Below are positions 1 to 64,000 of a stretch of 64,000 nt of DNA, piece by piece. The stretch comes from Solirubrum puertoriconensis. Its GTDB lineage: Bacteria; Bacteroidota; Bacteroidia; Cytophagales; Hymenobacteraceae. Under the pieces are notes generated by a model, which ran no database searches, was not told where the DNA came from, and saw only the letters and a list, made by a program, of their open reading frames with translations. Position 1 is the first letter of the stretch; each line of letters opens with the position of its first letter. Both the position numbers and the translations under genes were made by a program. The stretch lies in NCBI RefSeq assembly GCF_001483135.1, contig NZ_LNAL01000006.1, positions 992,003-1,056,002 of the forward strand, written 5' to 3'.

Positions 1-1740
<1,740 letters not shown>

Positions 1741-1761
1741 GGCCGAACGAGCGCCGCTTGC

Positions 1762-1799
1762 AGCCACCGCGCCGCCAATTAACCGGCGGCGCGGCTGGC
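1762..1799. terminator. Bidirectional GC-rich hairpin between converging genes
   Basis: An inverted repeat (gccaccgcgccgcc, then ggcggcgcggctggc) with one bulged base and an 8-base loop lies between the stop codons of two converging genes. There is no clear U-tract, so termination efficiency is uncertain. Confidence 0.5.
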
Positions 1800-1800
1800 C

Positions 1801-2763
1801 TTACTTCTGGCTGCGCTTGGTGCTGTATTTTGAGCTGGCAGGCGGCACCTGCTCGAAGAACTTGTGCTGGTGTTCGGAGACGGGCCACACGTATTCGCCG
1901 TATTTGGCCGCTACCAGCCCGGTGCCAGGACGGTAGATAAAATCTTCTGCCCCGCTGAAACCCAAGGGTGGGTGCGAGTAGCCCGTAGGTACGGTGGAGA
2001 AGTGGTAGTCGGCCGCCGATTGGCGCTCTAGCACTATGCACGAGCGCATCAGGTATGCCAGGTCCCGGGGTTTGGAGCCAAAGTAGTCGGACATCTTGCT
2101 TTCGTGGGTCCAAAGCTGCCGCTGCGGAAAAGGTGTGGCGCCTAGGTTCAAGGTTACGTTATCCGAGTCGAAGGGCAGGCGGGTGGCAAATTGCGTAACG
2201 ACGAAGCATTCCGTTACCGTCAGGTTTGGGGTCGTGTAATAGTGGGTACCGTCGAAGAGCACAGGCTGCAAATCGAAGCGCCGGGTAATGTTGTTGTTGA
2301 GGTCGGAGCTGCGTTTGTAAGCAACGATGCGATGCTCGGTTTGCTGGCGCAGATCCGGCAGGCCCAGAATAGCCTCGGCGGGCAGGCTTTGGCGGTCTAC
2401 TTTAGACCATTCCAAGGTGCCTGATTCTTTGTTTGGCAACACGGCCAGGGCAATCAGCACCCGGTCGTCGGGGCGCATAAACCGAATGCTGTCGTTTGGT
2501 GCTGGCCATAGCGCGGGCGGCACGTAGCGGAAATCGACCGGGCCCGTGGGTTTCTGCATGGCTGCCAAGCGCGGCGTAAACTCCAGGTTGAAAATCTCGA
2601 GGTGCTGCGTGCCTTTGGGCAGCGTTCGTTGCAGGCGCACGCGCTTAAACTGCGCCGCATCGACGAAGACGTACTTTTTGGTTGGCAAGCTCAGCGTTTG
2701 AGCGGCTACCACCCACGGCAGCAGACAAAGTAAATAGGCCAATAAACAGGAGGCGGCTTTCAT
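1801..2763 (-). CDS. Secreted protein of unknown function
   Basis: The 320-residue product starts with a clear signal peptide (Lys at residue 2, hydrophobic core to about residue 19, cleavage near VAAQ), so it should be periplasmic or secreted. The rest is soluble, rich in Arg, Pro and aromatic residues, with no repeats and no catalytic motif I recognise. There is no T9SS sorting domain at the C-terminus and no lipobox. It converges on the oxidoreductase and shares a terminator hairpin with it. I do not recognise the family. Confidence 0.75.
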   Translation of the reverse strand: MKAASCLLAYLLCLLPWVVAAQTLSLPTKKYVFVDAAQFKRVRLQRTLPKGTQHLEIFNLEFTPRLAAMQKPTGPVDFRYVPPALWPAPNDSIRFMRPDDRVLIALAVLPNKESGTLEWSKVDRQSLPAEAILGLPDLRQQTEHRIVAYKRSSDLNNNITRRFDLQPVLFDGTHYYTTPNLTVTECFVVTQFATRLPFDSDNVTLNLGATPFPQRQLWTHESKMSDYFGSKPRDLAYLMRSCIVLERQSAADYHFSTVPTGYSHPPLGFSGAEDFIYRPGTGLVAAKYGEYVWPVSEHQHKFFEQVPPASSKYSTKRSQK

Positions 2764-2949
2764 GCGGTCAAGGTTACAAAGAATCGGCTGTGGCGCCTTG
2801 GTGCTGAGCCCTACAAAAGCACCGAGGTGGCCAACGTGTGAGTTAATTCAGCGCAGTCGTCAAAGTTGAGCTTCAAAACCACCCAAATCACTGTGCGACT
2901 TAGGCAAGCTTTAGAAAAGTCAGTGATTTATTTCATTGCCAGTGTCTTA

Positions 2950-2963
2950 TGCAACCGTTTGCA
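2950..2963. promoter_or_regulatory. LacI/GalR-family operator-like palindrome
   Basis: The 14-mer TGCAACCGTTTGCA fits the LacI-family pattern TGCAAnCGnTTGCA. It lies 104 bp upstream of the SDR start, in front of two sugar-related genes, so it may be the operator for a sugar-responsive regulator encoded elsewhere. No LacI gene is in the window. Confidence 0.45.
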
Positions 2964-2987
2964 CATTGCCCCGGCCCAAGCACCTAG

Positions 2988-3061
2988 GTAACTGTTTGGC
3001 CGAAAAATCAGTAGGGGCATGTGGTTGCCGCCAATACTGATGAGTTCTGCGAAACAGTTAC
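2988..3061. repeat. Widely spaced inverted repeat in front of the SDR gene
   Basis: GTAACTGTTT at 2988-2997 is matched by its reverse complement AAACAGTTAC at 3052-3061, six bases before the start codon. The arms could be paired regulator half-sites or form an mRNA stem next to the ribosome start. Function unknown. Confidence 0.35.
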
Positions 3062-3067
3062 CCATGT

Positions 3068-3883
3068 ATGTCTGATACTTCTGCAAAGCGCCTGGCCGGC
3101 CAGGTGGCGCTGATTACCGGCGCTAGCTCGGGCATTGGCCTAGGTGTGGCGCTGGCCATGGGGGCGGCGGGCGCATCGGTGGTGGTAAACTACCGCTCCG
3201 ATGCCGAGGCCGCCCAACAAGTAGTCGAGCAAGTTCGGCAGGCCGGCAGCCAGGCCGTGGCTATCGAAGCCGATGTAAGCAAGGAAGACGAGGTGCAGGC
3301 CATGTTCCGGCAAGCCAAGGAGCACTTCGGCACGGTCCACATCCTGGTCAGCAACTCCGGCATTCAGCAAGATGCCCCGCTGATTGATATGAGCCTGGAG
3401 CAGTGGCAACAGGTTATCGATGTAAACCTGACCGGGCAGTTTTTGTGCGCCCGCGAGGCTGCTCGCGAGTTTATTCGGCGTGGCATCGAGCCCCGCTTGT
3501 CCAAAGCCGCCGGCAAAATCATTTGCATGAGCTCGGTGCACGAAACCATTCCGTGGGCCGGGCACGTGAACTACGCCGCCTCAAAGGGCGGCCTGATGCT
3601 GCTGATGAAATCGATGGCGCAGGAGCTGGCCCCGTACAAAATCCGGGTCAACAGCATTGCGCCGGGCGCTATTAAAACCCCTATCAACCAAGAGGCCTGG
3701 GAAACCCCCGAAGCGGCCGATCGGCTGCTCAAACTGATTCCGTACGGCCGCATCGGCGAGACGGAAGACATTGGAAAAGTGGCCGTTTGGCTGGCATCCG
3801 ACGAGGCCGATTACGTACACGGAACTACCCTGTACGTTGATGGCGGCATGACCTTGTACCCCGGCTTTGTTGGCAACGGGTAA
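3068..3883 (+). CDS. SDR-family oxidoreductase, glucose 1-dehydrogenase-like
   Basis: This is a 271-residue classical short-chain dehydrogenase, probably cytoplasmic and NAD(P)-dependent. The cofactor motif TGASSGIG is at residues 17-24. The catalytic set is Ser155/156, Tyr169 and Lys173 (YAASK), and the C-terminus holds the usual DGG near residue 258. The family NNAG motif is replaced by SNSG at 95-98. The closest family pattern is glucose 1-dehydrogenase, and the next gene is a glycosidase 79 bp downstream, so sugar oxidation is a reasonable inference. Substrate choice in SDRs cannot be read from sequence alone. Confidence 0.8.
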   Translation: MSDTSAKRLAGQVALITGASSGIGLGVALAMGAAGASVVVNYRSDAEAAQQVVEQVRQAGSQAVAIEADVSKEDEVQAMFRQAKEHFGTVHILVSNSGIQQDAPLIDMSLEQWQQVIDVNLTGQFLCAREAAREFIRRGIEPRLSKAAGKIICMSSVHETIPWAGHVNYAASKGGLMLLMKSMAQELAPYKIRVNSIAPGAIKTPINQEAWETPEAADRLLKLIPYGRIGETEDIGKVAVWLASDEADYVHGTTLYVDGGMTLYPGFVGNG

Positions 3884-3962
3884 GGCACCTAGGGCTTAGG
3901 CGGCCGCGGGCCGTATCCCTCATCATACCCGCTACAACCCGGGTATACTTTGCGAGTACTTT

Positions 3963-6644
3963 ATGACGCAGGAACAACTACGTTTGGCCGAAGCCAAAGC
4001 ACAAACGGCGCACTGGCAGCGGTTCGGGCCATACCTTACCGAACGCCAGTGGGGCACCGTGCGCGAAGATTATAGTGCCGAAGGCAACGCCTGGGACCAT
4101 ATCACCCACGACATGGCCCGCAGCTACGCCTACCGCTGGGGCGAGGAGGGCATCGGCGGCATTTCGGACCACCGCCAGCTGCTGTGCTTTTCGGTTGCGC
4201 TCTGGAACGAGCAGGATAGCATCTTGAAGGAGCGGCTGTTTGGCCTCACCAACGGGCAGGGCAACCACGGCGAAGACGTGAAGGAGAGCTACTACTACCT
4301 CGACAACACGCCCACGCACTCCTACATGAAGATGCTGTACAAGTATCCGCAGCAGGAGTTTCCGTACCTGGAGTTGGTGGAGGAAAACGCCCGCCGCACG
4401 CGCCAAGAGCCCGAATACGAGCTGCACGATACGGGCATTTTCGACGAAGGCCGCTACTTCGATGTGTTCATCGAGTACGCCAAAGCCGACCCCGACGACA
4501 TCCTCATTCAGGTTACCGCTTACAACCGTGGCCCCGAGGCCGCGCCTTTGCGCTTGCTGCCGCAGCTCTGGTTCCGGAACACCTGGGCCTGGGGCACCGA
4601 TGACTACCGCCCCGCCATGCGCCAGGCTGCGCCCGGCGTAGTGCAGATCGACCATAAGGAGCTGGGTACCCACTGGCTGTACTGCGACGAGGCGCCCGAG
4701 CTGCTGTTCTGCGACAACGACACCAACGGCGCCCGGCTGTACGACCTAGAAGCTACTGATTTGTACTTCAAAGACGGAGTAAACGACTACGTGGTGGATA
4801 GCAACTCCAAGGCCGTGAACCCCAAGCGCGAGGGCACTAAAGTAGCTGCGCATTACTGCGCTTTGGTGGAGCCGGGCAAGGCGCGCACCGTGCGGCTGCG
4901 CCTAAGCAAAACCGAACACGCCAAGCCCTTCGCCGACTTTGCCGATGTTGTAGCCCTACGCCTGCGCGAGGCCGACGAGTTTTATGCCGAGCTGCAGGAA
5001 AAGCTGCCCAGTGCCGATGCCCAAAACATTCAGCGGCAAGCCCTGGCCGGCATGCTCTGGAGCAAGCAGTTTTACTACTACGACGTAGCGCAGTGGCTCG
5101 ACGGCGACCCCGCCATGCTGGCCCCGCCCACTGAGCGCCGCAACGGCCGCAACAACAACTGGCGCCACCTCTACAATGCCGACATCATCTCGATGCCCGA
5201 CAAGTGGGAGTATCCCTGGTACGCCGCCTGGGACTTGGCCTTCCACTGCGTGCCCTTGGCTATGGTCGACCCGTACTTTGCCAAAGGGCAGCTGCGCCTG
5301 CTCACCCGCGACTGGTACCTGCACCCCAACGGCCAGCTGCCCGCCTACGAGTGGAATTTTGGCGACGTAAATCCGCCCGTGCACGCCTGGGCCACCTGGC
5401 GCGTGTACAAGATGGACAAGAAGCAGAACGGCGGCGAAGGCGACCTGCACTTCCTCGAGTCGGTGTTTCACCGCCTCACGCTCAACTTCACGTGGTGGGT
5501 CAACCGCAAAGACCGCAACAACCACAACATCTTCGAGGGCGGCTTCCTGGGGCTCGATAACATCGGGGTATTCGACCGCTCGGCGCCGCTGCCCACGGGC
5601 GGCTATATCGAGCAGGCCGACGGCACCTCCTGGATGGCCATGTACGCGCTTAACCTGATGCGCATTGCCCTGGAGCTGGCCAAAACCAACCCCGTTTACC
5701 AGGATATAGCCAGCAAGTTCTTCGAGCACTTCCTGTACATCGCCGAGGCCATGACCAAGGCCGGCGACGGCAGCTTCAACCTCTGGGACGAGGAAGACGA
5801 ATTCTTCTACGACGTGCTGCACCTGCCCGACGACCAGCGCACCAAGCTAAAAGTGCGCTCCATCGTGGGGCTAATTCCACTGTTTGCCGTGGAGGTGCTC
5901 GACGAGGAACTGCTCGAGGCCATGCCCGATTTCACACGGCGCCTGCGCTGGATGTTCGACAACCGCCCCAACTTGGCCGACTTGGTTTCTAGGTGGCAGG
6001 AGCCCGGCAAGGGCGAGCGGCACTTATTGTCGCTGCTGCGCGGCCACCGCATGAAAAAGCTGCTCGAGCGCATGCTCGACGAATCGGAGTTTTTGTCGGA
6101 ATACGGCATCCGGGCCCTGTCGCGCTGCCACCGCGACAATCCCTACGTGTTCCGCACGCTCGAGGCCGACTTCACCGTGACGTACGTGCCGGGTGAGTCG
6201 GAATCGGATTTGTTTGGCGGCAACTCCAACTGGCGCGGGCCCATCTGGTTTCCCATCAACTACCTCATCATCGAGTCGCTCAAGCGCTTCCACTTTTACT
6301 ACGGGAAAGAATTTAAGGTGGAGTATCCCACCGGCTCGGGGCAGCACTACAACCTGCTCGAAGTAGCTGCCGCGCTGGCTGGCAGGCTCAACAAGCTGTT
6401 TCTGCGCGATGCCGCGGGGCGCCGCCCAGCCCTCGGCAGCTCCGAGCTGCTGCAGCACGACCCGCACTTCCGCGACTACCTGCTCTTCCACGAGTACTTC
6501 CACGGCGACGACGGCCACGGACTAGGTGCCAGCCACCAAACCGGCTGGACGGGCCTCATTGCCCGCCTGCTGCAAATAAGCCCCACGCCCGAAGAAACAC
6601 CGACGCAGCAATCAGCGGTGGCAGGTGGTGCCGTAGGTAATTAG
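3963..6644 (+). CDS. GH63/MGH1-type glycoside hydrolase
   Basis: The 893-residue protein matches bacterial relatives of glycoside hydrolase family 63: an N-terminal beta-rich region (about residues 1-350) followed by an (alpha/alpha)6-barrel. Recognisable barrel segments include [11 protein letters not shown] near residue 422, [10 protein letters not shown] near 463, and [13 protein letters not shown] near 552. No signal peptide is visible, so it probably acts in the cytoplasm on alpha-glucosides or glucosylglycerate-like compounds. It follows the SDR and probably shares its transcript. The start ATG is preceded by a TATACTTTG stretch, close to a Bacteroidota -7 element. Confidence 0.8.
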
Positions 6645-6662
6645 ATTCTTTTCGGCGTTTGT

Positions 6663-6720
6663 CTGCCCATAAAACGGAAACCCGCCTAGGCACCTAGGCG
6701 GGTTTCCGTTTTATGGGCAG
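6663..6720. terminator. Perfect 28-bp inverted repeat, bidirectional terminator
   Basis: The arms 6663-6690 and 6693-6720 are exact reverse complements separated by only two bases. The hairpin lies between two converging genes (stops at 6644 and 6732). Each arm carries a CCTAGG site at its inner end. The AT-rich outer part gives U-rich tails in both directions. Confidence 0.75.
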
Positions 6721-6731
6721 CATTGTTACTA

Positions 6732-7280
6732 CTAGGATGCCACAAGCTTGTTAATGCGCGGCTGAATCAGCCACACACCCACCGGAAACAGCCAAAGCAG
6801 CAGAAAGTCGGCCACTACTTCACTAAACCCTACAGGCCGTTGTTCCTCAGCAGCCTTCAGGACGTGGGCCACTTGGTACACGCTGTAGAAAATACACCCC
6901 ATCGACAGCAAGTGCAGTGGCGCTATGAGAGCAAACCAAGATGGGTTTATATCTGGTTGATGAATAAAGCCAGCTATTAAGGCCATTACCGCAACTGCAT
7001 ACAGGATTGGGAGCAGCAAGGCGAAACGGATACGGTTAGGGTACGCCTTCACTGTTTCGGGAAGCAGCCTGGGTAACGTGGTGCTTGCTGCCCAATACCA
7101 TGCGAACAACACGCCCATCATCAGCAAAGTAGAAACCGCAAAGCCAACGATGAAGAGAGACAAATTCGGGGTGGAACCGCTGAACAACAGCGTTGTAGTT
7201 ACTCCCTGTATGAGCATGGGAGCGACAAAGCTTACTAGGAAGAGTTGCCAGTGCTTTAGGGAAAGTAGAAAACGCGCCAT
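6732..7280 (-). CDS. Small polytopic membrane protein, unknown function
   Basis: The 182-residue protein has about five hydrophobic segments (roughly 12-33, 41-63, 86-106, 114-136 and 152-173), so it is an inner-membrane protein. The C-terminus ends in a short basic tail. No catalytic or transport motif is recognisable. It lies 40 bp downstream of the CYTH gene on the same strand and may be co-transcribed with it. Confidence 0.7.
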   Translation of the reverse strand: MARFLLSLKHWQLFLVSFVAPMLIQGVTTTLLFSGSTPNLSLFIVGFAVSTLLMMGVLFAWYWAASTTLPRLLPETVKAYPNRIRFALLLPILYAVAVMALIAGFIHQPDINPSWFALIAPLHLLSMGCIFYSVYQVAHVLKAAEEQRPVGFSEVVADFLLLWLFPVGVWLIQPRINKLVAS

Positions 7281-7320
7281 GCGGATAGCAGAACTGAGAT
7301 TGTATCAGCTTGCAAAATAG

Positions 7321-7884
7321 CTACGAAAGCAGCCGTTTTGTGGCTCCAGGCACCTTAAGCTGCGGCAAGTACCCGTTATTCAGCAACTCGCTGGGCGAAA
7401 TGCCCAACCTTTGCAAGAACTCCAGGCATTCGGCCCTGAGCTGTTTCAGTGTGCGCTGCCCTAGGTGGTCTTGCACTTCAACCTCCACAAACTGCTCGCC
7501 CGTGGCGAAAGAGTCGAGGTGAATTTTGATGTGGCCCAGGCGGTAAATGCAGCGCGTTTTCTCCACAATGCCCAACACGGAGCGGTTGGTTAGTACCTCA
7601 TTCAGCAACTCGGGCGAGGGGTGCTGGTCGTAGCGGTACACGTGGGTGCGCTCGAGGCCGTGTGCGTCGGGGAGGCGCTCGTAGTGGATAAGGATGTGCT
7701 CGATGTTGCCTTCGCGCAGTTTGAGCTTCCCGCGGGAGGTGGCGTAGTACGTATCGCGCTGGTGGTCGGTGCCTATAAAATGCGCGCCTAAGTGGGCAAG
7801 CACTGCCGCAAGGGGCGCCGCATCGAAGCAGCGTGCTTTGGCCGAGAAATCTTGGTAGCGGTGGGTAGGCTCAGTACTACACAT
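7321..7884 (-). CDS. CYTH-domain protein (class IV adenylate cyclase-like)
   Basis: The 187-residue product has the CYTH/triphosphate-tunnel layout: an N-terminal strand with a conserved Lys, DTYYATSRGKLKLRE near residue 45, an internal KTRCIYRLG strand and the HLDSF...FVEVEV pair. The N-terminal ExExK signature is degraded to DFSAK, although the later basic residues are kept. Family members hydrolyse triphosphates or make cAMP from ATP; with the altered signature the activity is uncertain. It acts in the cytoplasm. The neighbouring membrane protein gives no clue to its role. Confidence 0.7.
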   Translation of the reverse strand: MCSTEPTHRYQDFSAKARCFDAAPLAAVLAHLGAHFIGTDHQRDTYYATSRGKLKLREGNIEHILIHYERLPDAHGLERTHVYRYDQHPSPELLNEVLTNRSVLGIVEKTRCIYRLGHIKIHLDSFATGEQFVEVEVQDHLGQRTLKQLRAECLEFLQRLGISPSELLNNGYLPQLKVPGATKRLLS

Positions 7885-7957
7885 TTGGCGGACGAGGTTA
7901 ACCTAAGGCCCTTGCCAAGGCGAGTAGGCAACTGGGTGCTTGTGCGAAGCTAAAAAC

Positions 7958-7988
7958 AAAACGGCCAGGCTTTGAGCCCGGCCGTTTT
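7958..7988 (-). terminator. Terminator of the ankyrin gene
   Basis: The stem AAAACGGCC/GGCCGTTTT, extended by an inner GGC/GCC pairing, lies downstream of the minus-strand ankyrin gene and reads into a U-rich tail on that strand. Confidence 0.65.
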
Positions 7989-8015
7989 AATGCGGATGAA
8001 AGCAGGAGCGTGTTA

Positions 8016-8468
8016 CTACTTCGATTTCTGCTCCAGCAGGCTGATGACTTCTTTGTTGCCACCTGCCTTGGCCGAGTTCAGGGCCGTGTTGCCTTGGTTG
8101 TCGGTGGCTTTGGCATCGGCGCCGCTGGCCAACAGAAACTCCACCATGGCTTTGTCGCCTTTGGCGGCTGCAGCCATCAGGGCGGTTTCCTGACCGGCGT
8201 CTTTGGCGTTTACTTGCGCCTTATATTGCACTAGCGTCTTTACAATATCCAAATTGCCGTTAGTGACAGCGGTAATCAGGTAAGTCGTTTTGAAGCCCGG
8301 CATTACCTCGATGGCTGCGTTGGCGTCGGCGCCGCCTTTGAGCAGGGTTTCCACCGCGGCAGCGTCGTTTTTCATCACTGCCTTAAACAAATCCTTGCTG
8401 GGCGCCTGGGCAGCACTTGTAAATACCACGCCTAACAGAAGGCCGAAAAGGAGTAAAAGCTTTTTCAT
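8016..8468 (-). CDS. Exported ankyrin-repeat protein
   Basis: The 150-residue protein has a signal peptide (MKKLLLLFGLLLGVVF, cleavage near AAQA). Four ankyrin repeats fill the rest, with landmark segments LLKGGADANAA, LVQYKAQVNAKD, ALMAAAAKGD and FLLASGADAKATD. It is probably a periplasmic protein-protein interaction module. It stands alone between terminators, so its partner cannot be inferred. A monocistronic unit is likely. Confidence 0.8.
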   Translation of the reverse strand: MKKLLLLFGLLLGVVFTSAAQAPSKDLFKAVMKNDAAAVETLLKGGADANAAIEVMPGFKTTYLITAVTNGNLDIVKTLVQYKAQVNAKDAGQETALMAAAAKGDKAMVEFLLASGADAKATDNQGNTALNSAKAGGNKEVISLLEQKSK

Positions 8469-8594
8469 TGCAATAAGAAGAAGTACAGCGGCGGAAGCCG
8501 TAAAAATACTACTTCCTTGGCATAGCGCAATTTCTTAATTGCGCTATGGATTTAACCCGCAATGCTTCAGCCTGAAATATGTAAGCTCTAAGGC

Positions 8595-9983
8595 TTACTG
8601 TTTCTGCAAGCGTTGCCGTACTACCTGGCCGTTGGCCAAATGAACGGCCAGTACATACATGCCAGCTGCTTGGGTGCCTAGGTTGAGGCGCAGGGTTTGT
8701 TGCCCAGGGGCAGGGGCGTAGCTGCGTACTAAGCGGCCTTGCACATCATACAACCTTAGCTGCTGCACTGGCCAGCCTGTGCCAAGGCTGACAAGCACGT
8801 ACTCGTTGGCCGGATTGGGGTACAAGCTAACCGGAGCAACACGCTTTGAGCGGGGAGTGCTCGTGATAAGCCCAACGTTGGTGCGGTACACGGTTTCGTC
8901 GAGCAACTGCACCATAAACACTTGCCCGTCGGGAAATTCGGCGAACTGCTGATGTTCACGTACTCCATTAATGCTGGTGCCCAGCCCACTCGTAACCAAG
9001 GCCCAAGTGGCGCCTTGGTTTTGCGATACCAGCGTGCCGCCCGAGCGCGGGGTGCCAAACCGCGAGCTGTACCAATAGCCGTTGCGGGCAAAATGAATAA
9101 GCCCTAGGTCCGTATCCACCCACCACATGGGGGTGCTCGGGTTGGCGTGTACCCGCCACCGTATGCTGGGGTCGGTGGCATCGCGCAGGTGTTTGCTCAT
9201 GTTCAGCACCACGCCCACTCGCCCCGAGGAGCCCGATACCGAAGCAACAAGCGAATCCTGGGGACTGATGGCCAGTGCCGTGAACTCGTAGGTATTGATG
9301 TCGTCGAAGATGGCGTTGCGGCCGTTGATGCGCACGGGCAGCCACCGCCAGCTGAGGCCGTTATCGGCGGAGGTGTAGAGGCCGGGCTGATCGTTGGTGG
9401 TTTCGCTGAGCGCGGCGGCGAACAGGCGGCCGTGGCGGTCGGAGGTGAGCTGGTTGATGTAGCGGGCCGGACCAAACCCCGTGCTCCGCTGCTCCCAGGT
9501 GCGCCCGCCATCGGCTGAGTAAAATACGCCGTCGCCGCGCTGTACGCCTTGGGCTGCGTACAACCCCGTGCCCGCCAGCAGTGCGCCGGTAGTGGTTTCG
9601 GAAAGCACCGTAACGGGGTAAGCCGTGGGCAAGGCCACGGAGTCCCAACTCAGACCGGCATTCAGGCTGCGGTACACTTTGCCCAGGCCACCAGCCAGCA
9701 TTTGCCCACGGCGCGCGGCGTACAAGCCGCCTACCCCGTGGCAGCGCAGGGCCAACTGCCAGGTGCGGCCGCGGTTGTTGCTCACCAACAGCCCTGCCTG
9801 CACGGTGGTGAGCAGGGTAGAGTCGCCGGTGGCGACGAGCTTGTCTTTGGGACCGTAGGGTGCTAAGCCCGGTATCCAGAAGGTTTGCGCGTGCAGGGCT
9901 GAGCCGCTACCGAATAGCAACGCCAGCAGCAGTAACAAGCAACCCGAATTTTGGAAGCGAAGGGGATTAGCTGATTTGTTCAT
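8595..9983 (-). CDS. Secreted beta-propeller (BNR/photosystem-stability-like) protein with T9SS sorting domain
   Basis: I place the start at the ATG giving MNKSANPLRF, just before a signal peptide ending near LHAQ. An upstream in-frame ATG at 10007 adds eight unlikely residues. The 462-residue product repeats the motif S.NRGRTW, S.DGGRTWE, S.DNGLSWRW and S.NQGATWAL, typical of BNR/sortilin-like propeller blades. The last 75 residues are a type A T9SS C-terminal sorting domain (LYPNPANEYV ... LYDVQGRLV ... GMYVLAV). It should be secreted by the type IX system and anchored at or released from the cell surface. Ligand unknown. Confidence 0.8.
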   Translation of the reverse strand: MNKSANPLRFQNSGCLLLLLALLFGSGSALHAQTFWIPGLAPYGPKDKLVATGDSTLLTTVQAGLLVSNNRGRTWQLALRCHGVGGLYAARRGQMLAGGLGKVYRSLNAGLSWDSVALPTAYPVTVLSETTTGALLAGTGLYAAQGVQRGDGVFYSADGGRTWEQRSTGFGPARYINQLTSDRHGRLFAAALSETTNDQPGLYTSADNGLSWRWLPVRINGRNAIFDDINTYEFTALAISPQDSLVASVSGSSGRVGVVLNMSKHLRDATDPSIRWRVHANPSTPMWWVDTDLGLIHFARNGYWYSSRFGTPRSGGTLVSQNQGATWALVTSGLGTSINGVREHQQFAEFPDGQVFMVQLLDETVYRTNVGLITSTPRSKRVAPVSLYPNPANEYVLVSLGTGWPVQQLRLYDVQGRLVRSYAPAPGQQTLRLNLGTQAAGMYVLAVHLANGQVVRQRLQKQ

Positions 9984-10060
9984 GGTAGGGCAGGAGCAGT
10001 GCACCAAAACTACTGCCCACGCCTCAGCACCACTATCGCATGTATATGTGGTGCAAGGCC

Positions 10061-11104
10061 CTAGGTAGCCGATTGCAAGCGGGCAGCCATGCGCCGGCCA
10101 ATGGCCTGGGCAATTACGCTGGCTAGCAAAATTTGCAGGGCATGGTAAAGCATGGTGGGCAGCAGCAGCACACCCGTAGCGGCTGTGCTGGCAAACAGCA
10201 CCTTAGCCATAACGGTACCGTGCACCAGCGACTTTTTGGACCCGCAGAACAAGGCGGTAACTTGGTCTTCGGCGGAGAAGCCCAACAATTTGCTTACCCC
10301 GATGATGATGGCATACACTACCACGAACAACGCCACCATACCTAGGGCAAGCAGCAGCAAATCGGTAGTGCGAATGTCGCGGAACACGTTTTCGGCAAAC
10401 GACTCGCAGAACGAGGTGTACACCATCAGCAGAATGATGCTCTGATCGAACAAGCGCAGGCCCTGCTTGTGGCGCTCGGCCCAGCTCCCGAAGCGCCCGT
10501 GCAGCAGCACCCCTAGCACTACTGGCAGCAGTACTTGCAGGGCCAGATCAGTAGCCATGCTGCCCAGGTTGGTGCCGCCCGCATCGCCGGTATGCAGCAC
10601 CGCACTTACCCACAGCGGGGTGAGTACAATGCCCAGCAGGCTGGAAATACTGGCGTTGAAAATGGCGCCGGGCAAGTTGCCGCCCGCGATGCTCACCATT
10701 ACCACCGAAGTGGAAACGGTACTGGGTAAGGTGCACAGGTAGAACACGCTGGCCCATAAGGTCTGGCCGGCTTCGCTGCCAAACCACGGGCGAGCTGCCA
10801 AGGCCAGCAGCGGAAATGCACCAAACGTGGTGAACTGCACCACGGCGTGGAGGCGCCAGTTGCGCATGCCGGCTTTAAGCTTTTCGGGGCTGAGGCGCAG
10901 GCCGTACAGAAAGAAGATAACCGCCACCCCCAGGCTGGTAATGCGGCGCCAGGGCACCGGACTGCCGGCACTGCCAATGCCCGGCGCCAGGTAGGCCAGC
11001 ACCACCACACCAATCAGCCCGAAAAAAAACCAATCGAGCCCGACGCGGCTGAGCAGGGCGCTTAAGCGGTTTGATGACGCAGTGGTGGCAGGAGTAGCGG
11101 GCAT
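10061..11104 (-). CDS. SBF-like (bile acid:sodium symporter family, YfeH-type) transporter
   Basis: The 347-residue protein has nine to ten hydrophobic segments and the SBF-like features FFLYGLRLSPEKL near residue 63, LCTLPSTVSTSVVMVSIA near 122 and NAS...SLLG near 150. These match the YfeH branch of the bile acid:sodium symporter fold, whose natural substrates are not established. The ATG at 11104 gives a short soluble N-terminus before the first membrane segment. The next gene in the same direction lies 72 bp upstream, so co-transcription is possible. Confidence 0.8.
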   Translation of the reverse strand: MPATPATTASSNRLSALLSRVGLDWFFFGLIGVVVLAYLAPGIGSAGSPVPWRRITSLGVAVIFFLYGLRLSPEKLKAGMRNWRLHAVVQFTTFGAFPLLALAARPWFGSEAGQTLWASVFYLCTLPSTVSTSVVMVSIAGGNLPGAIFNASISSLLGIVLTPLWVSAVLHTGDAGGTNLGSMATDLALQVLLPVVLGVLLHGRFGSWAERHKQGLRLFDQSIILLMVYTSFCESFAENVFRDIRTTDLLLLALGMVALFVVVYAIIIGVSKLLGFSAEDQVTALFCGSKKSLVHGTVMAKVLFASTAATGVLLLPTMLYHALQILLASVIAQAIGRRMAARLQSAT

Positions 11105-11176
11105 AGCAACAACGGAGCGGCAAGGGGCCGGGCTGCAAGCTTACGCAGAACCCTGGCAACTCGCCTAGCAAGCCAC

Positions 11177-11437
11177 TTACACCAAGCGGCCTGTTACGCG
11201 CAAAATCAGCAGCACAATGGCAACCCCCAGCATGCCCAGAATCAGCACCCGGGCCCAAGCCGGGCGGCTGTGCGTGGGGTAGAGGCCCATAAGGGCGAAA
11301 CCCGTGAACAAGGCAACAGAGCTGGCGATGCGCGGCCAGGTAGTGCCATCCTGAATGCTAAGTACCAGGGAAATAGCAATGGCGCCGGCAGCAAGCCAAT
11401 ACAAATAGCGCGTGCGGGAGGCAGGGGAGAAAGCCAT
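11177..11437 (-). CDS. Small membrane protein, three predicted TM segments
   Basis: The 86-residue protein is almost entirely hydrophobic, with segments near residues 11-27, 36-54 and 62-82. No family is recognised. It lies 15 bp downstream of the CrtO-like gene on the same strand, which supports a shared transcript. Confidence 0.6.
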   Translation of the reverse strand: MAFSPASRTRYLYWLAAGAIAISLVLSIQDGTTWPRIASSVALFTGFALMGLYPTHSRPAWARVLILGMLGVAIVLLILRVTGRLV

Positions 11438-11452
11438 ACAGATGAAAGAATG

Positions 11453-12055
11453 CTAAAGCGAAGGATGAAGCTGGGCAGTACGGGGTTGAGTCATCAGGCC
11501 CAACCGAAGTAAGCGAGAACGGTGCTGGCGCTGCAGCACAATGGGATAAAAGTTGCCGAACAAGTTGCCCACTGCGGCTCCGGCCGCCAAATCGTAGCGG
11601 CCTAGGTGCAGAAAGTACGGCAGCAGCAGCAACTGGGCTACAAACGCCAGCACGTGACAGATTTCGGCGCCTTGAGTGTTGTGGAGCAGTAATGCCAGCC
11701 GGGCTCTGCCGCCGCCGTAAAAGGCTTGCCGAGGTTGGGGTTTGTGGTAGTGAATCCAGCACAGAAAGCGCCGCAACCACTCCACGTGCAATGCGCGGTA
11801 CAGGCGGCTTACCAGGTTTGCTTCGAGGCAATTGTAGAACCTAGGGCCCGGCAATTTGTGCAAGGGTACAACCAGGCCCAGCATGCCAAACACCCCCGCC
11901 ACGGCCGTGGTGCAGGCAAAGCCCCCGAGCCAAAACGCGGCCGCTACCGAGGGCTGCCCCGGATGCTCCTGCAAACCCTTGAGTGTGCTCCAGAGCGTAA
12001 GCAGCAGCAGGCCCGAAGTGCCAAGGTAAAAAGCCGATTTGCCGAGCTTCTTCAT
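11453..12055 (-). CDS. CrtO-like acyltransferase family membrane protein
   Basis: The 200-residue protein has about four membrane segments. It also shows the layout of the glycosyl-4,4'-diaponeurosporenoate acyltransferase (CrtO) family: FYNCLEANLVSRLY, EWLRRF near the middle, and NLFGNFYPIVLQRQHRSRL close to the C-terminus, resembling the family N-x-YP-x-x-x-QR-x-x-R signature. In staphylococci CrtO acylates a glycosylated carotenoid. Bacteroidota relatives occur without the rest of that pathway, and no carotenoid gene is nearby, so the substrate here is open. Confidence 0.55.
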   Translation of the reverse strand: MKKLGKSAFYLGTSGLLLLTLWSTLKGLQEHPGQPSVAAAFWLGGFACTTAVAGVFGMLGLVVPLHKLPGPRFYNCLEANLVSRLYRALHVEWLRRFLCWIHYHKPQPRQAFYGGGRARLALLLHNTQGAEICHVLAFVAQLLLLPYFLHLGRYDLAAGAAVGNLFGNFYPIVLQRQHRSRLLRLGLMTQPRTAQLHPSL

Positions 12056-12085
12056 GGCCGGAAGCTAATGATTTAGCTACAAGGA

Positions 12086-13678
12086 TTATTCTGCCAGCAC
12101 TGGCGGCGCCGCGGCGTTGGTTTTGCGCAGCGGCAACTCCGGAATAAGCAGGGTGGCGCCTAGGCCCAGCACCACCAAGCCCATCGTGATGAGGTAGATG
12201 TTGCCGATAGCATTGACGAATGCTTGCCGCACCGCCGGCTCGGGCTTGTTGCCCGTGGGCATGGCGGCTGCAGGCAGGGCTGGGCCTTCGCTGATGACGG
12301 CCTGCTCGGTGGTGGACGGTCCGGCGGGTGCGGCGTGGGCGGGCAGCGCTTTTGCGAGTTGCAGCGTCAGCACCGTGCCCAGTAGCGCGGCCGCTACCAC
12401 GCCGCCAATCTGTCGGAAAAACTGACTGGCCGAAGTAGCTTGCCCAATCAGGCGCGGTTCGGTAGCGTTTTGAACGGCCAGGGTATACAGCGGCATGCTG
12501 GGGCCCACGCCCACCCCGCACACAAACACGTACAGCAGCACCTGCCAATAAGTGGTATTGGCGGTTAAGGTTGTCATCAGGCCCAAGCCCACCAATAGCA
12601 GCGCTCCGCCAGCCAGCATCCAGCGTTTGTAGTGCCCGCCCCGCCTCGATACCATTTGCCCCGCCACGTTGGAGCCCGTTACCACACCTAGGGAAAGCGG
12701 AATCAAGCTCATGCCGGCGCGCGTGGCCGAGGTGCCCAGCACATTCACCATGAACAACGGCTCGAAAATGATGATGCTCAGGAAGGTGCCGCCCAGCAGA
12801 AACAACGCCGCATTAGCCGAGCGAAATACTTTGTTACCGAACAAACTAAAATCGAGAATGGGGTGCTCGGAGCGCACCGAGCGCAGCACAAACAAAGCAA
12901 GCAGGAGGGCGGCCATGCCAATTAATCCAAGGGTGGTAGCCGATGTCCAGGCGTATGTAGCTTTGTTGAGCTGAAGGGCCACAATGAGTGCGCCCACCCC
13001 GCTAATGAGCAGCAAAGCCGCCAGGACATCGAGCCGGGTGCTGGCCCCGGTAGGGCGCAGCTTGGGCATGTTCTTCAGGATAAACCACAGGGCCACGGCA
13101 CCTAGGGGCAGGTTCACGTAGAAAACTAGCCGCCAGCCGGCCACGCCGGGCAGCAGGTCGTCGCCTAGGTCGGTGAGCAGCCCACCCAGGAAAGGACCCA
13201 GCACCGACGAGATGCCGAACACGGCCCCCACGTACCCTTGGTACCGCCCGCGCTCGGCCGGCGGAAACAAATCGGCGATGATGATGAAGGCCAAGGCAAA
13301 CAGGCCGGCACCGCCAAAGCCCTGCACTACCCGGAAGATGATCAGCTGGCTCATGCCGTCGCCGAGCAGGGGCAAGGAGCCAAACTCGCCGGCTAACCCG
13401 CACAGCGCCGAGCCCAGCAGAAAAACCGATACCGCCACGATTTCGATGTTGCGCCGCGGGAAGGTATCGGCCAGCTTGCCGTAAATGGGCACGAAGGCCG
13501 TGCTAGCGGCTAGGTACGCGGTGGCTACCCACGTAAACCGGTCGAGCCCCTGCAAATCGGCCACAATGCGCGGCAGCGCCGTTGATACAATGGTTTGATC
13601 GAGCGCCCCCAGAAACATGGCAATCAGTACGCCGGCCAGGGTAAGCATTCGGTCGCGGTGCGTAAGCGGGTGGTGCAT
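12086..13678 (-). CDS. DHA2-family MFS multidrug efflux transporter
   Basis: The chosen start (MHHPLTHRDR) puts the first membrane segment near residue 15; an in-frame ATG at 13765 would add 29 residues without membrane character. The 530-residue product has about 14 membrane segments and DHA2/EmrB hallmarks: LDQTIVSTALPRI in TM1, GKLADTFPRRN (motif A) after TM2, and GSVLGPFLGG-like glycine-rich TM5 (motif C region). It exports hydrophobic compounds using the proton gradient. No membrane-fusion (EmrA) partner is adjacent. It is divergent from the TauE/SafE gene, with 122 bp between starts. Confidence 0.85.
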   Translation of the reverse strand: MHHPLTHRDRMLTLAGVLIAMFLGALDQTIVSTALPRIVADLQGLDRFTWVATAYLAASTAFVPIYGKLADTFPRRNIEIVAVSVFLLGSALCGLAGEFGSLPLLGDGMSQLIIFRVVQGFGGAGLFALAFIIIADLFPPAERGRYQGYVGAVFGISSVLGPFLGGLLTDLGDDLLPGVAGWRLVFYVNLPLGAVALWFILKNMPKLRPTGASTRLDVLAALLLISGVGALIVALQLNKATYAWTSATTLGLIGMAALLLALFVLRSVRSEHPILDFSLFGNKVFRSANAALFLLGGTFLSIIIFEPLFMVNVLGTSATRAGMSLIPLSLGVVTGSNVAGQMVSRRGGHYKRWMLAGGALLLVGLGLMTTLTANTTYWQVLLYVFVCGVGVGPSMPLYTLAVQNATEPRLIGQATSASQFFRQIGGVVAAALLGTVLTLQLAKALPAHAAPAGPSTTEQAVISEGPALPAAAMPTGNKPEPAVRQAFVNAIGNIYLITMGLVVLGLGATLLIPELPLRKTNAAAPPVLAE

Positions 13679-13800
13679 GGGCCTTTTTGTTGCGGAGCAG
13701 GGGTAGAGCTCTGCATACGTAAAAGCACCTCGTAATAGTCTAGCCGGTGTTCTTGCGGCGCTCAACCAGGCAGGGCATACCGCTATCTTTACGGCCTTTT

Positions 13801-14580
13801 ATGGAACACCTCGACGCGACGTTGGCGCTGCTTTGCGCTTTTGCTTTTCTGGCTGGTTTTATCGACTCAATTGTGGGCGGCGGCGGGTTGATTCAGCTGC
13901 CCGCTATGTTGCTATTGCTCAAAGGAGTGCCGGTGCCCACGGTGCTCGGCACAGGCAAAGTTTCATCGGTAGCCGGCACGGCTGCGGCGCTGCGGCGCTA
14001 CGCCGGGCAGGTGCCCATTCGGTGGCGGGCAGTTGGCGCTGCGGCCGTTTCGGCGGGGCTGTTCTCGTTTTTGGGGGCGCGCGTGGTATCGCTGCTGCCC
14101 TCGGAGCTGTTGCGGCCGCTGGTGTTGGGTTTGCTGGTGGTTATTGCCATCTACACCTTTTGGCGCAAAGATTTCGGCTCCATTCATGCGCCGCGCCTGC
14201 CCGAAAGCCGCGAGCCGTACTACGGCGTACTCATCGGTGTGCTCATCGGGTTCTACGACGGTTTTTTCGGTCCCGGTACGGGTAGCTTTCTGCTCTTTGC
14301 CTTTGTGGGGCTGTTTGGCTACAATTTTCTTAGCGCGTCGGCTTCCTCAAAGGTGGTCAACGTAGCTACCAACCTCACGGCACTGGCTTATTTTGCTTAC
14401 ACCGGGCACATTATGTGGCAAATAGCCCTGCCCATGGCTGCCTGCAACATGCTGGGCTCAACCCTAGGTGCGCGCACTGCGCTTAAGCAAGGGGTAGGCT
14501 TTGTGCGCGTGCTGTTTTTGGTGGTGGTCGGCGGCATTATTCTGAAGCTTGGCGCCGATACCCTAGGGCTGCACTTTTAG
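13801..14580 (+). CDS. TauE/SafE family sulfite/anion exporter-like permease
   Basis: The ATG at 13801 gives a 259-residue protein that begins directly with membrane sequence; the longer in-frame ORF from 13747 adds an unlikely leader. It has the duplicated TauE/SafE core: FIDSIVGGGGLIQLP near residue 19 and GFYDGFFGPGTGSFLLF near residue 145, with about eight TM segments. Family members export sulfite, sulfoacetate or related organosulfur anions; the substrate here is unknown. TATCTTTA at 13784-13791 resembles a Bacteroidota -7 element. Confidence 0.85.
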   Translation: MEHLDATLALLCAFAFLAGFIDSIVGGGGLIQLPAMLLLLKGVPVPTVLGTGKVSSVAGTAAALRRYAGQVPIRWRAVGAAAVSAGLFSFLGARVVSLLPSELLRPLVLGLLVVIAIYTFWRKDFGSIHAPRLPESREPYYGVLIGVLIGFYDGFFGPGTGSFLLFAFVGLFGYNFLSASASSKVVNVATNLTALAYFAYTGHIMWQIALPMAACNMLGSTLGARTALKQGVGFVRVLFLVVVGGIILKLGADTLGLHF

Positions 14581-14597
14581 CCAACTGCACCCAACCC

Positions 14598-14648
14598 AAA
14601 CGCTCCGGCCCGCCTGCACACACGTAGTACAGGCGGGCCGGAGCGTTT
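14598..14648. terminator. Bidirectional terminator, 19-bp perfect stem
   Basis: Arms 14598-14616 and 14630-14648 are exact reverse complements with a 13-base loop, lying between converging genes that end at 14580 and 14664. Confidence 0.75.
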
Positions 14649-14663
14649 AAGTACAGTCCTGGG

Positions 14664-15155
14664 CTACTCTTCGCCGCGGCCCGGCGGGAGGCCCGGCACG
14701 GCGTTGCCCTGGTTGCCTTGGGTATTCGGAATGCCCATCTTCTTTTCGCGGGCCTTCTGATACTTGTCGAACTGCGCAACGGTCAGCACGTCTTTAAGAG
14801 CAGCCATGCGCGACTGGCCGATGTCTTCAATAATCCCGTTAAGCTTGCGCAAATCGGCCCGGTGCCGAACGCGGGCTTCCTCCACCTGCCGTACGCTGCG
14901 CAGGTTTATCTGGCGTACTTTTTCTTCCTGCTGCGGGCTCAGGGCCAAGGCCTGCTTTAAGCTTTGGGTAAGGCCATTGGCCTGGGCTTCAATCTTGGCG
15001 TCGTCGAGCTTGGGTGCCGGAGCCGCCTGCGCAGCGGTGGCCTTTGTTCTGGCCTCAGCAGGCTTTGTTTTAGAGGCGGCAGTTTGGGCCCAAGCGGCAG
15101 GAGCAGCTAGTAGCAGCGCCGCAGCTAGCAAAATCGATTTCGTGGGAGTGTTCAT
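14664..15155 (-). CDS. Periplasmic Spy/LTXXQ-like protein
   Basis: The start MNTPTKSILL gives a signal peptide ending at AWAQ. After a Lys/Ala/Pro-rich linker, the central helix (ALALSPQQEEKVRQINLRSV and following) contains the LSPQQ-type heptad seen in Spy/CpxP-like proteins. A second amphipathic segment follows (LTVAQFDKYQKAREKK). The C-terminus is Gly/Asn/Pro-rich. Spy-like proteins are periplasmic chaperones or metal-stress sensors; similarity is weak and the role is inferred only from layout. 163 residues. Confidence 0.55.
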   Translation of the reverse strand: MNTPTKSILLAAALLLAAPAAWAQTAASKTKPAEARTKATAAQAAPAPKLDDAKIEAQANGLTQSLKQALALSPQQEEKVRQINLRSVRQVEEARVRHRADLRKLNGIIEDIGQSRMAALKDVLTVAQFDKYQKAREKKMGIPNTQGNQGNAVPGLPPGRGEE

Positions 15156-15338
15156 CTCGTTGAGTAAGCAAGGAGGCCAGCGCGGGGCGCCGGCACTCAG
15201 CACTGCGAAAATAGCGTGCCAGAGTTCATCAGCTGCTCAACGCTGCCACAAGCACTTTTATTCCCGAGCCTAGGCCCAATGTGAGCAATTCGCCTAGGTG
15301 CCTGTAACCTTTACTGCAGCTAAGCAATAGAAGGAGGC

Positions 15339-16391
15339 ATGAAGCAGCAATCCTCTCGCAACACCTGGCTGAAAGCCGCCGGCATTGGTGCCGCCGTAGC
15401 AGCCGTTGCCCTTTGGGCTAATCGCCGTGGTTCGTACGACTTGCGCGGCAAAGTAGTGTTGATTACCGGCGGCTCGCGCGGCCTAGGGCTGGTGCTAGCC
15501 CGCCAGGCCGCAGCCGAGGGTGCCCGGGTGGCCATCTGTGCCCGCGACACCGACGAGCTGGAGCGCGCCCGCAAGGAGTTGCTGACTGAAGGAACCGAAA
15601 TCCTGACCCTGGCGCGCGACCTCAGCGACGAAGCCGAAGTGCGCACCATGGTGGCCGAAGTTCGCAACGAGCTAGGGCCCATTGATGTGCTCATCAACAA
15701 CGCCGGCATCATCACGGGCGGCCCGCTTGAGCACATGGATGTGCGTGACTATCAAGAGTCGATGGATATTCACTTTTGGGCGGCGCTCCACGCCATGTAC
15801 GCCGTGCTACCCGACATGAAGCGCCGCCGCGGCGGGCGCATCATCAATATTGCCTCGGTTGGGGGCAAAGTATCGGTGCCGCACCTTGCGCCTTATTGCG
15901 CCAGTAAGTTTGCGCTGGTGGGCTTATCAGAAGGTTTTCGGGCCGAGTTGCTGCGCTACGGCGTGTATGTTACCACGGTGTGCCCCGGCCTCATGCGCAC
16001 CGGTTCGCCGCGCCAGGCCATCGTGAAAGGGCAGCACCTGCTGGAGTTTGCCTGGTTTATGGTGGCCGATTCGCTGCCCGTGCTTACCGTGAGTGCCGAG
16101 TACGCTGCCCGGCAGGTGTGGAACGCCGCCCGCCGCGGCGATGCAGAGCTGATTTTGGGCATGCCAGCTAAAATCATTTCGTTGCTGCACGGCATTGCGC
16201 CCGGCACCGTGGCGAACATGCTCAGTATGGTAAACCGAGCACTGCCCGGCACAACCGGCGAAATCGGCGACGAACGCCGCCGTGGTTTCGAAAGCGAATC
16301 GCCGGTGACCAAATCCTGGCTTACAACGCTAACGCGCAAAGCAGAGAAAGAAAACAACGAGCTAAACAACCATTCGCCGTACCCGGCCTAG
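15339..16391 (+). CDS. SDR-family oxidoreductase with N-terminal membrane anchor
   Basis: The 350-residue protein starts with a basic segment and a hydrophobic stretch (about residues 11-25), then a classical SDR domain. TGGSRGLG lies near residue 43, NNAG near 121, and the Ser-Tyr-Lys set in NIASVGGKVSVPHLAPYCASK near 170-190. A C-terminal extension of about 90 residues carries a charged tail. The anchor suggests work at the membrane on a hydrophobic substrate, as in the DHRS7-like group; this is inference. The gene is followed, with no obvious terminator, by the phhA leader. Confidence 0.8.
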   Translation: MKQQSSRNTWLKAAGIGAAVAAVALWANRRGSYDLRGKVVLITGGSRGLGLVLARQAAAEGARVAICARDTDELERARKELLTEGTEILTLARDLSDEAEVRTMVAEVRNELGPIDVLINNAGIITGGPLEHMDVRDYQESMDIHFWAALHAMYAVLPDMKRRRGGRIINIASVGGKVSVPHLAPYCASKFALVGLSEGFRAELLRYGVYVTTVCPGLMRTGSPRQAIVKGQHLLEFAWFMVADSLPVLTVSAEYAARQVWNAARRGDAELILGMPAKIISLLHGIAPGTVANMLSMVNRALPGTTGEIGDERRRGFESESPVTKSWLTTLTRKAEKENNELNNHSPYPA

Positions 16392-16470
16392 GAGGCAAGG
16401 GTGGGTTGCGTACCAAAAAAATAACCCAAGGGTAGACGGTTCATCCCGAAACTCTTCCCATATTTACCCC

Positions 16471-16575
16471 ATGCACCTGTTCAGCCAGTCGTACTATTAT
16501 TATTACCCGACCTGCCAGCCCACCGGCTTCGGCAACGGTCGTGTATGTACGACGGCATCCGAGCAGACCCAGTAA
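16471..16575 (+). CDS. Tyr-rich leader peptide of phhA
   Basis: A 34-codon ORF (ATG 16471, TAA 16573) encodes a peptide starting MHLFSQS, followed by five consecutive Tyr codons (tac tat tat tat tac, 16492-16506). It lies 86 bp before the phenylalanine hydroxylase start and 25 bp before an intrinsic terminator. A five-Tyr run in a short ORF directly upstream of the gene that makes Tyr from Phe is what a ribosome-stalling attenuator predicts. The peptide has no other recognisable feature and contains two Phe codons outside the run. Translation is inferred, not shown. Confidence 0.7.
   Translation: MHLFSQSYYYYYPTCQPTGFGNGRVCTTASEQTQ
16508..16541 (+). promoter_or_regulatory. Attenuator hairpin directly after the Tyr codons (candidate 1:2 stem)
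   Basis: CGACCTGCC at 16508-16516 pairs with GGCA at 16531-16534 and GGTCG at 16537-16541, giving nine base pairs with a two-base bulge. The 5' arm starts two bases after the last Tyr codon, so a ribosome stalled in the Tyr run would cover it. The competing antiterminator pairing is not obvious by eye. Confidence 0.5.
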
Positions 16576-16600
16576 CGTCTCCGCGAAACCGCTTCATACC

Positions 16601-16638
16601 GCCCCCGTCCGATAGCCGGACGGGGGCTTTTTGTTTTT
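16601..16638 (+). terminator. Attenuator terminator upstream of phhA
   Basis: GCCCCCGTCCG (16601-16611) and CGGACGGGGGC (16617-16627) form a perfect 11-bp stem with a five-base loop, followed by TTTTTGTTTTT. It lies between the leader ORF stop and the phhA ATG at 16662. It would stop transcription before phhA unless an alternative fold or regulator prevents it. Confidence 0.85.
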
Positions 16639-16661
16639 ACCTCTTTCAAACCCTAGGTACC

Positions 16662-17402
16662 ATGAAAGCTCTCCAGCAACACTACGACCAGTACACCGAC
16701 GAAGACCGCCAAGTGTGGCAACTCCTTTTCGAACGCCAGCTGCAGGCCTTGCCGGGCCGCGCGGCACCCGAGTTTATGGAAGGGCTGGCCCGCATTGGCT
16801 TCACCGCCGACCGCATTCCCGATTTCAGGCAAGTAAACCAAGTACTGCGCCGCCTTACGGGGTGGGAGCTGGTGGCCGTGCCCGGTATTGTGGATGATGC
16901 CGTGTTCTTTGGCATGTTGGCGGCCAAGCAGTTTCCGGCTACTACCTGGCTGCGCAAGCTCTCGGAGCTGGATTACCTGGAAGAGCCCGACATGTTCCAC
17001 GACGTGTTCGGCCACGTGCCGCTGCTGGCTAATGCCGAGTTCTGCCGGTTTTTGCACCAGCTAGGCCACATTGGGTTGCGCCACGCCTCCGACGCGGCCG
17101 CCGTGGAGCTGTTGGCGCGGCTGTACTGGTTTACCGTTGAGTTTGGGCTGATTCGCGACGCCGGCAGCGGAGAGGCGCGCATCTACGGGGCGGGCATCTT
17201 GTCATCGGCCGGCGAAACGCGTTACAGCCTCGGCGAAGTACCAACCCGTTTGCCTTTTAACGTAGCCACCGTTACCGACACGGCCTTCCGCAAAGACGAA
17301 TTCCAAACAACCTACTTTGTGCTGGAGTCGCTCGATCAGCTATACGCCACGTTGCCACAAATGCAGCAGCTGTTGCGCGAAGCCATTGTAGCCGAGCTGT
17401 AG
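16662..17402 (+). CDS. phhA: Phenylalanine 4-monooxygenase
   Basis: The ATG at 16662 gives a 246-residue protein, the length of bacterial single-domain phenylalanine hydroxylases without an ACT regulatory domain. It is cytoplasmic and converts L-Phe to L-Tyr with O2 and a tetrahydropterin. The iron ligands are visible as His113 and His118 (FHDVFGH) and Glu160 (WFTVEFG). A longer in-frame reading from 16545 runs through the attenuator terminator and is rejected. Expression is probably controlled by the Tyr-leader attenuator. No pterin-carbinolamine dehydratase gene (phhB) is adjacent. Confidence 0.93.
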   Translation: MKALQQHYDQYTDEDRQVWQLLFERQLQALPGRAAPEFMEGLARIGFTADRIPDFRQVNQVLRRLTGWELVAVPGIVDDAVFFGMLAAKQFPATTWLRKLSELDYLEEPDMFHDVFGHVPLLANAEFCRFLHQLGHIGLRHASDAAAVELLARLYWFTVEFGLIRDAGSGEARIYGAGILSSAGETRYSLGEVPTRLPFNVATVTDTAFRKDEFQTTYFVLESLDQLYATLPQMQQLLREAIVAEL

Positions 17403-17427
17403 AAGAAGCTACCAATGGGTAGCCATC

Positions 17428-17460
17428 GCCCCTAGGTGAACTACCACCTAGGGGCTTTTT
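17428..17460 (+). terminator. phhA terminator
   Basis: GCCCCTAGGTG/CACCTAGGGGC, 11 bp with a six-base loop, is followed by TTTTT. Both arms contain a CCTAGG palindrome. Confidence 0.85.
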
Positions 17461-17502
17461 GGTGCTGAATACCACAGCACCGGCCAAGTGCTGAAAACAA
17501 AA

Positions 17503-17529
17503 ACGCCCGACCGCGCAGCGGTCGGGCGT
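17503..17529 (-). terminator. Terminator of the downstream-converging lipoprotein gene
   Basis: ACGCCCGACCGC/GCGGTCGGGCGT, a 12-bp perfect stem with a three-base loop, is preceded on the plus strand by an A-rich run that becomes a U-tract for the minus-strand transcript. Confidence 0.8.
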
Positions 17530-17572
17530 CCCCATTGGGTGGAGCCAATGGGACTTGGGAAATCGTTATGGC

Positions 17573-18073
17573 TTAGTGAGCGAAGGTGCTCACGTAGCTC
17601 GTGGCGTTGGCACCTTCGCCTTCGGTCATTTTCAGGCGGAGGGTGTTAGCCGAAAGTTCTTCTACTGCGAACTTGCGCTCCGAGTCGCCAACCTTTACGG
17701 TCAGGGTTTTAGCGTCCTCGCTGAGCGTGTAGGAGCCGGCTTTTTGCTGCTCGGCTTGGGGGTTGGCTTTGGTAGCACCTTCGTCGAGCACGTAGCGGCC
17801 GTCGGTGGTGAACTGGGTGAGGTTGTCGCGCAACGTGGTCTTCATGTGCGCAAACATGCTTACGGTTACAGCCTCATTCGAACCAGCGGGGGTTGATACG
17901 GTGGCAAGGTCCGTCATATGCCATTGTCCTGCTGCAAGTAATTGCTGCGGGGTCTGCTGCACCTGTGCTTCGGCTTTAGCGGTGGGCTGCGCTACTTCTT
18001 CCAATTCTTTCTCACACGATGCCAGGCCAGTAAGGGCTAGCGCCAAGCTCAGGTAAACGGGCAGTTTCTTCAT
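17573..18073 (-). CDS. Lipoprotein of unknown function
   Basis: The start MKKLPVYLSL precedes a lipoprotein signal with lipobox LASC, so Cys near residue 21 should be lipidated. The mature part is 145 residues, begins with a Glu-rich linker and ends in a beta-rich domain (DGRYVLDEGA ... TLTVKVGDSERKF). The layout resembles lipocalin-like DUF4923/DUF5004-type proteins of Bacteroidota, but I cannot assign a family. It has its own terminator and is probably monocistronic. Confidence 0.7.
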   Translation of the reverse strand: MKKLPVYLSLALALTGLASCEKELEEVAQPTAKAEAQVQQTPQQLLAAGQWHMTDLATVSTPAGSNEAVTVSMFAHMKTTLRDNLTQFTTDGRYVLDEGATKANPQAEQQKAGSYTLSEDAKTLTVKVGDSERKFAVEELSANTLRLKMTEGEGANATSYVSTFAH

Positions 18074-18309
18074 GAAAACAGGTAATGGGTTTGGTGAAGA
18101 AAAATGAGCAACTACACTCAGGCGTTTTTGCATTCTGTACACTTTCCAACTTCACGCCTCAAGGGGTTTCTACCGCCCTTCGTCGCCGTTGACAATGCTA
18201 AACTAGAAAACGTTTTTCACACTTTCGCGGAAAAAGTCAATAATTCAAACATTATGTTCGGAAAGTGCCATACAATTTAATATTGTACTTTAACATGTCA
18301 GTAAAATAC
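18074..18309. other. AT-rich intergenic region with short palindromes
   Basis: The region before the lipoprotein gene is more AT-rich than its surroundings. It holds the near-palindrome TACAAT-N5-ATTGTA at 18271-18287 and an inverted CACTTTC/GAAAGTG pair (18220-18226, 18261-18267). These could be regulator sites. No gene is evident. Confidence 0.3.
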
Positions 18310-18343
18310 AAAAGCTGCTTGCGTAAAACGCTAAGCAGCTTTT
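18310..18343 (-). terminator. fpg terminator
   Basis: AAAAGCTGCTT/AAGCAGCTTTT with an inner GCG/CGC pairing lies just downstream of the minus-strand fpg stop codon and is followed on that strand by a T-rich tail. Confidence 0.8.
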
Positions 18344-18371
18344 AGTTGAATGCTGTTTGTAAACTTACTTC

Positions 18372-19187
18372 TTAAGTCTCTTTTTGGCAAATAGGGCAGA
18401 AGTAGGTAGCACGGCCACCTACATACTTTTTTACTATTGCTGTTTTGTCGGTGGGGCAGTACTTATAGGCGTCGGAGTTGGGGGTAGGGTAAGCGTCCCA
18501 TTCGCGAGCATGTATAATAAAAGAAAGAGGGAAGCGTTGGTAGCTGGCTTCGTGCTCAATGGCTGTGCGCAGCACTAGCTGTATAGCAGCATGTAAGCGG
18601 CCTACCTCGTCGGGGGTAAGCGAAGAAGCAACCCGCTCCGGATGAATGCTAGCTTGGAACAGCACTTCATCGACAATCCAGTTGCCCAAACCAGCCGTGA
18701 GGCGCTGATCGAGCAGCACGGGTTTAATCAAGGTCTTCTTGCGCGCCAGAGCTGCAGCCAGCTTCTCAACGGTAAGGTCTAACGCATCGGGCCCTAGGTG
18801 CTTTTCGTGCTGGTAAGTAGCCACGCTAGCAGCCAAGCGGATCCGGCCAAACTTGCGCGGATCGATAAATGCCACGCGCAGGCCATCTTGCAGGTGCAAG
18901 GCAACGCGGGTAAAGCGGGGCCGGTCGTGGTCGTCGCGGTAGGCGCCTACGTCGCCAGTCATACCGAAGTGTAGCACCAACACTTGCTCGCCGGAGAGTT
19001 CCAAAAAGCAGTTTTTGCCGAGCCGCTGGGTAGCCGTAACGGTAGCTCCCACAAGGGCCGCGCGCAAGGCATCTTCTTTTAAGGCCAGTACGTGTGCATC
19101 GAATACCTCAACGGCAACAATGCGCTGGCCAACCACGAGGTCGTCCAGAAATCGGCGGTAGGTTTCTACTTCGGGTAATTCGGGCAT
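18372..19187 (-). CDS. mutM: Fpg/Nei-family DNA glycosylase
   Basis: The 271-residue protein begins MPELPEVETY, giving the catalytic Pro2 and Glu3, and has the conserved Lys58 in RLGKN. The middle carries the helix-two-turn-helix region (GLGNWIVDEVLF). It removes oxidised bases such as 8-oxoguanine and nicks the DNA. The C-terminal zinc finger keeps the family spacing, but the second Cys is replaced by Asp (CPTD, then 16 residues, then CPIC). Either Asp ligates zinc or this is a lineage variant. It has its own terminator. Confidence 0.88.
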   Translation of the reverse strand: MPELPEVETYRRFLDDLVVGQRIVAVEVFDAHVLALKEDALRAALVGATVTATQRLGKNCFLELSGEQVLVLHFGMTGDVGAYRDDHDRPRFTRVALHLQDGLRVAFIDPRKFGRIRLAASVATYQHEKHLGPDALDLTVEKLAAALARKKTLIKPVLLDQRLTAGLGNWIVDEVLFQASIHPERVASSLTPDEVGRLHAAIQLVLRTAIEHEASYQRFPLSFIIHAREWDAYPTPNSDAYKYCPTDKTAIVKKYVGGRATYFCPICQKET

Positions 19188-19279
19188 CGGCTTGCGAAAT
19201 GGTAAAGGCGCAGGTAATAGTCATTCCGGAGGCTATAACCATTGTGCCTAGGTGCCAAGGGGCACAACAGGGGCAGAGC

Positions 19280-19302
19280 TTAGTAACCTCGTCGGTTACT
19301 AA
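19280..19302. repeat. 9-bp perfect hairpin between fpg and phzF-like gene
   Basis: TTAGTAACC and GGTTACTAA flank a five-base loop. There is no U-tract on the minus strand, so it could be an operator for fpg or a weak terminator of the PhzF-like gene. Confidence 0.35.
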
Positions 19303-19332
19303 ACCCAACAGTTCGCAGAACGTTCCCGCGTG

Positions 19333-20229
19333 TCATAGCTGAAGCGTGCCCTCTACCACCACCACGGCACTGCCACTAATCTGTACCGTTTCGATGGCGT
19401 CGCGGCTACCCACTACGCGCACTTGCACATTGCCGGGGCGGTTCATCCAGTGGCCCTGCTCGGCTACAAAGTCGGGGCCGGGCAGGTAGTTGTGGTGCCA
19501 CAGGTATGCTGCCATAGCTCCCGTAGCCGACCCCGTTACCGGGTCTTCCGTGATATCGGGCGGCGTGCCAAAGTGGCGGGCAAAGGTGCGGCCGGCTGAG
19601 GTAGCACCACCTAGGCAGAACAAGTGGGGGCTGAAGAAGTCGCTGCTGCTTCGATACTTATTATACGTGTCAGCTTCAGGGGCTTGGGCGCGGCGCAGGG
19701 CGTCGTGGTCGCGCAGCAGGATCATCAACTGCGGTGTGCCAGTGCTTACCGTCTGTATAGGAGCCCCAGGCAGTACGTCGTCGGGCGTGAGGCCAAACAA
19801 CGGCATTACCACTGCGGGGTCGTGCAATGCGCCAAACACGGGGCGGCGCTGGGTCATGGTTACCTGAAGCGCGTGCGTGGCCGAGGCCGGGGCAATGTCG
19901 ACGCCAATGGGCCCGTCGCGCAGCTCAAACTGTAGCGAAACTGGCCCACCCGTAAGCGAAACTCGCCCGGCATGTACCAGCGCGGCGGCAGTAGCTATGG
20001 TAGGGTGGCCGGCCAGGGGGATTTCCTCGGCTGGGGTAAAGTAGTGCACGGCAACATCGGCCAGCGAAGAGCGGCGCACAAAGGCGGTTTCGGATTGATT
20101 GAACTCGCGCGCCAGCCGTTGCATGGTTTCGGGCGTGAGGTCGTCGGCGTCGAGAACCACGGCGCAAGGGTTGCCGCCCATAGGCCGCGTGGTAAATGCA
20201 TCGACGAGCAGAAAAGGATAAGCAGGCAT
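19333..20229 (-). CDS. PhzF-family isomerase/epimerase-like protein
   Basis: The start MPAYPFLLVD gives 298 residues and the standard PhzF beginning (VDAFTTRPMGGNPCAVV). The catalytic Glu47 sits in NQSETAF, and the second half has EDPVTGSATGAMA. PhzF proteins are cytoplasmic dimers with a diaminopimelate-epimerase fold. Outside phenazine pathways their substrates are mostly unknown, and no phenazine genes are present here. The longer in-frame reading upstream to 20313 crosses the neighbouring terminator and is rejected. Confidence 0.85.
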   Translation of the reverse strand: MPAYPFLLVDAFTTRPMGGNPCAVVLDADDLTPETMQRLAREFNQSETAFVRRSSLADVAVHYFTPAEEIPLAGHPTIATAAALVHAGRVSLTGGPVSLQFELRDGPIGVDIAPASATHALQVTMTQRRPVFGALHDPAVVMPLFGLTPDDVLPGAPIQTVSTGTPQLMILLRDHDALRRAQAPEADTYNKYRSSSDFFSPHLFCLGGATSAGRTFARHFGTPPDITEDPVTGSATGAMAAYLWHHNYLPGPDFVAEQGHWMNRPGNVQVRVVGSRDAIETVQISGSAVVVVEGTLQL

Positions 20230-20319
20230 AGCAGAGCGGAAAGTTTGCTGTGGAGCAATGATAACCCTCGGCGGCGAGATTGGACGTGTGCGTTGTGGGT
20301 GGCGGCGGGTCAACGAAAA

Positions 20320-20348
20320 AAGCCAGCCTCTAGAGCAGAAGCTGGCTT
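20320..20348 (-). terminator. Terminator of the M48-like protease gene
   Basis: AAGCCAGC/GCTGGCTT with a U-rich tail on the minus strand, between the protease gene and phzF. Confidence 0.65.
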
Positions 20349-20374
20349 TCGGAGAAAGGAGGAAGAAATGATAC

Positions 20375-21259
20375 CTAGGAAGGATCGGTGAGGCGGCCGA
20401 TTTGCTGACCCTGCGGGTTGTAGATGCCGCCCTGCGCGCTTACGTAAAGCATACGCTGCTGCGCATCAACCAGCACAAAGGGGAAGTCGGCGCTGCTAGA
20501 GCGCGTAAGGCGGCCCACAATTGCAGCGGTGCGCTCTTGCGAATCGAGGCGTACGACACTCAGATTGCGCGTAACGTAAAGCGGATCGTTGGGGCTGTTG
20601 CGGAAAGTGAGCTTACCTAGGAAACCCGTTGAAGCAGGTTGCACCACCGCAGGGCGCGGCGTAGCCGGCCGAGATGCCATGGCTACCGGCTGCGCCGAAG
20701 GAGCTACCACGCGGGCACTGGCCACAATCTGCTGATTGGCTTGCTGCCAACCCCGGCCAATTGCCGTGAGGCGGGTGGGGCGGCCCGGGTGCGTGGGCGA
20801 GTCGTAATCCTGCGCTACCATAGCCATAGCGGTTTGCGCTTCGGCAAGGCTGGCGCCCATCTTGCGCAATACAAAGCCCGAAAACTCATCGGCCTCCAGC
20901 TCGTCGGCGGGGTTGGAGCCGCCGGGCTTAAGCGTGTGCCCGTTGAGGTGGTGGCCCATTTCGTGCGCCAGAATGCTGATGCCGGCCCAGTCGGTGCGGC
21001 CCGCACGGTTTACGGCGCCCACAAAATTGGGGTTGTATAGCAAAAATCGCTTGCCCCCGTACACCACGGCGGCGGCGTTTTCAACTTGTGCAGTGGCGCG
21101 CAGTTCAAAACGCGGTTTCAGGCCCACGACATCCGTGATTTCCCGCAGCACATCGCGCTGCGGCGCTGGCTGAGCAGCCGTGGCCTGCCCACCCGTAAGC
21201 AGGCTCCAGCTTAGGAGCATACCCGAAAACAGGCGGCGAAAAATGCGGTTGTGGTTCAT
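20375..21259 (-). CDS. Exported zinc metalloprotease with HExxH motif (M48-like)
   Basis: The 294-residue protein has a signal peptide ending near ATAAQ and a zinc site HEMGHH at 99-104, with a downstream acidic cluster ELEADE near 120-125 that can give the third ligand. This resembles M48-like peptidases of Bacteroidota that remove or degrade envelope proteins. A Pro/Ala-rich linker leads to a C-terminal domain of about 80 residues with two similar strands (LYVTRNLSVVRL, LYVSAQGGIYN) of unknown role. It is divergent from the matrixin-like gene at 21481. Confidence 0.75.
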   Translation of the reverse strand: MNHNRIFRRLFSGMLLSWSLLTGGQATAAQPAPQRDVLREITDVVGLKPRFELRATAQVENAAAVVYGGKRFLLYNPNFVGAVNRAGRTDWAGISILAHEMGHHLNGHTLKPGGSNPADELEADEFSGFVLRKMGASLAEAQTAMAMVAQDYDSPTHPGRPTRLTAIGRGWQQANQQIVASARVVAPSAQPVAMASRPATPRPAVVQPASTGFLGKLTFRNSPNDPLYVTRNLSVVRLDSQERTAAIVGRLTRSSSADFPFVLVDAQQRMLYVSAQGGIYNPQGQQIGRLTDPS

Positions 21260-21480
21260 GAAAAAGTCCTTTAAGCCTTTGCCCAGTGGTGCAATTTTGT
21301 TGCCAATTTTTGAGAGCGGCAGCCAGGCTTGCCTACCTCAACTATAACGCGTGAGCGGGGTGTTTTCGTTTGATTATGCCTAAAAATTTGCTACCAGGAA
21401 TTAAGGCGAGCTGCTAAATGTTTGCACCGGACCGACAACCTCGGCAGATGGTTGTCTCGGACAAGTACAAAGCAGTGCGT

Positions 21481-23556
21481 ATGACCAAACACCAACCGTT
21501 CGCGTTTATTCTGTTTTTATGGTTTGCGGCAGCTACTGCCGCCCAAGCACAAGAGGCGTGTATGCTCGAGCCGGTTGCATTGAGCCGCCGAGCCACCGAA
21601 GCCTCGCTGGTAGTTGAAGCGCGTATTGTTGGGCAGCAGGCCGTTACGGATGCGGCAGGGCGGATTTTTACCCTTAATCAGCTTGAGGTATTTAAGGTGT
21701 TTCGGGGGCAGGTGCCGGCTGCCGGAATTCAGCTGGCCGAGCCCGGCGGAACACTAGGGCTGCGCCGCGAAGATGTAAGCGGCACCGCCGGCTTGGTGGT
21801 AGGCGAGCAGGGCATGTTCTTTCTCGAAGCCGATCCGGCTGCACCCCAGCCAGGCGCACTACGCTTGTTTGCCGGTCCGCAAGGTTTTGTACGCTACGAT
21901 GCTGCTAGGCATGTGGCAGCCGAGCCGTTTGCCCGCTACAACTCCATTGAAAACGAACTGTATCCAGCCGTAGAACGCCACTCCGGGCGCCGCTTTCTGG
22001 AGCTGCGGCGCAATGCCGAGCTAAGCGCCCCGGCAGTGGTAGCGCGAGGCACGGCGGCCCCCGTGATTACGGGGTTTTCGCCGACCAGCTTGTCGTCGGG
22101 CACGGGGGCTGTACTAACCATTACGGGTTCGGGCTTTGGCAGCACCCGCGGTACGGGCAAAGTTGAATTTCCGAATGCCGACCAAGGCGGCCTCAACAAA
22201 GTTGCCGCTAATAGTAGCGACTATGTTTCCTGGAGCGACACAAAAATTGAAGTGCGCGTGCCCTCCAGCGCAAACGGAGGCGGTGCGGGCTCCGGTAAGT
22301 TTGTGGTGTACGCCGACGGCAGCGCCAGCATAGCTAGTGCCACCAACCTAAATATCGTTTACTCCTACAGCAACATTGGCTCCACACCCGCTCGCCCGCG
22401 CCTGATCAACAAAGACCAGCAAGGCGGCTACACGCTGCAGTACAACCCCACTTTTGCCGACCGCCCCGCCGCACGTTCTGCGTTTGAGCGGGCCCTAGGT
22501 ACGTGGGCTGCTGCAACCCGTCTGAGACGCTTCGTTGGTAACACTGTAAACATCAATACTGCTGCCTCCGACAACGTTAACGTAGTGCGTTTCGATGTAG
22601 GTGCCGAGCTGCCCGCCGGGGTGTTGGGGCGCACCACCTCGTACTACAGCGGCTGCTCTACCGGCGGTGTAACGAATTGGTCGGTGGCCGAAACCGACTT
22701 CACCTTCAACGACGACACCAACTGGAACTTCAACGCCACGGCGCCGGCTTCAACGCAATACGATTTCGAGAGTGTAGCGCTGCACGAGCAAGGCCACGCT
22801 CATCAGCTAGGGCACATCATTCGGCCGGGGGCGGTAATGCACTATGCCATTGCCAACGGGCAACAATCGCGCACGTTGAGTGCTGAAAGCGACATTGCCG
22901 GTGGTCTTGGAGTCATCAATTTTAGCCTCACCAGCCCCAACCCCTGCGACTTTGCTCTGATTCAGCTGCTGGCGGCCGCTACTCCGCTACCCGTTGAGCT
23001 GGTAAGCTTTACTGCCCGCTACGAGGCTACCCTGCCGGGTGCAAAAATTAGCTGGGCCACGGCCAACGAACTGAACAGCAGTTATTTTTCGGTGCAGGCC
23101 GCCGACGAGCAAACGGCTAGCACCTGGCAGGAGGTTGCCCGCGTAAATGCAGCCGGCCAAAGCAACATCCGGCGTACCTACGAAGCCACCGATACGCGCC
23201 CCCTAGGTGCCGGACAGGTGCGGTACTACCGCCTACGCCAGGTAGACACCGACGGCTCGGAGCATTTTTCGAGTGCAGTAGCGGTTTCGGGGGGCGATGC
23301 GCCGCGCGAGCTACAAACCTTCCCGAACCCCGTGGCCGATGTGCTGCAGGTGCGCGGGCCGGTTGTGGCCTCCACAACAGCGGTTCGTATTTTGCTGATC
23401 GACGCCGCTGGCCGCACGGTAAAGGAACTGCGCTTGCCCACGGGTACCAGTGCGGCTGCAATACCCGTAGCCGATTTGCGCAATGGCTTGTATACCCTGC
23501 AGTGGCAGGCTGAGGACAGCAAGGCGCTACGCGGCCGCGTGTTGGTGCAGCATTAA
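21481..23556 (+). CDS. Secreted matrixin-like metalloprotease with IPT/TIG and T9SS sorting domains
   Basis: The start MTKHQPF gives 691 residues and a signal peptide ending near AAQAQ. An N-terminal beta-rich domain is followed by an IPT/TIG domain (PVITGFSPTSLSSGTGAVL, near residues 198-285). Then comes a metzincin-type catalytic domain with HEQGHAHQLGH near residue 438 and a Met-turn VMHY. The C-terminal 170 residues contain a PVELVSFTA linker and a type A T9SS sorting domain (TFPNPVADVL ... LYTLQW). It should be exported and displayed or released by the type IX system. Substrate unknown. Confidence 0.8.
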   Translation: MTKHQPFAFILFLWFAAATAAQAQEACMLEPVALSRRATEASLVVEARIVGQQAVTDAAGRIFTLNQLEVFKVFRGQVPAAGIQLAEPGGTLGLRREDVSGTAGLVVGEQGMFFLEADPAAPQPGALRLFAGPQGFVRYDAARHVAAEPFARYNSIENELYPAVERHSGRRFLELRRNAELSAPAVVARGTAAPVITGFSPTSLSSGTGAVLTITGSGFGSTRGTGKVEFPNADQGGLNKVAANSSDYVSWSDTKIEVRVPSSANGGGAGSGKFVVYADGSASIASATNLNIVYSYSNIGSTPARPRLINKDQQGGYTLQYNPTFADRPAARSAFERALGTWAAATRLRRFVGNTVNINTAASDNVNVVRFDVGAELPAGVLGRTTSYYSGCSTGGVTNWSVAETDFTFNDDTNWNFNATAPASTQYDFESVALHEQGHAHQLGHIIRPGAVMHYAIANGQQSRTLSAESDIAGGLGVINFSLTSPNPCDFALIQLLAAATPLPVELVSFTARYEATLPGAKISWATANELNSSYFSVQAADEQTASTWQEVARVNAAGQSNIRRTYEATDTRPLGAGQVRYYRLRQVDTDGSEHFSSAVAVSGGDAPRELQTFPNPVADVLQVRGPVVASTTAVRILLIDAAGRTVKELRLPTGTSAAAIPVADLRNGLYTLQWQAEDSKALRGRVLVQH

Positions 23557-23571
23557 GCCAATAAGCACCAA

Positions 23572-23610
23572 AAAAAGGCCCCGCAGAGCTATCCTCGGCG
23601 GGGCCTTTTT
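23572..23610. terminator. Bidirectional terminator
   Basis: AAAAAGGCCCCGC/GCGGGGCCTTTTT, a perfect 13-bp stem flanked by A and T runs, lies between converging genes. Confidence 0.85.
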
Positions 23611-23631
23611 GCTTGATGCCTGCAGTGGCAC

Positions 23632-25446
23632 CTAGGCAGGCTGCTTGTGTGTGGTTGCCTCGGCTCCGTTTGAGGCGGCTTTGGCGGTGGGGCGCTGCCG
23701 CTCGCCAATTTGCTGGCGCCACATGGCGTAATACAGCCCTTTACGCTCGAGGAGTTCATCGTGGCGGCCGGCCTCCACAATGCGCCCGCGCTCGAGCACG
23801 AAGATGCGGTCGGCGTGCAGGATGGTGCTGAGGCGGTGCGCAATCAGAATAGTAAGGTGCTCGCGCGTAGCCGATAAGTCGCGCACGGTGCGGCTGATCT
23901 CCTCTTCGGTAAGGGAGTCGAGGGCTGACGTAGCCTCGTCGAACACGAGTAGGGTGGGGTGGCGCAGCAAAGCCCGTGCAATGCTCAGGCGTTGTTTTTC
24001 GCCGCCCGATACTTTTACGCCGCCTTCGCCAATCACCGTATCCAAGCCTTGCGGGGCGCGGCGCAGCAACGAGTCGGCAGCGGCTTGCTGCAGGGCTTGC
24101 AGGCACTCTTCGTCGGAAGCATGCGGCGCCACAAAGCGGAGGTTGTCGCGAATGGTGCCTGCGAACAACTGCGCATCCTGCGTCACAAAGCCAATCTGCT
24201 CGCGCAGAGCGTCTAGGTCGAGGTCGGTGCCGGGTACATCGTTGTACAAAATGCGCCCCTGCGCCGGCGGGTACAACCCAACCAGCAGCTTTACAAGCGT
24301 GGTTTTGCCCGAGCCCGAAGGCCCCACAAAGGCAATGGTTTGGCCTAGGTCAGCCCGGAAGGAGATGCCGTCGAGAGCGGCCGTGCTGGCCGAAAGATGC
24401 CGGAAATGCACCTGCTCGAACTCAAGGGTACGCAACTGGCCAATCGACCTAGGGGCGGCTGGTTTTACTTCGCGAGGAGTATCGAGAATCTGTTGAAAAT
24501 TAGCCAGCGACGCCTCCGTTTCGCGGTAGATGTTGATGATGTTGCCAAGCTCTTGCAGCGGCCCGAAAATGAAGAACGAGTAGATGAACAGCGAGAAAAA
24601 CTCGCCCACCGTAATGCGCCCGTCGAACACGAGGTAGAGCATCAGCAGCAGTATGCCGTTGCGCAACAGGTTTACGCACGTGCCCTGCACAAATGCCAAG
24701 GAGCGGATATAGCGCACCTTTTTCAGCTCGAGGGCTAGTATGCGGCTCGTGGTGTCGTTCAGTCGCTTGGTTTCCTGTTGCGCCAGCCCTAGGCTTTTCA
24801 CCAACTCAATGTTGCGCAAGCTTTCGGTGGTGGAGCCCGCCAGCGCCGTGGTTTCGGCCACGATGGTTTTCTGAATCACCTTGATCTTCTTGCTAAGCAC
24901 CGACGATAAAATGCCGAGCACCGGAATGGTCAGGAGGTAAATCGGGGCAATCAGCCAGTACACCGTAATGGCGTACACCACCACGAAGATGATGCCTACC
25001 AGCGAAGTGAACAGCACGTTGACAAACGACGAAATAAGCCGCTCGACATCGGTGCGCACCTTCTGCAGCTTACCCAGGGTTTCGCCGGAGCGCTGATCTT
25101 CGAAAACCTGATACGGCAGATCGAGCGAGTGCCGCAAGCCATCGGAATACAGCTGCGCCCCTAGGCGCTGCGTAATGACGTTGACGTAGTAGTCCTGGAA
25201 GTTTTTGGCGATGCGCGACACCATGGCTACGCCCATGGCAGCCACAATGAGCAAGCCTGCGCCCTCCATAAAACCCGTGGCCCCAAGCTCTTGCTTGCGG
25301 CCCACCGGCAACACCACGTACTGGTCAATTACCTTCCGGAAAATCCACGGATCGAGCAGCGAGAAGATTTGGTTGATGGCCGCCAGCAGCAATGCCAACG
25401 CCAACAAGCCCCAGTACTGGCGCAAGTACCCATACAGTAGTTTCAT
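23632..25446 (-). CDS. ABC exporter (fused membrane and ATPase domains)
   Basis: The start MKLLYGYLRQ gives 604 residues. Six TM segments occupy about residues 1-315, and the nucleotide-binding domain follows with Walker A GPSGSGKTT, signature VSGGEKQR and Walker B LLVFDEATSALD. This is the MsbA/MDR-like half-transporter type, acting as a homodimer to export lipids, drugs or peptides. No partner or substrate gene is adjacent. The C-terminus has a short Lys/Ala/Thr-rich tail. Confidence 0.9.
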   Translation of the reverse strand: MKLLYGYLRQYWGLLALALLLAAINQIFSLLDPWIFRKVIDQYVVLPVGRKQELGATGFMEGAGLLIVAAMGVAMVSRIAKNFQDYYVNVITQRLGAQLYSDGLRHSLDLPYQVFEDQRSGETLGKLQKVRTDVERLISSFVNVLFTSLVGIIFVVVYAITVYWLIAPIYLLTIPVLGILSSVLSKKIKVIQKTIVAETTALAGSTTESLRNIELVKSLGLAQQETKRLNDTTSRILALELKKVRYIRSLAFVQGTCVNLLRNGILLLMLYLVFDGRITVGEFFSLFIYSFFIFGPLQELGNIINIYRETEASLANFQQILDTPREVKPAAPRSIGQLRTLEFEQVHFRHLSASTAALDGISFRADLGQTIAFVGPSGSGKTTLVKLLVGLYPPAQGRILYNDVPGTDLDLDALREQIGFVTQDAQLFAGTIRDNLRFVAPHASDEECLQALQQAAADSLLRRAPQGLDTVIGEGGVKVSGGEKQRLSIARALLRHPTLLVFDEATSALDSLTEEEISRTVRDLSATREHLTILIAHRLSTILHADRIFVLERGRIVEAGRHDELLERKGLYYAMWRQQIGERQRPTAKAASNGAEATTHKQPA

Positions 25447-25506
25447 GCAGCGGAAGGTAGGAGGAAAGACTCCTAACAACTACGCCACCGCTGCTAAGTT
25501 TAGCTT

Positions 25507-25965
25507 CTACTCGGGCTGAGCCTCGGTTGTCCTGATTTCAGGCCGAGCATCGGGAGCTACGTCCGCAAAGGCGTGTTGCACTTCGGCGTTGGGTTTGCTG
25601 AGCACCAGTTTAACCGAGCGCCTACCTAGGCGCTTCTGGTAGCGCAAAAGCAAGTCGCGGGCATTGGCTGGCAAGTGGTGCAAGCGGCTGCAATCAACCC
25701 ACACGCTGGTTTTGCCACTGCGCCAAGCCTGCAGCAGGCAGCGTGCAAGGGTATCGGCAGCGGTTCCGTTGGCCGATACGGGGCTTTCGGTAAGCAGTAG
25801 TACGTACCGATCGGGCAGGATTTCGTGGTACACGTCCATGGCTGAGTGCAGCATATTTTGCGCTGTTGCGCTGCTATACGCACTTAGGGGCTGGAAGGAT
25901 GAAGCGGCGTGCGTAGCCAGATTAAAACCTTTCTGGGTGGCTACCATGTTGCAATGCTCGCTCAC
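25507..25965 (-). CDS. STAS-like small protein
   Basis: The 152-residue protein has a STAS-like order: a beta strand with RYVLLLTESP, a segment that aligns positions of a helix (TADTLARCLLQAW), then SVWVDCSRLHHLP and a helix with LLLRYQKR, ending in strand VKLVLSKPN. The usual phosphorylatable Ser region is poorly conserved (SRLHHLP). A shorter start at 25947 is possible. It may be a partner-switch or scaffold protein. No anti-sigma or phosphatase gene is nearby. Confidence 0.5.
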   Translation of the reverse strand: MSEHCNMVATQKGFNLATHAASSFQPLSAYSSATAQNMLHSAMDVYHEILPDRYVLLLTESPVSANGTAADTLARCLLQAWRSGKTSVWVDCSRLHHLPANARDLLLRYQKRLGRRSVKLVLSKPNAEVQHAFADVAPDARPEIRTTEAQPE

Positions 25966-25991
25966 TTAGGCGAATGCACAGCACAAATAGC

Positions 25992-28900
25992 CTAGTTGCC
26001 GGGCATAAGCACCTTATAGTTGTTTTGCTGATTCCAATCGATGAGCAAACTGCGTGGGTCGACGCCAATCTTGGCGGGGCGGTCGGCAAGCGTCAACGCA
26101 ATCGTCTGCCGGCCGGATTTAATCAGGTGCTTTTGCCGGTAGAGCTGCTTGCCCGTTTCCTGCCCTTCCTTGGCGGGCGCGAATACGCCGATTTCCACCC
26201 AATCCTGCATGGGCCGCTTGGTTTCGGTGCCGATGCTATCCACCACCAGCTTGCTGCCCTGCAAAGTCAGCGTCACCTGCCATTTGCCGGCGTTTGTTTG
26301 GTTAACGACAGCGCTTTCCGCCGCCAGCTCCCAAAACGTATTGGTCTTAAACAAATCATGTAGGAGCGGCTGGAGGGAATCGGGCGTAACCGCCTGCAGC
26401 TCCCGGTACAGATCTAGCGAGGTGGGCCGCGGAACGGTGCCGGGGCGGTGGTTCACGAGTAGCTGCCGCAACGCTTGGTTGACGCGAGGCCGACCCATGT
26501 ATTGGCTGAGCGTGTACAGCGCTAGTGGGCCTTTGCGGTACGTCTGGTACCAGTCGTCGGCCTGCAGCAGTGGTTGGGCCGCCCTCGTGCGCGGGGTTGC
26601 ATTTTCTTCCCGCAAAAAACTCAGTAGCCGGACTAGGTGCTCGGCGCCGTAATTGTCCTCCACTACGCCCATGGCCGAGTACCACGCCAGGCTTTCGGTT
26701 ATTAGGCCGGCACCCGCCACGTAGGCTTGCTTCAGCTGATTGCCCCACCACTGGTGCGCCACCTCGTGCGCCACCACGGCCGTCACCAGATCGAAGCCCC
26801 GCGGGTCGGCCTTGGGGTTTAGCAGAAAAAAGCCCTCATCCGCCGTGATGTCGATGGGCGCGGCGTGATGGCCGAAACCGGTGCTCGGGTGAGCTACAAA
26901 GCGCAGCTGCCGGTGCGGATAAGGCCCGAACTCCTTGGTGTAGTAATCCAGCGAAGCCTGCGCGCTCCTAACCATTCTCGCCGGGTTTTCCGTGAGCCCC
27001 GTAGGGTAGTAAATCTGAATGGCAACTTCCTGGTTCGAGCCAGCCGCCGGGTTGCGCCACTTGCTTTCCTGCACCGCGTAGTTGGCCGAGAACAGGGCGT
27101 ACTCATTGCGGATGGGCGCCTCCGTGGCGTAGTGGAAGTAGCGGCGGTTTGCCTGGGTCCAGGCTCGGCGTAGGCGGCCCGGGGCAACCGCCTGTTGGTC
27201 GGCGTCGGTACCTACAATGGCCTCGAAGCGGATTGGCTCGGCAAACGGTGCGTATCGCCGGGCCGTCTTGTCGTAGAGCGAGGCGGTGGCGGGGCGCGGG
27301 GGGAGGCTGTAGGCCTTGCGGGAGCCGGCTTCGTCCAGTTCCCGGTAGGGTTGGTACCCGATAACGGGCAACCACTCCATGTTCCGGAAAGTGCTGCCGT
27401 TGGCTACCACCTGCGCATCGGCTCCTTCGTTAGAGAAGCCCTGCGGCCTGTAACGCACCTCAAAGTGCAGGCGGAGCGAATCGCCGGGCAAGAGGGGCCG
27501 CGCCAGGGCGTACAGGTGCTGGCCGTGCTTCGCATCCACGAGTACGGCTTTGGCCGGGCGGTCGAAGCGAAGCACGGTGGTTTCCCCGCCGCCCCAACCC
27601 GAGGCCAGCAGCACCGAGTCGATGGGCATTTGGGTGTTGTTTACCAGTTGGTAAATGCCCAGGATTTCCGCTGCCCGCTGCTGGGGGTACAGCTCTATTC
27701 CCAGGCTTACGCCAGTGAGCAGGGGCTGGGGCAGCTCGTGGTAGCGCCGGAAGCGCTGCTCGTAGGCCGCCCGTTGCGCCAAAGTGGCCGAGGCACTGGT
27801 GTAGTTGTGCAGTACGTTGGTGTTATAGAAAATGAAGCTACCGGCCGCCAGAATGCCAACCGTTGCCGCGGCCGCCACCCGCGGCAAAGCGCCCGTAAAG
27901 CGCTGCCGGGCCAGCTGCAGCCGGGCCGCGAGGCCGACGTCCCGGCCCCGCACCCAGAACAGCACCGCCACCACTCCCAGCAGCAGCGCCCACGCGAGCC
28001 AATAGCCTTTAAACCATAGCCAGGGCGCCAAGGAAGGTCCGAAGCCGGCCATATCGGTATAAGTCCAGGCCGGGCTAGCGCCGAAAATGAGCAGCTTGTG
28101 CTCGAGGCCCAGGGTGGGAGCAAACACGATAGCCCCGTAAGCCAGCAGCGCCACCAAGTGTCCTAGGTATTTTTGGTTAACGAGCACGTGCACTACCAGG
28201 GCCAGCAGGGCAAACAGCAGGCCGTCGATTAGCTGCAGGCCAAAGAGCACCGGCAGGTACAGCCCCAATTCCGCCGTGGCGCCGCCCATCGCCGCCTGCG
28301 CACCCAGGCCCGCCGCCAGCAGCAGGGCCAGCCAGGCTACCAGCACCAGCCCAAGGGCTAAAAACCGGCCTAAAAACTGCACCCACTCCGGTACGGGCGC
28401 CGCATTGACTACCTCACTCACGCCGCTTTCGCGTTCGCGCCACACCAGCTCCCCGGCGTAGAAGATGGTGAGCACGGCAATGAGAATCCAGAACCGCTCC
28501 GGCTGCGCTAGCGGCGCGGTCAGGTAATCCAGCACGAAATCGGTGCGGGGCAACAAGGGCACACCTTTGCCACGCAGGTTATTGGGCAAAAGCGCCCCAA
28601 TCAGCACGGCCAGTGCAATCAGCAGCGGCAGGCCGGCCTTGCTGCTGGCGAGTTGCCACAAGGCGCGGGTGGTAATTACGCGCACCTGGCGCAGCCGCGT
28701 GGCAAGGTTATGCTTGCCGCAAACGGGCGGCAGCGGCTGCCCGGTGGTCCAGTGCAGGCTTTTCTGAACAGTCTCGGTTACCAATTGCTGCCGAGCGGAC
28801 TTTGATTTACGGCTGGCCTCGGGTAAAACAAACTGAAAGCGGCGGTAAGTAAAGGCCAGCAGGCCCAGTGAGATGCCCAGCCACAGTAGGCGGTTGAGCA

Positions 28901-29615
28901 GAAAAGGCCCCTCGAGCAAAAGCAGGCGGGTGTTCTTCTCCAGTGGGCTCCAGTCGCTTGACAAGTGGTTTAGCACCGGGCCGAAGCTCATCGGATCGGC
29001 CAGGTTCACCCAGTCGCCGCCCTGCTCCAGCACCGGCCAAATAAGATAAGCCGCCGCGAACAGGGCCGCCCCCACCACGTAACTGGCCAGGGCCCGGCGG
29101 CTGAGCGCCGCCAACGAAAACTGAATGGCCGTAGCGAAAAAGGCGTTGGGCAGTGCGATGAACAGGAAGGTTGTCAGGTAGGGCGCTACCCGGAACGGGC
29201 CCAGAATGTCAGCCTCTATCCCGGCGAAGTGATTAGCCACCAGAATGCCCGTTGGGACGGCCAGCAGTACTAGCACGCTCAGCGCAAAGGCTGCCAGAAA
29301 CCTGCCGCCTAGGTACGCCGCTTTGCTAGCCGGGGCCGGGTAAGTGAGCAAATGCATGCGCGTCTGCACGTCGCGAGCGGCCGCATCGCCCGCCACCGAC
29401 GCGCCAATCAGCAGCCACTTGACGCTGCAGATAACCGTAACGGACGCCATAACGATAGGAGCGTTGAGCAGGAAATACCCGTCGCGTGCATCGGAGGCGT
29501 AATTGGCAATAACGATCAGAAAAGCAATGATCAGGAGAACTCCGAAGTAAAGCCAGGTTGTAGCCCTTTGCAGCTGATAACGGAATTCCAGCGCAAAAAT
29601 TCGTCTGAACTTCAT
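25992..29615 (-). CDS. ABC-2 type permease fused to M1-family aminopeptidase
   Basis: This 1207-residue protein joins two functions. The first half has about 12 hydrophobic segments in two ABC-2 permease-like blocks. The second half is a gluzincin peptidase domain with HEVAHQWW near residue 949 and a downstream Glu in ITESLAWYSA. After a membrane segment near residue 590, the peptidase part probably faces outward. Its start overlaps the stop of the ATPase gene by four bases, so the two are translationally coupled and probably form one transporter. Such fusions occur in other Bacteroidota. The pump might export and trim peptides, which is inference. Confidence 0.85.
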   Translation of the reverse strand: MKFRRIFALEFRYQLQRATTWLYFGVLLIIAFLIVIANYASDARDGYFLLNAPIVMASVTVICSVKWLLIGASVAGDAAARDVQTRMHLLTYPAPASKAAYLGGRFLAAFALSVLVLLAVPTGILVANHFAGIEADILGPFRVAPYLTTFLFIALPNAFFATAIQFSLAALSRRALASYVVGAALFAAAYLIWPVLEQGGDWVNLADPMSFGPVLNHLSSDWSPLEKNTRLLLLEGPFLLNRLLWLGISLGLLAFTYRRFQFVLPEASRKSKSARQQLVTETVQKSLHWTTGQPLPPVCGKHNLATRLRQVRVITTRALWQLASSKAGLPLLIALAVLIGALLPNNLRGKGVPLLPRTDFVLDYLTAPLAQPERFWILIAVLTIFYAGELVWRERESGVSEVVNAAPVPEWVQFLGRFLALGLVLVAWLALLLAAGLGAQAAMGGATAELGLYLPVLFGLQLIDGLLFALLALVVHVLVNQKYLGHLVALLAYGAIVFAPTLGLEHKLLIFGASPAWTYTDMAGFGPSLAPWLWFKGYWLAWALLLGVVAVLFWVRGRDVGLAARLQLARQRFTGALPRVAAAATVGILAAGSFIFYNTNVLHNYTSASATLAQRAAYEQRFRRYHELPQPLLTGVSLGIELYPQQRAAEILGIYQLVNNTQMPIDSVLLASGWGGGETTVLRFDRPAKAVLVDAKHGQHLYALARPLLPGDSLRLHFEVRYRPQGFSNEGADAQVVANGSTFRNMEWLPVIGYQPYRELDEAGSRKAYSLPPRPATASLYDKTARRYAPFAEPIRFEAIVGTDADQQAVAPGRLRRAWTQANRRYFHYATEAPIRNEYALFSANYAVQESKWRNPAAGSNQEVAIQIYYPTGLTENPARMVRSAQASLDYYTKEFGPYPHRQLRFVAHPSTGFGHHAAPIDITADEGFFLLNPKADPRGFDLVTAVVAHEVAHQWWGNQLKQAYVAGAGLITESLAWYSAMGVVEDNYGAEHLVRLLSFLREENATPRTRAAQPLLQADDWYQTYRKGPLALYTLSQYMGRPRVNQALRQLLVNHRPGTVPRPTSLDLYRELQAVTPDSLQPLLHDLFKTNTFWELAAESAVVNQTNAGKWQVTLTLQGSKLVVDSIGTETKRPMQDWVEIGVFAPAKEGQETGKQLYRQKHLIKSGRQTIALTLADRPAKIGVDPRSLLIDWNQQNNYKVLMPGN

Positions 29616-30538
29616 AGGGCTACCACCGTTTTGGGTTGCTGATTGACCTCGCCGAAGCAGCCTTTAAGTGCACTGAAATACACATCCTCTAGGTCCGGCT
29701 CAGCTGGCTCAAACCCGGAGCCGGGAGCCTCCTCACTGTACACGTGCACCAAGGTGCGGCCGCTGAGCAGCTTAGCCGAAACAATCTGGTGCTCCTGCTC
29801 CAGCGCGGGCAGCGCCTGCTTGTCGGTAAGCTTGCGCCAGATGCGGCCGGTTAGTGCAGCCACGGCACCTAGGGGCGAGGCTTCGAGCAGGATGCGGCCC
29901 TGGTTGATGATGGCCATGTTGGTGCAGAGCTCGGCCACGTCCTCCACGATGTGGGTGGAGAGAATCACGACGCTGTTTTCGCCCAGCTCGCTCAGCAGGT
30001 TGAGGAAGCGCACGCGCTCGGCCGGGTCGAGGCCGGCCGTGGGCTCGTCGACGATCAGCAGCTTCGGCTGGCCGAGCAGGGCCACGGCCACGCCGAAGCG
30101 CTGCTTCATGCCGCCCGAGAAGCCGCCCAGCTTTTGCCGGCGCACCTCCCAGAGGTTGGTTTGCCGCAGCAAATGCTCGACCGTTGCCCGCCGCTCGCTT
30201 TTGTTGCCGATGCCCTTGAGAATAGCGAAGTAGTCGAGCAGGTCTTCGGCCCGGGCCTTGGGGTACACGCCAAATTCTTGGGGCAAGTAGCCCAGCGTCT
30301 GGCGCACGGCTTCTTTCTGCTTGACCACATCAATGTCGCCCAGGTGGATCGTGCCCGCGTCGGGCGCCTGCAGCGTGGCGAGCGTGCGCATCAGCGTCGA
30401 TTTGCCCGCCCCGTTCGGGCCCAGCAAGCCGTACATGCCCGGCGGAATATCAAGCGACACATTATGCAATGCCTGCACGCCATTCGCGTACCTTTTCGAA
30501 ACGTTGCGGATGCTCAGGCCCAGCGGGTGCTTTCCCAT
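29612..30538 (-). CDS. ABC transporter ATP-binding protein, partner of the permease/peptidase fusion
   Basis: The 308-residue protein has Walker A GPNGAGKST, signature GFSGGMKQR and Walker B LLIVDEPTAGLD in the usual order, followed by a C-terminal extension of about 90 residues typical of drug/lantibiotic ABC ATPases. It is the first gene of a two-gene operon; the downstream fusion overlaps it by four bases. It is divergent from a LytS/LytTR pair, which may regulate it. Confidence 0.9.
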   Translation of the reverse strand: MGKHPLGLSIRNVSKRYANGVQALHNVSLDIPPGMYGLLGPNGAGKSTLMRTLATLQAPDAGTIHLGDIDVVKQKEAVRQTLGYLPQEFGVYPKARAEDLLDYFAILKGIGNKSERRATVEHLLRQTNLWEVRRQKLGGFSGGMKQRFGVAVALLGQPKLLIVDEPTAGLDPAERVRFLNLLSELGENSVVILSTHIVEDVAELCTNMAIINQGRILLEASPLGAVAALTGRIWRKLTDKQALPALEQEHQIVSAKLLSGRTLVHVYSEEAPGSGFEPAEPDLEDVYFSALKGCFGEVNQQPKTVVAL

Positions 30539-30678
30539 GATAGCGGATTTGCTTCGGTGAATCTTCGAAAAGGAGCAAGCACTTAGGATAGGGCCTGCTC
30601 CAATTCAGTTCGAAGCAATGAGTACCCGCTTGGAAAGCGAAACCAGATATGCTAATGCGGGGAAGTAATCGACCAAAA

Positions 30679-30709
30679 TCGGTTTTGCTGCCGCAAACCA
30701 ACGGTTGGC
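30679..30709. promoter_or_regulatory. Candidate LytTR-type direct-repeat operator
   Basis: TCGGTTTTG (30679-30687) and ACGGTTGGC (30701-30709) share CGGTT and start 22 bp apart, two helical turns. LytTR regulators bind imperfect nine-base direct repeats with this spacing and a central GTT. The site lies between the ABC operon and the kinase gene. Each copy also sits in a small palindrome (CAAAA-N4-TTTTG, CCAACGGTTGG). Confidence 0.4.
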
Positions 30710-30792
30710 CGCCTGGCGCCTTTCGTAGAGCAGAAAAGGCAGCTAGTCGAGCGGGGCGTGCTAGGTAAAGCCTGACAAAACACCTTTGTGCC

Positions 30793-31818
30793 ATGGAGCG
30801 CGTCAAAAGAATCTTCTGGCTGATTCACCTGGTGGTGTGGGTTTTATTTGCCTTGTTGGTTGTGTTGCAACTGAGCAGTGACACCGACGCCAACTGGCGC
30901 AGCACTACAGCAGGGTTTATAGCTACCTGTGTGTATGTATTTTACGCTCATTTCTACCTGTTAAGCCAACACGCAGGCCAGAAGAAGGGGAAAGATTATT
31001 GGCTGCAGCTAGGGGCCATTGTGTTGACCGGGCCTCTGCCGTTTCTGCTTTTCCAGCAAAAAGCGTTCGATTTCGGGTTATACAGCATGCACCTGATCAC
31101 TACGGTGCCCATCTTTCTCTTTCTGAGTTGGCTGGCTCGCACTACCGAAAACTTGGTGCTAAACACCATCCAGAAGGAGCAGTTGGAGAAACAAGCCGCG
31201 GAGGCCGAGCTGCATTATCTGAAAGCCCAGATCAACCCGCATTTCCTGTTCAATACGCTCAATAACATCCACACCCTGGTGTATAAGCAGGCACCGGCCG
31301 CCCCGGATGCGGTAATGCAGCTGGCGTCGTTGATGCGCTACATGATTTACGAGTCGAATGCCGCCACGGTGCCATTGACTAGAGAGCTGGACTACCTGCA
31401 GGATTACGTGAATTTGCAGCAGCTTCGCTACAAGCACAGCCCGGTGGTTGAGCTACAGGTAGAAGGCAACACAGACGCTTGCCACGTTGCGCCCTTGCTA
31501 TTCATTCATCTGCTGGAAAACGCCTATAAGCATAGCCCTGCCCGCCTAGAGCCTGGCGACCTGAAAGTGCAGGTGGAGGTGCGAGCCGATGTGCTGACTT
31601 TCAGGGTGCAAAACCCAATCGCCACCAAGCCGGCTGCTACCCTCGACGAGCCGGGCGGCATTGGGTTGCCCAACGTCCGGAAACGACTGGCTTTGTTGTA
31701 CCCCGACCAGCATACGCTCACCATTCAGAACACAAGCAACATCTTTACCGTCACGCTTATCATACACGGCCTGCACGTACCGGCGCATGAAAGAAAAGCT
31801 CAGCTGCTACATCATTGA
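30793..31818 (+). CDS. LytS-type sensor histidine kinase
   Basis: The 341-residue protein has four N-terminal TM segments (roughly residues 9-27, 36-56, 70-88 and 96-116). A short coiled coil and a His_kinase domain follow, with phospho-acceptor His in LKAQINPHFLFNTLNNI (His near residue 154). The ATP-binding part has LLENAYKHS and GGIGLPNVRKRL. It probably senses a membrane or envelope signal and phosphorylates the LytTR regulator downstream, whose start overlaps its 3' end. The membrane part is shorter than in LytS/YpdA proteins with a GAF domain. Confidence 0.88.
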   Translation: MERVKRIFWLIHLVVWVLFALLVVLQLSSDTDANWRSTTAGFIATCVYVFYAHFYLLSQHAGQKKGKDYWLQLGAIVLTGPLPFLLFQQKAFDFGLYSMHLITTVPIFLFLSWLARTTENLVLNTIQKEQLEKQAAEAELHYLKAQINPHFLFNTLNNIHTLVYKQAPAAPDAVMQLASLMRYMIYESNAATVPLTRELDYLQDYVNLQQLRYKHSPVVELQVEGNTDACHVAPLLFIHLLENAYKHSPARLEPGDLKVQVEVRADVLTFRVQNPIATKPAATLDEPGGIGLPNVRKRLALLYPDQHTLTIQNTSNIFTVTLIIHGLHVPAHERKAQLLHH

Positions 31819-32515
31819 GGACGAGTACCTGGCCCAGGAGATTCTGGAGGAATACATCCGAAAAGTCCCCTTTTTGGAGCTGAAGGGTACCTACGTAAGC
31901 CCCCTGGAAGCTGCCGCTCAGCTGAAGCACGACCAACCCGACCTGCTGTTTCTGGATATCAACATGCCCGATCTGGATGGGCTCAGTTTTATTCCGATGC
32001 TGAGCCCCAAACCCATGATCATTCTAACCACCGCCTACGACCAGTATGCGCTCAAGGCCTACGATTTGGAGGTGAAGGATTACCTGCTAAAACCCTTCAC
32101 CTTTGAGCGGTTTTACCGCAGCGTGCTGCGCCTGTACCAAGAGCAAAGCCCTAGGTACAATCAGGACAAGCCGGAAGAGAGAGTGCAGCCCCAAAGTGAG
32201 CCGGGGTACATCTTCCTTAAGGTAGGCCACCGCATTCAGAAGGTAGCCATTCGGGACATCCTCTTCGTGGAAGGAATGAAGGACTACCTGCGCCTGCATA
32301 CCCCGACCGAAAAGATCATGACGCTGTTAAGCTTCGCTAAACTAGAGGAGCTGCTGCCCCCGCAGGACTTTGCGCGCGTGCACCGCTCGTTTCTGGTTGC
32401 GGTGAATAAAATCGACCACATCGAGAAAAACAGAATCCAGATTGCCGACCAGATCATTCCCATCAGCGAAACCTACGCCGAGGGTTTTTACCGAATGCTG
32501 AAGGGGCTGCAATAG
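31787..32515 (+). CDS. LytTR-family response regulator
   Basis: The start MKEKLSCYIIEDE lies inside the kinase gene (32-bp overlap), a sign of translational coupling. Residues 1-125 are a receiver domain with acidic pocket Glu11/Asp12, phospho-acceptor Asp57 (FLDINMPD) and Lys near 105 (LLKPF). Residues 145-242 are a LytTR DNA-binding domain with IRDILFVEGMKDYLRL and FARVHRSFLVAVNKID. It should bind direct repeats such as the pair at 30679-30709, which would make the adjacent ABC operon a likely target. Confidence 0.9.
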   Translation: MKEKLSCYIIEDEYLAQEILEEYIRKVPFLELKGTYVSPLEAAAQLKHDQPDLLFLDINMPDLDGLSFIPMLSPKPMIILTTAYDQYALKAYDLEVKDYLLKPFTFERFYRSVLRLYQEQSPRYNQDKPEERVQPQSEPGYIFLKVGHRIQKVAIRDILFVEGMKDYLRLHTPTEKIMTLLSFAKLEELLPPQDFARVHRSFLVAVNKIDHIEKNRIQIADQIIPISETYAEGFYRMLKGLQ

Positions 32516-32859
32516 AGTAGGGCAGCAGTTTAGCTGATCCTTTATACCGAGTTGGGTAGCGGCGAAAAATTGGAGCCAGCTCACCTAGGGGCTGCCCCTG
32601 CGCGGCAGCGAAAAGATTGCTGCGTAAGAGGAGGTGATAATGCGCCGGCAACCAAGCGGTGCTCACTCCATGAGTTATTCAAACGAAGCAGCGCCAACCA
32701 AGGCCCGCAGCTGAATTCAGAGTTAGGCAGGTTAGTAGAAAGAATGCACGAACTTATAGCAAGGAATTGGGTTATTGCCCCGGCTTCATGGGCTAAAACG
32801 GGGCAACCTGCTGCTCTAAACCTGAGGCTTCCACTCCAACGAATCCTATACCAACACCA
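32516..32859. other. Intergenic region, no gene seen
   Basis: 344 bp between the LytTR gene and the metallo-beta-lactamase-fold gene. The only structure noted is TTGCCCCG/CGGGGCAA (32775-32782 and 32799-32806), an 8-bp stem without a U-tract. No convincing ORF. Confidence 0.5.
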
Positions 32860-33648
32860 ATGAAGTTTACCACTATGCTCTCGGCCGCGCTGGCGGCGTT
32901 AACAGTGCCGGCTCTGGCGCAAACCACTGCCCCTAGCGCAGCCACGCGCGTAGCCGCCGACCAGATTGCCACTAAGCAGGGGGCTCTAACAGTGCAGCCC
33001 ATCACCCACGGCAGCGTGGTGTTTACCTGGAACGGCAAAACCATTTACGTCGACCCTTACGGCGGAGCCGAGGCCTATGCTGGCCTGGCCGCGCCCGATG
33101 TGGTGCTGATCACCGACATTCACCCCGACCACATGGACGCCAAGACACTGGCGGGCCTGAACGTGAGCAAAGCCCTGATGGTAGTGCCGCAGGCGGTAGC
33201 TGAAAAGCTGCCGACGGAGTACAAAGCGCAGGTGCGCGTGCTGCGCAACGGGCAGCGGCTCGATACGCTGGGCATGACGGTAGCAGCCGTGCCGATGTAC
33301 AACCTGCCCGAAGCGGCCGATGCCATGCACCCCAAAGGCCGCGGCAACGGCTACGTGCTCACCCTGGGCGGCAAGAACGTGTACATGTCCGGCGACACCG
33401 AAGACATTGCCGAAATGCGCGCACTGAAGAACATCGACGTGGCATTTGTGTGCATGAATCTGCCCTACACCATGGACGTGCCCCAGGCCGCGCAGGGGGT
33501 GCTGGCCTTCAAGCCCGGCATTGTGTATCCCTACCACTACCGCGGCCAGAACGGCCTGAGCGACGTGGCTACCTTTCAGAAAACCGTGAACGCGGCCAAC
33601 AAGAAAATTGACGTGCGCCTGCGCAACTGGTACCCCGCGGCTAAGTAG
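32860..33648 (+). CDS. Exported MBL-fold (UlaG-like) metal-dependent hydrolase
   Basis: The 262-residue protein has a signal peptide ending near ALAQ, then a metallo-beta-lactamase fold of the UlaG-like type: ITDIHPDHMD near residue 88, GDTEDI near 173 and a C-terminal YPYHYRG near 224. The HxxDH-type motif (HPDHMD) supplies metal ligands. Family members hydrolyse lactones, cyclic phosphodiesters or similar; the substrate is unknown. The periplasmic location is inferred. It stands alone between non-coding regions. Confidence 0.8.
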   Translation: MKFTTMLSAALAALTVPALAQTTAPSAATRVAADQIATKQGALTVQPITHGSVVFTWNGKTIYVDPYGGAEAYAGLAAPDVVLITDIHPDHMDAKTLAGLNVSKALMVVPQAVAEKLPTEYKAQVRVLRNGQRLDTLGMTVAAVPMYNLPEAADAMHPKGRGNGYVLTLGGKNVYMSGDTEDIAEMRALKNIDVAFVCMNLPYTMDVPQAAQGVLAFKPGIVYPYHYRGQNGLSDVATFQKTVNAANKKIDVRLRNWYPAAK

Positions 33649-33664
33649 AAGCACCAAAGCCATA

Positions 33665-33708
33665 CCAACGGGCCCGGCCAGGCACACAAGCCCGGCCGGG
33701 CCCGTTGG
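33665..33708 (+). terminator. 15-bp perfect hairpin after the MBL-fold gene
   Basis: CCAACGGGCCCGGCC/GGCCGGGCCCGTTGG, 17 bp after the stop codon. The following sequence is only weakly U-rich. Confidence 0.6.
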
Positions 33709-34042
33709 CGTTGTTGCCCGGCTTGAAATGCGAGCAACGGCTGGCACTCGGCAGGAAATCGTCCAGCAAATAAAAGCGACCTGGCCGATGTGGTCCTTGG
33801 AGTTGGCAACAGAAAATCTCCAACGACCGAGTGCTTGGATTCCGTCGCTCGCGCAAATACTTCAAGTCCTCGGTGGCGTCTCACGTCCCTACAAGTGGCT
33901 GCCAACTCAGAGCTGTTGTTCTCTTGTGCCATTGAATGACAATGGCTTAGCTATTGACCTAGGAGCCCCGAGCCCACAAAATGCAGAGCGGCAAAGCGTG
34001 TGTAGTTCCCACTAGCCAGCCCCCTTTTTACAGATTCTCTAA
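33709..34042. other. Intergenic region with no recognisable gene
   Basis: The stretch holds overlapping open frames on both strands, but none resembles a known protein or has a sensible start. It may contain a decayed gene. A CCTAGG lies at 33958. Confidence 0.4.
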
Positions 34043-34056
34043 CTAACATTCGTTAG
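34043..34056. promoter_or_regulatory. TetR-type operator-like palindrome before the paa genes
   Basis: CTAAC-ATTC-GTTAG is a perfect inverted repeat with a four-base centre, 152 bp upstream of the thiolase start. Phenylacetate genes in several bacteria are controlled by TetR-family PaaR, whose operators are inverted repeats of this general size. No regulator gene is in the window. Confidence 0.45.
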
Positions 34057-34196
34057 ATTTTCCTGAAACTTCAGAGCTTCACGGCCCGTGCGGCTGCCGC
34101 TTCTGCTTCCTGAGTGCTCTTGCACGCGGAAGTACTCAATGGCCAGCTACGGCCTCCGGACCGGGAAACCGGCCACTGCACCGCTCCGCAATTTTT

Positions 34197-34204
34197 TAGC
34201 TTTG
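34197..34204 (+). promoter_or_regulatory. Possible -7 element TAGCTTTG before paaJ
   Basis: This matches TAnnTTTG but no TTG lies 19 bp upstream, and it ends only three bases before the ATG, so transcripts from it would be leaderless or start elsewhere. Confidence 0.25.
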
Positions 34205-34207
34205 CCC

Positions 34208-35413
34208 ATGAACCAAGCCTATCTCGTCGACGGAATCCGAACCCCCATCGGCAACTTTGGCGGCTCGCTGGCGCCCGTACGCCCCGACGATCTGGCGGCG
34301 CTGGTAATCCAGGAGCTGCTGCGCCGCAACCCCACGGTGGACCCCGCCGGAATTTCTGACGTGCTCCTAGGTTGTGCTAACCAGGCCGGAGAAGACAACC
34401 GCAACGTGGCCCGCATGGCTGCTTTGCTGGCCGGCTTGCCGGTGTCGGTGCCGGGCGAAACGGTAAACCGCCTGTGCGCCTCGGGTTTGTCGGCCGCGAT
34501 TGGCGCGGCGCGCGGCATTCAGGTAGGCGACGGAGACCTGTTCGTGGCCGGGGGCGTGGAAAGCATGACGCGCGGTCCGCTGGTAATCAGCAAGGCCAGC
34601 ACTGCTTTTGGCCGCGACTCCGAGATGGTGGACTCTAGCTTTGGCTGGCGCTTTGCTAACCCCCGCATGCGGTTGCAGTACGGCCTCGACGCCATGGGCG
34701 AGACGGCCGAAAACCTGGCCGAGCGCGACCAGATTAGCCGCGAAGACCAGGACCGCTTTGCCTTTGCCTCGCACCAGAAAGCCACCCGCGCCCGCGACTC
34801 CGGCCGTTTTGCCGAAGAGATTGTACGGGTGCCCATTCCGCAACGCAAAGGCGAGCCGGTGCTTTTCACTCAGGACGAGTTTATCAAATCGAACACCAGC
34901 CTGGAGGGCCTGGCCAAGCTGCGCCCGGCCTTCCGCGAGGGAGGAACCGTAACGGCCGGCAACTCCTCGGGCCTCAACGACGGCGCGGCCGCCTTGCTGC
35001 TGGCCTCGGAAGCCGGCATCAGGCAGCACCAGCTCACGCCGCGGGCCCGCATCGTCTCAATGGGAGTGGCGGGCGTAGAGCCGCGCATCATGGGCATCGG
35101 TCCGGTGCCGGCCTCGCAACTCGCCCTGAAAAAAGCGGGCCTGACCCTGGATCAGATTGATTTAATCGAATTCAACGAAGCTTTTGCGGCGCAGGTGCTG
35201 GCCTGCATGCACGGCCTCGGGATCGAGCAAGGCGACGAGCGCGTGAACCCCAACGGAGGTGCCATCTCCCTAGGTCATCCGCTGGGCATGAGCGGGGCCC
35301 GCATCCTGAACACGGCCGCGCTGGAGCTGCACAAGCAAAACAAGCGTTACGCCTTGGTTACCATGTGCGTAGGCGTGGGCCAGGGCTACGCCGTCGTTCT
35401 CGAGAAAGTATGA
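34208..35413 (+). CDS. paaJ: Acetyl-CoA acyltransferase, 3-oxoadipyl-CoA thiolase-like
   Basis: The start [15 protein letters not shown] gives 401 residues with the thiolase layout: nucleophile Cys in [10 protein letters not shown] near residue 90, NEAFAAQV near 325, [17 protein letters not shown] near 352 and second Cys in MCVGVGQG near 388. The wording of the N-terminus (VDGIRTPIG) and the neighbours point to the phenylacetate thiolase PaaJ, which cleaves 3-oxoadipyl-CoA and 3-oxo-5,6-dehydrosuberyl-CoA. A longer ORF start at 34088 is not supported. Its stop overlaps the paaY start (ATGA). Confidence 0.85.
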
Positions 35414-36009
35414 TCTACTCGTTTAACGGCATCGTACCCGTCGTGCACGTATCGGCTTTTGTGCACCCGCAGGCTGCAGTAACGGGCAATGTCATTATCG
35501 GCCGCAACGTGTACGTAGGTCCGGGCGCCGCCATTCGTGGTGACTGGGGCCAGATTGTGATTGAAGACAACTGCAACGTGCAGGAGAACTGCACTGTGCA
35601 CATGTTTCCGGGCACCACCGTTCGGCTCCGCGAAATGGCCCACATCGGCCACGGCGCCATCATTCATGGGGCTACCATCGGCCGCAACGTGCTGGTGGGC
35701 ATGAACACCGTAATCATGGACCGGGTTGAAGTAGGTGACGAAAGCATCATCGGCGCGCTTAGCTTCATCAAAGCCGACGAGGTGATTCCGCCGCGCAGCC
35801 TGGTGGTGGGCAACCCGCATAAGATTATCCGGCAAGTCAGCGACGAGATGCTGGCCTGGAAAACCGAAGGCACGCACATTTACATGCAAATGCCGGCCGA
35901 CTTGCACCGCACCTTGCAGCCCTGCGAGCCGCTGCGCGAAGTTCCAGCCGACCGTACGGTGCAGCAGCCCAGCTACCAAACTTGGGCCGAGCGCAAAGCC
36001 GACCGTTAA
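35410..36009 (+). CDS. paaY: PaaY-like hexapeptide-repeat thioesterase/transferase
   Basis: The ATG at 35410 overlaps the thiolase stop by four bases. The 199-residue protein is a left-handed beta-helix of the gamma-carbonic-anhydrase type with hexapeptide repeats (VTGNVIIGRNVYVG and following) and His residues in MFPGTTVRLREMAHIGHGAIIHG near 60-85 that can bind metal. PaaY in E. coli is a thioesterase that clears dead-end CoA adducts of phenylacetate degradation. The position between paaJ and paaZ supports this assignment. Confidence 0.85.
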   Translation: MIYSFNGIVPVVHVSAFVHPQAAVTGNVIIGRNVYVGPGAAIRGDWGQIVIEDNCNVQENCTVHMFPGTTVRLREMAHIGHGAIIHGATIGRNVLVGMNTVIMDRVEVGDESIIGALSFIKADEVIPPRSLVVGNPHKIIRQVSDEMLAWKTEGTHIYMQMPADLHRTLQPCEPLREVPADRTVQQPSYQTWAERKADR

Positions 36010-36101
36010 CTTACGTTTGAGCCGACCGCACTTTGCTTCCTGGCGGGCACCCCCGCCGGCTCACCCCCGCACTTCCCCTCTAATCATTCCCTCCCTTTCT
36101 T

Positions 36102-38153
36102 ATGATTCCTACCCTTGAAAACTACGCCCTAGGTCGCTGGATGGCCGGCTCGGGTGATAAGCAGGAGCTCTACGACGCCTCCACTGGCGAAGTCATTGCC
36201 ATTGCCGACGGCGAAGGCCTCGACTTTGCCGCCATGCTGGACTACGGCCGCCGCGTGGGCAACCCCGCCCTGCGCCGGATGACCTTCCATGAGCGCGGCC
36301 GGATGCTTAAGGCCCTTGCCTTGTACCTGTCGGAGCGCAAGGAGCAGTTCTACACCCTTAGCTACCGCTCCGGCGCCACCCGCGCCGACTCGTGGATTGA
36401 CATCGAAGGCGGCATCGGCAACCTGTTTGCTAATGCTTCGCTGCGCCGCAAATTTCCCGACAAGCCGTTCTACGTTGATGGGGAGCCGATTGGGCTGTCG
36501 AAGGGCGGCTCCTTTATGGCTCAGCACATCATGGTGCCGCGCGAGGGCGTAGCCGTGCACATCAACGCCTACAATTTCCCCATCTGGGGAATGCTGGAGA
36601 AGATTGCCGTTAACCTGCTCGCGGGCATGCCGGCCATCGTTAAGCCGGCTGTACCAACGGCTTACCTAACCGAGGCCGTAGTTCGGGAAATCATTCAATC
36701 CGGCATTCTGCCCGAAGGCGCCCTGCAGCTGGTGGTGGGCTCAGGCATCGGCATTCTGGATAACGTTGACTACCGCGACGTAGTCACCTTTACGGGCTCG
36801 GCCGAAACCGGGCGCAAGCTCAAGGCCCACCCGCGCGTAATTGCCGAGGCCGTGCCCTTCAACCTGGAAGCCGACTCGCTGAACGCCGCCGTACTCGGCC
36901 CCGACGCCGTGCCCGGCACCGCGGAGTTCGACCTTTTCATTAAGGAAGTGCGCAAGGAAATGACGGCCAAGGCTGGGCAGAAGTGCACCGCCATTCGGCG
37001 TGCCATTGTGCCCGAGCACCTGGTGGAGGACGTGCAGATTGCCCTAGGTAAAGCTTTGGCCCAAACCACCGTTGGCCACCCGCTGGCCGAGGGCGTGCGC
37101 ATGGGGGCGCTGGCCGGTCGCGAACAGTTGCAGCGCCTGCGCGAAAAGGTGCAGCAGCTGGCGAAAAACACGCCCATCGTGTACGGCGACCTGGACAACG
37201 TGCAGGTAATTGGCGCGAACTGCCAAACCGGGGCGTTTATTTCACCCATCGTGCTGCTCAACTCCGATCCGTTCCGGTTTACCGATTCGCACGAGGTGGA
37301 AGCCTTCGGGCCGGTAACCACGCTGATGCCGTACAACGATGTAACCGACGCGGTAAAGCTGGCCAACATGGGCAAAGGCTCGCTGGTGTGCTCGGTAGCC
37401 ACCAACGACCCGCACGTGGCCCAGGAGTTTGTGCTTGGGGCGGCTACGCACCACGGCCGCATTTTGGTGCTGAACAACGAGGTAGCCAAGGAAAGCACCG
37501 GCCACGGCTCGCCCATGCCGCTGCTGATTCATGGCGGCCCGGGCCGCGCCGGCGGCGGGCAGGAGATGGGCGGCACGCGCGGGGTAGAGCACTTTATGCA
37601 GCGGGTAGCCGTGCAAGGCTCGCCCACCATGCTGACGGCCATTACCGACGTGTACCAGCAGGGCGCCAAGCAGTTTGAGCGCGACAAGCACCCCTTCCAG
37701 CACTACTTCGAAGAGTTGGAAATCGGGCAGACCTACACCACGCACCGCCACACCGTAACCGAGGCCGATATCACGAATTTCGCGCAGGTATCCGGCGACA
37801 ATTTCTACGCCCACGTAGACGCTACCTCGCTCGAGGGTACGCTGTTCACCGGCCGCGTGGCCCACGGCTACTACATCCTGAGCAAGGCCGCCGGCATGTT
37901 CGTGGACCCGCGCAAAGGACCCGTGCTGCTCAACTACGGCCTGGACGAATGCCGCTTCACCAAGCCCGTATACCCCGGCATGACCATTGGCGTGCAGCTG
38001 ACGGTGAAGGAGAAGATTGGCCAGGAAAAACGCTCGGAGGACGACGTAGCGAAGGGCATTGTGCGCTGGCTTGTGCAAGTGTCCGACGAAACCGGCGAGA
38101 CCGTAGCCGTGGCTACCATCCTAACGATGGTTAAGAAGAAAAATCAAGAATAG
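36102..38153 (+). CDS. paaZ: Bifunctional oxepin-CoA hydrolase / aldehyde dehydrogenase PaaZ
   Basis: The 683-residue protein has the length and layout of PaaZ: an N-terminal aldehyde dehydrogenase domain (about 1-515, catalytic Cys in AKAGQKCTAIRRA near 295) and a C-terminal MaoC-like R-hydratase domain (from about 535, with GDNFYAHVD and FTGRVAHGYY). PaaZ opens the oxepin ring of oxepin-CoA and oxidises the aldehyde to 3-oxo-5,6-dehydrosuberyl-CoA. It follows paaY after 92 bp. The catalytic Glu region is in the usual FTGSAETG stretch upstream of the Cys. Confidence 0.92.
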   Translation: MIPTLENYALGRWMAGSGDKQELYDASTGEVIAIADGEGLDFAAMLDYGRRVGNPALRRMTFHERGRMLKALALYLSERKEQFYTLSYRSGATRADSWIDIEGGIGNLFANASLRRKFPDKPFYVDGEPIGLSKGGSFMAQHIMVPREGVAVHINAYNFPIWGMLEKIAVNLLAGMPAIVKPAVPTAYLTEAVVREIIQSGILPEGALQLVVGSGIGILDNVDYRDVVTFTGSAETGRKLKAHPRVIAEAVPFNLEADSLNAAVLGPDAVPGTAEFDLFIKEVRKEMTAKAGQKCTAIRRAIVPEHLVEDVQIALGKALAQTTVGHPLAEGVRMGALAGREQLQRLREKVQQLAKNTPIVYGDLDNVQVIGANCQTGAFISPIVLLNSDPFRFTDSHEVEAFGPVTTLMPYNDVTDAVKLANMGKGSLVCSVATNDPHVAQEFVLGAATHHGRILVLNNEVAKESTGHGSPMPLLIHGGPGRAGGGQEMGGTRGVEHFMQRVAVQGSPTMLTAITDVYQQGAKQFERDKHPFQHYFEELEIGQTYTTHRHTVTEADITNFAQVSGDNFYAHVDATSLEGTLFTGRVAHGYYILSKAAGMFVDPRKGPVLLNYGLDECRFTKPVYPGMTIGVQLTVKEKIGQEKRSEDDVAKGIVRWLVQVSDETGETVAVATILTMVKKKNQE

Positions 38154-38158
38154 TTTAG

Positions 38159-38238
38159 CCCGCAGAGGAGGCAGAGGTTTGGCGCAGAACGGCGCTGAGC
38201 TCTGCCTCCTCTAAGCTTCCCTCAGCGCCCACTGCGGG
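38159..38238 (+). repeat. Nested palindromic element (CTCTGC-type repeat, pseudoknot-like)
   Basis: Three perfect pairings overlap: CCCGCAG with CTGCGGG (38159-38165, 38232-38238), AGAGGAGGCAGAG with CTCTGCCTCCTCT (38164-38176, 38200-38212), and GGCGCTGAG with CTCAGCGCC (38191-38199, 38221-38229). The last two interlock. It resembles the CGCAGAGG-rich palindromic spacers found in many bacterial genomes. It lies between paaZ and the next gene. Confidence 0.6.
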
Positions 38239-38261
38239 CCAGAAACACCAGAACAAACCGC

Positions 38262-39035
38262 ATGAACGATACCCTCACCGCCGGCAAAGTCGAAACCAGC
38301 ACCGACGCGCTCGGCGTAGCCACCATTTCTTTTTTCCACCCCTCGCACAACTCCTTGCCCGGCGCCCTGCTCACCGAGTTGGCCCAAACCATTACCCTGG
38401 TAGGAGCGGATCCGCGCACCAAGGTTATCATCCTGCGCAGCGAAGGCGAGAAAACCTTTTGCGCCGGTGCATCCTTCGACGAGCTGATTGCCATTGAAGA
38501 CGAGGCACAGGGGCTGGAGTTCTTTTCCGGTTTTGCCAAGGTCATCAACGCCTGCCGCCGCTGCCCGAAAATTATCATCGGCCGGGTGCAGGGCAAGGCC
38601 ATTGGTGGCGGGGTGGGCGTAGCCGCCTCCACCGACTACTGCTTTGCCACCACCCAAGCGGCGGTAAAGCTCAGCGAGCTGGTTGTGGGCATTGGGCCGT
38701 TCGTGGTAGGGCCGGCCGTGGAGCGCAAAATCGGAGCTGCGGCTTACGCCCAGCTTGCCCTGGACGCAGGCGAGTTCCGCTCGGCTGCCTGGGCCCGCGA
38801 CCGGGGCCTGTACGCCGACGTGCTGGAAACCGCCGAGCAACTCGATCTGGCCGTGGCCGCCTTTGCCGCCAAGCTAGCCGCTTACAACCCCGAGGCCCTT
38901 ACGGAGCTCAAGCAGGTATTTTGGCAGGGCACCGAGCACTGGGACCAGCTGCTGGTTGAGCGCGCCGGTATCAGCGGCCGGCTGGTGCTGTCCGACTTCA
39001 CCCGCGAAGCCATTAAGCGGTTTAAGAGCAAATAG
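38262..39035 (+). CDS. Enoyl-CoA hydratase/isomerase family protein
   Basis: The 257-residue crotonase-fold protein has the oxyanion-hole segments KTFCAGASFDEL near residue 66 and QGKAIGGGVGVAAS near 109, and a catalytic-position Glu in SELVVGIGPF near 139. In phenylacetate pathways PaaF and PaaG belong to this family; which one this is cannot be told by eye, so no symbol is given. The GGG in the oxyanion region resembles methylglutaconyl-CoA hydratase relatives too. It follows paaZ after 108 bp, with a palindromic element between. Confidence 0.8.
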   Translation: MNDTLTAGKVETSTDALGVATISFFHPSHNSLPGALLTELAQTITLVGADPRTKVIILRSEGEKTFCAGASFDELIAIEDEAQGLEFFSGFAKVINACRRCPKIIIGRVQGKAIGGGVGVAASTDYCFATTQAAVKLSELVVGIGPFVVGPAVERKIGAAAYAQLALDAGEFRSAAWARDRGLYADVLETAEQLDLAVAAFAAKLAAYNPEALTELKQVFWQGTEHWDQLLVERAGISGRLVLSDFTREAIKRFKSK

Positions 39036-39110
39036 TGGCATGATTGCCGCTTTCCCTAAATAGAGATTGATAAGGCAAAAGGCGCCTAATCCGACCGGGT
39101 ATGCATTACT

Positions 39111-39153
39111 CAACGGGCAGCAGCCAACCGCAGCGGTTGGTTGCTGCCCGTTG
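39111..39153 (+). terminator. Terminator after the paa genes
   Basis: CAACGGGCAGCAGCCAACCG pairs with CGGTTGGTTGCTGCCCGTTG with one G-T wobble and a three-base loop. The trailing sequence is TTGTAAG, so the U-tract is short. Confidence 0.6.
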
Positions 39154-39326
39154 TTGTAAGCAGCCACAACCGGAATGGTTGAATGCACTGACGGCAGGGC
39201 GAAAGCAAACTGCTGCTTCAGCCTAAAAATTACTTTCAGCAACCTAGAGAAGCGAAACAAAGTTTGTTAGCTTTGATTCGCAAAGTACTTTAGTTAGCTG
39301 CGCAGTAGCGCGTACTTCCCGGCCGT

Positions 39327-40571
39327 ATGAAAAACGCCATTCTTGCCAACCTTGACAACCCCGGGCAGCTGGAACGCTTGTACCGGGAAGACAAACCGGG
39401 CTTTAAGAGGGCCTTTCAGGCGGCTTACCCCGAGCAGCCGGACAACCCTCTGCTCGGCTTCTGGCACGCTCGCCTCACCTACGCCAGCGAGGAGGTTTCC
39501 GGGGGCAGCCGGCAGGAGTTGGTGTTTGTAATCATCGCCTCGCTGCTGGCGGGGCTCATTGCCAAGCTGCCCGCCATCTTCGCGCTAAACGAAGAGTTCT
39601 TTTACCCACGCAACGTGGGCTTCATTGTTTTCCCTCTGCTCTCGGCCTACTTCGCCTGGAAAAACCGGCTAAGCCCTGGCAAGTCGGCGTTTGTGGTGGG
39701 AGCCAGCCTGGCCGGCCTGGTCTACATCAACCTGCTGCCGGATGTGAAAACCAGCGATACACTGCTGCTATCCTGCGTGCACCTGTTGCTGTTCCTTTGG
39801 TCGGTATTGGGCTTTACTTACGCCGGCGGCATCAGCCGAAGCCCCGAGCCGCGGCTGCGCTTTCTGAAGTACAACGGCGACCTAGTCGTAATTACCACGC
39901 TGATTCTGATTGCAGGCGTGCTGATGACCGGGATAACCATTGGCTTGTTTTCGCTGATCGGCATTAACATCGAGCAGTTCTACGTGCAGTACGTGGTGGT
40001 TTTCGGACTGGCGGCCGCACCCATCGTCGGTACCTATCTAACGCAAGCCAATCCCCAACTGGTGGGGCGGGTGTCGCCGGTTATTGCCCGCATTTTCTCC
40101 CCGCTGGTGCTGGTAATGCTGGTGATTTACCTGGTAGCCATGGTGTACTCCGGTAAGGACCCCTACAACGACCGGGAGTTTCTGCTGATCTTCAACGCGC
40201 TGCTGATTGGCGTGATGGCCATCATCTTCTTTTCGGTTTCGGAAAGCTCCCGGTCCTCCAAAACCCGTCCCGAGGTGTGGGTGCTGGCCTTGCTTTCGGC
40301 CGTCACCATCGTTGTCAACGGCGTGGCACTTTCTGCCATTTTGTTCCGTATCTCCACTTGGGGCATCACTCCGAACCGGGCCGCAGTGCTGGGCGGCAAC
40401 GTGTTGATTCTTATTAATCTGCTGCTCGTGACAACCCAGCTTTTTCGGGCCGCCTCCCAAAAGCGCAGCTTAGGCGGGGTAGGTGAGGTTATTGCCCGCT
40501 ACCTGCCGGTATACTTTGTCTGGACGGTAATCGTCACCTTTCTTTTCCCTCTCTTCTTCAACCTCAAATAG
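39327..40571 (+). CDS. DUF4153-type polytopic membrane protein
   Basis: The 414-residue protein has a cytoplasmic N-terminus of about 60 residues followed by eleven or so TM segments. The order matches DUF4153 membrane proteins common in Bacteroidota, whose function is unknown. TAGCTTTG at 39268-39275 resembles a -7 element 50 bp before the start. A terminator follows the gene. Confidence 0.7.
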   Translation: MKNAILANLDNPGQLERLYREDKPGFKRAFQAAYPEQPDNPLLGFWHARLTYASEEVSGGSRQELVFVIIASLLAGLIAKLPAIFALNEEFFYPRNVGFIVFPLLSAYFAWKNRLSPGKSAFVVGASLAGLVYINLLPDVKTSDTLLLSCVHLLLFLWSVLGFTYAGGISRSPEPRLRFLKYNGDLVVITTLILIAGVLMTGITIGLFSLIGINIEQFYVQYVVVFGLAAAPIVGTYLTQANPQLVGRVSPVIARIFSPLVLVMLVIYLVAMVYSGKDPYNDREFLLIFNALLIGVMAIIFFSVSESSRSSKTRPEVWVLALLSAVTIVVNGVALSAILFRISTWGITPNRAAVLGGNVLILINLLLVTTQLFRAASQKRSLGGVGEVIARYLPVYFVWTVIVTFLFPLFFNLK

Positions 40572-40668
40572 CGCCTAGCTGCACACTAATGCAGTTTGCA
40601 CCCGTTACTCGGCTGTGTTTGATTTAGTGTAGTAGTTGTTGGATGCAGTGAGGATGGACTTGCTAAGC

Positions 40669-40710
40669 CAATCGCCCCGCTAGGCAATAAGCCAGGCGGG
40701 GCGATTGTTC
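40669..40710 (+). terminator. Terminator of the DUF4153 gene
   Basis: CAATCGCCCCGC/GCGGGGCGATTG, 12 perfect base pairs, followed by TTCTTAATG. Confidence 0.7.
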
Positions 40711-40773
40711 TTAATGTGGATAGTTGTGCGCGCTTCAGTGGTGAAACTGAGCCCCTAGGTCGCTCACCAGCGC

Positions 40774-41025
40774 CTAGCCCACGGCGGCTTCGGTCAGCAC
40801 GTGTTGCTTTATTTCCCAGCCATCCACGGTAAGCGCAACGCCTAGGTCGGGCCAACTGATTACGCTGTCACGTTTTTCCAGCGTCCAGTTGGCGCGCTGT
40901 TGCGGGGTAGCGTGGTAAAGAAAGGCGGCGCAGGCTTGGGTAAACAGGCAGCTGCGAAAGGTACCATCCGACAAGTGCAGGTAGATGGCCGTGGCGGTGA
41001 ACTCGACGCGGTTGATGTTGGGCAT
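40774..41025 (-). CDS. DUF2442 domain protein
   Basis: The 83-residue protein fits DUF2442: VEFTATAIYLHLSDGTFRS, then the conserved TPQQRANW and SVISWPDLGVAL. Members are often encoded near toxin-antitoxin genes, but no toxin is adjacent here. Function unknown. Confidence 0.7.
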   Translation of the reverse strand: MPNINRVEFTATAIYLHLSDGTFRSCLFTQACAAFLYHATPQQRANWTLEKRDSVISWPDLGVALTVDGWEIKQHVLTEAAVG

Positions 41026-41381
41026 GCTGCAAAAATAGCGGCGCTTACCTGTCCGCCGCGCTTATTATTTCCTCCGGTTTTTCTTTGGCCACAATCCTCA
41101 ACCTCATTGGTTGAGCAAGTAAGGGCAGAAATAGCAGAGTGGCTTGATCTGCTATTCCGTTGGAGTTAAGCAAGGGAACGTAGCCCAAACCGAGGGGCAC
41201 TACCGGTGGTACTCCACTGGCGCCAACGCGGGGATGCGCAGGCGGCTGCAACCGCGACTACGACATGTCTGTGACCTGTGAAATGTGTCGCGTGCAGGCC
41301 AACCTAGGGGCCGCAACGACATCCTGCACGCGACTACTACTTGCTCGAGGCGGCCCGCTAGCCCGGGCGGTACCTAGGCGG
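41026..41381. other. Intergenic region with a 12-bp inverted repeat
   Basis: GTCGCGTGCAGG (41287-41298) and CCTGCACGCGAC (41323-41334) are exact reverse complements, downstream of the minus-strand STAS-like gene. It may act as its terminator, but no U-tract follows. No gene seen. Confidence 0.45.
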
Positions 41382-41795
41382 TTAGCTGACTTGCGCGCAA
41401 CTCGTTTCCAGCAGCCAGCCTAGGGCCTTGGCTTCGTCTTCGAAAGACTTGTTGATTAACGCAATGGTACTGGCCATGGCGAGCAGATTTGCGGAAGCCA
41501 GCCGCGCCAGGCTCGACAACGGCATTAGGGTAGCCCGGTACAGCGGCGGGCGGTTTTCGGCCAAATGACGCCAGTACTCAGCAATCCAAGTGCATTCGCG
41601 GGGCGTAAACTCGCGCATCTGCCGTTGGTCAACCAGAATTTTGTGGTAACCGGAATGCTCAAAGAGGTTGCGCAAGTGCCGCACCAAGGCTTTTAGTTCT
41701 TCCAGCTCGCGGAGGCCGGGCTTGTATTCGAGACGTAGGAAGCCTTCGGAGTAGGAGTATATGCGTCCGACGGGGTTTTCGAAGTACAAGCGCAT
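41382..41795 (-). CDS. STAS/SpoIIAA-like protein of unknown function
   Basis: The 137-residue protein begins with beta strands (RLYFENPVGRIYSYSEGFLRLEYKPG), then a helix (LEELKALVRHLRNLFE) and strand YHKILVDQRQM, then a long helical half with SLARLASANLLAMASTIALIN. This resembles SpoIIAA/STAS-like proteins common in Hymenobacter relatives. No motif gives a function and its neighbours do not help. Confidence 0.6.
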   Translation of the reverse strand: MRLYFENPVGRIYSYSEGFLRLEYKPGLRELEELKALVRHLRNLFEHSGYHKILVDQRQMREFTPRECTWIAEYWRHLAENRPPLYRATLMPLSSLARLASANLLAMASTIALINKSFEDEAKALGWLLETSCAQVS

Positions 41796-42116
41796 TCAGG
41801 TGTGGCGGTAGGCTATGGGCAAAGTGCTCCTCTTACGCACTTAAAGGAACGAGGATGCATTGTCTCGGCAAAACGGCGTCCGCCTAGCCTCCGGATTGGC
41901 AATCAATAGCAGCGAAGCTCGCTTGAAATATTGGGGCTGCAGCCAGCAACAATTTCTGTGCATCGGGGCCTGCTTAAACCAACAACCGTTGGCCGGATTC
42001 GCTGTTTTCGCTGCGCTTACCGATGGTTCGCAGCGTTTGAGGTGGCACCGACATCTACCAAGCAAACCCATCTGCGTACAGGCCTGTTACGCACCTACGT
42101 AAATGTGCGCCCTAGC
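41796..42116. other. Intergenic region, no supported gene
   Basis: An 80-codon frame at 41860-42102 lacks any recognisable motif and is rejected. TTACGCACCTACGTAAATGTGCGCC near 42088 contains a short CGCAC/GTGCG inverted pair. Nothing else is seen. Confidence 0.4.
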
Positions 42117-42845
42117 ATGCGATTCAAAAACAAGGTTTGCCTGGTAACGGGCGGCAGCTCCGGTATCGGAAAAGCAACGGCCCTGCAGCTAGCCGCCGAG
42201 GGCGGCCGGGTGGCCATATTGAGTCGGACAGAAAAGGACGGCAACGCCGTGGTGGCCGAAATTACCAACGCGGGTGGCGAGGCCGTGTTCATCGAAACCG
42301 ACCTAGGCCAACCCAAGGACATTGAGGCCGCGGTAGACGAGGTGCTTCGCCGGTGGAAGCGCGTGGATGTGCTGGTGAACGACGCGGCCATGATGACCTA
42401 CAAACCGCTGGCAGAACTCTCGCTTGAAGAGTGGAACCAGCTGATGCAGGTGAACTTGCAGGCCGTATTTCTTCTGTGCCAGCGCTGCATTCCGCACATG
42501 CAAGGCGGGGCCATCGTGAACGTGAGTTCGGTGCACGCCTTCGAAACGACGCCCAACCTGATTCCTTACGCAACCAGCAAAGGGGCTTTGGAGGCCTTTA
42601 CACGCGGAGTAAGCCGGGAGTACGACCGCCAACAAGTGCGCATCAACAACGTGGCCCCGGGAGCAGTGGATACGCCCATGCTGTGGGACAACCCCAACGT
42701 AAAAAACGGGCAGGAAAAAGTGGAAGGGGCCGTGGGCCAGCCCGCCGAAATTGCCGCCGTTATTTGCTTTCTGGCCTCGCCCGAGGCGTCGTTCGTGCAC
42801 GGCACCACCGTGGTGGCCGATGGCGGCCGCCTGAACATCCTTTAA
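42117..42845 (+). CDS. SDR-family oxidoreductase
   Basis: The start MRFKNKVCLVTGG gives 242 residues. The cofactor motif TGGSSGIG is at 11-18, the catalytic Ser137/138, Tyr151 and Lys155 are in place, and the C-terminus has the usual VVADGG. The NNAG motif reads NDAA at 88-91. It is cytoplasmic; substrate unknown. The ORF could be read from 41931, but the upstream part looks non-coding. Confidence 0.82.
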   Translation: MRFKNKVCLVTGGSSGIGKATALQLAAEGGRVAILSRTEKDGNAVVAEITNAGGEAVFIETDLGQPKDIEAAVDEVLRRWKRVDVLVNDAAMMTYKPLAELSLEEWNQLMQVNLQAVFLLCQRCIPHMQGGAIVNVSSVHAFETTPNLIPYATSKGALEAFTRGVSREYDRQQVRINNVAPGAVDTPMLWDNPNVKNGQEKVEGAVGQPAEIAAVICFLASPEASFVHGTTVVADGGRLNIL

Positions 42846-43005
42846 CCTCGCCTTGAGCAAGCGGAGCGGCCAGGGCTTTTGCTCCCCACTTTGAGTAGGT
42901 ACTTGGACACCTAGGACCCTGGCCTGCTACAAAGCAGTAATTGGTGCTGGGGGTACTTGGTTGCGGGTACCCGCATGCGTTTGGGCATCAGCCAAGCAGC
43001 ACAGT

Positions 43006-43422
43006 TCAGGATGCATACGAATAGCCGAAATGAGTTTGTATCACGCCAGCCAACTTTTCACGAGTCAGGGGCTTGGTGAGATACCCCGCAATCGGAAGGT
43101 TTTGCAGGCGGGCTAGGTCATCGGGGTTGTGCGAGGTGCTGAGCACAATGATAACGGGAGCAGGATGGATGGGCGGCCTTTGCAGGTAAGCATGCAGAAA
43201 CTGTACGCCATCCATAACGGGCATCTTCAAATCCAGCAGAATCAAGGCTGGGCATTCGGAAGCGCGGGATTGGTCGCAAACGGTTTGCAGCAAGTCCAGG
43301 GCATCCTGCCCATTGAGGGCAACCTGCGTATCGGTGATGCCCATCTGTTGGAAGAGCCGCTGGTTGAGAAAATTGGTGATGCCGTCGTCGTCAACGAGCA
43401 GGGTACGGGGAAAGTCCGGCAT
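43006..43422 (-). CDS. Single-domain response regulator
   Basis: The 138-residue protein is only a receiver domain: acidic triplet Asp11-13, phospho-acceptor Asp64 (LLDLKMPVMDG), switch Ser in VLSTS and Lys in YLTKPL. It has no output domain, like CheY/Spo0F. It lies 30 bp downstream of a large PAS kinase on the same strand and is probably its phosphorylation partner or a response-modulating shuttle. Confidence 0.85.
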   Translation of the reverse strand: MPDFPRTLLVDDDGITNFLNQRLFQQMGITDTQVALNGQDALDLLQTVCDQSRASECPALILLDLKMPVMDGVQFLHAYLQRPPIHPAPVIIVLSTSHNPDDLARLQNLPIAGYLTKPLTREKLAGVIQTHFGYSYAS

Positions 43423-43452
43423 GAAGCAAACGGAAAAGGAGTAGGAACCAAC

Positions 43453-46400
43453 CTAAGCGGTGGGTCCGGGCATGTTCGGCAGCGATACGGTAAACGTTGT
43501 ACCAGCCCCGAGTTGGCTGCGTACGTTAATTTGACCGCCCGCGTTTTCAACAATGCGCTTCACCATGAACAGCCCCACGCCCGTGCCCTCTACGTGGTCG
43601 TGGAAACGTTGGAACATGGTGAACAGCTTGGACTGAAAGGCCGGATCGATACCTAGGCCGTTGTCTGTTACCTCGAGCACGGTAAATTCATCCTGTACGC
43701 GGGCCCGCACCCGAATGTCTGGTTCGCGCTCCGGGGCCCGGTACTTAAGCGCGTTGCTGAGCAGGTTGAACACCACCGAGCGTAGGTTCTTTTCTGAAAT
43801 CAGCACGGCCGGCACTCCGGCTACATCGATCTGCAAGCGGGCCCGGCTTTCCTGCAGCAGCGGGCCTAAGTCAAGGCGTACTTCCTCCACCACTGGCGCC
43901 AGCTGAACCGCGGTAGCGGCTTGCGAATGCTCTTTCTGCAGTTTCGAAACGTCCGTTAGGTTTTCAATGGTGCGTTTAAAGCGCTCCACCGATTCCATCA
44001 TGCGCGTCAGGGTTACTTCTACGTATTCGTTCCGGAGCGCTTCAACGGGCAGCTCGTCGCGCAGCAAGTACAGCAGCCCTTCGATATTGGTGATGGGCGC
44101 TTTGAGGTCGTGGGAGGCCGTGTAAATGAAGTTGTCGAGGTCGATGTTCGTGCGCCGGAGCTGTTCGTTGGTGGCCTGCAGGTGCTGCTCGGCTTGTTTG
44201 CGAACGGTAATGTCGGCCGTAATTGTCACCAGGCCATCGCCCAAGCGCACCGCCGATTGCTCAAACCACCCGTTGAACTGCTCGTGCCGGTACTCCAATT
44301 CGTAGCGCTGCGGCTCACCGGTTTCCATCACCTGCACAAACCGCTCGAAAACACCGGATTCTTTCACCCCCGGGTGGTACTCGCACAACCGGCGCCCCAC
44401 CATGTCGCCTCCCAAGGAGCTGGTAGCCACGGCATTCAAGAGGCGCCAGCGGAAATCAATAATGCGGCCGTTGGCATCGCGTACCGCATCCAAAACCTGA
44501 ATCATGTCGGCCGAACTATCGAGGGTGGCGCGCACCAGCTCCCCAGCCCGCGCCAGTTCTTGTTCCTGGTGCCGTCGCTCGTCGATGTCGGTGTTGGTGC
44601 CAAACCAGCGCAAAATGCGTCCGCTGGCATCGCGCAGGGGTTGGGCCCGAATCAGAAACCAGCGGTACGTGCCCTCGGCGTCGCGCAAGCGGGCTTCTAG
44701 GTGATAAGCCGTGCCATTCTGCTGAGACTCTTTCCAGAGCTGCTGCAGCAGGGGCAAGTCGCTGGGGTGATAATAAAGAGTCCAGCCAGTACCGCGGCTT
44801 TGCTCCCAGGAGCTGCCGGTGTAACGATACCATTGTGCGTTAAAGAACTCCAATTCACCGGCGGGGCTGGCCGTCCATACCAGCTGATCAATGGCGTCGG
44901 TGAGCGTGCGTAGCTCCTGTTCGTTACGCTCTACGCGGCGGCGCGCAGCTACTTGCTCACTAACATCCACGGCCACGGCCGCTACCCCGTTTACCAAGCC
45001 CTGCAGGTCGCGGAGCGGTTGGTACACAAAGTTGAGGTACACGGTTTTCATTTCCCCATCGCGGGGCAATACGGCCGTTACCTCCTGGGCAACAAATGCT
45101 TCGCCGGTTGCTGCCACCCGATCGAGCAGCTCCTTAAATCCTTGGTCGCGCACTTCGGGCAGCGCTTCCAGCAAGGGCTTGCCCAGTACTTCCTCCTGGG
45201 TATGTCCCCAAATCTGGGCCGCCGGCGGGTTCACCACTTCAATGCGGTGCTCCGGGCCTTGCATCACAACAATGGCAACGGGTGCCTGCTCGAAGAGCTC
45301 GGCCAATTGGGCTTGCTGAGCCTCGCGCTGTCGTTTGGCCAGTACTTGCTCGGTTACGTCGTAGGCAAAAATGGATATGCCAACGGTAACGCCGTTTTCC
45401 TGGTAAGCCTGGTAGGTAAAGGTGAAGTATACATCCTTGGCGGGCCCGCCATCGAGCTGCTCCACGGTAAGCAGCACCTCATTGCCAAAGAAGGTTTCTC
45501 CGGTTTGGTACACGTTGTTCATCCAGGCTACAAAGCCCTGCGCGGCGGTTTCGGGCAGTGCTTCGGCCAGCGGCAGCCCCACCAATTGCCGGCCCGGAAA
45601 CAGCTGTTGGTACGCAGCGTTTACATACTCGAAGCGGTGCTCCGGACCCCGCAGCAGCGCAATTGAAGCCGGCGTTTGCTCGAAAATCTGGAAGAATGTT
45701 TCTCGCTGTTGTACCTGGCGCTGAGCAGCGGCAAGCAGGTCGGCTTGCAGGGCCAGCGCGGCCTGGGTACGCTCCTGCACCTTGCCTTCCAGCTCTTGGT
45801 TCAGCTCCTGAACCTGCTGACGCGCCAGCACCTGGCTGGTAACGTCGGTGGCTACTACCAGAATGCCTACCGTTTCGCCGCCCTGGTTGTACTGAGGTTG
45901 GTAAACGAAGTTGAAGTACACCGTTTCCAGGCTACCGTGGCGCAGCAGCTGAATGGGCAGTTCGGTGCCCACATACGGTTGACCGGTGCGCAGCACGCCT
46001 TCCAGCAGCTCCTCTAGGCCTTGACCCCGCACTTCGGGCAGCGCATCGAACAGGGGCAAGCCGACTACCTGCGCCTGCGGACGGGCCCAGATTTCGCACA
46101 CCGATGGATTGGCCAAGGCAATGCGGTACTCCGGGCCGTCGAGCAAGGCAATGGCTACGGGCGCTTGGTTGAAAATTCCTTGTAGCTGCTGACGCTGCGC
46201 CTCAATCTCGGCCCGTGCCGCCTGCTCCCGAGCCTGGCTTTCGCGCAGGGCAATTTCAACCGGGGAGCGGGGCTGATCGGCCGTGTCGGTAAAGCTCACC
46301 AGCAGGCCTTCGCCCGCGCGCCGGGCCGTTAGGCGGTAGTAGTTGTCGTAGCCGTCGGCTTGGTAATTGATGTTGTAGCTCCGCGGCTCGCCCGTGAGGT

Positions 46401-46686
46401 AGGCATCTACGTGGAAATCGAAAGTGCCGTGCTCTTTGCTGTGGGGCCATTGCTCCATGTGCGTCAGCGTAGGCCGGGCCGGCATGCGCATCATCCGCTG
46501 GGCAGTTGGATTCAGGTAAACAAAAGTGAAATCCACAATCGTACCTGAGCCCGCCGGATCATATATGGGCAAGTAAAAAATCAGCCCGGTCATCGATACG
46601 TTGAGCACCTCACACAACAGCTCGTCGTAGGGCAGCCAGGTAGGCAAATCAGCGGGCTGGGTAGCCTGGACAGCAGAAAACGACAT
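43453..46686 (-). CDS. Multi-PAS sensor histidine kinase
   Basis: The start MSFSAVQ gives 1077 residues with no TM segment, so it should be a cytosolic sensor. Six or so PAS/PAC modules follow each other; three are clearly repeated (each with LPLF/ALPEVR-type and YFNFVYQP-type stretches). The C-terminal 240 residues are a kinase core with HDLKAPITNIEG (phospho-acceptor His) and ATP-binding NLLSNALKY, DNGLGID and GTGVGLFMVKRI. Redox, light or ligand input is plausible. A receiver protein gene follows. Confidence 0.87.
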   Translation of the reverse strand: MSFSAVQATQPADLPTWLPYDELLCEVLNVSMTGLIFYLPIYDPAGSGTIVDFTFVYLNPTAQRMMRMPARPTLTHMEQWPHSKEHGTFDFHVDAYLTGEPRSYNINYQADGYDNYYRLTARRAGEGLLVSFTDTADQPRSPVEIALRESQAREQAARAEIEAQRQQLQGIFNQAPVAIALLDGPEYRIALANPSVCEIWARPQAQVVGLPLFDALPEVRGQGLEELLEGVLRTGQPYVGTELPIQLLRHGSLETVYFNFVYQPQYNQGGETVGILVVATDVTSQVLARQQVQELNQELEGKVQERTQAALALQADLLAAAQRQVQQRETFFQIFEQTPASIALLRGPEHRFEYVNAAYQQLFPGRQLVGLPLAEALPETAAQGFVAWMNNVYQTGETFFGNEVLLTVEQLDGGPAKDVYFTFTYQAYQENGVTVGISIFAYDVTEQVLAKRQREAQQAQLAELFEQAPVAIVVMQGPEHRIEVVNPPAAQIWGHTQEEVLGKPLLEALPEVRDQGFKELLDRVAATGEAFVAQEVTAVLPRDGEMKTVYLNFVYQPLRDLQGLVNGVAAVAVDVSEQVAARRRVERNEQELRTLTDAIDQLVWTASPAGELEFFNAQWYRYTGSSWEQSRGTGWTLYYHPSDLPLLQQLWKESQQNGTAYHLEARLRDAEGTYRWFLIRAQPLRDASGRILRWFGTNTDIDERRHQEQELARAGELVRATLDSSADMIQVLDAVRDANGRIIDFRWRLLNAVATSSLGGDMVGRRLCEYHPGVKESGVFERFVQVMETGEPQRYELEYRHEQFNGWFEQSAVRLGDGLVTITADITVRKQAEQHLQATNEQLRRTNIDLDNFIYTASHDLKAPITNIEGLLYLLRDELPVEALRNEYVEVTLTRMMESVERFKRTIENLTDVSKLQKEHSQAATAVQLAPVVEEVRLDLGPLLQESRARLQIDVAGVPAVLISEKNLRSVVFNLLSNALKYRAPEREPDIRVRARVQDEFTVLEVTDNGLGIDPAFQSKLFTMFQRFHDHVEGTGVGLFMVKRIVENAGGQINVRSQLGAGTTFTVSLPNMPGPTA

Positions 46687-47081
46687 TGAGGCGGGGTGGA
46701 GCAAAAAGAAAGGTGGCAGAGCAAGCTACAACGTAGAGTCAATGGTACGCATTTCTGTGGTCGGGGGCCACGCTCTGCCTCCGGCCAGGCCACCTGCCAA
46801 AAAGCACCTAGGGCATAAAGGCAACAGGCCAACGGCAATGCTCATCGATTCAGTCAGCATTTGCCTGCCTGTACCGGATCAAAATGTGCTGTTAGTGCAG
46901 CCCGCTTAGCTAATACCTGATGTGCAGGATCATTTCCTAATCGAATCGTTACATAAGCCCCATTTGGGTTGCGCCTGTGCCTAAGCAGGGCACTTCGCTC
47001 AACTGCTAAACGAGCATTTTCACGCACGTGGTTGCGGATGCCGCGTTACGGTTGGGCAGACCTTCCAGAACCGCCTAGGTA
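46687..47081. other. Intergenic region, nothing recognised
   Basis: About 395 bp between a kinase gene start and the stop of the thioesterase gene. It contains CCTAGG at 46807 and 47073. No convincing ORF or palindrome seen. Confidence 0.4.
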
Positions 47082-47621
47082 TTATCTCTGCGGCTCCGTT
47101 GCTTGGCGGAGCTCCCGCATGCTCGCGCTCCAGTCGGCAATCCAAGCTGGCAGCTCGGGTGAATGCTGCGGTTCGCCGGCGGTTTTCAGGACCTCGTGCG
47201 GATCAACCGTGCCGCCCGTTCGGCGCAGAAACCGCAATGCCACCACCGAAGTGGCCACGGCCTGCTCGCCCCGCAGAAAGCGTTGTTGTAAGTAAAACAG
47301 CCGGTCGTCCCAGCCCAATACGGTAGTTTCGATGCGAAACCGCTGGAACAGATTCAGCGACTTGCCAAACTGTATGGTCTCGGCTGCTACTACTGCAAAT
47401 GGCATGTCTCGCTTAAGCCGTGCCCACAGGCCCGAGCGTAAAAGCAAATCCATGCGCCCCACATCGCCCATTGACAAGTACACCCCGTTATTGACGTGGC
47501 GCAGCACATCCAAATCGGTTAGCCCCACCCGCATGCTGGTGTAGCAGGGGCCAAGCACGGGGCAAGCAGGCCGAAAGCGGGCCGTGAAAAACACCCAAAG
47601 CAGGCGGAGGTACTGGTTCAA
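47082..47621 (-). CDS. Thioesterase-like (THEM6/4HBT-type) protein
   Basis: The 179-residue protein has a hydrophobic N-terminus, then a hot-dog fold with the DLDVLRHVNNGVYLSMGDVGRMDLL stretch in two segments, typical of acyl-CoA thioesterase-like 4HBT proteins. The catalytic Asp is the first D of LTDLDVLRHVNN. It may hydrolyse acyl-CoA or acyl-ACP, and the N-terminus suggests membrane association. The exact substrate is unknown. Confidence 0.7.
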   Translation of the reverse strand: MNQYLRLLWVFFTARFRPACPVLGPCYTSMRVGLTDLDVLRHVNNGVYLSMGDVGRMDLLLRSGLWARLKRDMPFAVVAAETIQFGKSLNLFQRFRIETTVLGWDDRLFYLQQRFLRGEQAVATSVVALRFLRRTGGTVDPHEVLKTAGEPQHSPELPAWIADWSASMRELRQATEPQR

Positions 47622-47927
47622 AATGAAATTGTCGTTACGGATGAACTACCGGGCGGCCATAAGCAGCCAACTTCGAGCTTCTTTCAACGGCCCGAAGCTA
47701 CGGCTGATGCGCTTAATGCCGGGTTTGGCGAGGCACTTCCGTGAACGTACTAACCATGGTTCCCAAACCCTGACGGACGCTAATTATGAGGAGCGAACAA
47801 AAACCTGCTGAGCAATCGAATAAGGATTAAGCATCCACCGGCTTATTTTGGATCTTAAGGCACCGCCATTAATTAGGAGCTTAAGCTGAGCCAACGCGCA
47901 ACGTGCATTGCTTATAGACTGACGGAC
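47622..47927. other. Intergenic region with a 10-bp direct repeat
   Basis: CTGACGGACG occurs at 47770-47779 and 47919-47928, the second copy touching the AraC-family start codon. It may be a regulator site or chance. No gene seen. Confidence 0.35.
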
Positions 47928-48776
47928 GTGAAACTTGAGTTTGAAGCCATAGCGCCTCCGGTAGGTAGCTCCTTTACCTTGCTCCACCACACGGATGTGG
48001 AAAGCACCCGCGTGCTCTGGCATTACCACCCCGAATATGAGCTAGTTTACTTACCCCACGGCCGCGGCCGCCGCCATATTGGTCAGCACGTTTCCCGTTA
48101 TCAAGGCGGGGAGCTGGTGTTTATCGGACCCAACCTGCCCCACCTGAGCTTCAGCTATGGCCGGCAAGATGATTTTGAGCAAATTGTTGTGCAGCTGCGC
48201 GCCGATTTTCTGGGCGAAGCCTTCCTGCAACGACCGGAGCTGGCGGCCATTCAGCAGCTGTTTTTGCGCGCCCACCAAGGCCTAGGCTTTGGCCCCACTA
48301 CTCGCCGGGTGGCGGGCGAGAAATTGCAACTACTACCAGAGGCGTTGCCGTTTGAGCGCCTGCTGCTGTTACTGGAGGTGCTGCAGCAACTAGCTTTGGC
48401 TGAAGATGCATTTACGCTGCACGCCGGCAGCCCAGGACAGGGCTTGCGTGGGCAGGAGCACGAACGCCTGAGTCGGGTTTACCAATTTGTGCAGGAACAT
48501 TACCAGGCAGAGGTGGCTGTGGAGGAGGTTGCCGGCTTGGTGCACTTGTCGGTGCCGGCCTTTTGCCGGTTTTTTAAGCGGGCTACCGGCCAAACGCTAA
48601 CGGAGTTTGTGCAGGAATACCGCGTCAGCCAAGCCTGTTTGTTACTGCTCGAAGACAAGCCCATCACGGAGGTAAGCTACGCCAGTGGGTTCCACAACCT
48701 CTCGCACTTCAACAAAACCTTCCGCAAGCTCACGGGGCAAAGCCCATCTGAGTATCGCCGGCAGCAGCCTGGGTAA
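47928..48776 (+). CDS. AraC-family transcriptional regulator
   Basis: The start is GTG. The 282-residue protein has an N-terminal cupin-like ligand domain (WHYHPEYELVYLPHGRG near residue 31 and FIGPNLPHLSF near 66) and a C-terminal double helix-turn-helix (VEEVAGLVHLSVPAFCRFFKRATG and ITEVSYASGFHNLSHFNKTFRKLTG). This is the sugar/aromatic-ligand type of AraC regulators. Its target is unknown; the kinase gene at 49236 lies downstream on the same strand. Confidence 0.88.
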   Translation: MKLEFEAIAPPVGSSFTLLHHTDVESTRVLWHYHPEYELVYLPHGRGRRHIGQHVSRYQGGELVFIGPNLPHLSFSYGRQDDFEQIVVQLRADFLGEAFLQRPELAAIQQLFLRAHQGLGFGPTTRRVAGEKLQLLPEALPFERLLLLLEVLQQLALAEDAFTLHAGSPGQGLRGQEHERLSRVYQFVQEHYQAEVAVEEVAGLVHLSVPAFCRFFKRATGQTLTEFVQEYRVSQACLLLLEDKPITEVSYASGFHNLSHFNKTFRKLTGQSPSEYRRQQPG

Positions 48777-48854
48777 GGTTAAGTAAGCTAGCCCTAGGTC
48801 AATACAGCATCGGCAATGGCTAATAGGGTAGTAGTGCACGGAGGGCGCTGGCTG

Positions 48855-49096
48855 TAATTTTGCAACAGATAATCCAGAAATGCTGGATGATAGTTTTCGA
48901 AACGGACGCCTTCGTGGAGGGCGGCCTGGTATTCATTTAACCATACCTTACATGATGTACATTCCTTATGTATGGCAGCTTGGCGGCGACGACACGCAAC
49001 GCTGGCTGCGCCACATTCGAGTCATGGTGCTGCGCCGCCTACCGGTGCTGCACATTCCAAGGAAAGCCTGGTCCTAACTGACCAGGCTTTTTTGTT
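48855..49096 (+). ncRNA. Candidate short transcription unit with leader-like ORF and intrinsic terminator
   Basis: TAATTTTG at 48855-48862 fits the -7 consensus, although no TTG lies 19 bp upstream. It is followed by an ORF from 48880 (65 codons) or 48952 (41 codons) to TAA 49075-49077. AAAGCCTGGTC/GACCAGGCTTT (49063-49073, 49080-49090) then TTT forms a terminator that contains the stop codon. The peptide is basic, with three Trp codons and no stalling run. It could be a small protein, a leader, or a regulatory RNA. Confidence 0.4.
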
Positions 49097-49235
49097 GCTA
49101 CAGCCCGTCCTGGGTGCGTTAACGGCACTAGGTAGGTTATCAAATATTAACAAAGAGTTATTGTGTTTATTCGCGAAATTGCCTGCTGCTTGCCCGCGAC
49201 GAGGAATAACCCTCGTATCTTCTTCCTGATTCGTT
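49097..49235. other. Region between the terminator and the kinase start
   Basis: Contains an AT-rich stretch, the small hairpin CGAGG/CCTCG (49200-49215) and TATCTTCT (49216-49223), a weak -7 match, 13 bp before the GTG start of the kinase. Confidence 0.3.
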
Positions 49236-51905
49236 GTGCTTGGTTCTTTCGTCGATTTTCAACTAGCATTCGAAGCCCAACCCGGTCGCGCCTTATTGCT
49301 GGCCGCCGACGCGCCTCATTATACCATCCTGGCCGTTAGCGACGAACTACTGCGCATTACCGGGCGCACCCGCGTAGAAGTAGTAAACCGCAGCCTCTTC
49401 GACTTTTACCCGGAAACCATTTGGGCCGCTGCACACGGAGCCGTGGCCTTGCGTGCTTCTCTGGATGAAGGCTTGCGAAGCAAGCAAAGCAACCGGATGC
49501 CGGTGGTTCGCTACGAGGTACAAAACGCGGCGGGCGAGTTGGAGCCACGCTGCTGGGCGGCATGCACCAAGCCTCTGCTGAATGCGGCTGGGCAAGTGCA
49601 GTACCTGTTGCACACCGGTGAGGATATAACGGCGCAGGTACTAGCGGAGGAGCAGCAAAAACGCGTAGCTGCCGAGCCCCACTATCGAACTTTGTTGGAA
49701 GAATCGCCGGTGGCAACGGCCTTATACCTAGGTCCGGAGCTGCGGATTCAGTACGCCAACGCTTTAATGCTCAGCTACTGGGGTAAAGACGCTGCCATTA
49801 TCGGGTTGCCCTTCCGCCAGGCCTTACCGGAGTTGCAACACCTGCCGCTGCCCATTCTGCTCGAGCAAGTGTACGCCAGCGGAGAAGCGCATGCCGGCGT
49901 GCGCGAACGGGTGATACGAAATGTGGATGGCCAACCGCGGGCGAGCTACTTTAGCTATACTTACAAACCCTTGCGCGACGCGGCCGGGCGGGTGTACGGG
50001 GTGCACCACACCGCCGTCGACGTTAGCGCCGAAGCGCAGGCCCTGCTGCAGATCGAAGAAAGTGAGCAGCGCTTCCGCACAATGGTAGAGCAGGCCCCGG
50101 TAGCAATTACGCTAACCGAGGGTCCGGATTTGGTGATTCAGAGCGTCAACGGCCCGATGTTGCGCATGATGAACAAAACCGCGGAGGCGGAGGTGCTCGG
50201 CCTGCCCATTGCCGAGGTGTTGCCCCGGGTGGCTGCGCACGGTATTCTGCAGGTTGCCCGGCAAGTGCTGGAAACTGGGCAACCCTTCCGTGGCGATGCC
50301 GTGCCGGCGCAAACTATTGGAAGCTCCGGCGCGCTGGAGTGGCGTTACTACAACGTATCCTACACTCCTCTGCGGCAGGGTGGTCGGGTAACCGGGCTGA
50401 TTCACGTGGCTATTGATGTGACCGAGCAGGTATTGGCCCGCCAGAAAGTGGAGGCGGAAAGAGAGCGGGCGCGGTTGGCTATTGAGGTAGGAGGGTTGGG
50501 GGTGTTCGAGACCAACCTGCTCTCCGGGGCCATGCTCACCGACGCACGCTGCAACGAGATATTCGGCTTTGCCACTCCCCAGACTTGGGCCTGCTACGTG
50601 GAAGCCATTCTCCCCGACGACCGGCCTATTCGGGACAAAGCCCTGCAGCAAGGCCTTGCGAGCGGTTCCTTTGCCTACGAGGTGCGCATTTGCCGGCCCG
50701 ATGGCCAAGTGCGTTGGGTGCGTGCGCGAGGCCGGGTGTACCACGATGCACAAGAACGCCCCGCATCGGTACTGGGAGTCATTCAGGATAACACGGAGCA
50801 GCGCACCATAACCGAGGCACTGCGGGAAGGCGAGCAGCGCTTCCGCATTATGGCCGACGCCGCACCTAACATGGTGTGGGCCGTGTATCCCGATTCCACC
50901 ATCCGTTACCTCAACCAAGCGTTCCTGGAATTTGTCGGCGTAAACTTCGACGAGTACCTGCGTACGGGTTGGGGCCCATACATGCACCCCGACGAGCTGA
51001 CCGGAGCCCAACTCACGCTGGAGCAAGCCATTGCCGAGCGCCGCATGTACGTGCTGGAGCATCGGATGCGCCGCCGCGATGGGCAGTACCGCTGGCTGTT
51101 GGCGCAGGGGGCACCAAGTTACTACCCCAACGGAGAACTGTACGGATACGTGGGCTCGGCCATCGACATCACGGAGCTCAAGCATACCAATGAGCAATTG
51201 CGGCGCACGAACCAGGATCTGGATAATTTCGTGTACGCTGCCTCGCACGACTTAAAGCAACCGGTAAGCAACCTTACCCGCTTATTGGAAGAACTCCGTT
51301 TCGCTGTACGGTTTGACGATCCGGCCGAAGAAAAGCTGCTGCTGCCGTTAATCCAGAACACGCTGCACCACCTTACCGTCACCATCGACGACCTAGCCGC
51401 GCTGGGGCAAGCCCAACGTCCGCTGGCTGTCGAAGCCGAGGAAGTGCGCCTTGCCGATTTGGCCTCCGAAGTCCTGTCTACTTTGTCGCCGCAAGTGCAA
51501 GCTGCCCAGGCATTGGTATACCTTGACTTCAGCAGCTGCCCAACCATTTCGTTTGCCCGCGCCAATCTGCGCACCGTGCTGCTTAACCTGGTAGGCAACG
51601 CCCTAAAGTACGCCGACCCTCAAAGGCCGGCTCGGGTACACTTAACCGCTTGGGCAGAGCGCGGCCAAGTGGTGTTGGAAGTGCAGGACAACGGCCTGGG
51701 TTTTGATGCAGATAAGTACGGCCCCACGCTATTCCGGCTGTTTCAGCGCTTTCACCAGCATATTCCTGGTACTGGGGTGGGTCTGTACCTAGTGAACCGC
51801 ATCGTACAAGCCAATGGTGGCCGCATCGAAGTGAGCAGCCGGGTGGGGGAAGGCGCCACGTTCCGCATCTGGCTAGGGGCAGCGCAGCCGAGTGGTTTAG
51901 GCTGA
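49236..51905 (+). CDS. Multi-PAS sensor histidine kinase
   Basis: GTG is the first plausible start; the next Met is far inside the first PAS domain. The 889-residue protein has no TM segment and about five PAS/PAC modules (landmarks EESPVATALYLGPELRIQYA, VEQAPVAITLTEGPDL, GVNFDEYLRTGWGPYMHPD). It ends in a kinase core with HDLKQPVSNLTRLL and ATP-binding NLVGNALKYADP, DNGLGFD, GTGVGLYLVNRI. It resembles the other PAS kinase at 43453 in order and wording. No response regulator gene follows it. Confidence 0.87.
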   Translation: MLGSFVDFQLAFEAQPGRALLLAADAPHYTILAVSDELLRITGRTRVEVVNRSLFDFYPETIWAAAHGAVALRASLDEGLRSKQSNRMPVVRYEVQNAAGELEPRCWAACTKPLLNAAGQVQYLLHTGEDITAQVLAEEQQKRVAAEPHYRTLLEESPVATALYLGPELRIQYANALMLSYWGKDAAIIGLPFRQALPELQHLPLPILLEQVYASGEAHAGVRERVIRNVDGQPRASYFSYTYKPLRDAAGRVYGVHHTAVDVSAEAQALLQIEESEQRFRTMVEQAPVAITLTEGPDLVIQSVNGPMLRMMNKTAEAEVLGLPIAEVLPRVAAHGILQVARQVLETGQPFRGDAVPAQTIGSSGALEWRYYNVSYTPLRQGGRVTGLIHVAIDVTEQVLARQKVEAERERARLAIEVGGLGVFETNLLSGAMLTDARCNEIFGFATPQTWACYVEAILPDDRPIRDKALQQGLASGSFAYEVRICRPDGQVRWVRARGRVYHDAQERPASVLGVIQDNTEQRTITEALREGEQRFRIMADAAPNMVWAVYPDSTIRYLNQAFLEFVGVNFDEYLRTGWGPYMHPDELTGAQLTLEQAIAERRMYVLEHRMRRRDGQYRWLLAQGAPSYYPNGELYGYVGSAIDITELKHTNEQLRRTNQDLDNFVYAASHDLKQPVSNLTRLLEELRFAVRFDDPAEEKLLLPLIQNTLHHLTVTIDDLAALGQAQRPLAVEAEEVRLADLASEVLSTLSPQVQAAQALVYLDFSSCPTISFARANLRTVLLNLVGNALKYADPQRPARVHLTAWAERGQVVLEVQDNGLGFDADKYGPTLFRLFQRFHQHIPGTGVGLYLVNRIVQANGGRIEVSSRVGEGATFRIWLGAAQPSGLG

Positions 51906-52300
51906 TGTTTAGGTTGAAAGCACTTACCCGTGGATGCTCAGCGCTGTGAGGCTACTACCGAGAAACGTAAGTGCCCACAAAGGCGAAACACTCATCCACC
52001 GCAGGCAAATTTTCTAGGTGATTATTATAAACGCATTGGCTTAGCTTCGGCCATTTTAAGCCCGGATGGCATCAGGCGTGCTGCAGGCTGACCAGACGAA
52101 ACTGCCCGCTCTTGGCAGAAAAACGCCTGTAATAGCCAGAGAGCAGGTGTCGGCAGAGGCAAGCACAGTTTGTAAGTGAGGGGCGCTGCTACCTTCTAAC
52201 CGAAACGAGATGTCATCTGATTAAGGGCAGTAGCGGCAACAAGCCGGCACGCTGTTTGGGGTTAGGTATGGGTCTTGTTCGCACACCTCTTCCTTTCGCC
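51906..52300. other. Intergenic region, nothing recognised
   Basis: 395 bp after the kinase, with no convincing ORF and no strong hairpin. Confidence 0.4.
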
Positions 52301-52582
52301 ATGATTGTCTCCGCCACAAATTCCATCAACCGGCTGCACCAACTGCAGGCTGAGCTTCAGACCACTCCCGAGTTAACTCTCAACGAACTGCAGCCCGTAC
52401 TACGGGAAATGTCTTCGTTGCTGCAGCAACTGCCCGGTGCCAGAGCGCAGGTGGGCTTGGCTGTACTCTACGACCTACAAGCCGAGTACGCCGCTGCCTA
52501 CAGCCGCACGCCCGGTGAGCAAGGGCGGCGCTGGCTAAACCGCGGCATGCAGGCGGTGCTGACGCAGGTACTTAAAAAGTAG
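52301..52582 (+). CDS. Small helical protein, unknown function
   Basis: The ATG at 52301 gives 93 residues; a TTG at 52256 or ATG at 52268 would extend it. The sequence is mostly helical and leucine/glutamine-rich (LHQLQAELQTTPELTLNEL), with a basic C-terminus. No family recognised. It may be a small structural or regulatory protein. Confidence 0.5.
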   Translation: MIVSATNSINRLHQLQAELQTTPELTLNELQPVLREMSSLLQQLPGARAQVGLAVLYDLQAEYAAAYSRTPGEQGRRWLNRGMQAVLTQVLKK

Positions 52583-52639
52583 AGTGCTAAGCGTGAGAAG
52601 AACTGACGCGTGGTGAGTGTATCTGACTCGATTGGCCAG

Positions 52640-53722
52640 CTACTGACCTAGTAGCCCGGCTGCTACACGTCGGGAGCGTGGCGCTCGGTTAGCCCCGGCC
52701 AGCCAGTTCATCATGTCGGCCCAGGCTACGTTGCCGTACCAGCGGGGCGGATCCTGCGGGGAGCGGCCAGTAAGCAGAAAACGCTCATCCAAACCGGGGT
52801 AAGGGCGCAACGTTAGGTTGCGTTGTCCGCGTCGGGCAAACTCCAGCGGCAACTGATCGAGCAGCCACGCACTGGGCTCGGCCGTGCCATAGGCAATGAG
52901 CATGGGCACGCGCACCTTGGGTAGCTCATCTACAGCTGGGTACCGAACCAGCGAAACGGTATTGCGCCATGCTGCACCCGATACGGCAGCAGGGTCGCGC
53001 AGTTCCATCAGGCTTTGGTAAGCGGCGTATACCGAATCGATGCGTCGTTGCGCGTCGGTAGGAGTAAGCCGGTGCTGCAGCTGGGCAGTGCGCAAATCGT
53101 GAACAAGCTGCGGCAACGGGCCCGATGGAATGGCTCCGTAGAAAGCCAAGTGGGTTACGTGGCGGTCAGCGGTAGCAAGGCGGGTAGCTACATGGCAGCC
53201 CTGTCCGCCGCCAACTACTGCCATCAGCCGGTCGTCAACCCACGACTGACGGCGCAGAAAGCGCAATACCTGCCGGGCTGCTTGCACGTGGTAGCCTCGG
53301 GTATCGTTCTCCAGATACGTTGTTGGGGGCGTATCGGAGCCTGTTTCCAAATATTCCTGTTCTTGGCTAAGGCGCCGGCGCTCTGCAACCAGCGGCACAC
53401 CGGGCCGGGCCAAAATAACAAAGTGGTACCGACCTTGATAGGCCTTTAGGTCGAAAGGCCAGCCCACGAAGGCAGCGCCTGAGTTGCCAGTTGTTATCAG
53501 TGGCCTTGCTCCGCCGCCCTGGCATAGCAGCACCACGGGCTTGCGCGGCTTTTGCGCCAGGTCCACGCCGCTTACCAGAAAAGTCAGCGTAGAGTCCTGA
53601 AAGGGTATGCGAAAAAGGGTAAAGCCCAGCTCCCGCGCCAAGGCAGTGTCGTGTTGTTGTCCCCGTGATGTAAAAGCCCCCAGCACCAAGCCCCCCAGCA
53701 ACAGTAAGCGTACGAAAAGCAT
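52640..53722 (-). CDS. Alpha/beta-hydrolase-like exported protein lacking the Ser nucleophile
   Basis: The start MLFVRLLLLG gives 360 residues with a signal peptide. The fold follows the alpha/beta-hydrolase order: strand PVVLLCQGGG, nucleophile-elbow position VVGGGQGCHVATR, and a C-terminal acid/His region. The elbow, normally GxSxG, reads GGGQG, so the catalytic Ser is absent. It is probably an inactive homologue or uses another residue. An in-frame start at 53743 is possible. The gene stands alone on the minus strand. Confidence 0.65.
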   Translation of the reverse strand: MLFVRLLLLGGLVLGAFTSRGQQHDTALARELGFTLFRIPFQDSTLTFLVSGVDLAQKPRKPVVLLCQGGGARPLITTGNSGAAFVGWPFDLKAYQGRYHFVILARPGVPLVAERRRLSQEQEYLETGSDTPPTTYLENDTRGYHVQAARQVLRFLRRQSWVDDRLMAVVGGGQGCHVATRLATADRHVTHLAFYGAIPSGPLPQLVHDLRTAQLQHRLTPTDAQRRIDSVYAAYQSLMELRDPAAVSGAAWRNTVSLVRYPAVDELPKVRVPMLIAYGTAEPSAWLLDQLPLEFARRGQRNLTLRPYPGLDERFLLTGRSPQDPPRWYGNVAWADMMNWLAGANRAPRSRRVAAGLLGQ

Positions 53723-54029
53723 AATAGATAGCGTCCCTGCCAAGATATTCTAAATGCCTAAGCACAACAATAGGCAGGGGTGCTTCGGTCGAATTATTTG
53801 CAATTATTTAACAAAGAAGGAGTCGGCTGTGATAGTCAAATGGCTGATCTGATGAAGAATTTTTAAAGTTCACATGCTAGGCTCTTGTCACTACCTATTC
53901 AATTCGAAAGCTCTGCATAACTTCTATATACCATTCATTGTTATAAACGCAGCCATAAAATCAGTATTTCACACCAGTAAAAATCCGTATCAGCCCTGCC
54001 CAACCCGACTTTTGGCCGCCGTTACTTTG
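53723..54029. other. AT-rich non-coding region
   Basis: This stretch is clearly more AT-rich than the rest of the window. No ORF of note. It separates the hydrolase from the RNA block. Confidence 0.5.
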
Positions 54030-54032
54030 TGA

Positions 54033-54113
54033 GAGTGGGCTGCCTGTCAAATGCGGCAACTGGTACGACTTCAGGTGTGGTGTCGTGCCATGACAGGCGG
54101 CCCGCTTTTTTTG
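54033..54113 (+). ncRNA. Candidate structured small RNA with terminator
   Basis: An outer stem GGGCTGCCTGTCA (54037-54049) with TGACAGGCGGCCC (54091-54103) has one wobble pair. It encloses an inner nine-pair stem, TGGTACGAC (54061-54069) with GTCGTGCCA (54082-54090), with the arms adjacent on the 3' side so the two can stack. Seven T follow. TACTTTG lies at 54023-54029. No ORF longer than 22 codons fits. No known RNA family is recognised. Confidence 0.5.
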
Positions 54114-54277
54114 CCCTAATAGTTCGTTGCTGAAATGGGGATCTGCACCCTAGGTTGTGCACTTTGACCCCAGCCGGAAGAGGAAGAAACAATCCGTAAA
54201 GGCTGTGCAAGGGCAAAAATTTTGCTTTGATTATCAGTTTAATCAGCCTGCTGACGAGTTTTTTTTGAGTCGAGGTA

Positions 54278-54307
54278 TTGCCTTAAAAACTCGGTCAGCT
54301 ATCTTTG
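54278..54307 (+). promoter_or_regulatory. Promoter of tRNA-Glu
   Basis: TTG (54278-54280), a spacer of exactly 19 bp, and TATCTTTG (54300-54307) match the Bacteroidota sigma-ABfr consensus TTG-N19-TAnnTTTG. Transcription should start a few bases downstream, near 54313. Confidence 0.8.
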
Positions 54308-54312
54308 CATCA

Positions 54313-54436
54313 TCAAACGACAACGGCGCTGCGCAAGCAGTCAATTCGCTCCGTTCGTCTAGGGGTTAGGACTGCAGATTTTCATTCTGCCAACAGGGGT
54401 TCGATTCCCCTACGGAGTACACCGCTTGTCGTTTGA
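54313..54436 (+). repeat. Leader-trailer inverted repeat around tRNA-Glu
   Basis: TCAAACGACAA (54313-54323) and TTGTCGTTTGA (54426-54436) are exact reverse complements. With one bulged base, CGG/CCG adds three more pairs (54324-54326 with 54422-54424). They flank the tRNA and would form a long stem holding both ends of the precursor. Confidence 0.7.
54348..54419 (+). tRNA. tRNA-Glu (UUC)
   Basis: A full cloverleaf can be drawn: acceptor GCTCCGT/ACGGAGT (first pair G-U), D stem GTCT/GGAC, anticodon stem GCAGA/TCTGC with loop TTTTCAT (anticodon TTC), variable CAAC, T stem AGGGG/CCCCT with loop TTCGATT, discriminator A. CCA is not encoded. The promoter is the TTG-N19-TATCTTTG element upstream and a terminator follows. 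Confidence 0.95.
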
Positions 54437-54443
54437 AGCTTAC

Positions 54444-54479
54444 AAAACCCGCTCGGAACTGCTCCGAGCGGGTTTTTTG
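54444..54479 (+). terminator. tRNA-Glu terminator, overlapping the gapA -33 element
   Basis: AAAACCCGCTCGGA/TCCGAGCGGGTTTT is a perfect 14-bp stem with a five-base loop; the T run extends to TTTTTT-G, whose TTG (54477-54479) is also the -33 element of the next promoter. Confidence 0.85.
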
Positions 54480-54506
54480 CTTTTCCCCCGCAGGCGCGTA
54501 CCTTCG
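54477..54506 (+). promoter_or_regulatory. gapA promoter
   Basis: TTG (54477-54479), exactly 19 bp, then TACCTTCG (54499-54506), close to TAnnTTTG. This places gapA transcription start near 54512, about 50 bp before the ATG. Confidence 0.65.
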
Positions 54507-54545
54507 CCGCGCATTCTCACTCTGGCCCGGAGCGCGGGCCACTAA

Positions 54546-55568
<1,023 letters not shown>

Positions 55569-55587
55569 TTTGCCATTGCTAGCGCCC

Positions 55588-55622
55588 AACGCCCGCTCCG
55601 CCGCCCGGCGGAGCGGGCGTTG
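55588..55622 (+). terminator. gapA terminator
   Basis: CAACGCCCGCTCCGCCG/CGGCGGAGCGGGCGTTG, 17 perfect pairs, with a very short loop; TTGCG follows. Confidence 0.7.
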
Positions 55623-55650
55623 TTGCGTGTAGCTCGTACCTTGCCCTGCC

Positions 55651-56553
55651 ATGACGCCCAACTACTCGCGCCTGTGCTTCATTTTTAACCCCATTTCGGG
55701 CACCAACCGGCGCTTCGATTTGCGAGGCCTGCTGCACCGGCAGCTTGGTAGTATTTCTGGGCTTCACTACGAGGTGCGGCCTACCGAGTACGCCGGCCAT
55801 GCCGAAGAATTGGCCCGCTCGGCAGCTACAGAGGGCTTTGGTGTGGTAGTGGCTGTGGGCGGCGATGGCACCGTGAACGAAGTTGGCCGGGGCCTACTAG
55901 GTACCGGGGCTGCCATGGGCGTGCTGCCCAGGGGCTCGGGCAACGGGCTGGCTCGCCACCTAGGCATACCGCTTACGCCTGCCGCCGCTGTTGATTTGCT
56001 GCGCAAGCCGCGGGTGCTGCCCATTGATGTGGGGCGCCTGAATGGCAAACCGTTTTTTTGCACAGCTGGCCTGGGGTTTGATGCGCACGTGAGCCGCTGC
56101 TTTGCTGAGGCGGGCACGCGTGGGCTGGCAACCTACGTGCGGGTAGCGCTGCGCGAATACGGGCGTTACCAAGCAACACCAATCGACATCGAAGTAAACA
56201 ACCAACACATCAGCACCGACTGCTACGTGCTGGCCTTTGCCAACGCAGCGCAGTACGGCAACAATGCCTACATCGCCCCGCTGGCTAACATCCGCGACGG
56301 GCTGCTCGATTTGTGCCTGATTGATCAGATGCCGCTTAGTCGGGCCATGCGCGTGGCCTACGGGCTGGCCGCTGGCGACCTACCCACCTCCGGTGCGGCC
56401 ACTTACCACACGGCGCAAACCGTGCGCGTGAGCAGCAAGCAGCCACTGGGCTTTCACCTCGATGGTGATTTCGCAGGCGAGGCTACCAACATAGCTGTGG
56501 TGATCGAACCGTTGGCTTTGCCGGTGGTTGTCGGCACTTCGTTTAAGCAATAA
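55651..56553 (+). CDS. Diacylglycerol kinase-family lipid kinase
   Basis: The 300-residue protein has the DAGK catalytic core: FNPISGTNRR near residue 12, GGDGTVNEVG near 70 and PRGSGNGLARHLG near 95. A second part has FANAAQYGNNAYIAP and HLDGDFAG. The GGDGT motif binds ATP. Members phosphorylate diacylglycerol, sphingosine or similar lipids at the inner membrane. It lies 82 bp after gapA, beyond a terminator, so it may have its own promoter. Confidence 0.9.
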   Translation: MTPNYSRLCFIFNPISGTNRRFDLRGLLHRQLGSISGLHYEVRPTEYAGHAEELARSAATEGFGVVVAVGGDGTVNEVGRGLLGTGAAMGVLPRGSGNGLARHLGIPLTPAAAVDLLRKPRVLPIDVGRLNGKPFFCTAGLGFDAHVSRCFAEAGTRGLATYVRVALREYGRYQATPIDIEVNNQHISTDCYVLAFANAAQYGNNAYIAPLANIRDGLLDLCLIDQMPLSRAMRVAYGLAAGDLPTSGAATYHTAQTVRVSSKQPLGFHLDGDFAGEATNIAVVIEPLALPVVVGTSFKQ

Positions 56554-56606
56554 CAACGAAGGGATTCAGCTGTAGCTGCTTGTTTAACCTGGAATTAACT
56601 ACTGAT

Positions 56607-56954
56607 ATGGCCAAAAACCACCGCAACCGCGATGGGGTGGTGTACTCCACCAACCCCGATTTTGAATACCAAAACCAAGAAGACTCGGCCGATCAGCAAA
56701 CCTTGCCGCCGCAGCAACAGCAGTTACGAGTACAACTCGACCGCAAACAACGCGGTGGTAAGCAGGTGACGCTGATTACGGGCTTTGTAGGACGCGACGA
56801 GGATTTGCAAACCCTAGGTAAGCTCTTGAAAACTAAGTGCGGCGTGGGTGGCAACGCGAAGGATGGCGAAATCTTGATTCAGGGCGACTTCCGCGACAAA
56901 GTATTGGCCGAGCTGATTAACCAAGGCTACAAGGCCAAAAAGGTGGGTGGCTAA
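56607..56954 (+). CDS. SUI1/eIF1-like translation factor (YciH family)
   Basis: The start MAKNHRNRDG gives 115 residues with a variable N-terminus and a C-terminal SUI1 fold: VTLITGFVGRDEDLQTLGKLLKTKCGVGG in two segments, then EILIQGDFRDKVLAEL. Bacterial YciH-type proteins can influence start-codon selection. It lies 53 bp after the lipid kinase on the same strand. Confidence 0.85.
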   Translation: MAKNHRNRDGVVYSTNPDFEYQNQEDSADQQTLPPQQQQLRVQLDRKQRGGKQVTLITGFVGRDEDLQTLGKLLKTKCGVGGNAKDGEILIQGDFRDKVLAELINQGYKAKKVGG

Positions 56955-57014
56955 CTCCTAGGTGCCACCCAACGCAGCAGGCCAGCCGTATACGGGGCAC
57001 CTCAGACATCCCGT

Positions 57015-57152
57015 ATGAACCTAAGCATTACCCTATTTAACTGGTTATCTGCCCATCCTCCGCAAAGGCTAACCAAGTTGCCGCGCTTTCAGCGCCCCGA
57101 ACTGAGTGCACTGGCCCTAGGTTCTGTCAACCGTAAGCAACCGTGGATATGA
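57015..57152 (+). CDS. Possible small ORF coupled to the DUF1622 gene
   Basis: A 45-codon ORF starting at 57015 ends in TGA 57150-57152, overlapping the ATG of the next gene (ATGA). The overlap suggests translational coupling. The peptide (MNLSITLFNW...) has no recognisable feature, so it could be chance. Confidence 0.3.
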   Translation: MNLSITLFNWLSAHPPQRLTKLPRFQRPELSALALGSVNRKQPWI

Positions 57153-57547
57153 GCAAGGGGTTCGAGCTCGTTGAAGGCCACGTGCGCATATTGGCGCAGT
57201 GGCTCAAGCTTGGGGTAGAGGCGGTAGGGGCGGCTGTAATCGGCATCGGGGTGGCGGTAGCATTGGTGCGCTTGGTGCCGATGTTGTTCCGGCAGCAACC
57301 GGCCAACTTCACGGCTGTACGCTTGTTGCTGGCCCGCTACTTGGCGTTGGCCCTGGAGTTTCAGCTAGGTGCCGATATTTTGTCGACGGCTATTGCGCCT
57401 ACTTGGGAGCAAATTGGGCAGCTGGGTGCCATAGCTGTTATTCGTACGCTCCTGAACTACTTTCTTTCGAAAGAGATGCGCGAAGAACAAGCCTCGGTGG
57501 CCGAAGAAGCCGTCGACCGCAAAAGCCAAGCAGGGTTGAAGCCTTAA
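57149..57547 (+). CDS. DUF1622 membrane protein
   Basis: The ATG at 57149 is preferred over an in-frame GTG at 57143. The 132-residue protein has three TM segments (about residues 20-48, 58-74 and 84-105) with the typical DUF1622 order: RLLLARYLALALEFQLGADI, then TIRT-like IRTLLNYFLSKEM. Function unknown. C-terminal tail charged. Confidence 0.8.
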   Translation: MSKGFELVEGHVRILAQWLKLGVEAVGAAVIGIGVAVALVRLVPMLFRQQPANFTAVRLLLARYLALALEFQLGADILSTAIAPTWEQIGQLGAIAVIRTLLNYFLSKEMREEQASVAEEAVDRKSQAGLKP

Positions 57548-57670
57548 TTGTGGATATAGGAAAGCACTTAATAGGCAGAAAACAGGCCCATACGACGTGC
57601 ATCTAGCTTAGGTATAAGCTAATTTGCATACTTAAATCAGGCTTATTCAGCACCTCTACTTTTCTTTTTC

Positions 57671-58666
57671 ATGTTTAGGGTTAACCGCACTGCCCGGGTA
57701 GTGCTGCGGCTTTGTGTAGCCATATTAGGAGTATTGCCCTGGCTTGCTGGCTGCGGCGGGCCCGATGTCAAAGTGCCCCAGTACATTGTTACTAATGCAA
57801 CGGCTAAGCACAAGCGCATACCTGGCACGCACGTGTATTTGGCGTTGCCGCAGGGTTATCAGCCTCAATTGCAACAGCACATGCTCTGGAAATCGGAGCG
57901 GGAGTTTGTGCAAGTTGTAGAGCTGCCCGATAGCAGCTTTGCCGACTACGTTGCCAACATCAAGCAGGAGTTAAGCAAAGCCGAGGGGCTGTCGTTGCAG
58001 GATCTGCAGCAAACAACCTTCAACGGCCTGCCCGCCATATTTCTGAAGCAACCGTACCGTGGAGGCCTAGGGCTCGAATCGGTACTGCTGGCCTACGGCG
58101 ATTCGTCGCACGTGACATTGGTGCTTGGGGTTTACTCTAGGCTGGATGGCAAAGCCCGGGAGCGGGTGCAGCAGGCCTTGCTGACGGCCTATGCCAACCC
58201 GCAGGTCCCGGTAAGCCCTTTCGAGGACCTAGGGTTTAAAGTAAACCAACTAGATACCAACTACCAGTTGTTGGCGCGCGATGGTATTTGGGCCGTTTAC
58301 TCGCCCAAGGGCCAGCCGCTGGCCGACAGCTATGCGCCACTGTTTCGGGTGGCGCTGTTGCCGCCCATGCCTAACCAAACGGCGGTGCAGGATGCCGGCT
58401 TAGCCCTGATTCGTGTGTACCGGCAGGAAGCCGATGTACAGAACGTGCAGGAAGCCAACACCGAAATGAACGGCTTCTTCGCCTACGAAAACGTGCTTAC
58501 CTACGGCTACGGCGGCCGCGAGGGCAAAGCCTTGGTGCTGTTGATCAGCACCCCACAAGGCCTGTTAGCATTCGACGGCCGGGCGTATGCCGACCCCTAC
58601 GATCGGCTAAAGGAGTTTGTGCGCATCGCCAAGGCCATTCGCATTACTGCTCAGCCCTCAGTATAA
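57671..58666 (+). CDS. Lipoprotein of unknown function
   Basis: The 331-residue protein has a lipoprotein signal with lipobox LAGC, so Cys near residue 28 should be lipidated. The mature part has two similar halves, each with a PGTHVYLALPQGYQ- or YQLLARDGIWAVYSPKG-type beginning, suggesting an internal duplication. No enzymatic motif is visible. It converges with kdsB (15 bp between stops). Confidence 0.7.
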   Translation: MFRVNRTARVVLRLCVAILGVLPWLAGCGGPDVKVPQYIVTNATAKHKRIPGTHVYLALPQGYQPQLQQHMLWKSEREFVQVVELPDSSFADYVANIKQELSKAEGLSLQDLQQTTFNGLPAIFLKQPYRGGLGLESVLLAYGDSSHVTLVLGVYSRLDGKARERVQQALLTAYANPQVPVSPFEDLGFKVNQLDTNYQLLARDGIWAVYSPKGQPLADSYAPLFRVALLPPMPNQTAVQDAGLALIRVYRQEADVQNVQEANTEMNGFFAYENVLTYGYGGREGKALVLLISTPQGLLAFDGRAYADPYDRLKEFVRIAKAIRITAQPSV

Positions 58667-58681
58667 TTTTGTGCTCAGCAC

Positions 58682-59422
58682 TTAGGCTTGCAGGTAGGCC
58701 AGTGCGCGTTGCACGTCTTCGGAAGTGTCAATGCCAATGGTTTCCAGCTCGGTTTCTGCCGTGTGGATGCTATAGCCGTGCGTAAGCCACCGCAGTTGCT
58801 CCAGCGACTCGGCCAGTTCTAAGGGGGCGGGCTGAAGCTGGGTTAGTTGCTGCAGCACGGCCGGGCGGTAAGCGTACAGGCCAATGTGCCGCAGGTAACG
58901 GTGATGCTGCAGCCAATCCTGCTGCGGATACTGGCGCAAATAAGGCACAGGGTGGCGGCTGAAATACAACGCTTGCCCATGCGCACCTAGTACCACCTTG
59001 GGCAAGTGCGGGCTCAGCAGTTCCTCCTGCGTTAGCACGGGTTTAACCAGGGTAGCAATTTGAGTGTTGGCATCGGCAAAGAGTTCGAGCAACGCATTTA
59101 TTTGCGCAGGATGCACAAAGGGCTCATCACCTTGGATGTTGACCACGCAATCGGCAGGGGTTCCTAGGTGCTCGTAAGCCTCCCACACCCGATCGGTGCC
59201 GCTGGGGTGGTGGGGGTGGGTGAGCACGGCCTCGCCGCCAAATGTCAACACGTGCTCCAGAATGCGTTCGTCGTCGGTTGCCACCACCACGCGGCTTAGG
59301 TTGGCCTGGCTAGCCTGCTCCACCACCCGCCGAATCATCGATTTGCCGCCTAGGTCCACAAGCGGTTTGCCTGGCAAACGGGTAGAGGCGTAACGAGCCG
59401 GAATAATGCCAATGTTGTGCAT
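58682..59422 (-). CDS. kdsB: 3-deoxy-manno-octulosonate cytidylyltransferase
   Basis: The start MHNIGIIPARYASTRLPGK gives 246 residues, the usual KdsB length. It activates KDO with CTP to CMP-KDO for lipopolysaccharide inner-core synthesis in the cytoplasm. Motifs: ARYASTRLPGKPL (nucleotide loop), VVNIQGDEPFV near residue 94, HIGLYAYRP near 180. The 92 residues added by a longer ORF start are not conserved and overlap the promoter region of the LysM gene. Divergent from LysM gene. Confidence 0.93.
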   Translation of the reverse strand: MHNIGIIPARYASTRLPGKPLVDLGGKSMIRRVVEQASQANLSRVVVATDDERILEHVLTFGGEAVLTHPHHPSGTDRVWEAYEHLGTPADCVVNIQGDEPFVHPAQINALLELFADANTQIATLVKPVLTQEELLSPHLPKVVLGAHGQALYFSRHPVPYLRQYPQQDWLQHHRYLRHIGLYAYRPAVLQQLTQLQPAPLELAESLEQLRWLTHGYSIHTAETELETIGIDTSEDVQRALAYLQA

Positions 59423-59627
59423 GAGTAAGCCGAGAGGTGATGAATTGAAACCCTGATTGCCCCGGCGGCAGTAGCCGAGCTTGCCGAGAGCGGTAAAATT
59501 GGCACGATCATAGACAAAATCCCGCTCAGCAGGCATAATTCCGTATCTTTCGCCGGCGTAGTCACTCGCGGGCAGCGCCTTACCCCGTCGACTTAGGCTG
59601 TGCTTGGCGCAGTACGACACCCTCCTT

Positions 59628-60650
59628 ATGAGCCGAATTTCGCATACTCTCTCCGCCTTCTTTTTATTCTGCCTACCCGTTGCCGCGCTAGCCAACCCCG
59701 TACTACCACCCGACTCGGTAGGCGTAGTTACGCGCCAGAATAAGACTTACGTACGCCACCGGGTAGCCGCCGGCGAAACTCTCTACGGGTTGTCGCGCCG
59801 TTACCATGTAAGTGTGGAAAACATTATGGAAGCCAACCCGAGCATAAAGGGGGCGCTGGTTTCGGGGCAGGAGGTGCTGGTGCCCCGCGTTCGGGCCGTG
59901 CTTCCGGCGGCAACGCCAAAGGCTACGGCCGCGGCTAATGCCGAGGCTCCTACGGCTGCCGCCCGCAGCTTACCCACCGACGCCAAGGGCAACCGCGTGT
60001 ACAAAGTGCAGCCTGGCCAAACGCTGTTTGCTATTTCGCGCAAGTTTGGCGTGGCACCGGCTACGCTGCAGCGCTACAACAAGCTGCCCGCTAGCGGCGG
60101 CGTAAACGTGGGTCAATCCCTGATTATCGTTCCGGCGGGCGGGGCCGCAGCCCCGGCTGCTGAGCCAGTAGTAGCTGCCAAGCCCGTGCCCACGCCGCCC
60201 ACTGCTCGCCCCGAGCGCGACGACGAAGCAGAGAAGGAGCGTGCAAAAGAGCGCGAACGGGAAGCAGAACGCGAAGCCGCCAAAGCCAAGGAGGCCGAAG
60301 CCACCCGCGAGAAGGACGTAGCCCCGCCTAGCCCCACCGCAACACCCGCCGACGAACCTACCCGCGCCAGCGAAGTGGTGCGCAAGGTTACCGAAAGCGG
60401 CTTGGCTGCAGTGATTGAAGGCGGCAACTCCGAGAAGTACCTGGCTTTGCACAAAACCGCCCCGGTAGGCACTATCATGATGGTGCGCAACATCATGAAC
60501 GGCCAGGTGGTGTACGTGCGCGTAATTGGCAAGCTGCCCGACACCGGCGACAACTCCACGGTGCTCATTCGCCTCTCGAAGAAGGCCGTGGCCAAACTGA
60601 ATACGCCCGACCAGCGCTTCCGCGTCGAAACCTCGTATTTGCCCGATTAA
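59628..60650 (+). CDS. Exported LysM-repeat protein
   Basis: The start MSRISHTLSAFF gives 340 residues with a signal peptide ending near ALANP. Two LysM domains follow (VAAGETLYGLSRRYHVS near 46, VQPGQTLFAISRKFGVA near 132), which bind peptidoglycan. A highly charged Arg/Glu/Lys/Ala segment near 195-230 is likely a coiled coil, and the C-terminal 100 residues form an SPOR/RlpA-like domain. It is a cell-wall protein of the periplasm. TATCTTTC at 59544-59551 may be a -7 element. Confidence 0.82.
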   Translation: MSRISHTLSAFFLFCLPVAALANPVLPPDSVGVVTRQNKTYVRHRVAAGETLYGLSRRYHVSVENIMEANPSIKGALVSGQEVLVPRVRAVLPAATPKATAAANAEAPTAAARSLPTDAKGNRVYKVQPGQTLFAISRKFGVAPATLQRYNKLPASGGVNVGQSLIIVPAGGAAAPAAEPVVAAKPVPTPPTARPERDDEAEKERAKEREREAEREAAKAKEAEATREKDVAPPSPTATPADEPTRASEVVRKVTESGLAAVIEGGNSEKYLALHKTAPVGTIMMVRNIMNGQVVYVRVIGKLPDTGDNSTVLIRLSKKAVAKLNTPDQRFRVETSYLPD

Positions 60651-60690
60651 CGCCGGCGGCTTACCAGCTTTGCCCAAATTCGTATGATGT

Positions 60691-60716
60691 GTAAGCCCGG
60701 CTTTTGTCGGGCTTAC
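60691..60716 (+). terminator. Terminator after the LysM gene
   Basis: GTAAGCCCG/CGGGCTTAC with an eight-base loop, followed by TGCTTTTC; it lies just upstream of the next start. Confidence 0.6.
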
Positions 60717-60736
60717 TGCTTTTCAACCGCCGCCCC

Positions 60737-61495
60737 GTGACGCACGCTCAACTTTATGCACTTCTCAACGACCGATACGACCGGTACGATCAGCCGTCGT
60801 TCATCGCGCCCGATCCGATAAGCCTGCCGCACCGCTTCAGTCAGCTGCAAGATATTGAAATCAGCGGACTGTTTGCGGCACTTTTGGCTTGGGGCAAACG
60901 CAGCATCATCCTCAAAAAAGGCCACGAGCTGCTGGAGCGCATGGATAATGCGCCTTACGATTTCATTCGGAACCACCAGGATGATGACTTGCGCGGACTG
61001 GAGCGGTTTTGCCACCGCACCTTCTGCGACACCGACCTGCTGTACTTTGTGCACTGGCTAGGCTGGTATTATCAGCGCAATGAGTCGTTGGAGGATGCTT
61101 TTTTGCACGGAAGCTCGCAGCGCGAGCGGCTCATCAACTTCCACAACTTGTTTTTTAGCCTGCCCGATGCCCCGGACCGTACGCGAAAGCACGTGGCTAC
61201 GCCGGCGCGCAACTCGGCCTGCAAGCGGGTGAATATGTACTTGCGCTGGATGGTACGCCGCGACGACCGGGGAGTCGATTTTGGCTTGTGGCAGCGCCTT
61301 TCGCCCGCCGATTTGGTGTGCCCCTGCGATGTGCACGTAGAGCGCGTAGCCCGGCGCCTCGGGTTGCTACAACGCAAGCAGCTCGATTGGCAGGCCGCCT
61401 CGGAGCTTACCGACAACCTGCGCCAGTTCGACCCCACCGACCCCGTGAAGTACGACTTTGCCCTTTTTGGCCTAGGTATCGAGGAGAAGTACTAA
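60737..61495 (+). CDS. TIGR02757-family protein
   Basis: A GTG start at 60737 gives 252 residues; the ORF continues upstream to 60704, but that reading crosses the terminator. Landmarks fit TIGR02757 (DUF2400): DPISLPHRFSQLQDIEISG, ALLAWGKRSIILKK, PARNSACKRVNMYLRWMVR, then PCDVHVERVARRLGLL and FDPTDPVKYDFALFGLGI. The family has a fold resembling DNA glycosylases of the HhH type, but its function is unknown. Confidence 0.88.
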   Translation: MTHAQLYALLNDRYDRYDQPSFIAPDPISLPHRFSQLQDIEISGLFAALLAWGKRSIILKKGHELLERMDNAPYDFIRNHQDDDLRGLERFCHRTFCDTDLLYFVHWLGWYYQRNESLEDAFLHGSSQRERLINFHNLFFSLPDAPDRTRKHVATPARNSACKRVNMYLRWMVRRDDRGVDFGLWQRLSPADLVCPCDVHVERVARRLGLLQRKQLDWQAASELTDNLRQFDPTDPVKYDFALFGLGIEEKY

Positions 61496-61517
61496 CTGTG
61501 GCACCTAGGCGCACGAA

Positions 61518-62321
61518 TTAGTTCTGAGCCGATTTTAGAAACCGCTCAATTGCTGATATGGTGGCAACCGGGGCGCTCAGGTGCGGGTAATGACCGGCCG
61601 TATTCAGCACCGATAATTGACTTAACAGCAAGTGCTGGTGCAGGTATTCGCCTACGGCCACCGGTACCACAAAGTCGTTGGCCGATTGCACAATCAAGGA
61701 AGGAACTTGCAGCTTAGGCAATTCTGCGCGCGTGTCGCTCAGGAAGGTAACGCGCCCAAACTGACGGGCTACATCCGGCTTGAGGCATAAAAAACTGCTG
61801 ATTAACTCTTCGGTTAGTTCGGGCCGATCGAGGTTGCCCATTACCTGCGGGGCCATCGAGCTGGTCCAGGCCCGGTAATCACTATCCAGAAAAGAGAGAA
61901 GGTCTTCGACTTCGTCGCGCTCAAAGCCTCCTATGTAATCGGCATCGTTGATGTACCTAGGCGAGGCCCCAATCAGCACCAGCTTCGAAAAAAGTTCGGG
62001 GTTCTGAATGGCTGCCAGCATGGCAATCATGCCGCCAACGGAGTGCCCAACGCCTACTACTTCGGTTAAATGCAAGGCATGCAATACCTCTGCCAAGTCG
62101 GATGCGTACCCTTGCAGATTGGCGTAACGGTCGGGGTTATAGGCCGAAAGATCGGATTGACCAGCACCAACGTGGTCGAAAAGAACCAGCCGATAGTCAC
62201 TGGAAAATGCCGGCGCCACAAAGCGCCATGCTTGCGTGTCGCACCCAAAGCCGTGGGCAAACACCATGGCGCGGCTGCCGCTGCCAAACGTCACTACATT
62301 GTTGCGCTTAAGGATATCCAT
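61518..62321 (-). CDS. RsbQ/KAI2-like alpha/beta hydrolase
   Basis: The start MDILKRNNVVTFG gives 267 residues, the usual length for RsbQ and the plant receptors D14/KAI2. Catalytic Ser94 is in GHSVGG; Asp near 218 (ANDFVVP) and His near 246 (AGHYPH) complete the triad. In Bacillus RsbQ supplies a small hydrophobic ligand to the phosphatase RsbP in stress signalling. No RsbP-like gene is adjacent; the two PAS proteins in this window are kinases. It converges on the TIGR02757 gene. Confidence 0.88.
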   Translation of the reverse strand: MDILKRNNVVTFGSGSRAMVFAHGFGCDTQAWRFVAPAFSSDYRLVLFDHVGAGQSDLSAYNPDRYANLQGYASDLAEVLHALHLTEVVGVGHSVGGMIAMLAAIQNPELFSKLVLIGASPRYINDADYIGGFERDEVEDLLSFLDSDYRAWTSSMAPQVMGNLDRPELTEELISSFLCLKPDVARQFGRVTFLSDTRAELPKLQVPSLIVQSANDFVVPVAVGEYLHQHLLLSQLSVLNTAGHYPHLSAPVATISAIERFLKSAQN

Positions 62322-62718
62322 AGTGTAACGAGTATAGTTGAGTAATGAGCACTTAAAGTACAAGAATCTGGCAATATTTCAAGGTTGTGCTTGTGTTCGC
62401 TCAACACAAACCAAGCCAGTAACCGACACTGATTGTGGTAGAGGTTATTGGTTGCTGACAGCCAACTTGTTATTCTAGGTGGTAGTGAGCTTCGCAACTT
62501 CAGCTTTGGATGCAGCCGCGAGTACTTATTGGTGAAGCAGGCAGGGCTTCGCCGGAGTCGCTCAGGATGAAATTACCTCAGCCCTAGGTCCTGAACCTGT
62601 GGGAGCAGGACAACAGGAGTGCTAATACCCGATTACACTTTCCTTTTACTATCGTATAGCTTTGTCTGAATCTTTCGGGCCGCTGGCCTGTTAAGGAAGG
62701 CTGTCGGTGCCGAGCGCC
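62322..62718. other. Intergenic region, no gene seen
   Basis: 397 bp between the divergent starts of the RsbQ-like and mutS2 genes. TAGCTTTG (62657-62664) is a good -7 match for mutS2, without a TTG at the right distance. CCTAGG at 62583. No convincing ORF. Confidence 0.5.
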
Positions 62719-64000
62719 ATGGCCTTTACATCTGACTACGGACTACTCAGTACCCAATACCATTTGATTTACCCGCAAACATTCGAGCAGAAGATTGGCT
62801 TTCAGCAAGTGCGCGAGCTACTTGCCGAGCTGTGCCTCAGCGCCCTAGGTCGGAACTACGTGCAGAAAATGCAGTTTCAGCCAAGAGCCGACGAGCTGAA
62901 GAAGCTGTTGCTGCAAACCGACGAGTTTCGGCAGCTGCTGCACAGCGGCGCCGACTTCCCTAGCCAATTTTACCACGATGTAACCCCGCACCTGCTGCGG
63001 GCGCAGCTGCCCGGCGCGTTTCTAGAGGTTTCGGCTTTTTACGAGCTGAAAATGTCGCTGCGTACCATTCGGCAGGCGCTGACATTCTTTACGCAGGCTC
63101 CGGAGGGAGCGTACCCCACGCTGCGCTTGCTCGGTATTGGCGTACAAGCCGACCGCAACCTGCTCGCCGCCATGGATAAAGTGGTGGACGACGAAGGCCA
63201 CGTGCGCGACGATGCCTCGCCCTTGCTGCGCCAGCTGCGGCAGGAGCTCATCAACCGCCAAGGCATTTTGCGCCGCCAAATTGCCGACGTGCTGCGCAAG
63301 GCCCGCTCCGAAGGCTGGACGCCCGAAGGCGCCGAACCCACCATTCGGGGTGGCCGCTTGGTGCTGCCCATAGTGGCCGAGCACAAGCGCCGCATCAAGG
63401 GCCTGATCCACGACGAATCGGCCACGGGCCAGACTGTGTACATCGAGCCCGAGTCGGTGTTCGAGCTGAACAACGATATCAAGGACCTAGAGAATGCCTG
63501 GCACCGCGAACTGGTGCGCATTCTCACGGCCCTTACCGATCAGCTGCGCCCGCACATTCCGGACCTGCGCCGCGCGTACCATTTCCTAGGTCTGCTCGAC
63601 TTCATTCGGGCCAAGGCCCGCTTTGCGCAGCAGCTCGAAGCCACGCTACCCAAGCTCAGCTCGCGCCCCTTGCTGAACTGGAAAGCCGCGCGGCATCCGT
63701 TGCTGTACCTCAATTTTAAGGAGCAGGGCCGCGAGGTGGTGCCCTTAGATCTGGAGCTCAACCCCGAGCAGCGCATCCTGGTAATTTCAGGCCCGAACGC
63801 CGGCGGTAAGTCGGTGGCCATGAAAACGGTAGGCTTGGTGCAGTACATGCTGCAGTGCGGCCTGCTAATTCCGGTAGAAGACGGCTCCGAAGCCGGCGTA
63901 TTCGACGACATTTTCCTGGACATCGGCGATGAGCAAAGCCTAGAAAACGACTTGAGCACGTACTCCTCGCACCTCACGCACATGAAGCAGTTCTTGTTGC
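62719..64000 (+). CDS. mutS2: Endonuclease MutS2 (N-terminal part, runs off the window)
   Basis: The ATG at 62719 opens a frame to the end of the window (427 codons seen; the family has about 780-800). It lacks the MutS N-terminal mismatch-binding domain and starts with the MutS2 core helices and clamp. The ATPase domain begins with Walker A SGPNAGGKS near residue 358 and continues to the DIGDEQS Walker B region near 397. The C-terminal Smr nuclease domain would lie outside. MutS2 acts on recombination intermediates and, in some bacteria, on collided ribosomes. Confidence 0.92.
   Translation, partial: MAFTSDYGLLSTQYHLIYPQTFEQKIGFQQVRELLAELCLSALGRNYVQKMQFQPRADELKKLLLQTDEFRQLLHSGADFPSQFYHDVTPHLLRAQLPGAFLEVSAFYELKMSLRTIRQALTFFTQAPEGAYPTLRLLGIGVQADRNLLAAMDKVVDDEGHVRDDASPLLRQLRQELINRQGILRRQIADVLRKARSEGWTPEGAEPTIRGGRLVLPIVAEHKRRIKGLIHDESATGQTVYIEPESVFELNNDIKDLENAWHRELVRILTALTDQLRPHIPDLRRAYHFLGLLDFIRAKARFAQQLEATLPKLSSRPLLNWKAARHPLLYLNFKEQGREVVPLDLELNPEQRILVISGPNAGGKSVAMKTVGLVQYMLQCGLLIPVEDGSEAGVFDDIFLDIGDEQSLENDLSTYSSHLTHMKQFLL

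Follow-up and report, generated by a model that had tools for sequence, protein, structure and literature searches.

A probable tyrosine-sensing leader-peptide attenuator upstream of phenylalanine hydroxylase in Solirubrum puertoriconensis and related Bacteroidota

The phenylalanine hydroxylase gene (phhA) of Solirubrum puertoriconensis is preceded by a short reading frame with an unbroken run of Tyr codons and by an intrinsic terminator, which raises the question of whether the gene is switched according to the supply of tyrosine, the amino acid that its enzyme makes. We examined the locus within a window of 64,000 nucleotides (the whole stretch of DNA analysed), which belongs to a genome of 4.80 Mb in 8 contigs; coordinates are positions in this window, and all features lie on its forward strand. 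The regulated gene, phhA (16662-17402), starts with the ATG at 16662, as in the original prediction, and its product of 246 aa is a phenylalanine 4-monooxygenase: it scores 283.4 bits against the NCBIfam profile TIGR01267, above the curated cut-off of 264.75, and is matched by solved PhhA structures (best E value 4e-72). Its nearest named homologues, among the best 80 of at least 586, are those of Hymenobacter busanensis, H. gummosus, Hymenobacter sp. CRA2 and H. jeollabukensis (83-86% identity). A terminator-like hairpin 3' of phhA (17428-17455), found by consensus scan only, suggests a one-gene transcript. Our reading is that the region 16459-16662 very probably attenuates transcription of phhA, here a tyrosine-making gene, by a ribosome-mediated (trp-type) mechanism that responds to charged tRNA-Tyr.

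The leader ORF (16471-16575; 34 codons, MHLFSQSYYYYYPTCQPTGFGNGRVCTTASEQTQ) appears in the ORF listing, has homologues in relatives, and carries the expected five consecutive Tyr codons (TAC TAT TAT TAT TAC, 16492-16506), the proposed site of ribosome stalling. Four Tyr codons in a row are matched 11 times in the whole genome, the phhA leader being counted twice (6 times for a reversed-pattern control), and this leader is the sole match within a short ORF that has an ATG before the run. The codon TAT makes up 25 of the 38 Tyr codons in nine leaders of the window's lineage and 100 of 172 in those of the other Hymenobacter group, and is rarer in the genes of the window (89/538); this preference may also have to do with weak RNA structure where the ribosome would stall.

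A candidate -7 promoter box, CATATTTA (16459-16466), lies 4 nt before the leader ATG and departs from the Bacteroidota consensus TAnnTTTG at two positions. Of 82 distinct Tyr-leader loci, 48 have a box with no more than one mismatch 4-6 nt ahead of the leader ATG; Pontibacter-type leaders are without this arrangement. Passages of a study of Flavobacterium psychrophilum place a TAnnTTTG-like box at -12 to -5 (PMC9723704), and with that spacing the leader transcript would begin 0-2 nt before the ATG. The promoter box thus suggests a leaderless mRNA, with the A of the leader ATG, or a base beside it, as the point where transcription would begin.

Is the Tyr run more than an accident of sequence? 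We looked for an ATG ORF with clustered Tyr in 7 residues, no more than 320 nt upstream of phhA, in the 80 homologues. With three or more Tyr such leaders occur at 31 loci, against 1/80 on the reverse strand, 10/940 in downstream windows and 20/1600 in shuffles; with four or more Tyr they occur at 25, against 0/80, 0/940 and 2/1600, respectively, and a chance ORF was rejected on these counts. The same figures bear on another reading, in which the hairpin simply ends transcription of the gene upstream and the Tyr ORF arose by accident. This would suit the SDR gene that ends 79 nt upstream on the same strand but fits neither the enrichment of Tyr leaders nor the presence of a promoter box of their own at most of them; we regard it as extremely improbable. 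The leaders include RYYAYAYYAP in Hymenobacter, TYYYYYQ in Marivirga, KYYYYYYYR in Fulvivirga and KYYSHYYH in Echinicola, with others in Roseivirga and Pontibacter, and in a set of 92 leaders a terminator scanner finds a terminator behind 83.

A family sample, which overlaps in species with these sets of 92 and 80 loci, gave a similar picture. Here phhA genes were divided into type A, to which that of the window belongs, and a second paralogue, type B (43-53% identity to the window's phhA), the types being assigned by score within each genus. An upstream ATG ORF with at least three Tyr in 7 precedes 65 of the 69 type A genes assessed (out of 91), or 8/8, 20/20, 34/38 and 3/3 by genus; of 29 type B paralogues, none has a Tyr-rich leader (at least four Tyr in 7). 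The four type A genes lacking the leader (L135, L136, L140 and L141, 4/38 of one Hymenobacter genus group) sit in genomes that contain TyrA (G129, G131, G177 and G055), and in genomes without TyrA all 21 type A genes assessed have it. The original prediction would have been refuted by homologues that keep the terminator and lack the Tyr codons; by eye the four loci show no leader-terminator unit at all, and relatives of Algoriphagus come part of the way, keeping leader and terminator with a mixture of His and Tyr codons, in some with Phe.

The RNA between the Tyr codons and phhA can adopt the mutually exclusive pairings that an attenuator would use. The region 16471-16680 folds better than all of 200 dinucleotide shuffles (z -5.6). 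A 1:2 hairpin, or anti-antiterminator (16484-16556), covers the Tyr codons, and is larger than the nine-pair hairpin first described there: its outer helix joins 16484-16494 to 16547-16556, its inner helix, which is bulged, joins 16504-16520 to 16525-16545, and the hairpin on its own has a folding energy of -31.5 kcal/mol. The terminator (16601-16638) has, as claimed, a perfect 11-bp stem (16601-16611 with 16617-16627), seen also by the scanner and in the pair counts, and is completed by the U-tract TTTTTGTTTTT (16628-16638). The antiterminator, which had not been clear by eye, emerged from a masked fold: its 5' half (16526-16547) pairs with a 3' half (16595-16616) that overlaps the 5' arm of the terminator. 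When 16490-16518 is masked, as had been suggested, and the RNA is ended at 16616, before the 3' arm of the terminator, the antiterminator (-28.2 kcal/mol) replaces the 1:2 hairpin (-42.0 kcal/mol) as the predicted fold. Once the complete terminator is included, it stays the minimum-energy form even under masking, so that the switch would have to be kinetic, as the switch of trp attenuation is held to be.

Predicted folds and pair counts show, in the window and in the Hymenobacter types, an antiterminator that excludes the terminator and is itself blocked by the 1:2 hairpin. The antiterminator varies in sequence by lineage and keeps its place between the Tyr codons and the terminator: it is formed by UCGG/GG/CG/GUAUG with CAUAC/CG/CC/CCGA in the window's group, by GGAGCGGAG with UUCCGCUUC in other Hymenobacter, and by GGAAUCGG with CCGGUUCC in Marivirga. 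We counted pairs in two alignments, one of the window's lineage (9 of 12 sequences, three duplicates being dropped) and one of other Hymenobacter (31 of 38, after dropping five duplicates and omitting L067 and L111, which the terminator scanner missed). In the window's group the 26 pairs of the 1:2 helix are formed in 89.7% of cells, and three of them have changed on both sides, including CG/UA and AU/GC exchanges; the covariation score was reached by 1 of 500 shuffles, and the number of two-sided changes is unexceptional (247/500). The 13 core pairs of the antiterminator are formed in 99.1% of cells over the nine sequences (29-56% in slid versions) with no covarying pair and no compensated change, so that this core is conserved and not proved by covariation; the two variable terminator pairs of this group fall outside the core as we defined it. 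In the other Hymenobacter the 1:2 helix is 96.2% paired, with a covariation score reached by no shuffle, and the antiterminator is 96.7% paired (14/500 shuffles as high), its covariation over the 31 sequences lying within that of shuffles (108/500 as high). Terminator stems are paired in 100% and 98.6% of cells in the two groups, respectively. The interpretation of the locus as an attenuator, put forward in the original prediction, has thus gained comparative and folding support, the structural parts being present and conserved in the window's lineage.

In the mechanism that we infer, transcription would start at or next to the leader ATG, with a ribosome trailing the polymerase. When tyrosine is plentiful, the ribosome would cross the five Tyr codons and the 1:2 hairpin would re-form, upon which the terminator would fold and phhA would be off. 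When tyrosine is scarce, the ribosome would stall on the Tyr codons and cover the 5' half of the 1:2 hairpin; the freed 5' half of the antiterminator would then pair with its 3' half as this emerges, the terminator would be pre-empted, and phhA would be transcribed.

We modelled this response by placing a ribosome footprint with each codon in the A site and folding the RNA up to the terminator loop, taking as antiterminator probability the pairing of the terminator's 5' arm with upstream RNA. In the window this modelled probability is 0.62 for a ribosome at the last three Tyr codons, 0.23 for one beyond them and 0.16 for free RNA. Codon by codon, the first two Tyr codons give 0.34 and 0.25 and do not expose the antiterminator, and the last three give 0.50, 0.63 and 0.74; the value is 0.39-0.50 on codons 3-7, 0.67-0.74 on the four codons past the run, and 0.15-0.29 on later ones, with one exception at 0.51. 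We rate the attenuator no higher than very probable because this fold response in the window extends beyond the Tyr codons. Over 24 loci, which we chose from the 92 with leaders and which exclude the Pontibacter type, the mean is 0.66 when the ribosome occupies the final three Tyr codons of the densest stretch, 0.31 when it has moved past them and 0.36 when it is absent, as compared with 0.47, 0.40 and 0.44 when the downstream part is shuffled. The mean contrast between Tyr and later codons is 0.35 (0.08 in shuffles), with p at or below 0.05 at 15 of the 24 loci and above 0.10 at L034, L089, L002, L009, L100 and L015; at 7 of the 24 the antiterminator exceeds 0.5 already without a ribosome. 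Among Pontibacter-type leaders, folds show no Tyr-dependent switch in 7 of 9; L144 shows one, as does L050 with little to spare. When the finished terminator is part of the folded RNA, termination wins at equilibrium in nearly every case, stalled ribosome included (some Tyr positions in L008 and L132 are exceptions), and the decision would therefore have to fall while the RNA is being made.

The window's genome has no match above cut-off to PF02153 (TyrA) or PF00800 (pheA), a weak TyrA match (20.8 bits) being rejected as pyrroline-5-carboxylate reductase, and it has chorismate synthase and 4-hydroxyphenylpyruvate dioxygenase. Given the missing pheA and tyrA matches, PhhA and its paralogue are probably this genome's only tyrosine-making route besides uptake, and phenylalanine itself would need to be imported; with chorismate synthase present as well, phenylalanine would be the sole precursor of the tyrosine made, as it is in animals. 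Prephenate dehydratase and prephenate dehydrogenase are both below cut-off in 4 of 8 genomes of a genus sample, the window's included, and both present in the other four, and chorismate synthase is found in all 8. Across the family, 35 of the 38 genomes that lack TyrA have type A phhA, versus 56 of the 162 that have TyrA (Fisher test, 3.6e-11, which ignores relatedness), in a table where 12 unlisted genomes were deduced by subtraction and six matches were taken from the tally as below cut-off; the TyrA-less genomes without type A phhA are G008, G013 and G039 (78% complete). The attenuator reading also fits mutant fitness data reported by the GapMind study, which give phenylalanine hydroxylase a biosynthetic role in Echinicola vietnamensis, where it contributes to tyrosine synthesis, and in Dyella japonica (PMC7311316). 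The phhA of another Echinicola (L031) has a Tyr-rich leader.

Where relatives do possess pheA and tyrA, those genes have leaders too. We fetched eight pheA...tyrA regions of the Hymenobacter type, and in all 8 of them pheA is preceded by two tandem Phe/Tyr leaders, such as MLAPQAQYFFSYYFYYAHA and MLRTARFFYGFYYFFYRKKRGPICAA; behind each leader come a T-run and what looks by eye like a GC-rich hairpin. A ninth region, from another genus, has a single Phe/Tyr leader before tyrA. The pheA gene matches PF00800 in four of the 8 and was recognised by eye from similarity in the other four, and the middle gene is presumably an aminotransferase. The leader codons in this comparison of sequences follow the products, Phe and Tyr mixed for the operon that would serve both and Tyr for phhA, which would serve tyrosine only. 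This correspondence bears on a second rival, nascent-chain arrest (as in TnaC), by which the poly-Tyr peptide or a bound metabolite, and not a lack of charged tRNA-Tyr, would stall the ribosome. Within the window's lineage the peptide end GFGxGRVC is indeed conserved, and the modelled folds would respond identically whatever stalls the ribosome; but the codons of this conserved end specify the RNA strand that takes part in both pairings, the peptides of other lineages have little in common beyond Tyr richness, and the pheA-tyrA leaders track the product amino acids instead. We consider such arrest very improbable at this locus. The tandem Phe/Tyr leaders lie at L194:1188-1420 and at L197-L203 and L205, and one relative's pheA matches in two pieces (G003:C13:32681-33198), as if frameshifted or misassembled.

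Attenuators of the trp, his, leu and phe (pheA, pheST) systems are known in proteobacteria. The unit proposed here shares with them a leader rich in the regulated amino acid, exclusive 1:2, 2:3 and 3:4 pairings and an intrinsic terminator before the gene, and differs in that tyrosine would be sensed and a phenylalanine hydroxylase controlled, in Bacteroidota and probably with no 5' UTR. A tyrosine T-box likewise responds to the charging of tRNA-Tyr and controls termination, but binds the tRNA directly, without translation. No T-box was matched at the Rfam gathering score in the whole window, or in 16391-16700 with E values of up to 1; the latter, looser search gave only five sub-threshold matches to Rfam elements, all overlapping the terminator, and a T-box or other Rfam element was rejected. 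Passages of PMC1262725 place tyrosine under T-boxes and phenylalanine under attenuators. The trp attenuator is described in parts of PMC7298713 and PMC10272879, and the leaderless trpL of Sinorhizobium meliloti (PMC7298713) has a transcript that begins at the leader ATG, as we propose, and differs in sensing Trp in an alphaproteobacterium and in that the corresponding start here is deduced from a promoter box. The uORFC-13-1 motif before aroF in Acholeplasma, as it appears in extracts of PMC8632094, is also an upstream ORF with aromatic codons before a terminator in the aromatic pathway, with Phe, another gene and another phylum. Within the Bacteroidota, clues to leader-peptide attenuation in F. 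psychrophilum (PMC9723704) and small ORFs in 5' UTRs of Bacteroides thetaiotaomicron (PMC7366714) are, in the portions available, leader-like and deduced from transcriptome data; the available main text of the former contains neither "phenylalanine" nor a word beginning "tyr". A 2005 survey (PMC1173090), in the sections available, predicts attenuators ahead of tyrA operons, one of them in B. thetaiotaomicron, and the words "leader peptide" are absent from its main text as available. Neither a ribosome-mediated tyrosine attenuator nor one before phhA is among the matches listed from the open-licence literature; the class of mechanism is the classical one, and in the literature searched it seems not to have been described for this amino acid, gene and lineage. 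If the proposal holds, tyrosine would be added to the amino acids that ribosome-mediated attenuators sense, in a phylum with little such control described, and leaders of this kind would be a sequence-readable sign of bacterial phenylalanine hydroxylases that serve synthesis as against breakdown.

Relatives of Algoriphagus have a conserved leader, M[NS]PTPRT[YF][VI]HHS, in which a His/Tyr mixture replaces the Tyr run (L036, L042, L044, L045, L048, L054-L056, L059, L060, L063 and L206-L208). In one set of loci, 14 of the 15 tried gave this leader; in another, of eight, the scanner finds no terminator at L042, and the form, Litoribacter L043 included, has a predicted switch with p at or below 0.05 in 6 of 7 loci folded. 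These leaders (MNPTPRT[YF][VI]HHS[YH]), and the runs of Roseivirga and Marivirga, in which His is often mixed with Tyr, are what would be expected if the unit sensed several amino acids, or the state of the tRNAs for NAY codons (Tyr and His). In the window's lineage, however, the run is Tyr only, bar one Phe in L085/L001, and we think this wider sensing quite unlikely. A broader scheme, in which the leader-peptide attenuators of the Cytophagales would form a shared aromatic code (Tyr for phhA, tandem Phe/Tyr for pheA-tyrA and a third kind for the second phhA) and the His/Tyr leaders would read a property of NAY tRNAs such as queuosine modification, is a speculation that we hold to be improbable. 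A phylum sample of 29 loci added three His/Tyr forms inside the order and one YYYY leader with a terminator outside it; the latter, MFATIMLTSMHISAATYYYYSNRYRLE, precedes a phhA from another family of the same class (L213) and is followed by a terminator-like hairpin and a T-run.

The type B phhA genes have a conserved leader of their own, MLxQSIKCNFxLxVxP...PLH, with a terminator and an antiterminator and no aromatic run. It is found before the second phhA of the window's own genome (contig C7, L082:1314-1403) and at L090, L092-L094 and L096, and folds of five type B loci of group g1 favour the antiterminator as long as the ribosome has not gone beyond about codon 17.
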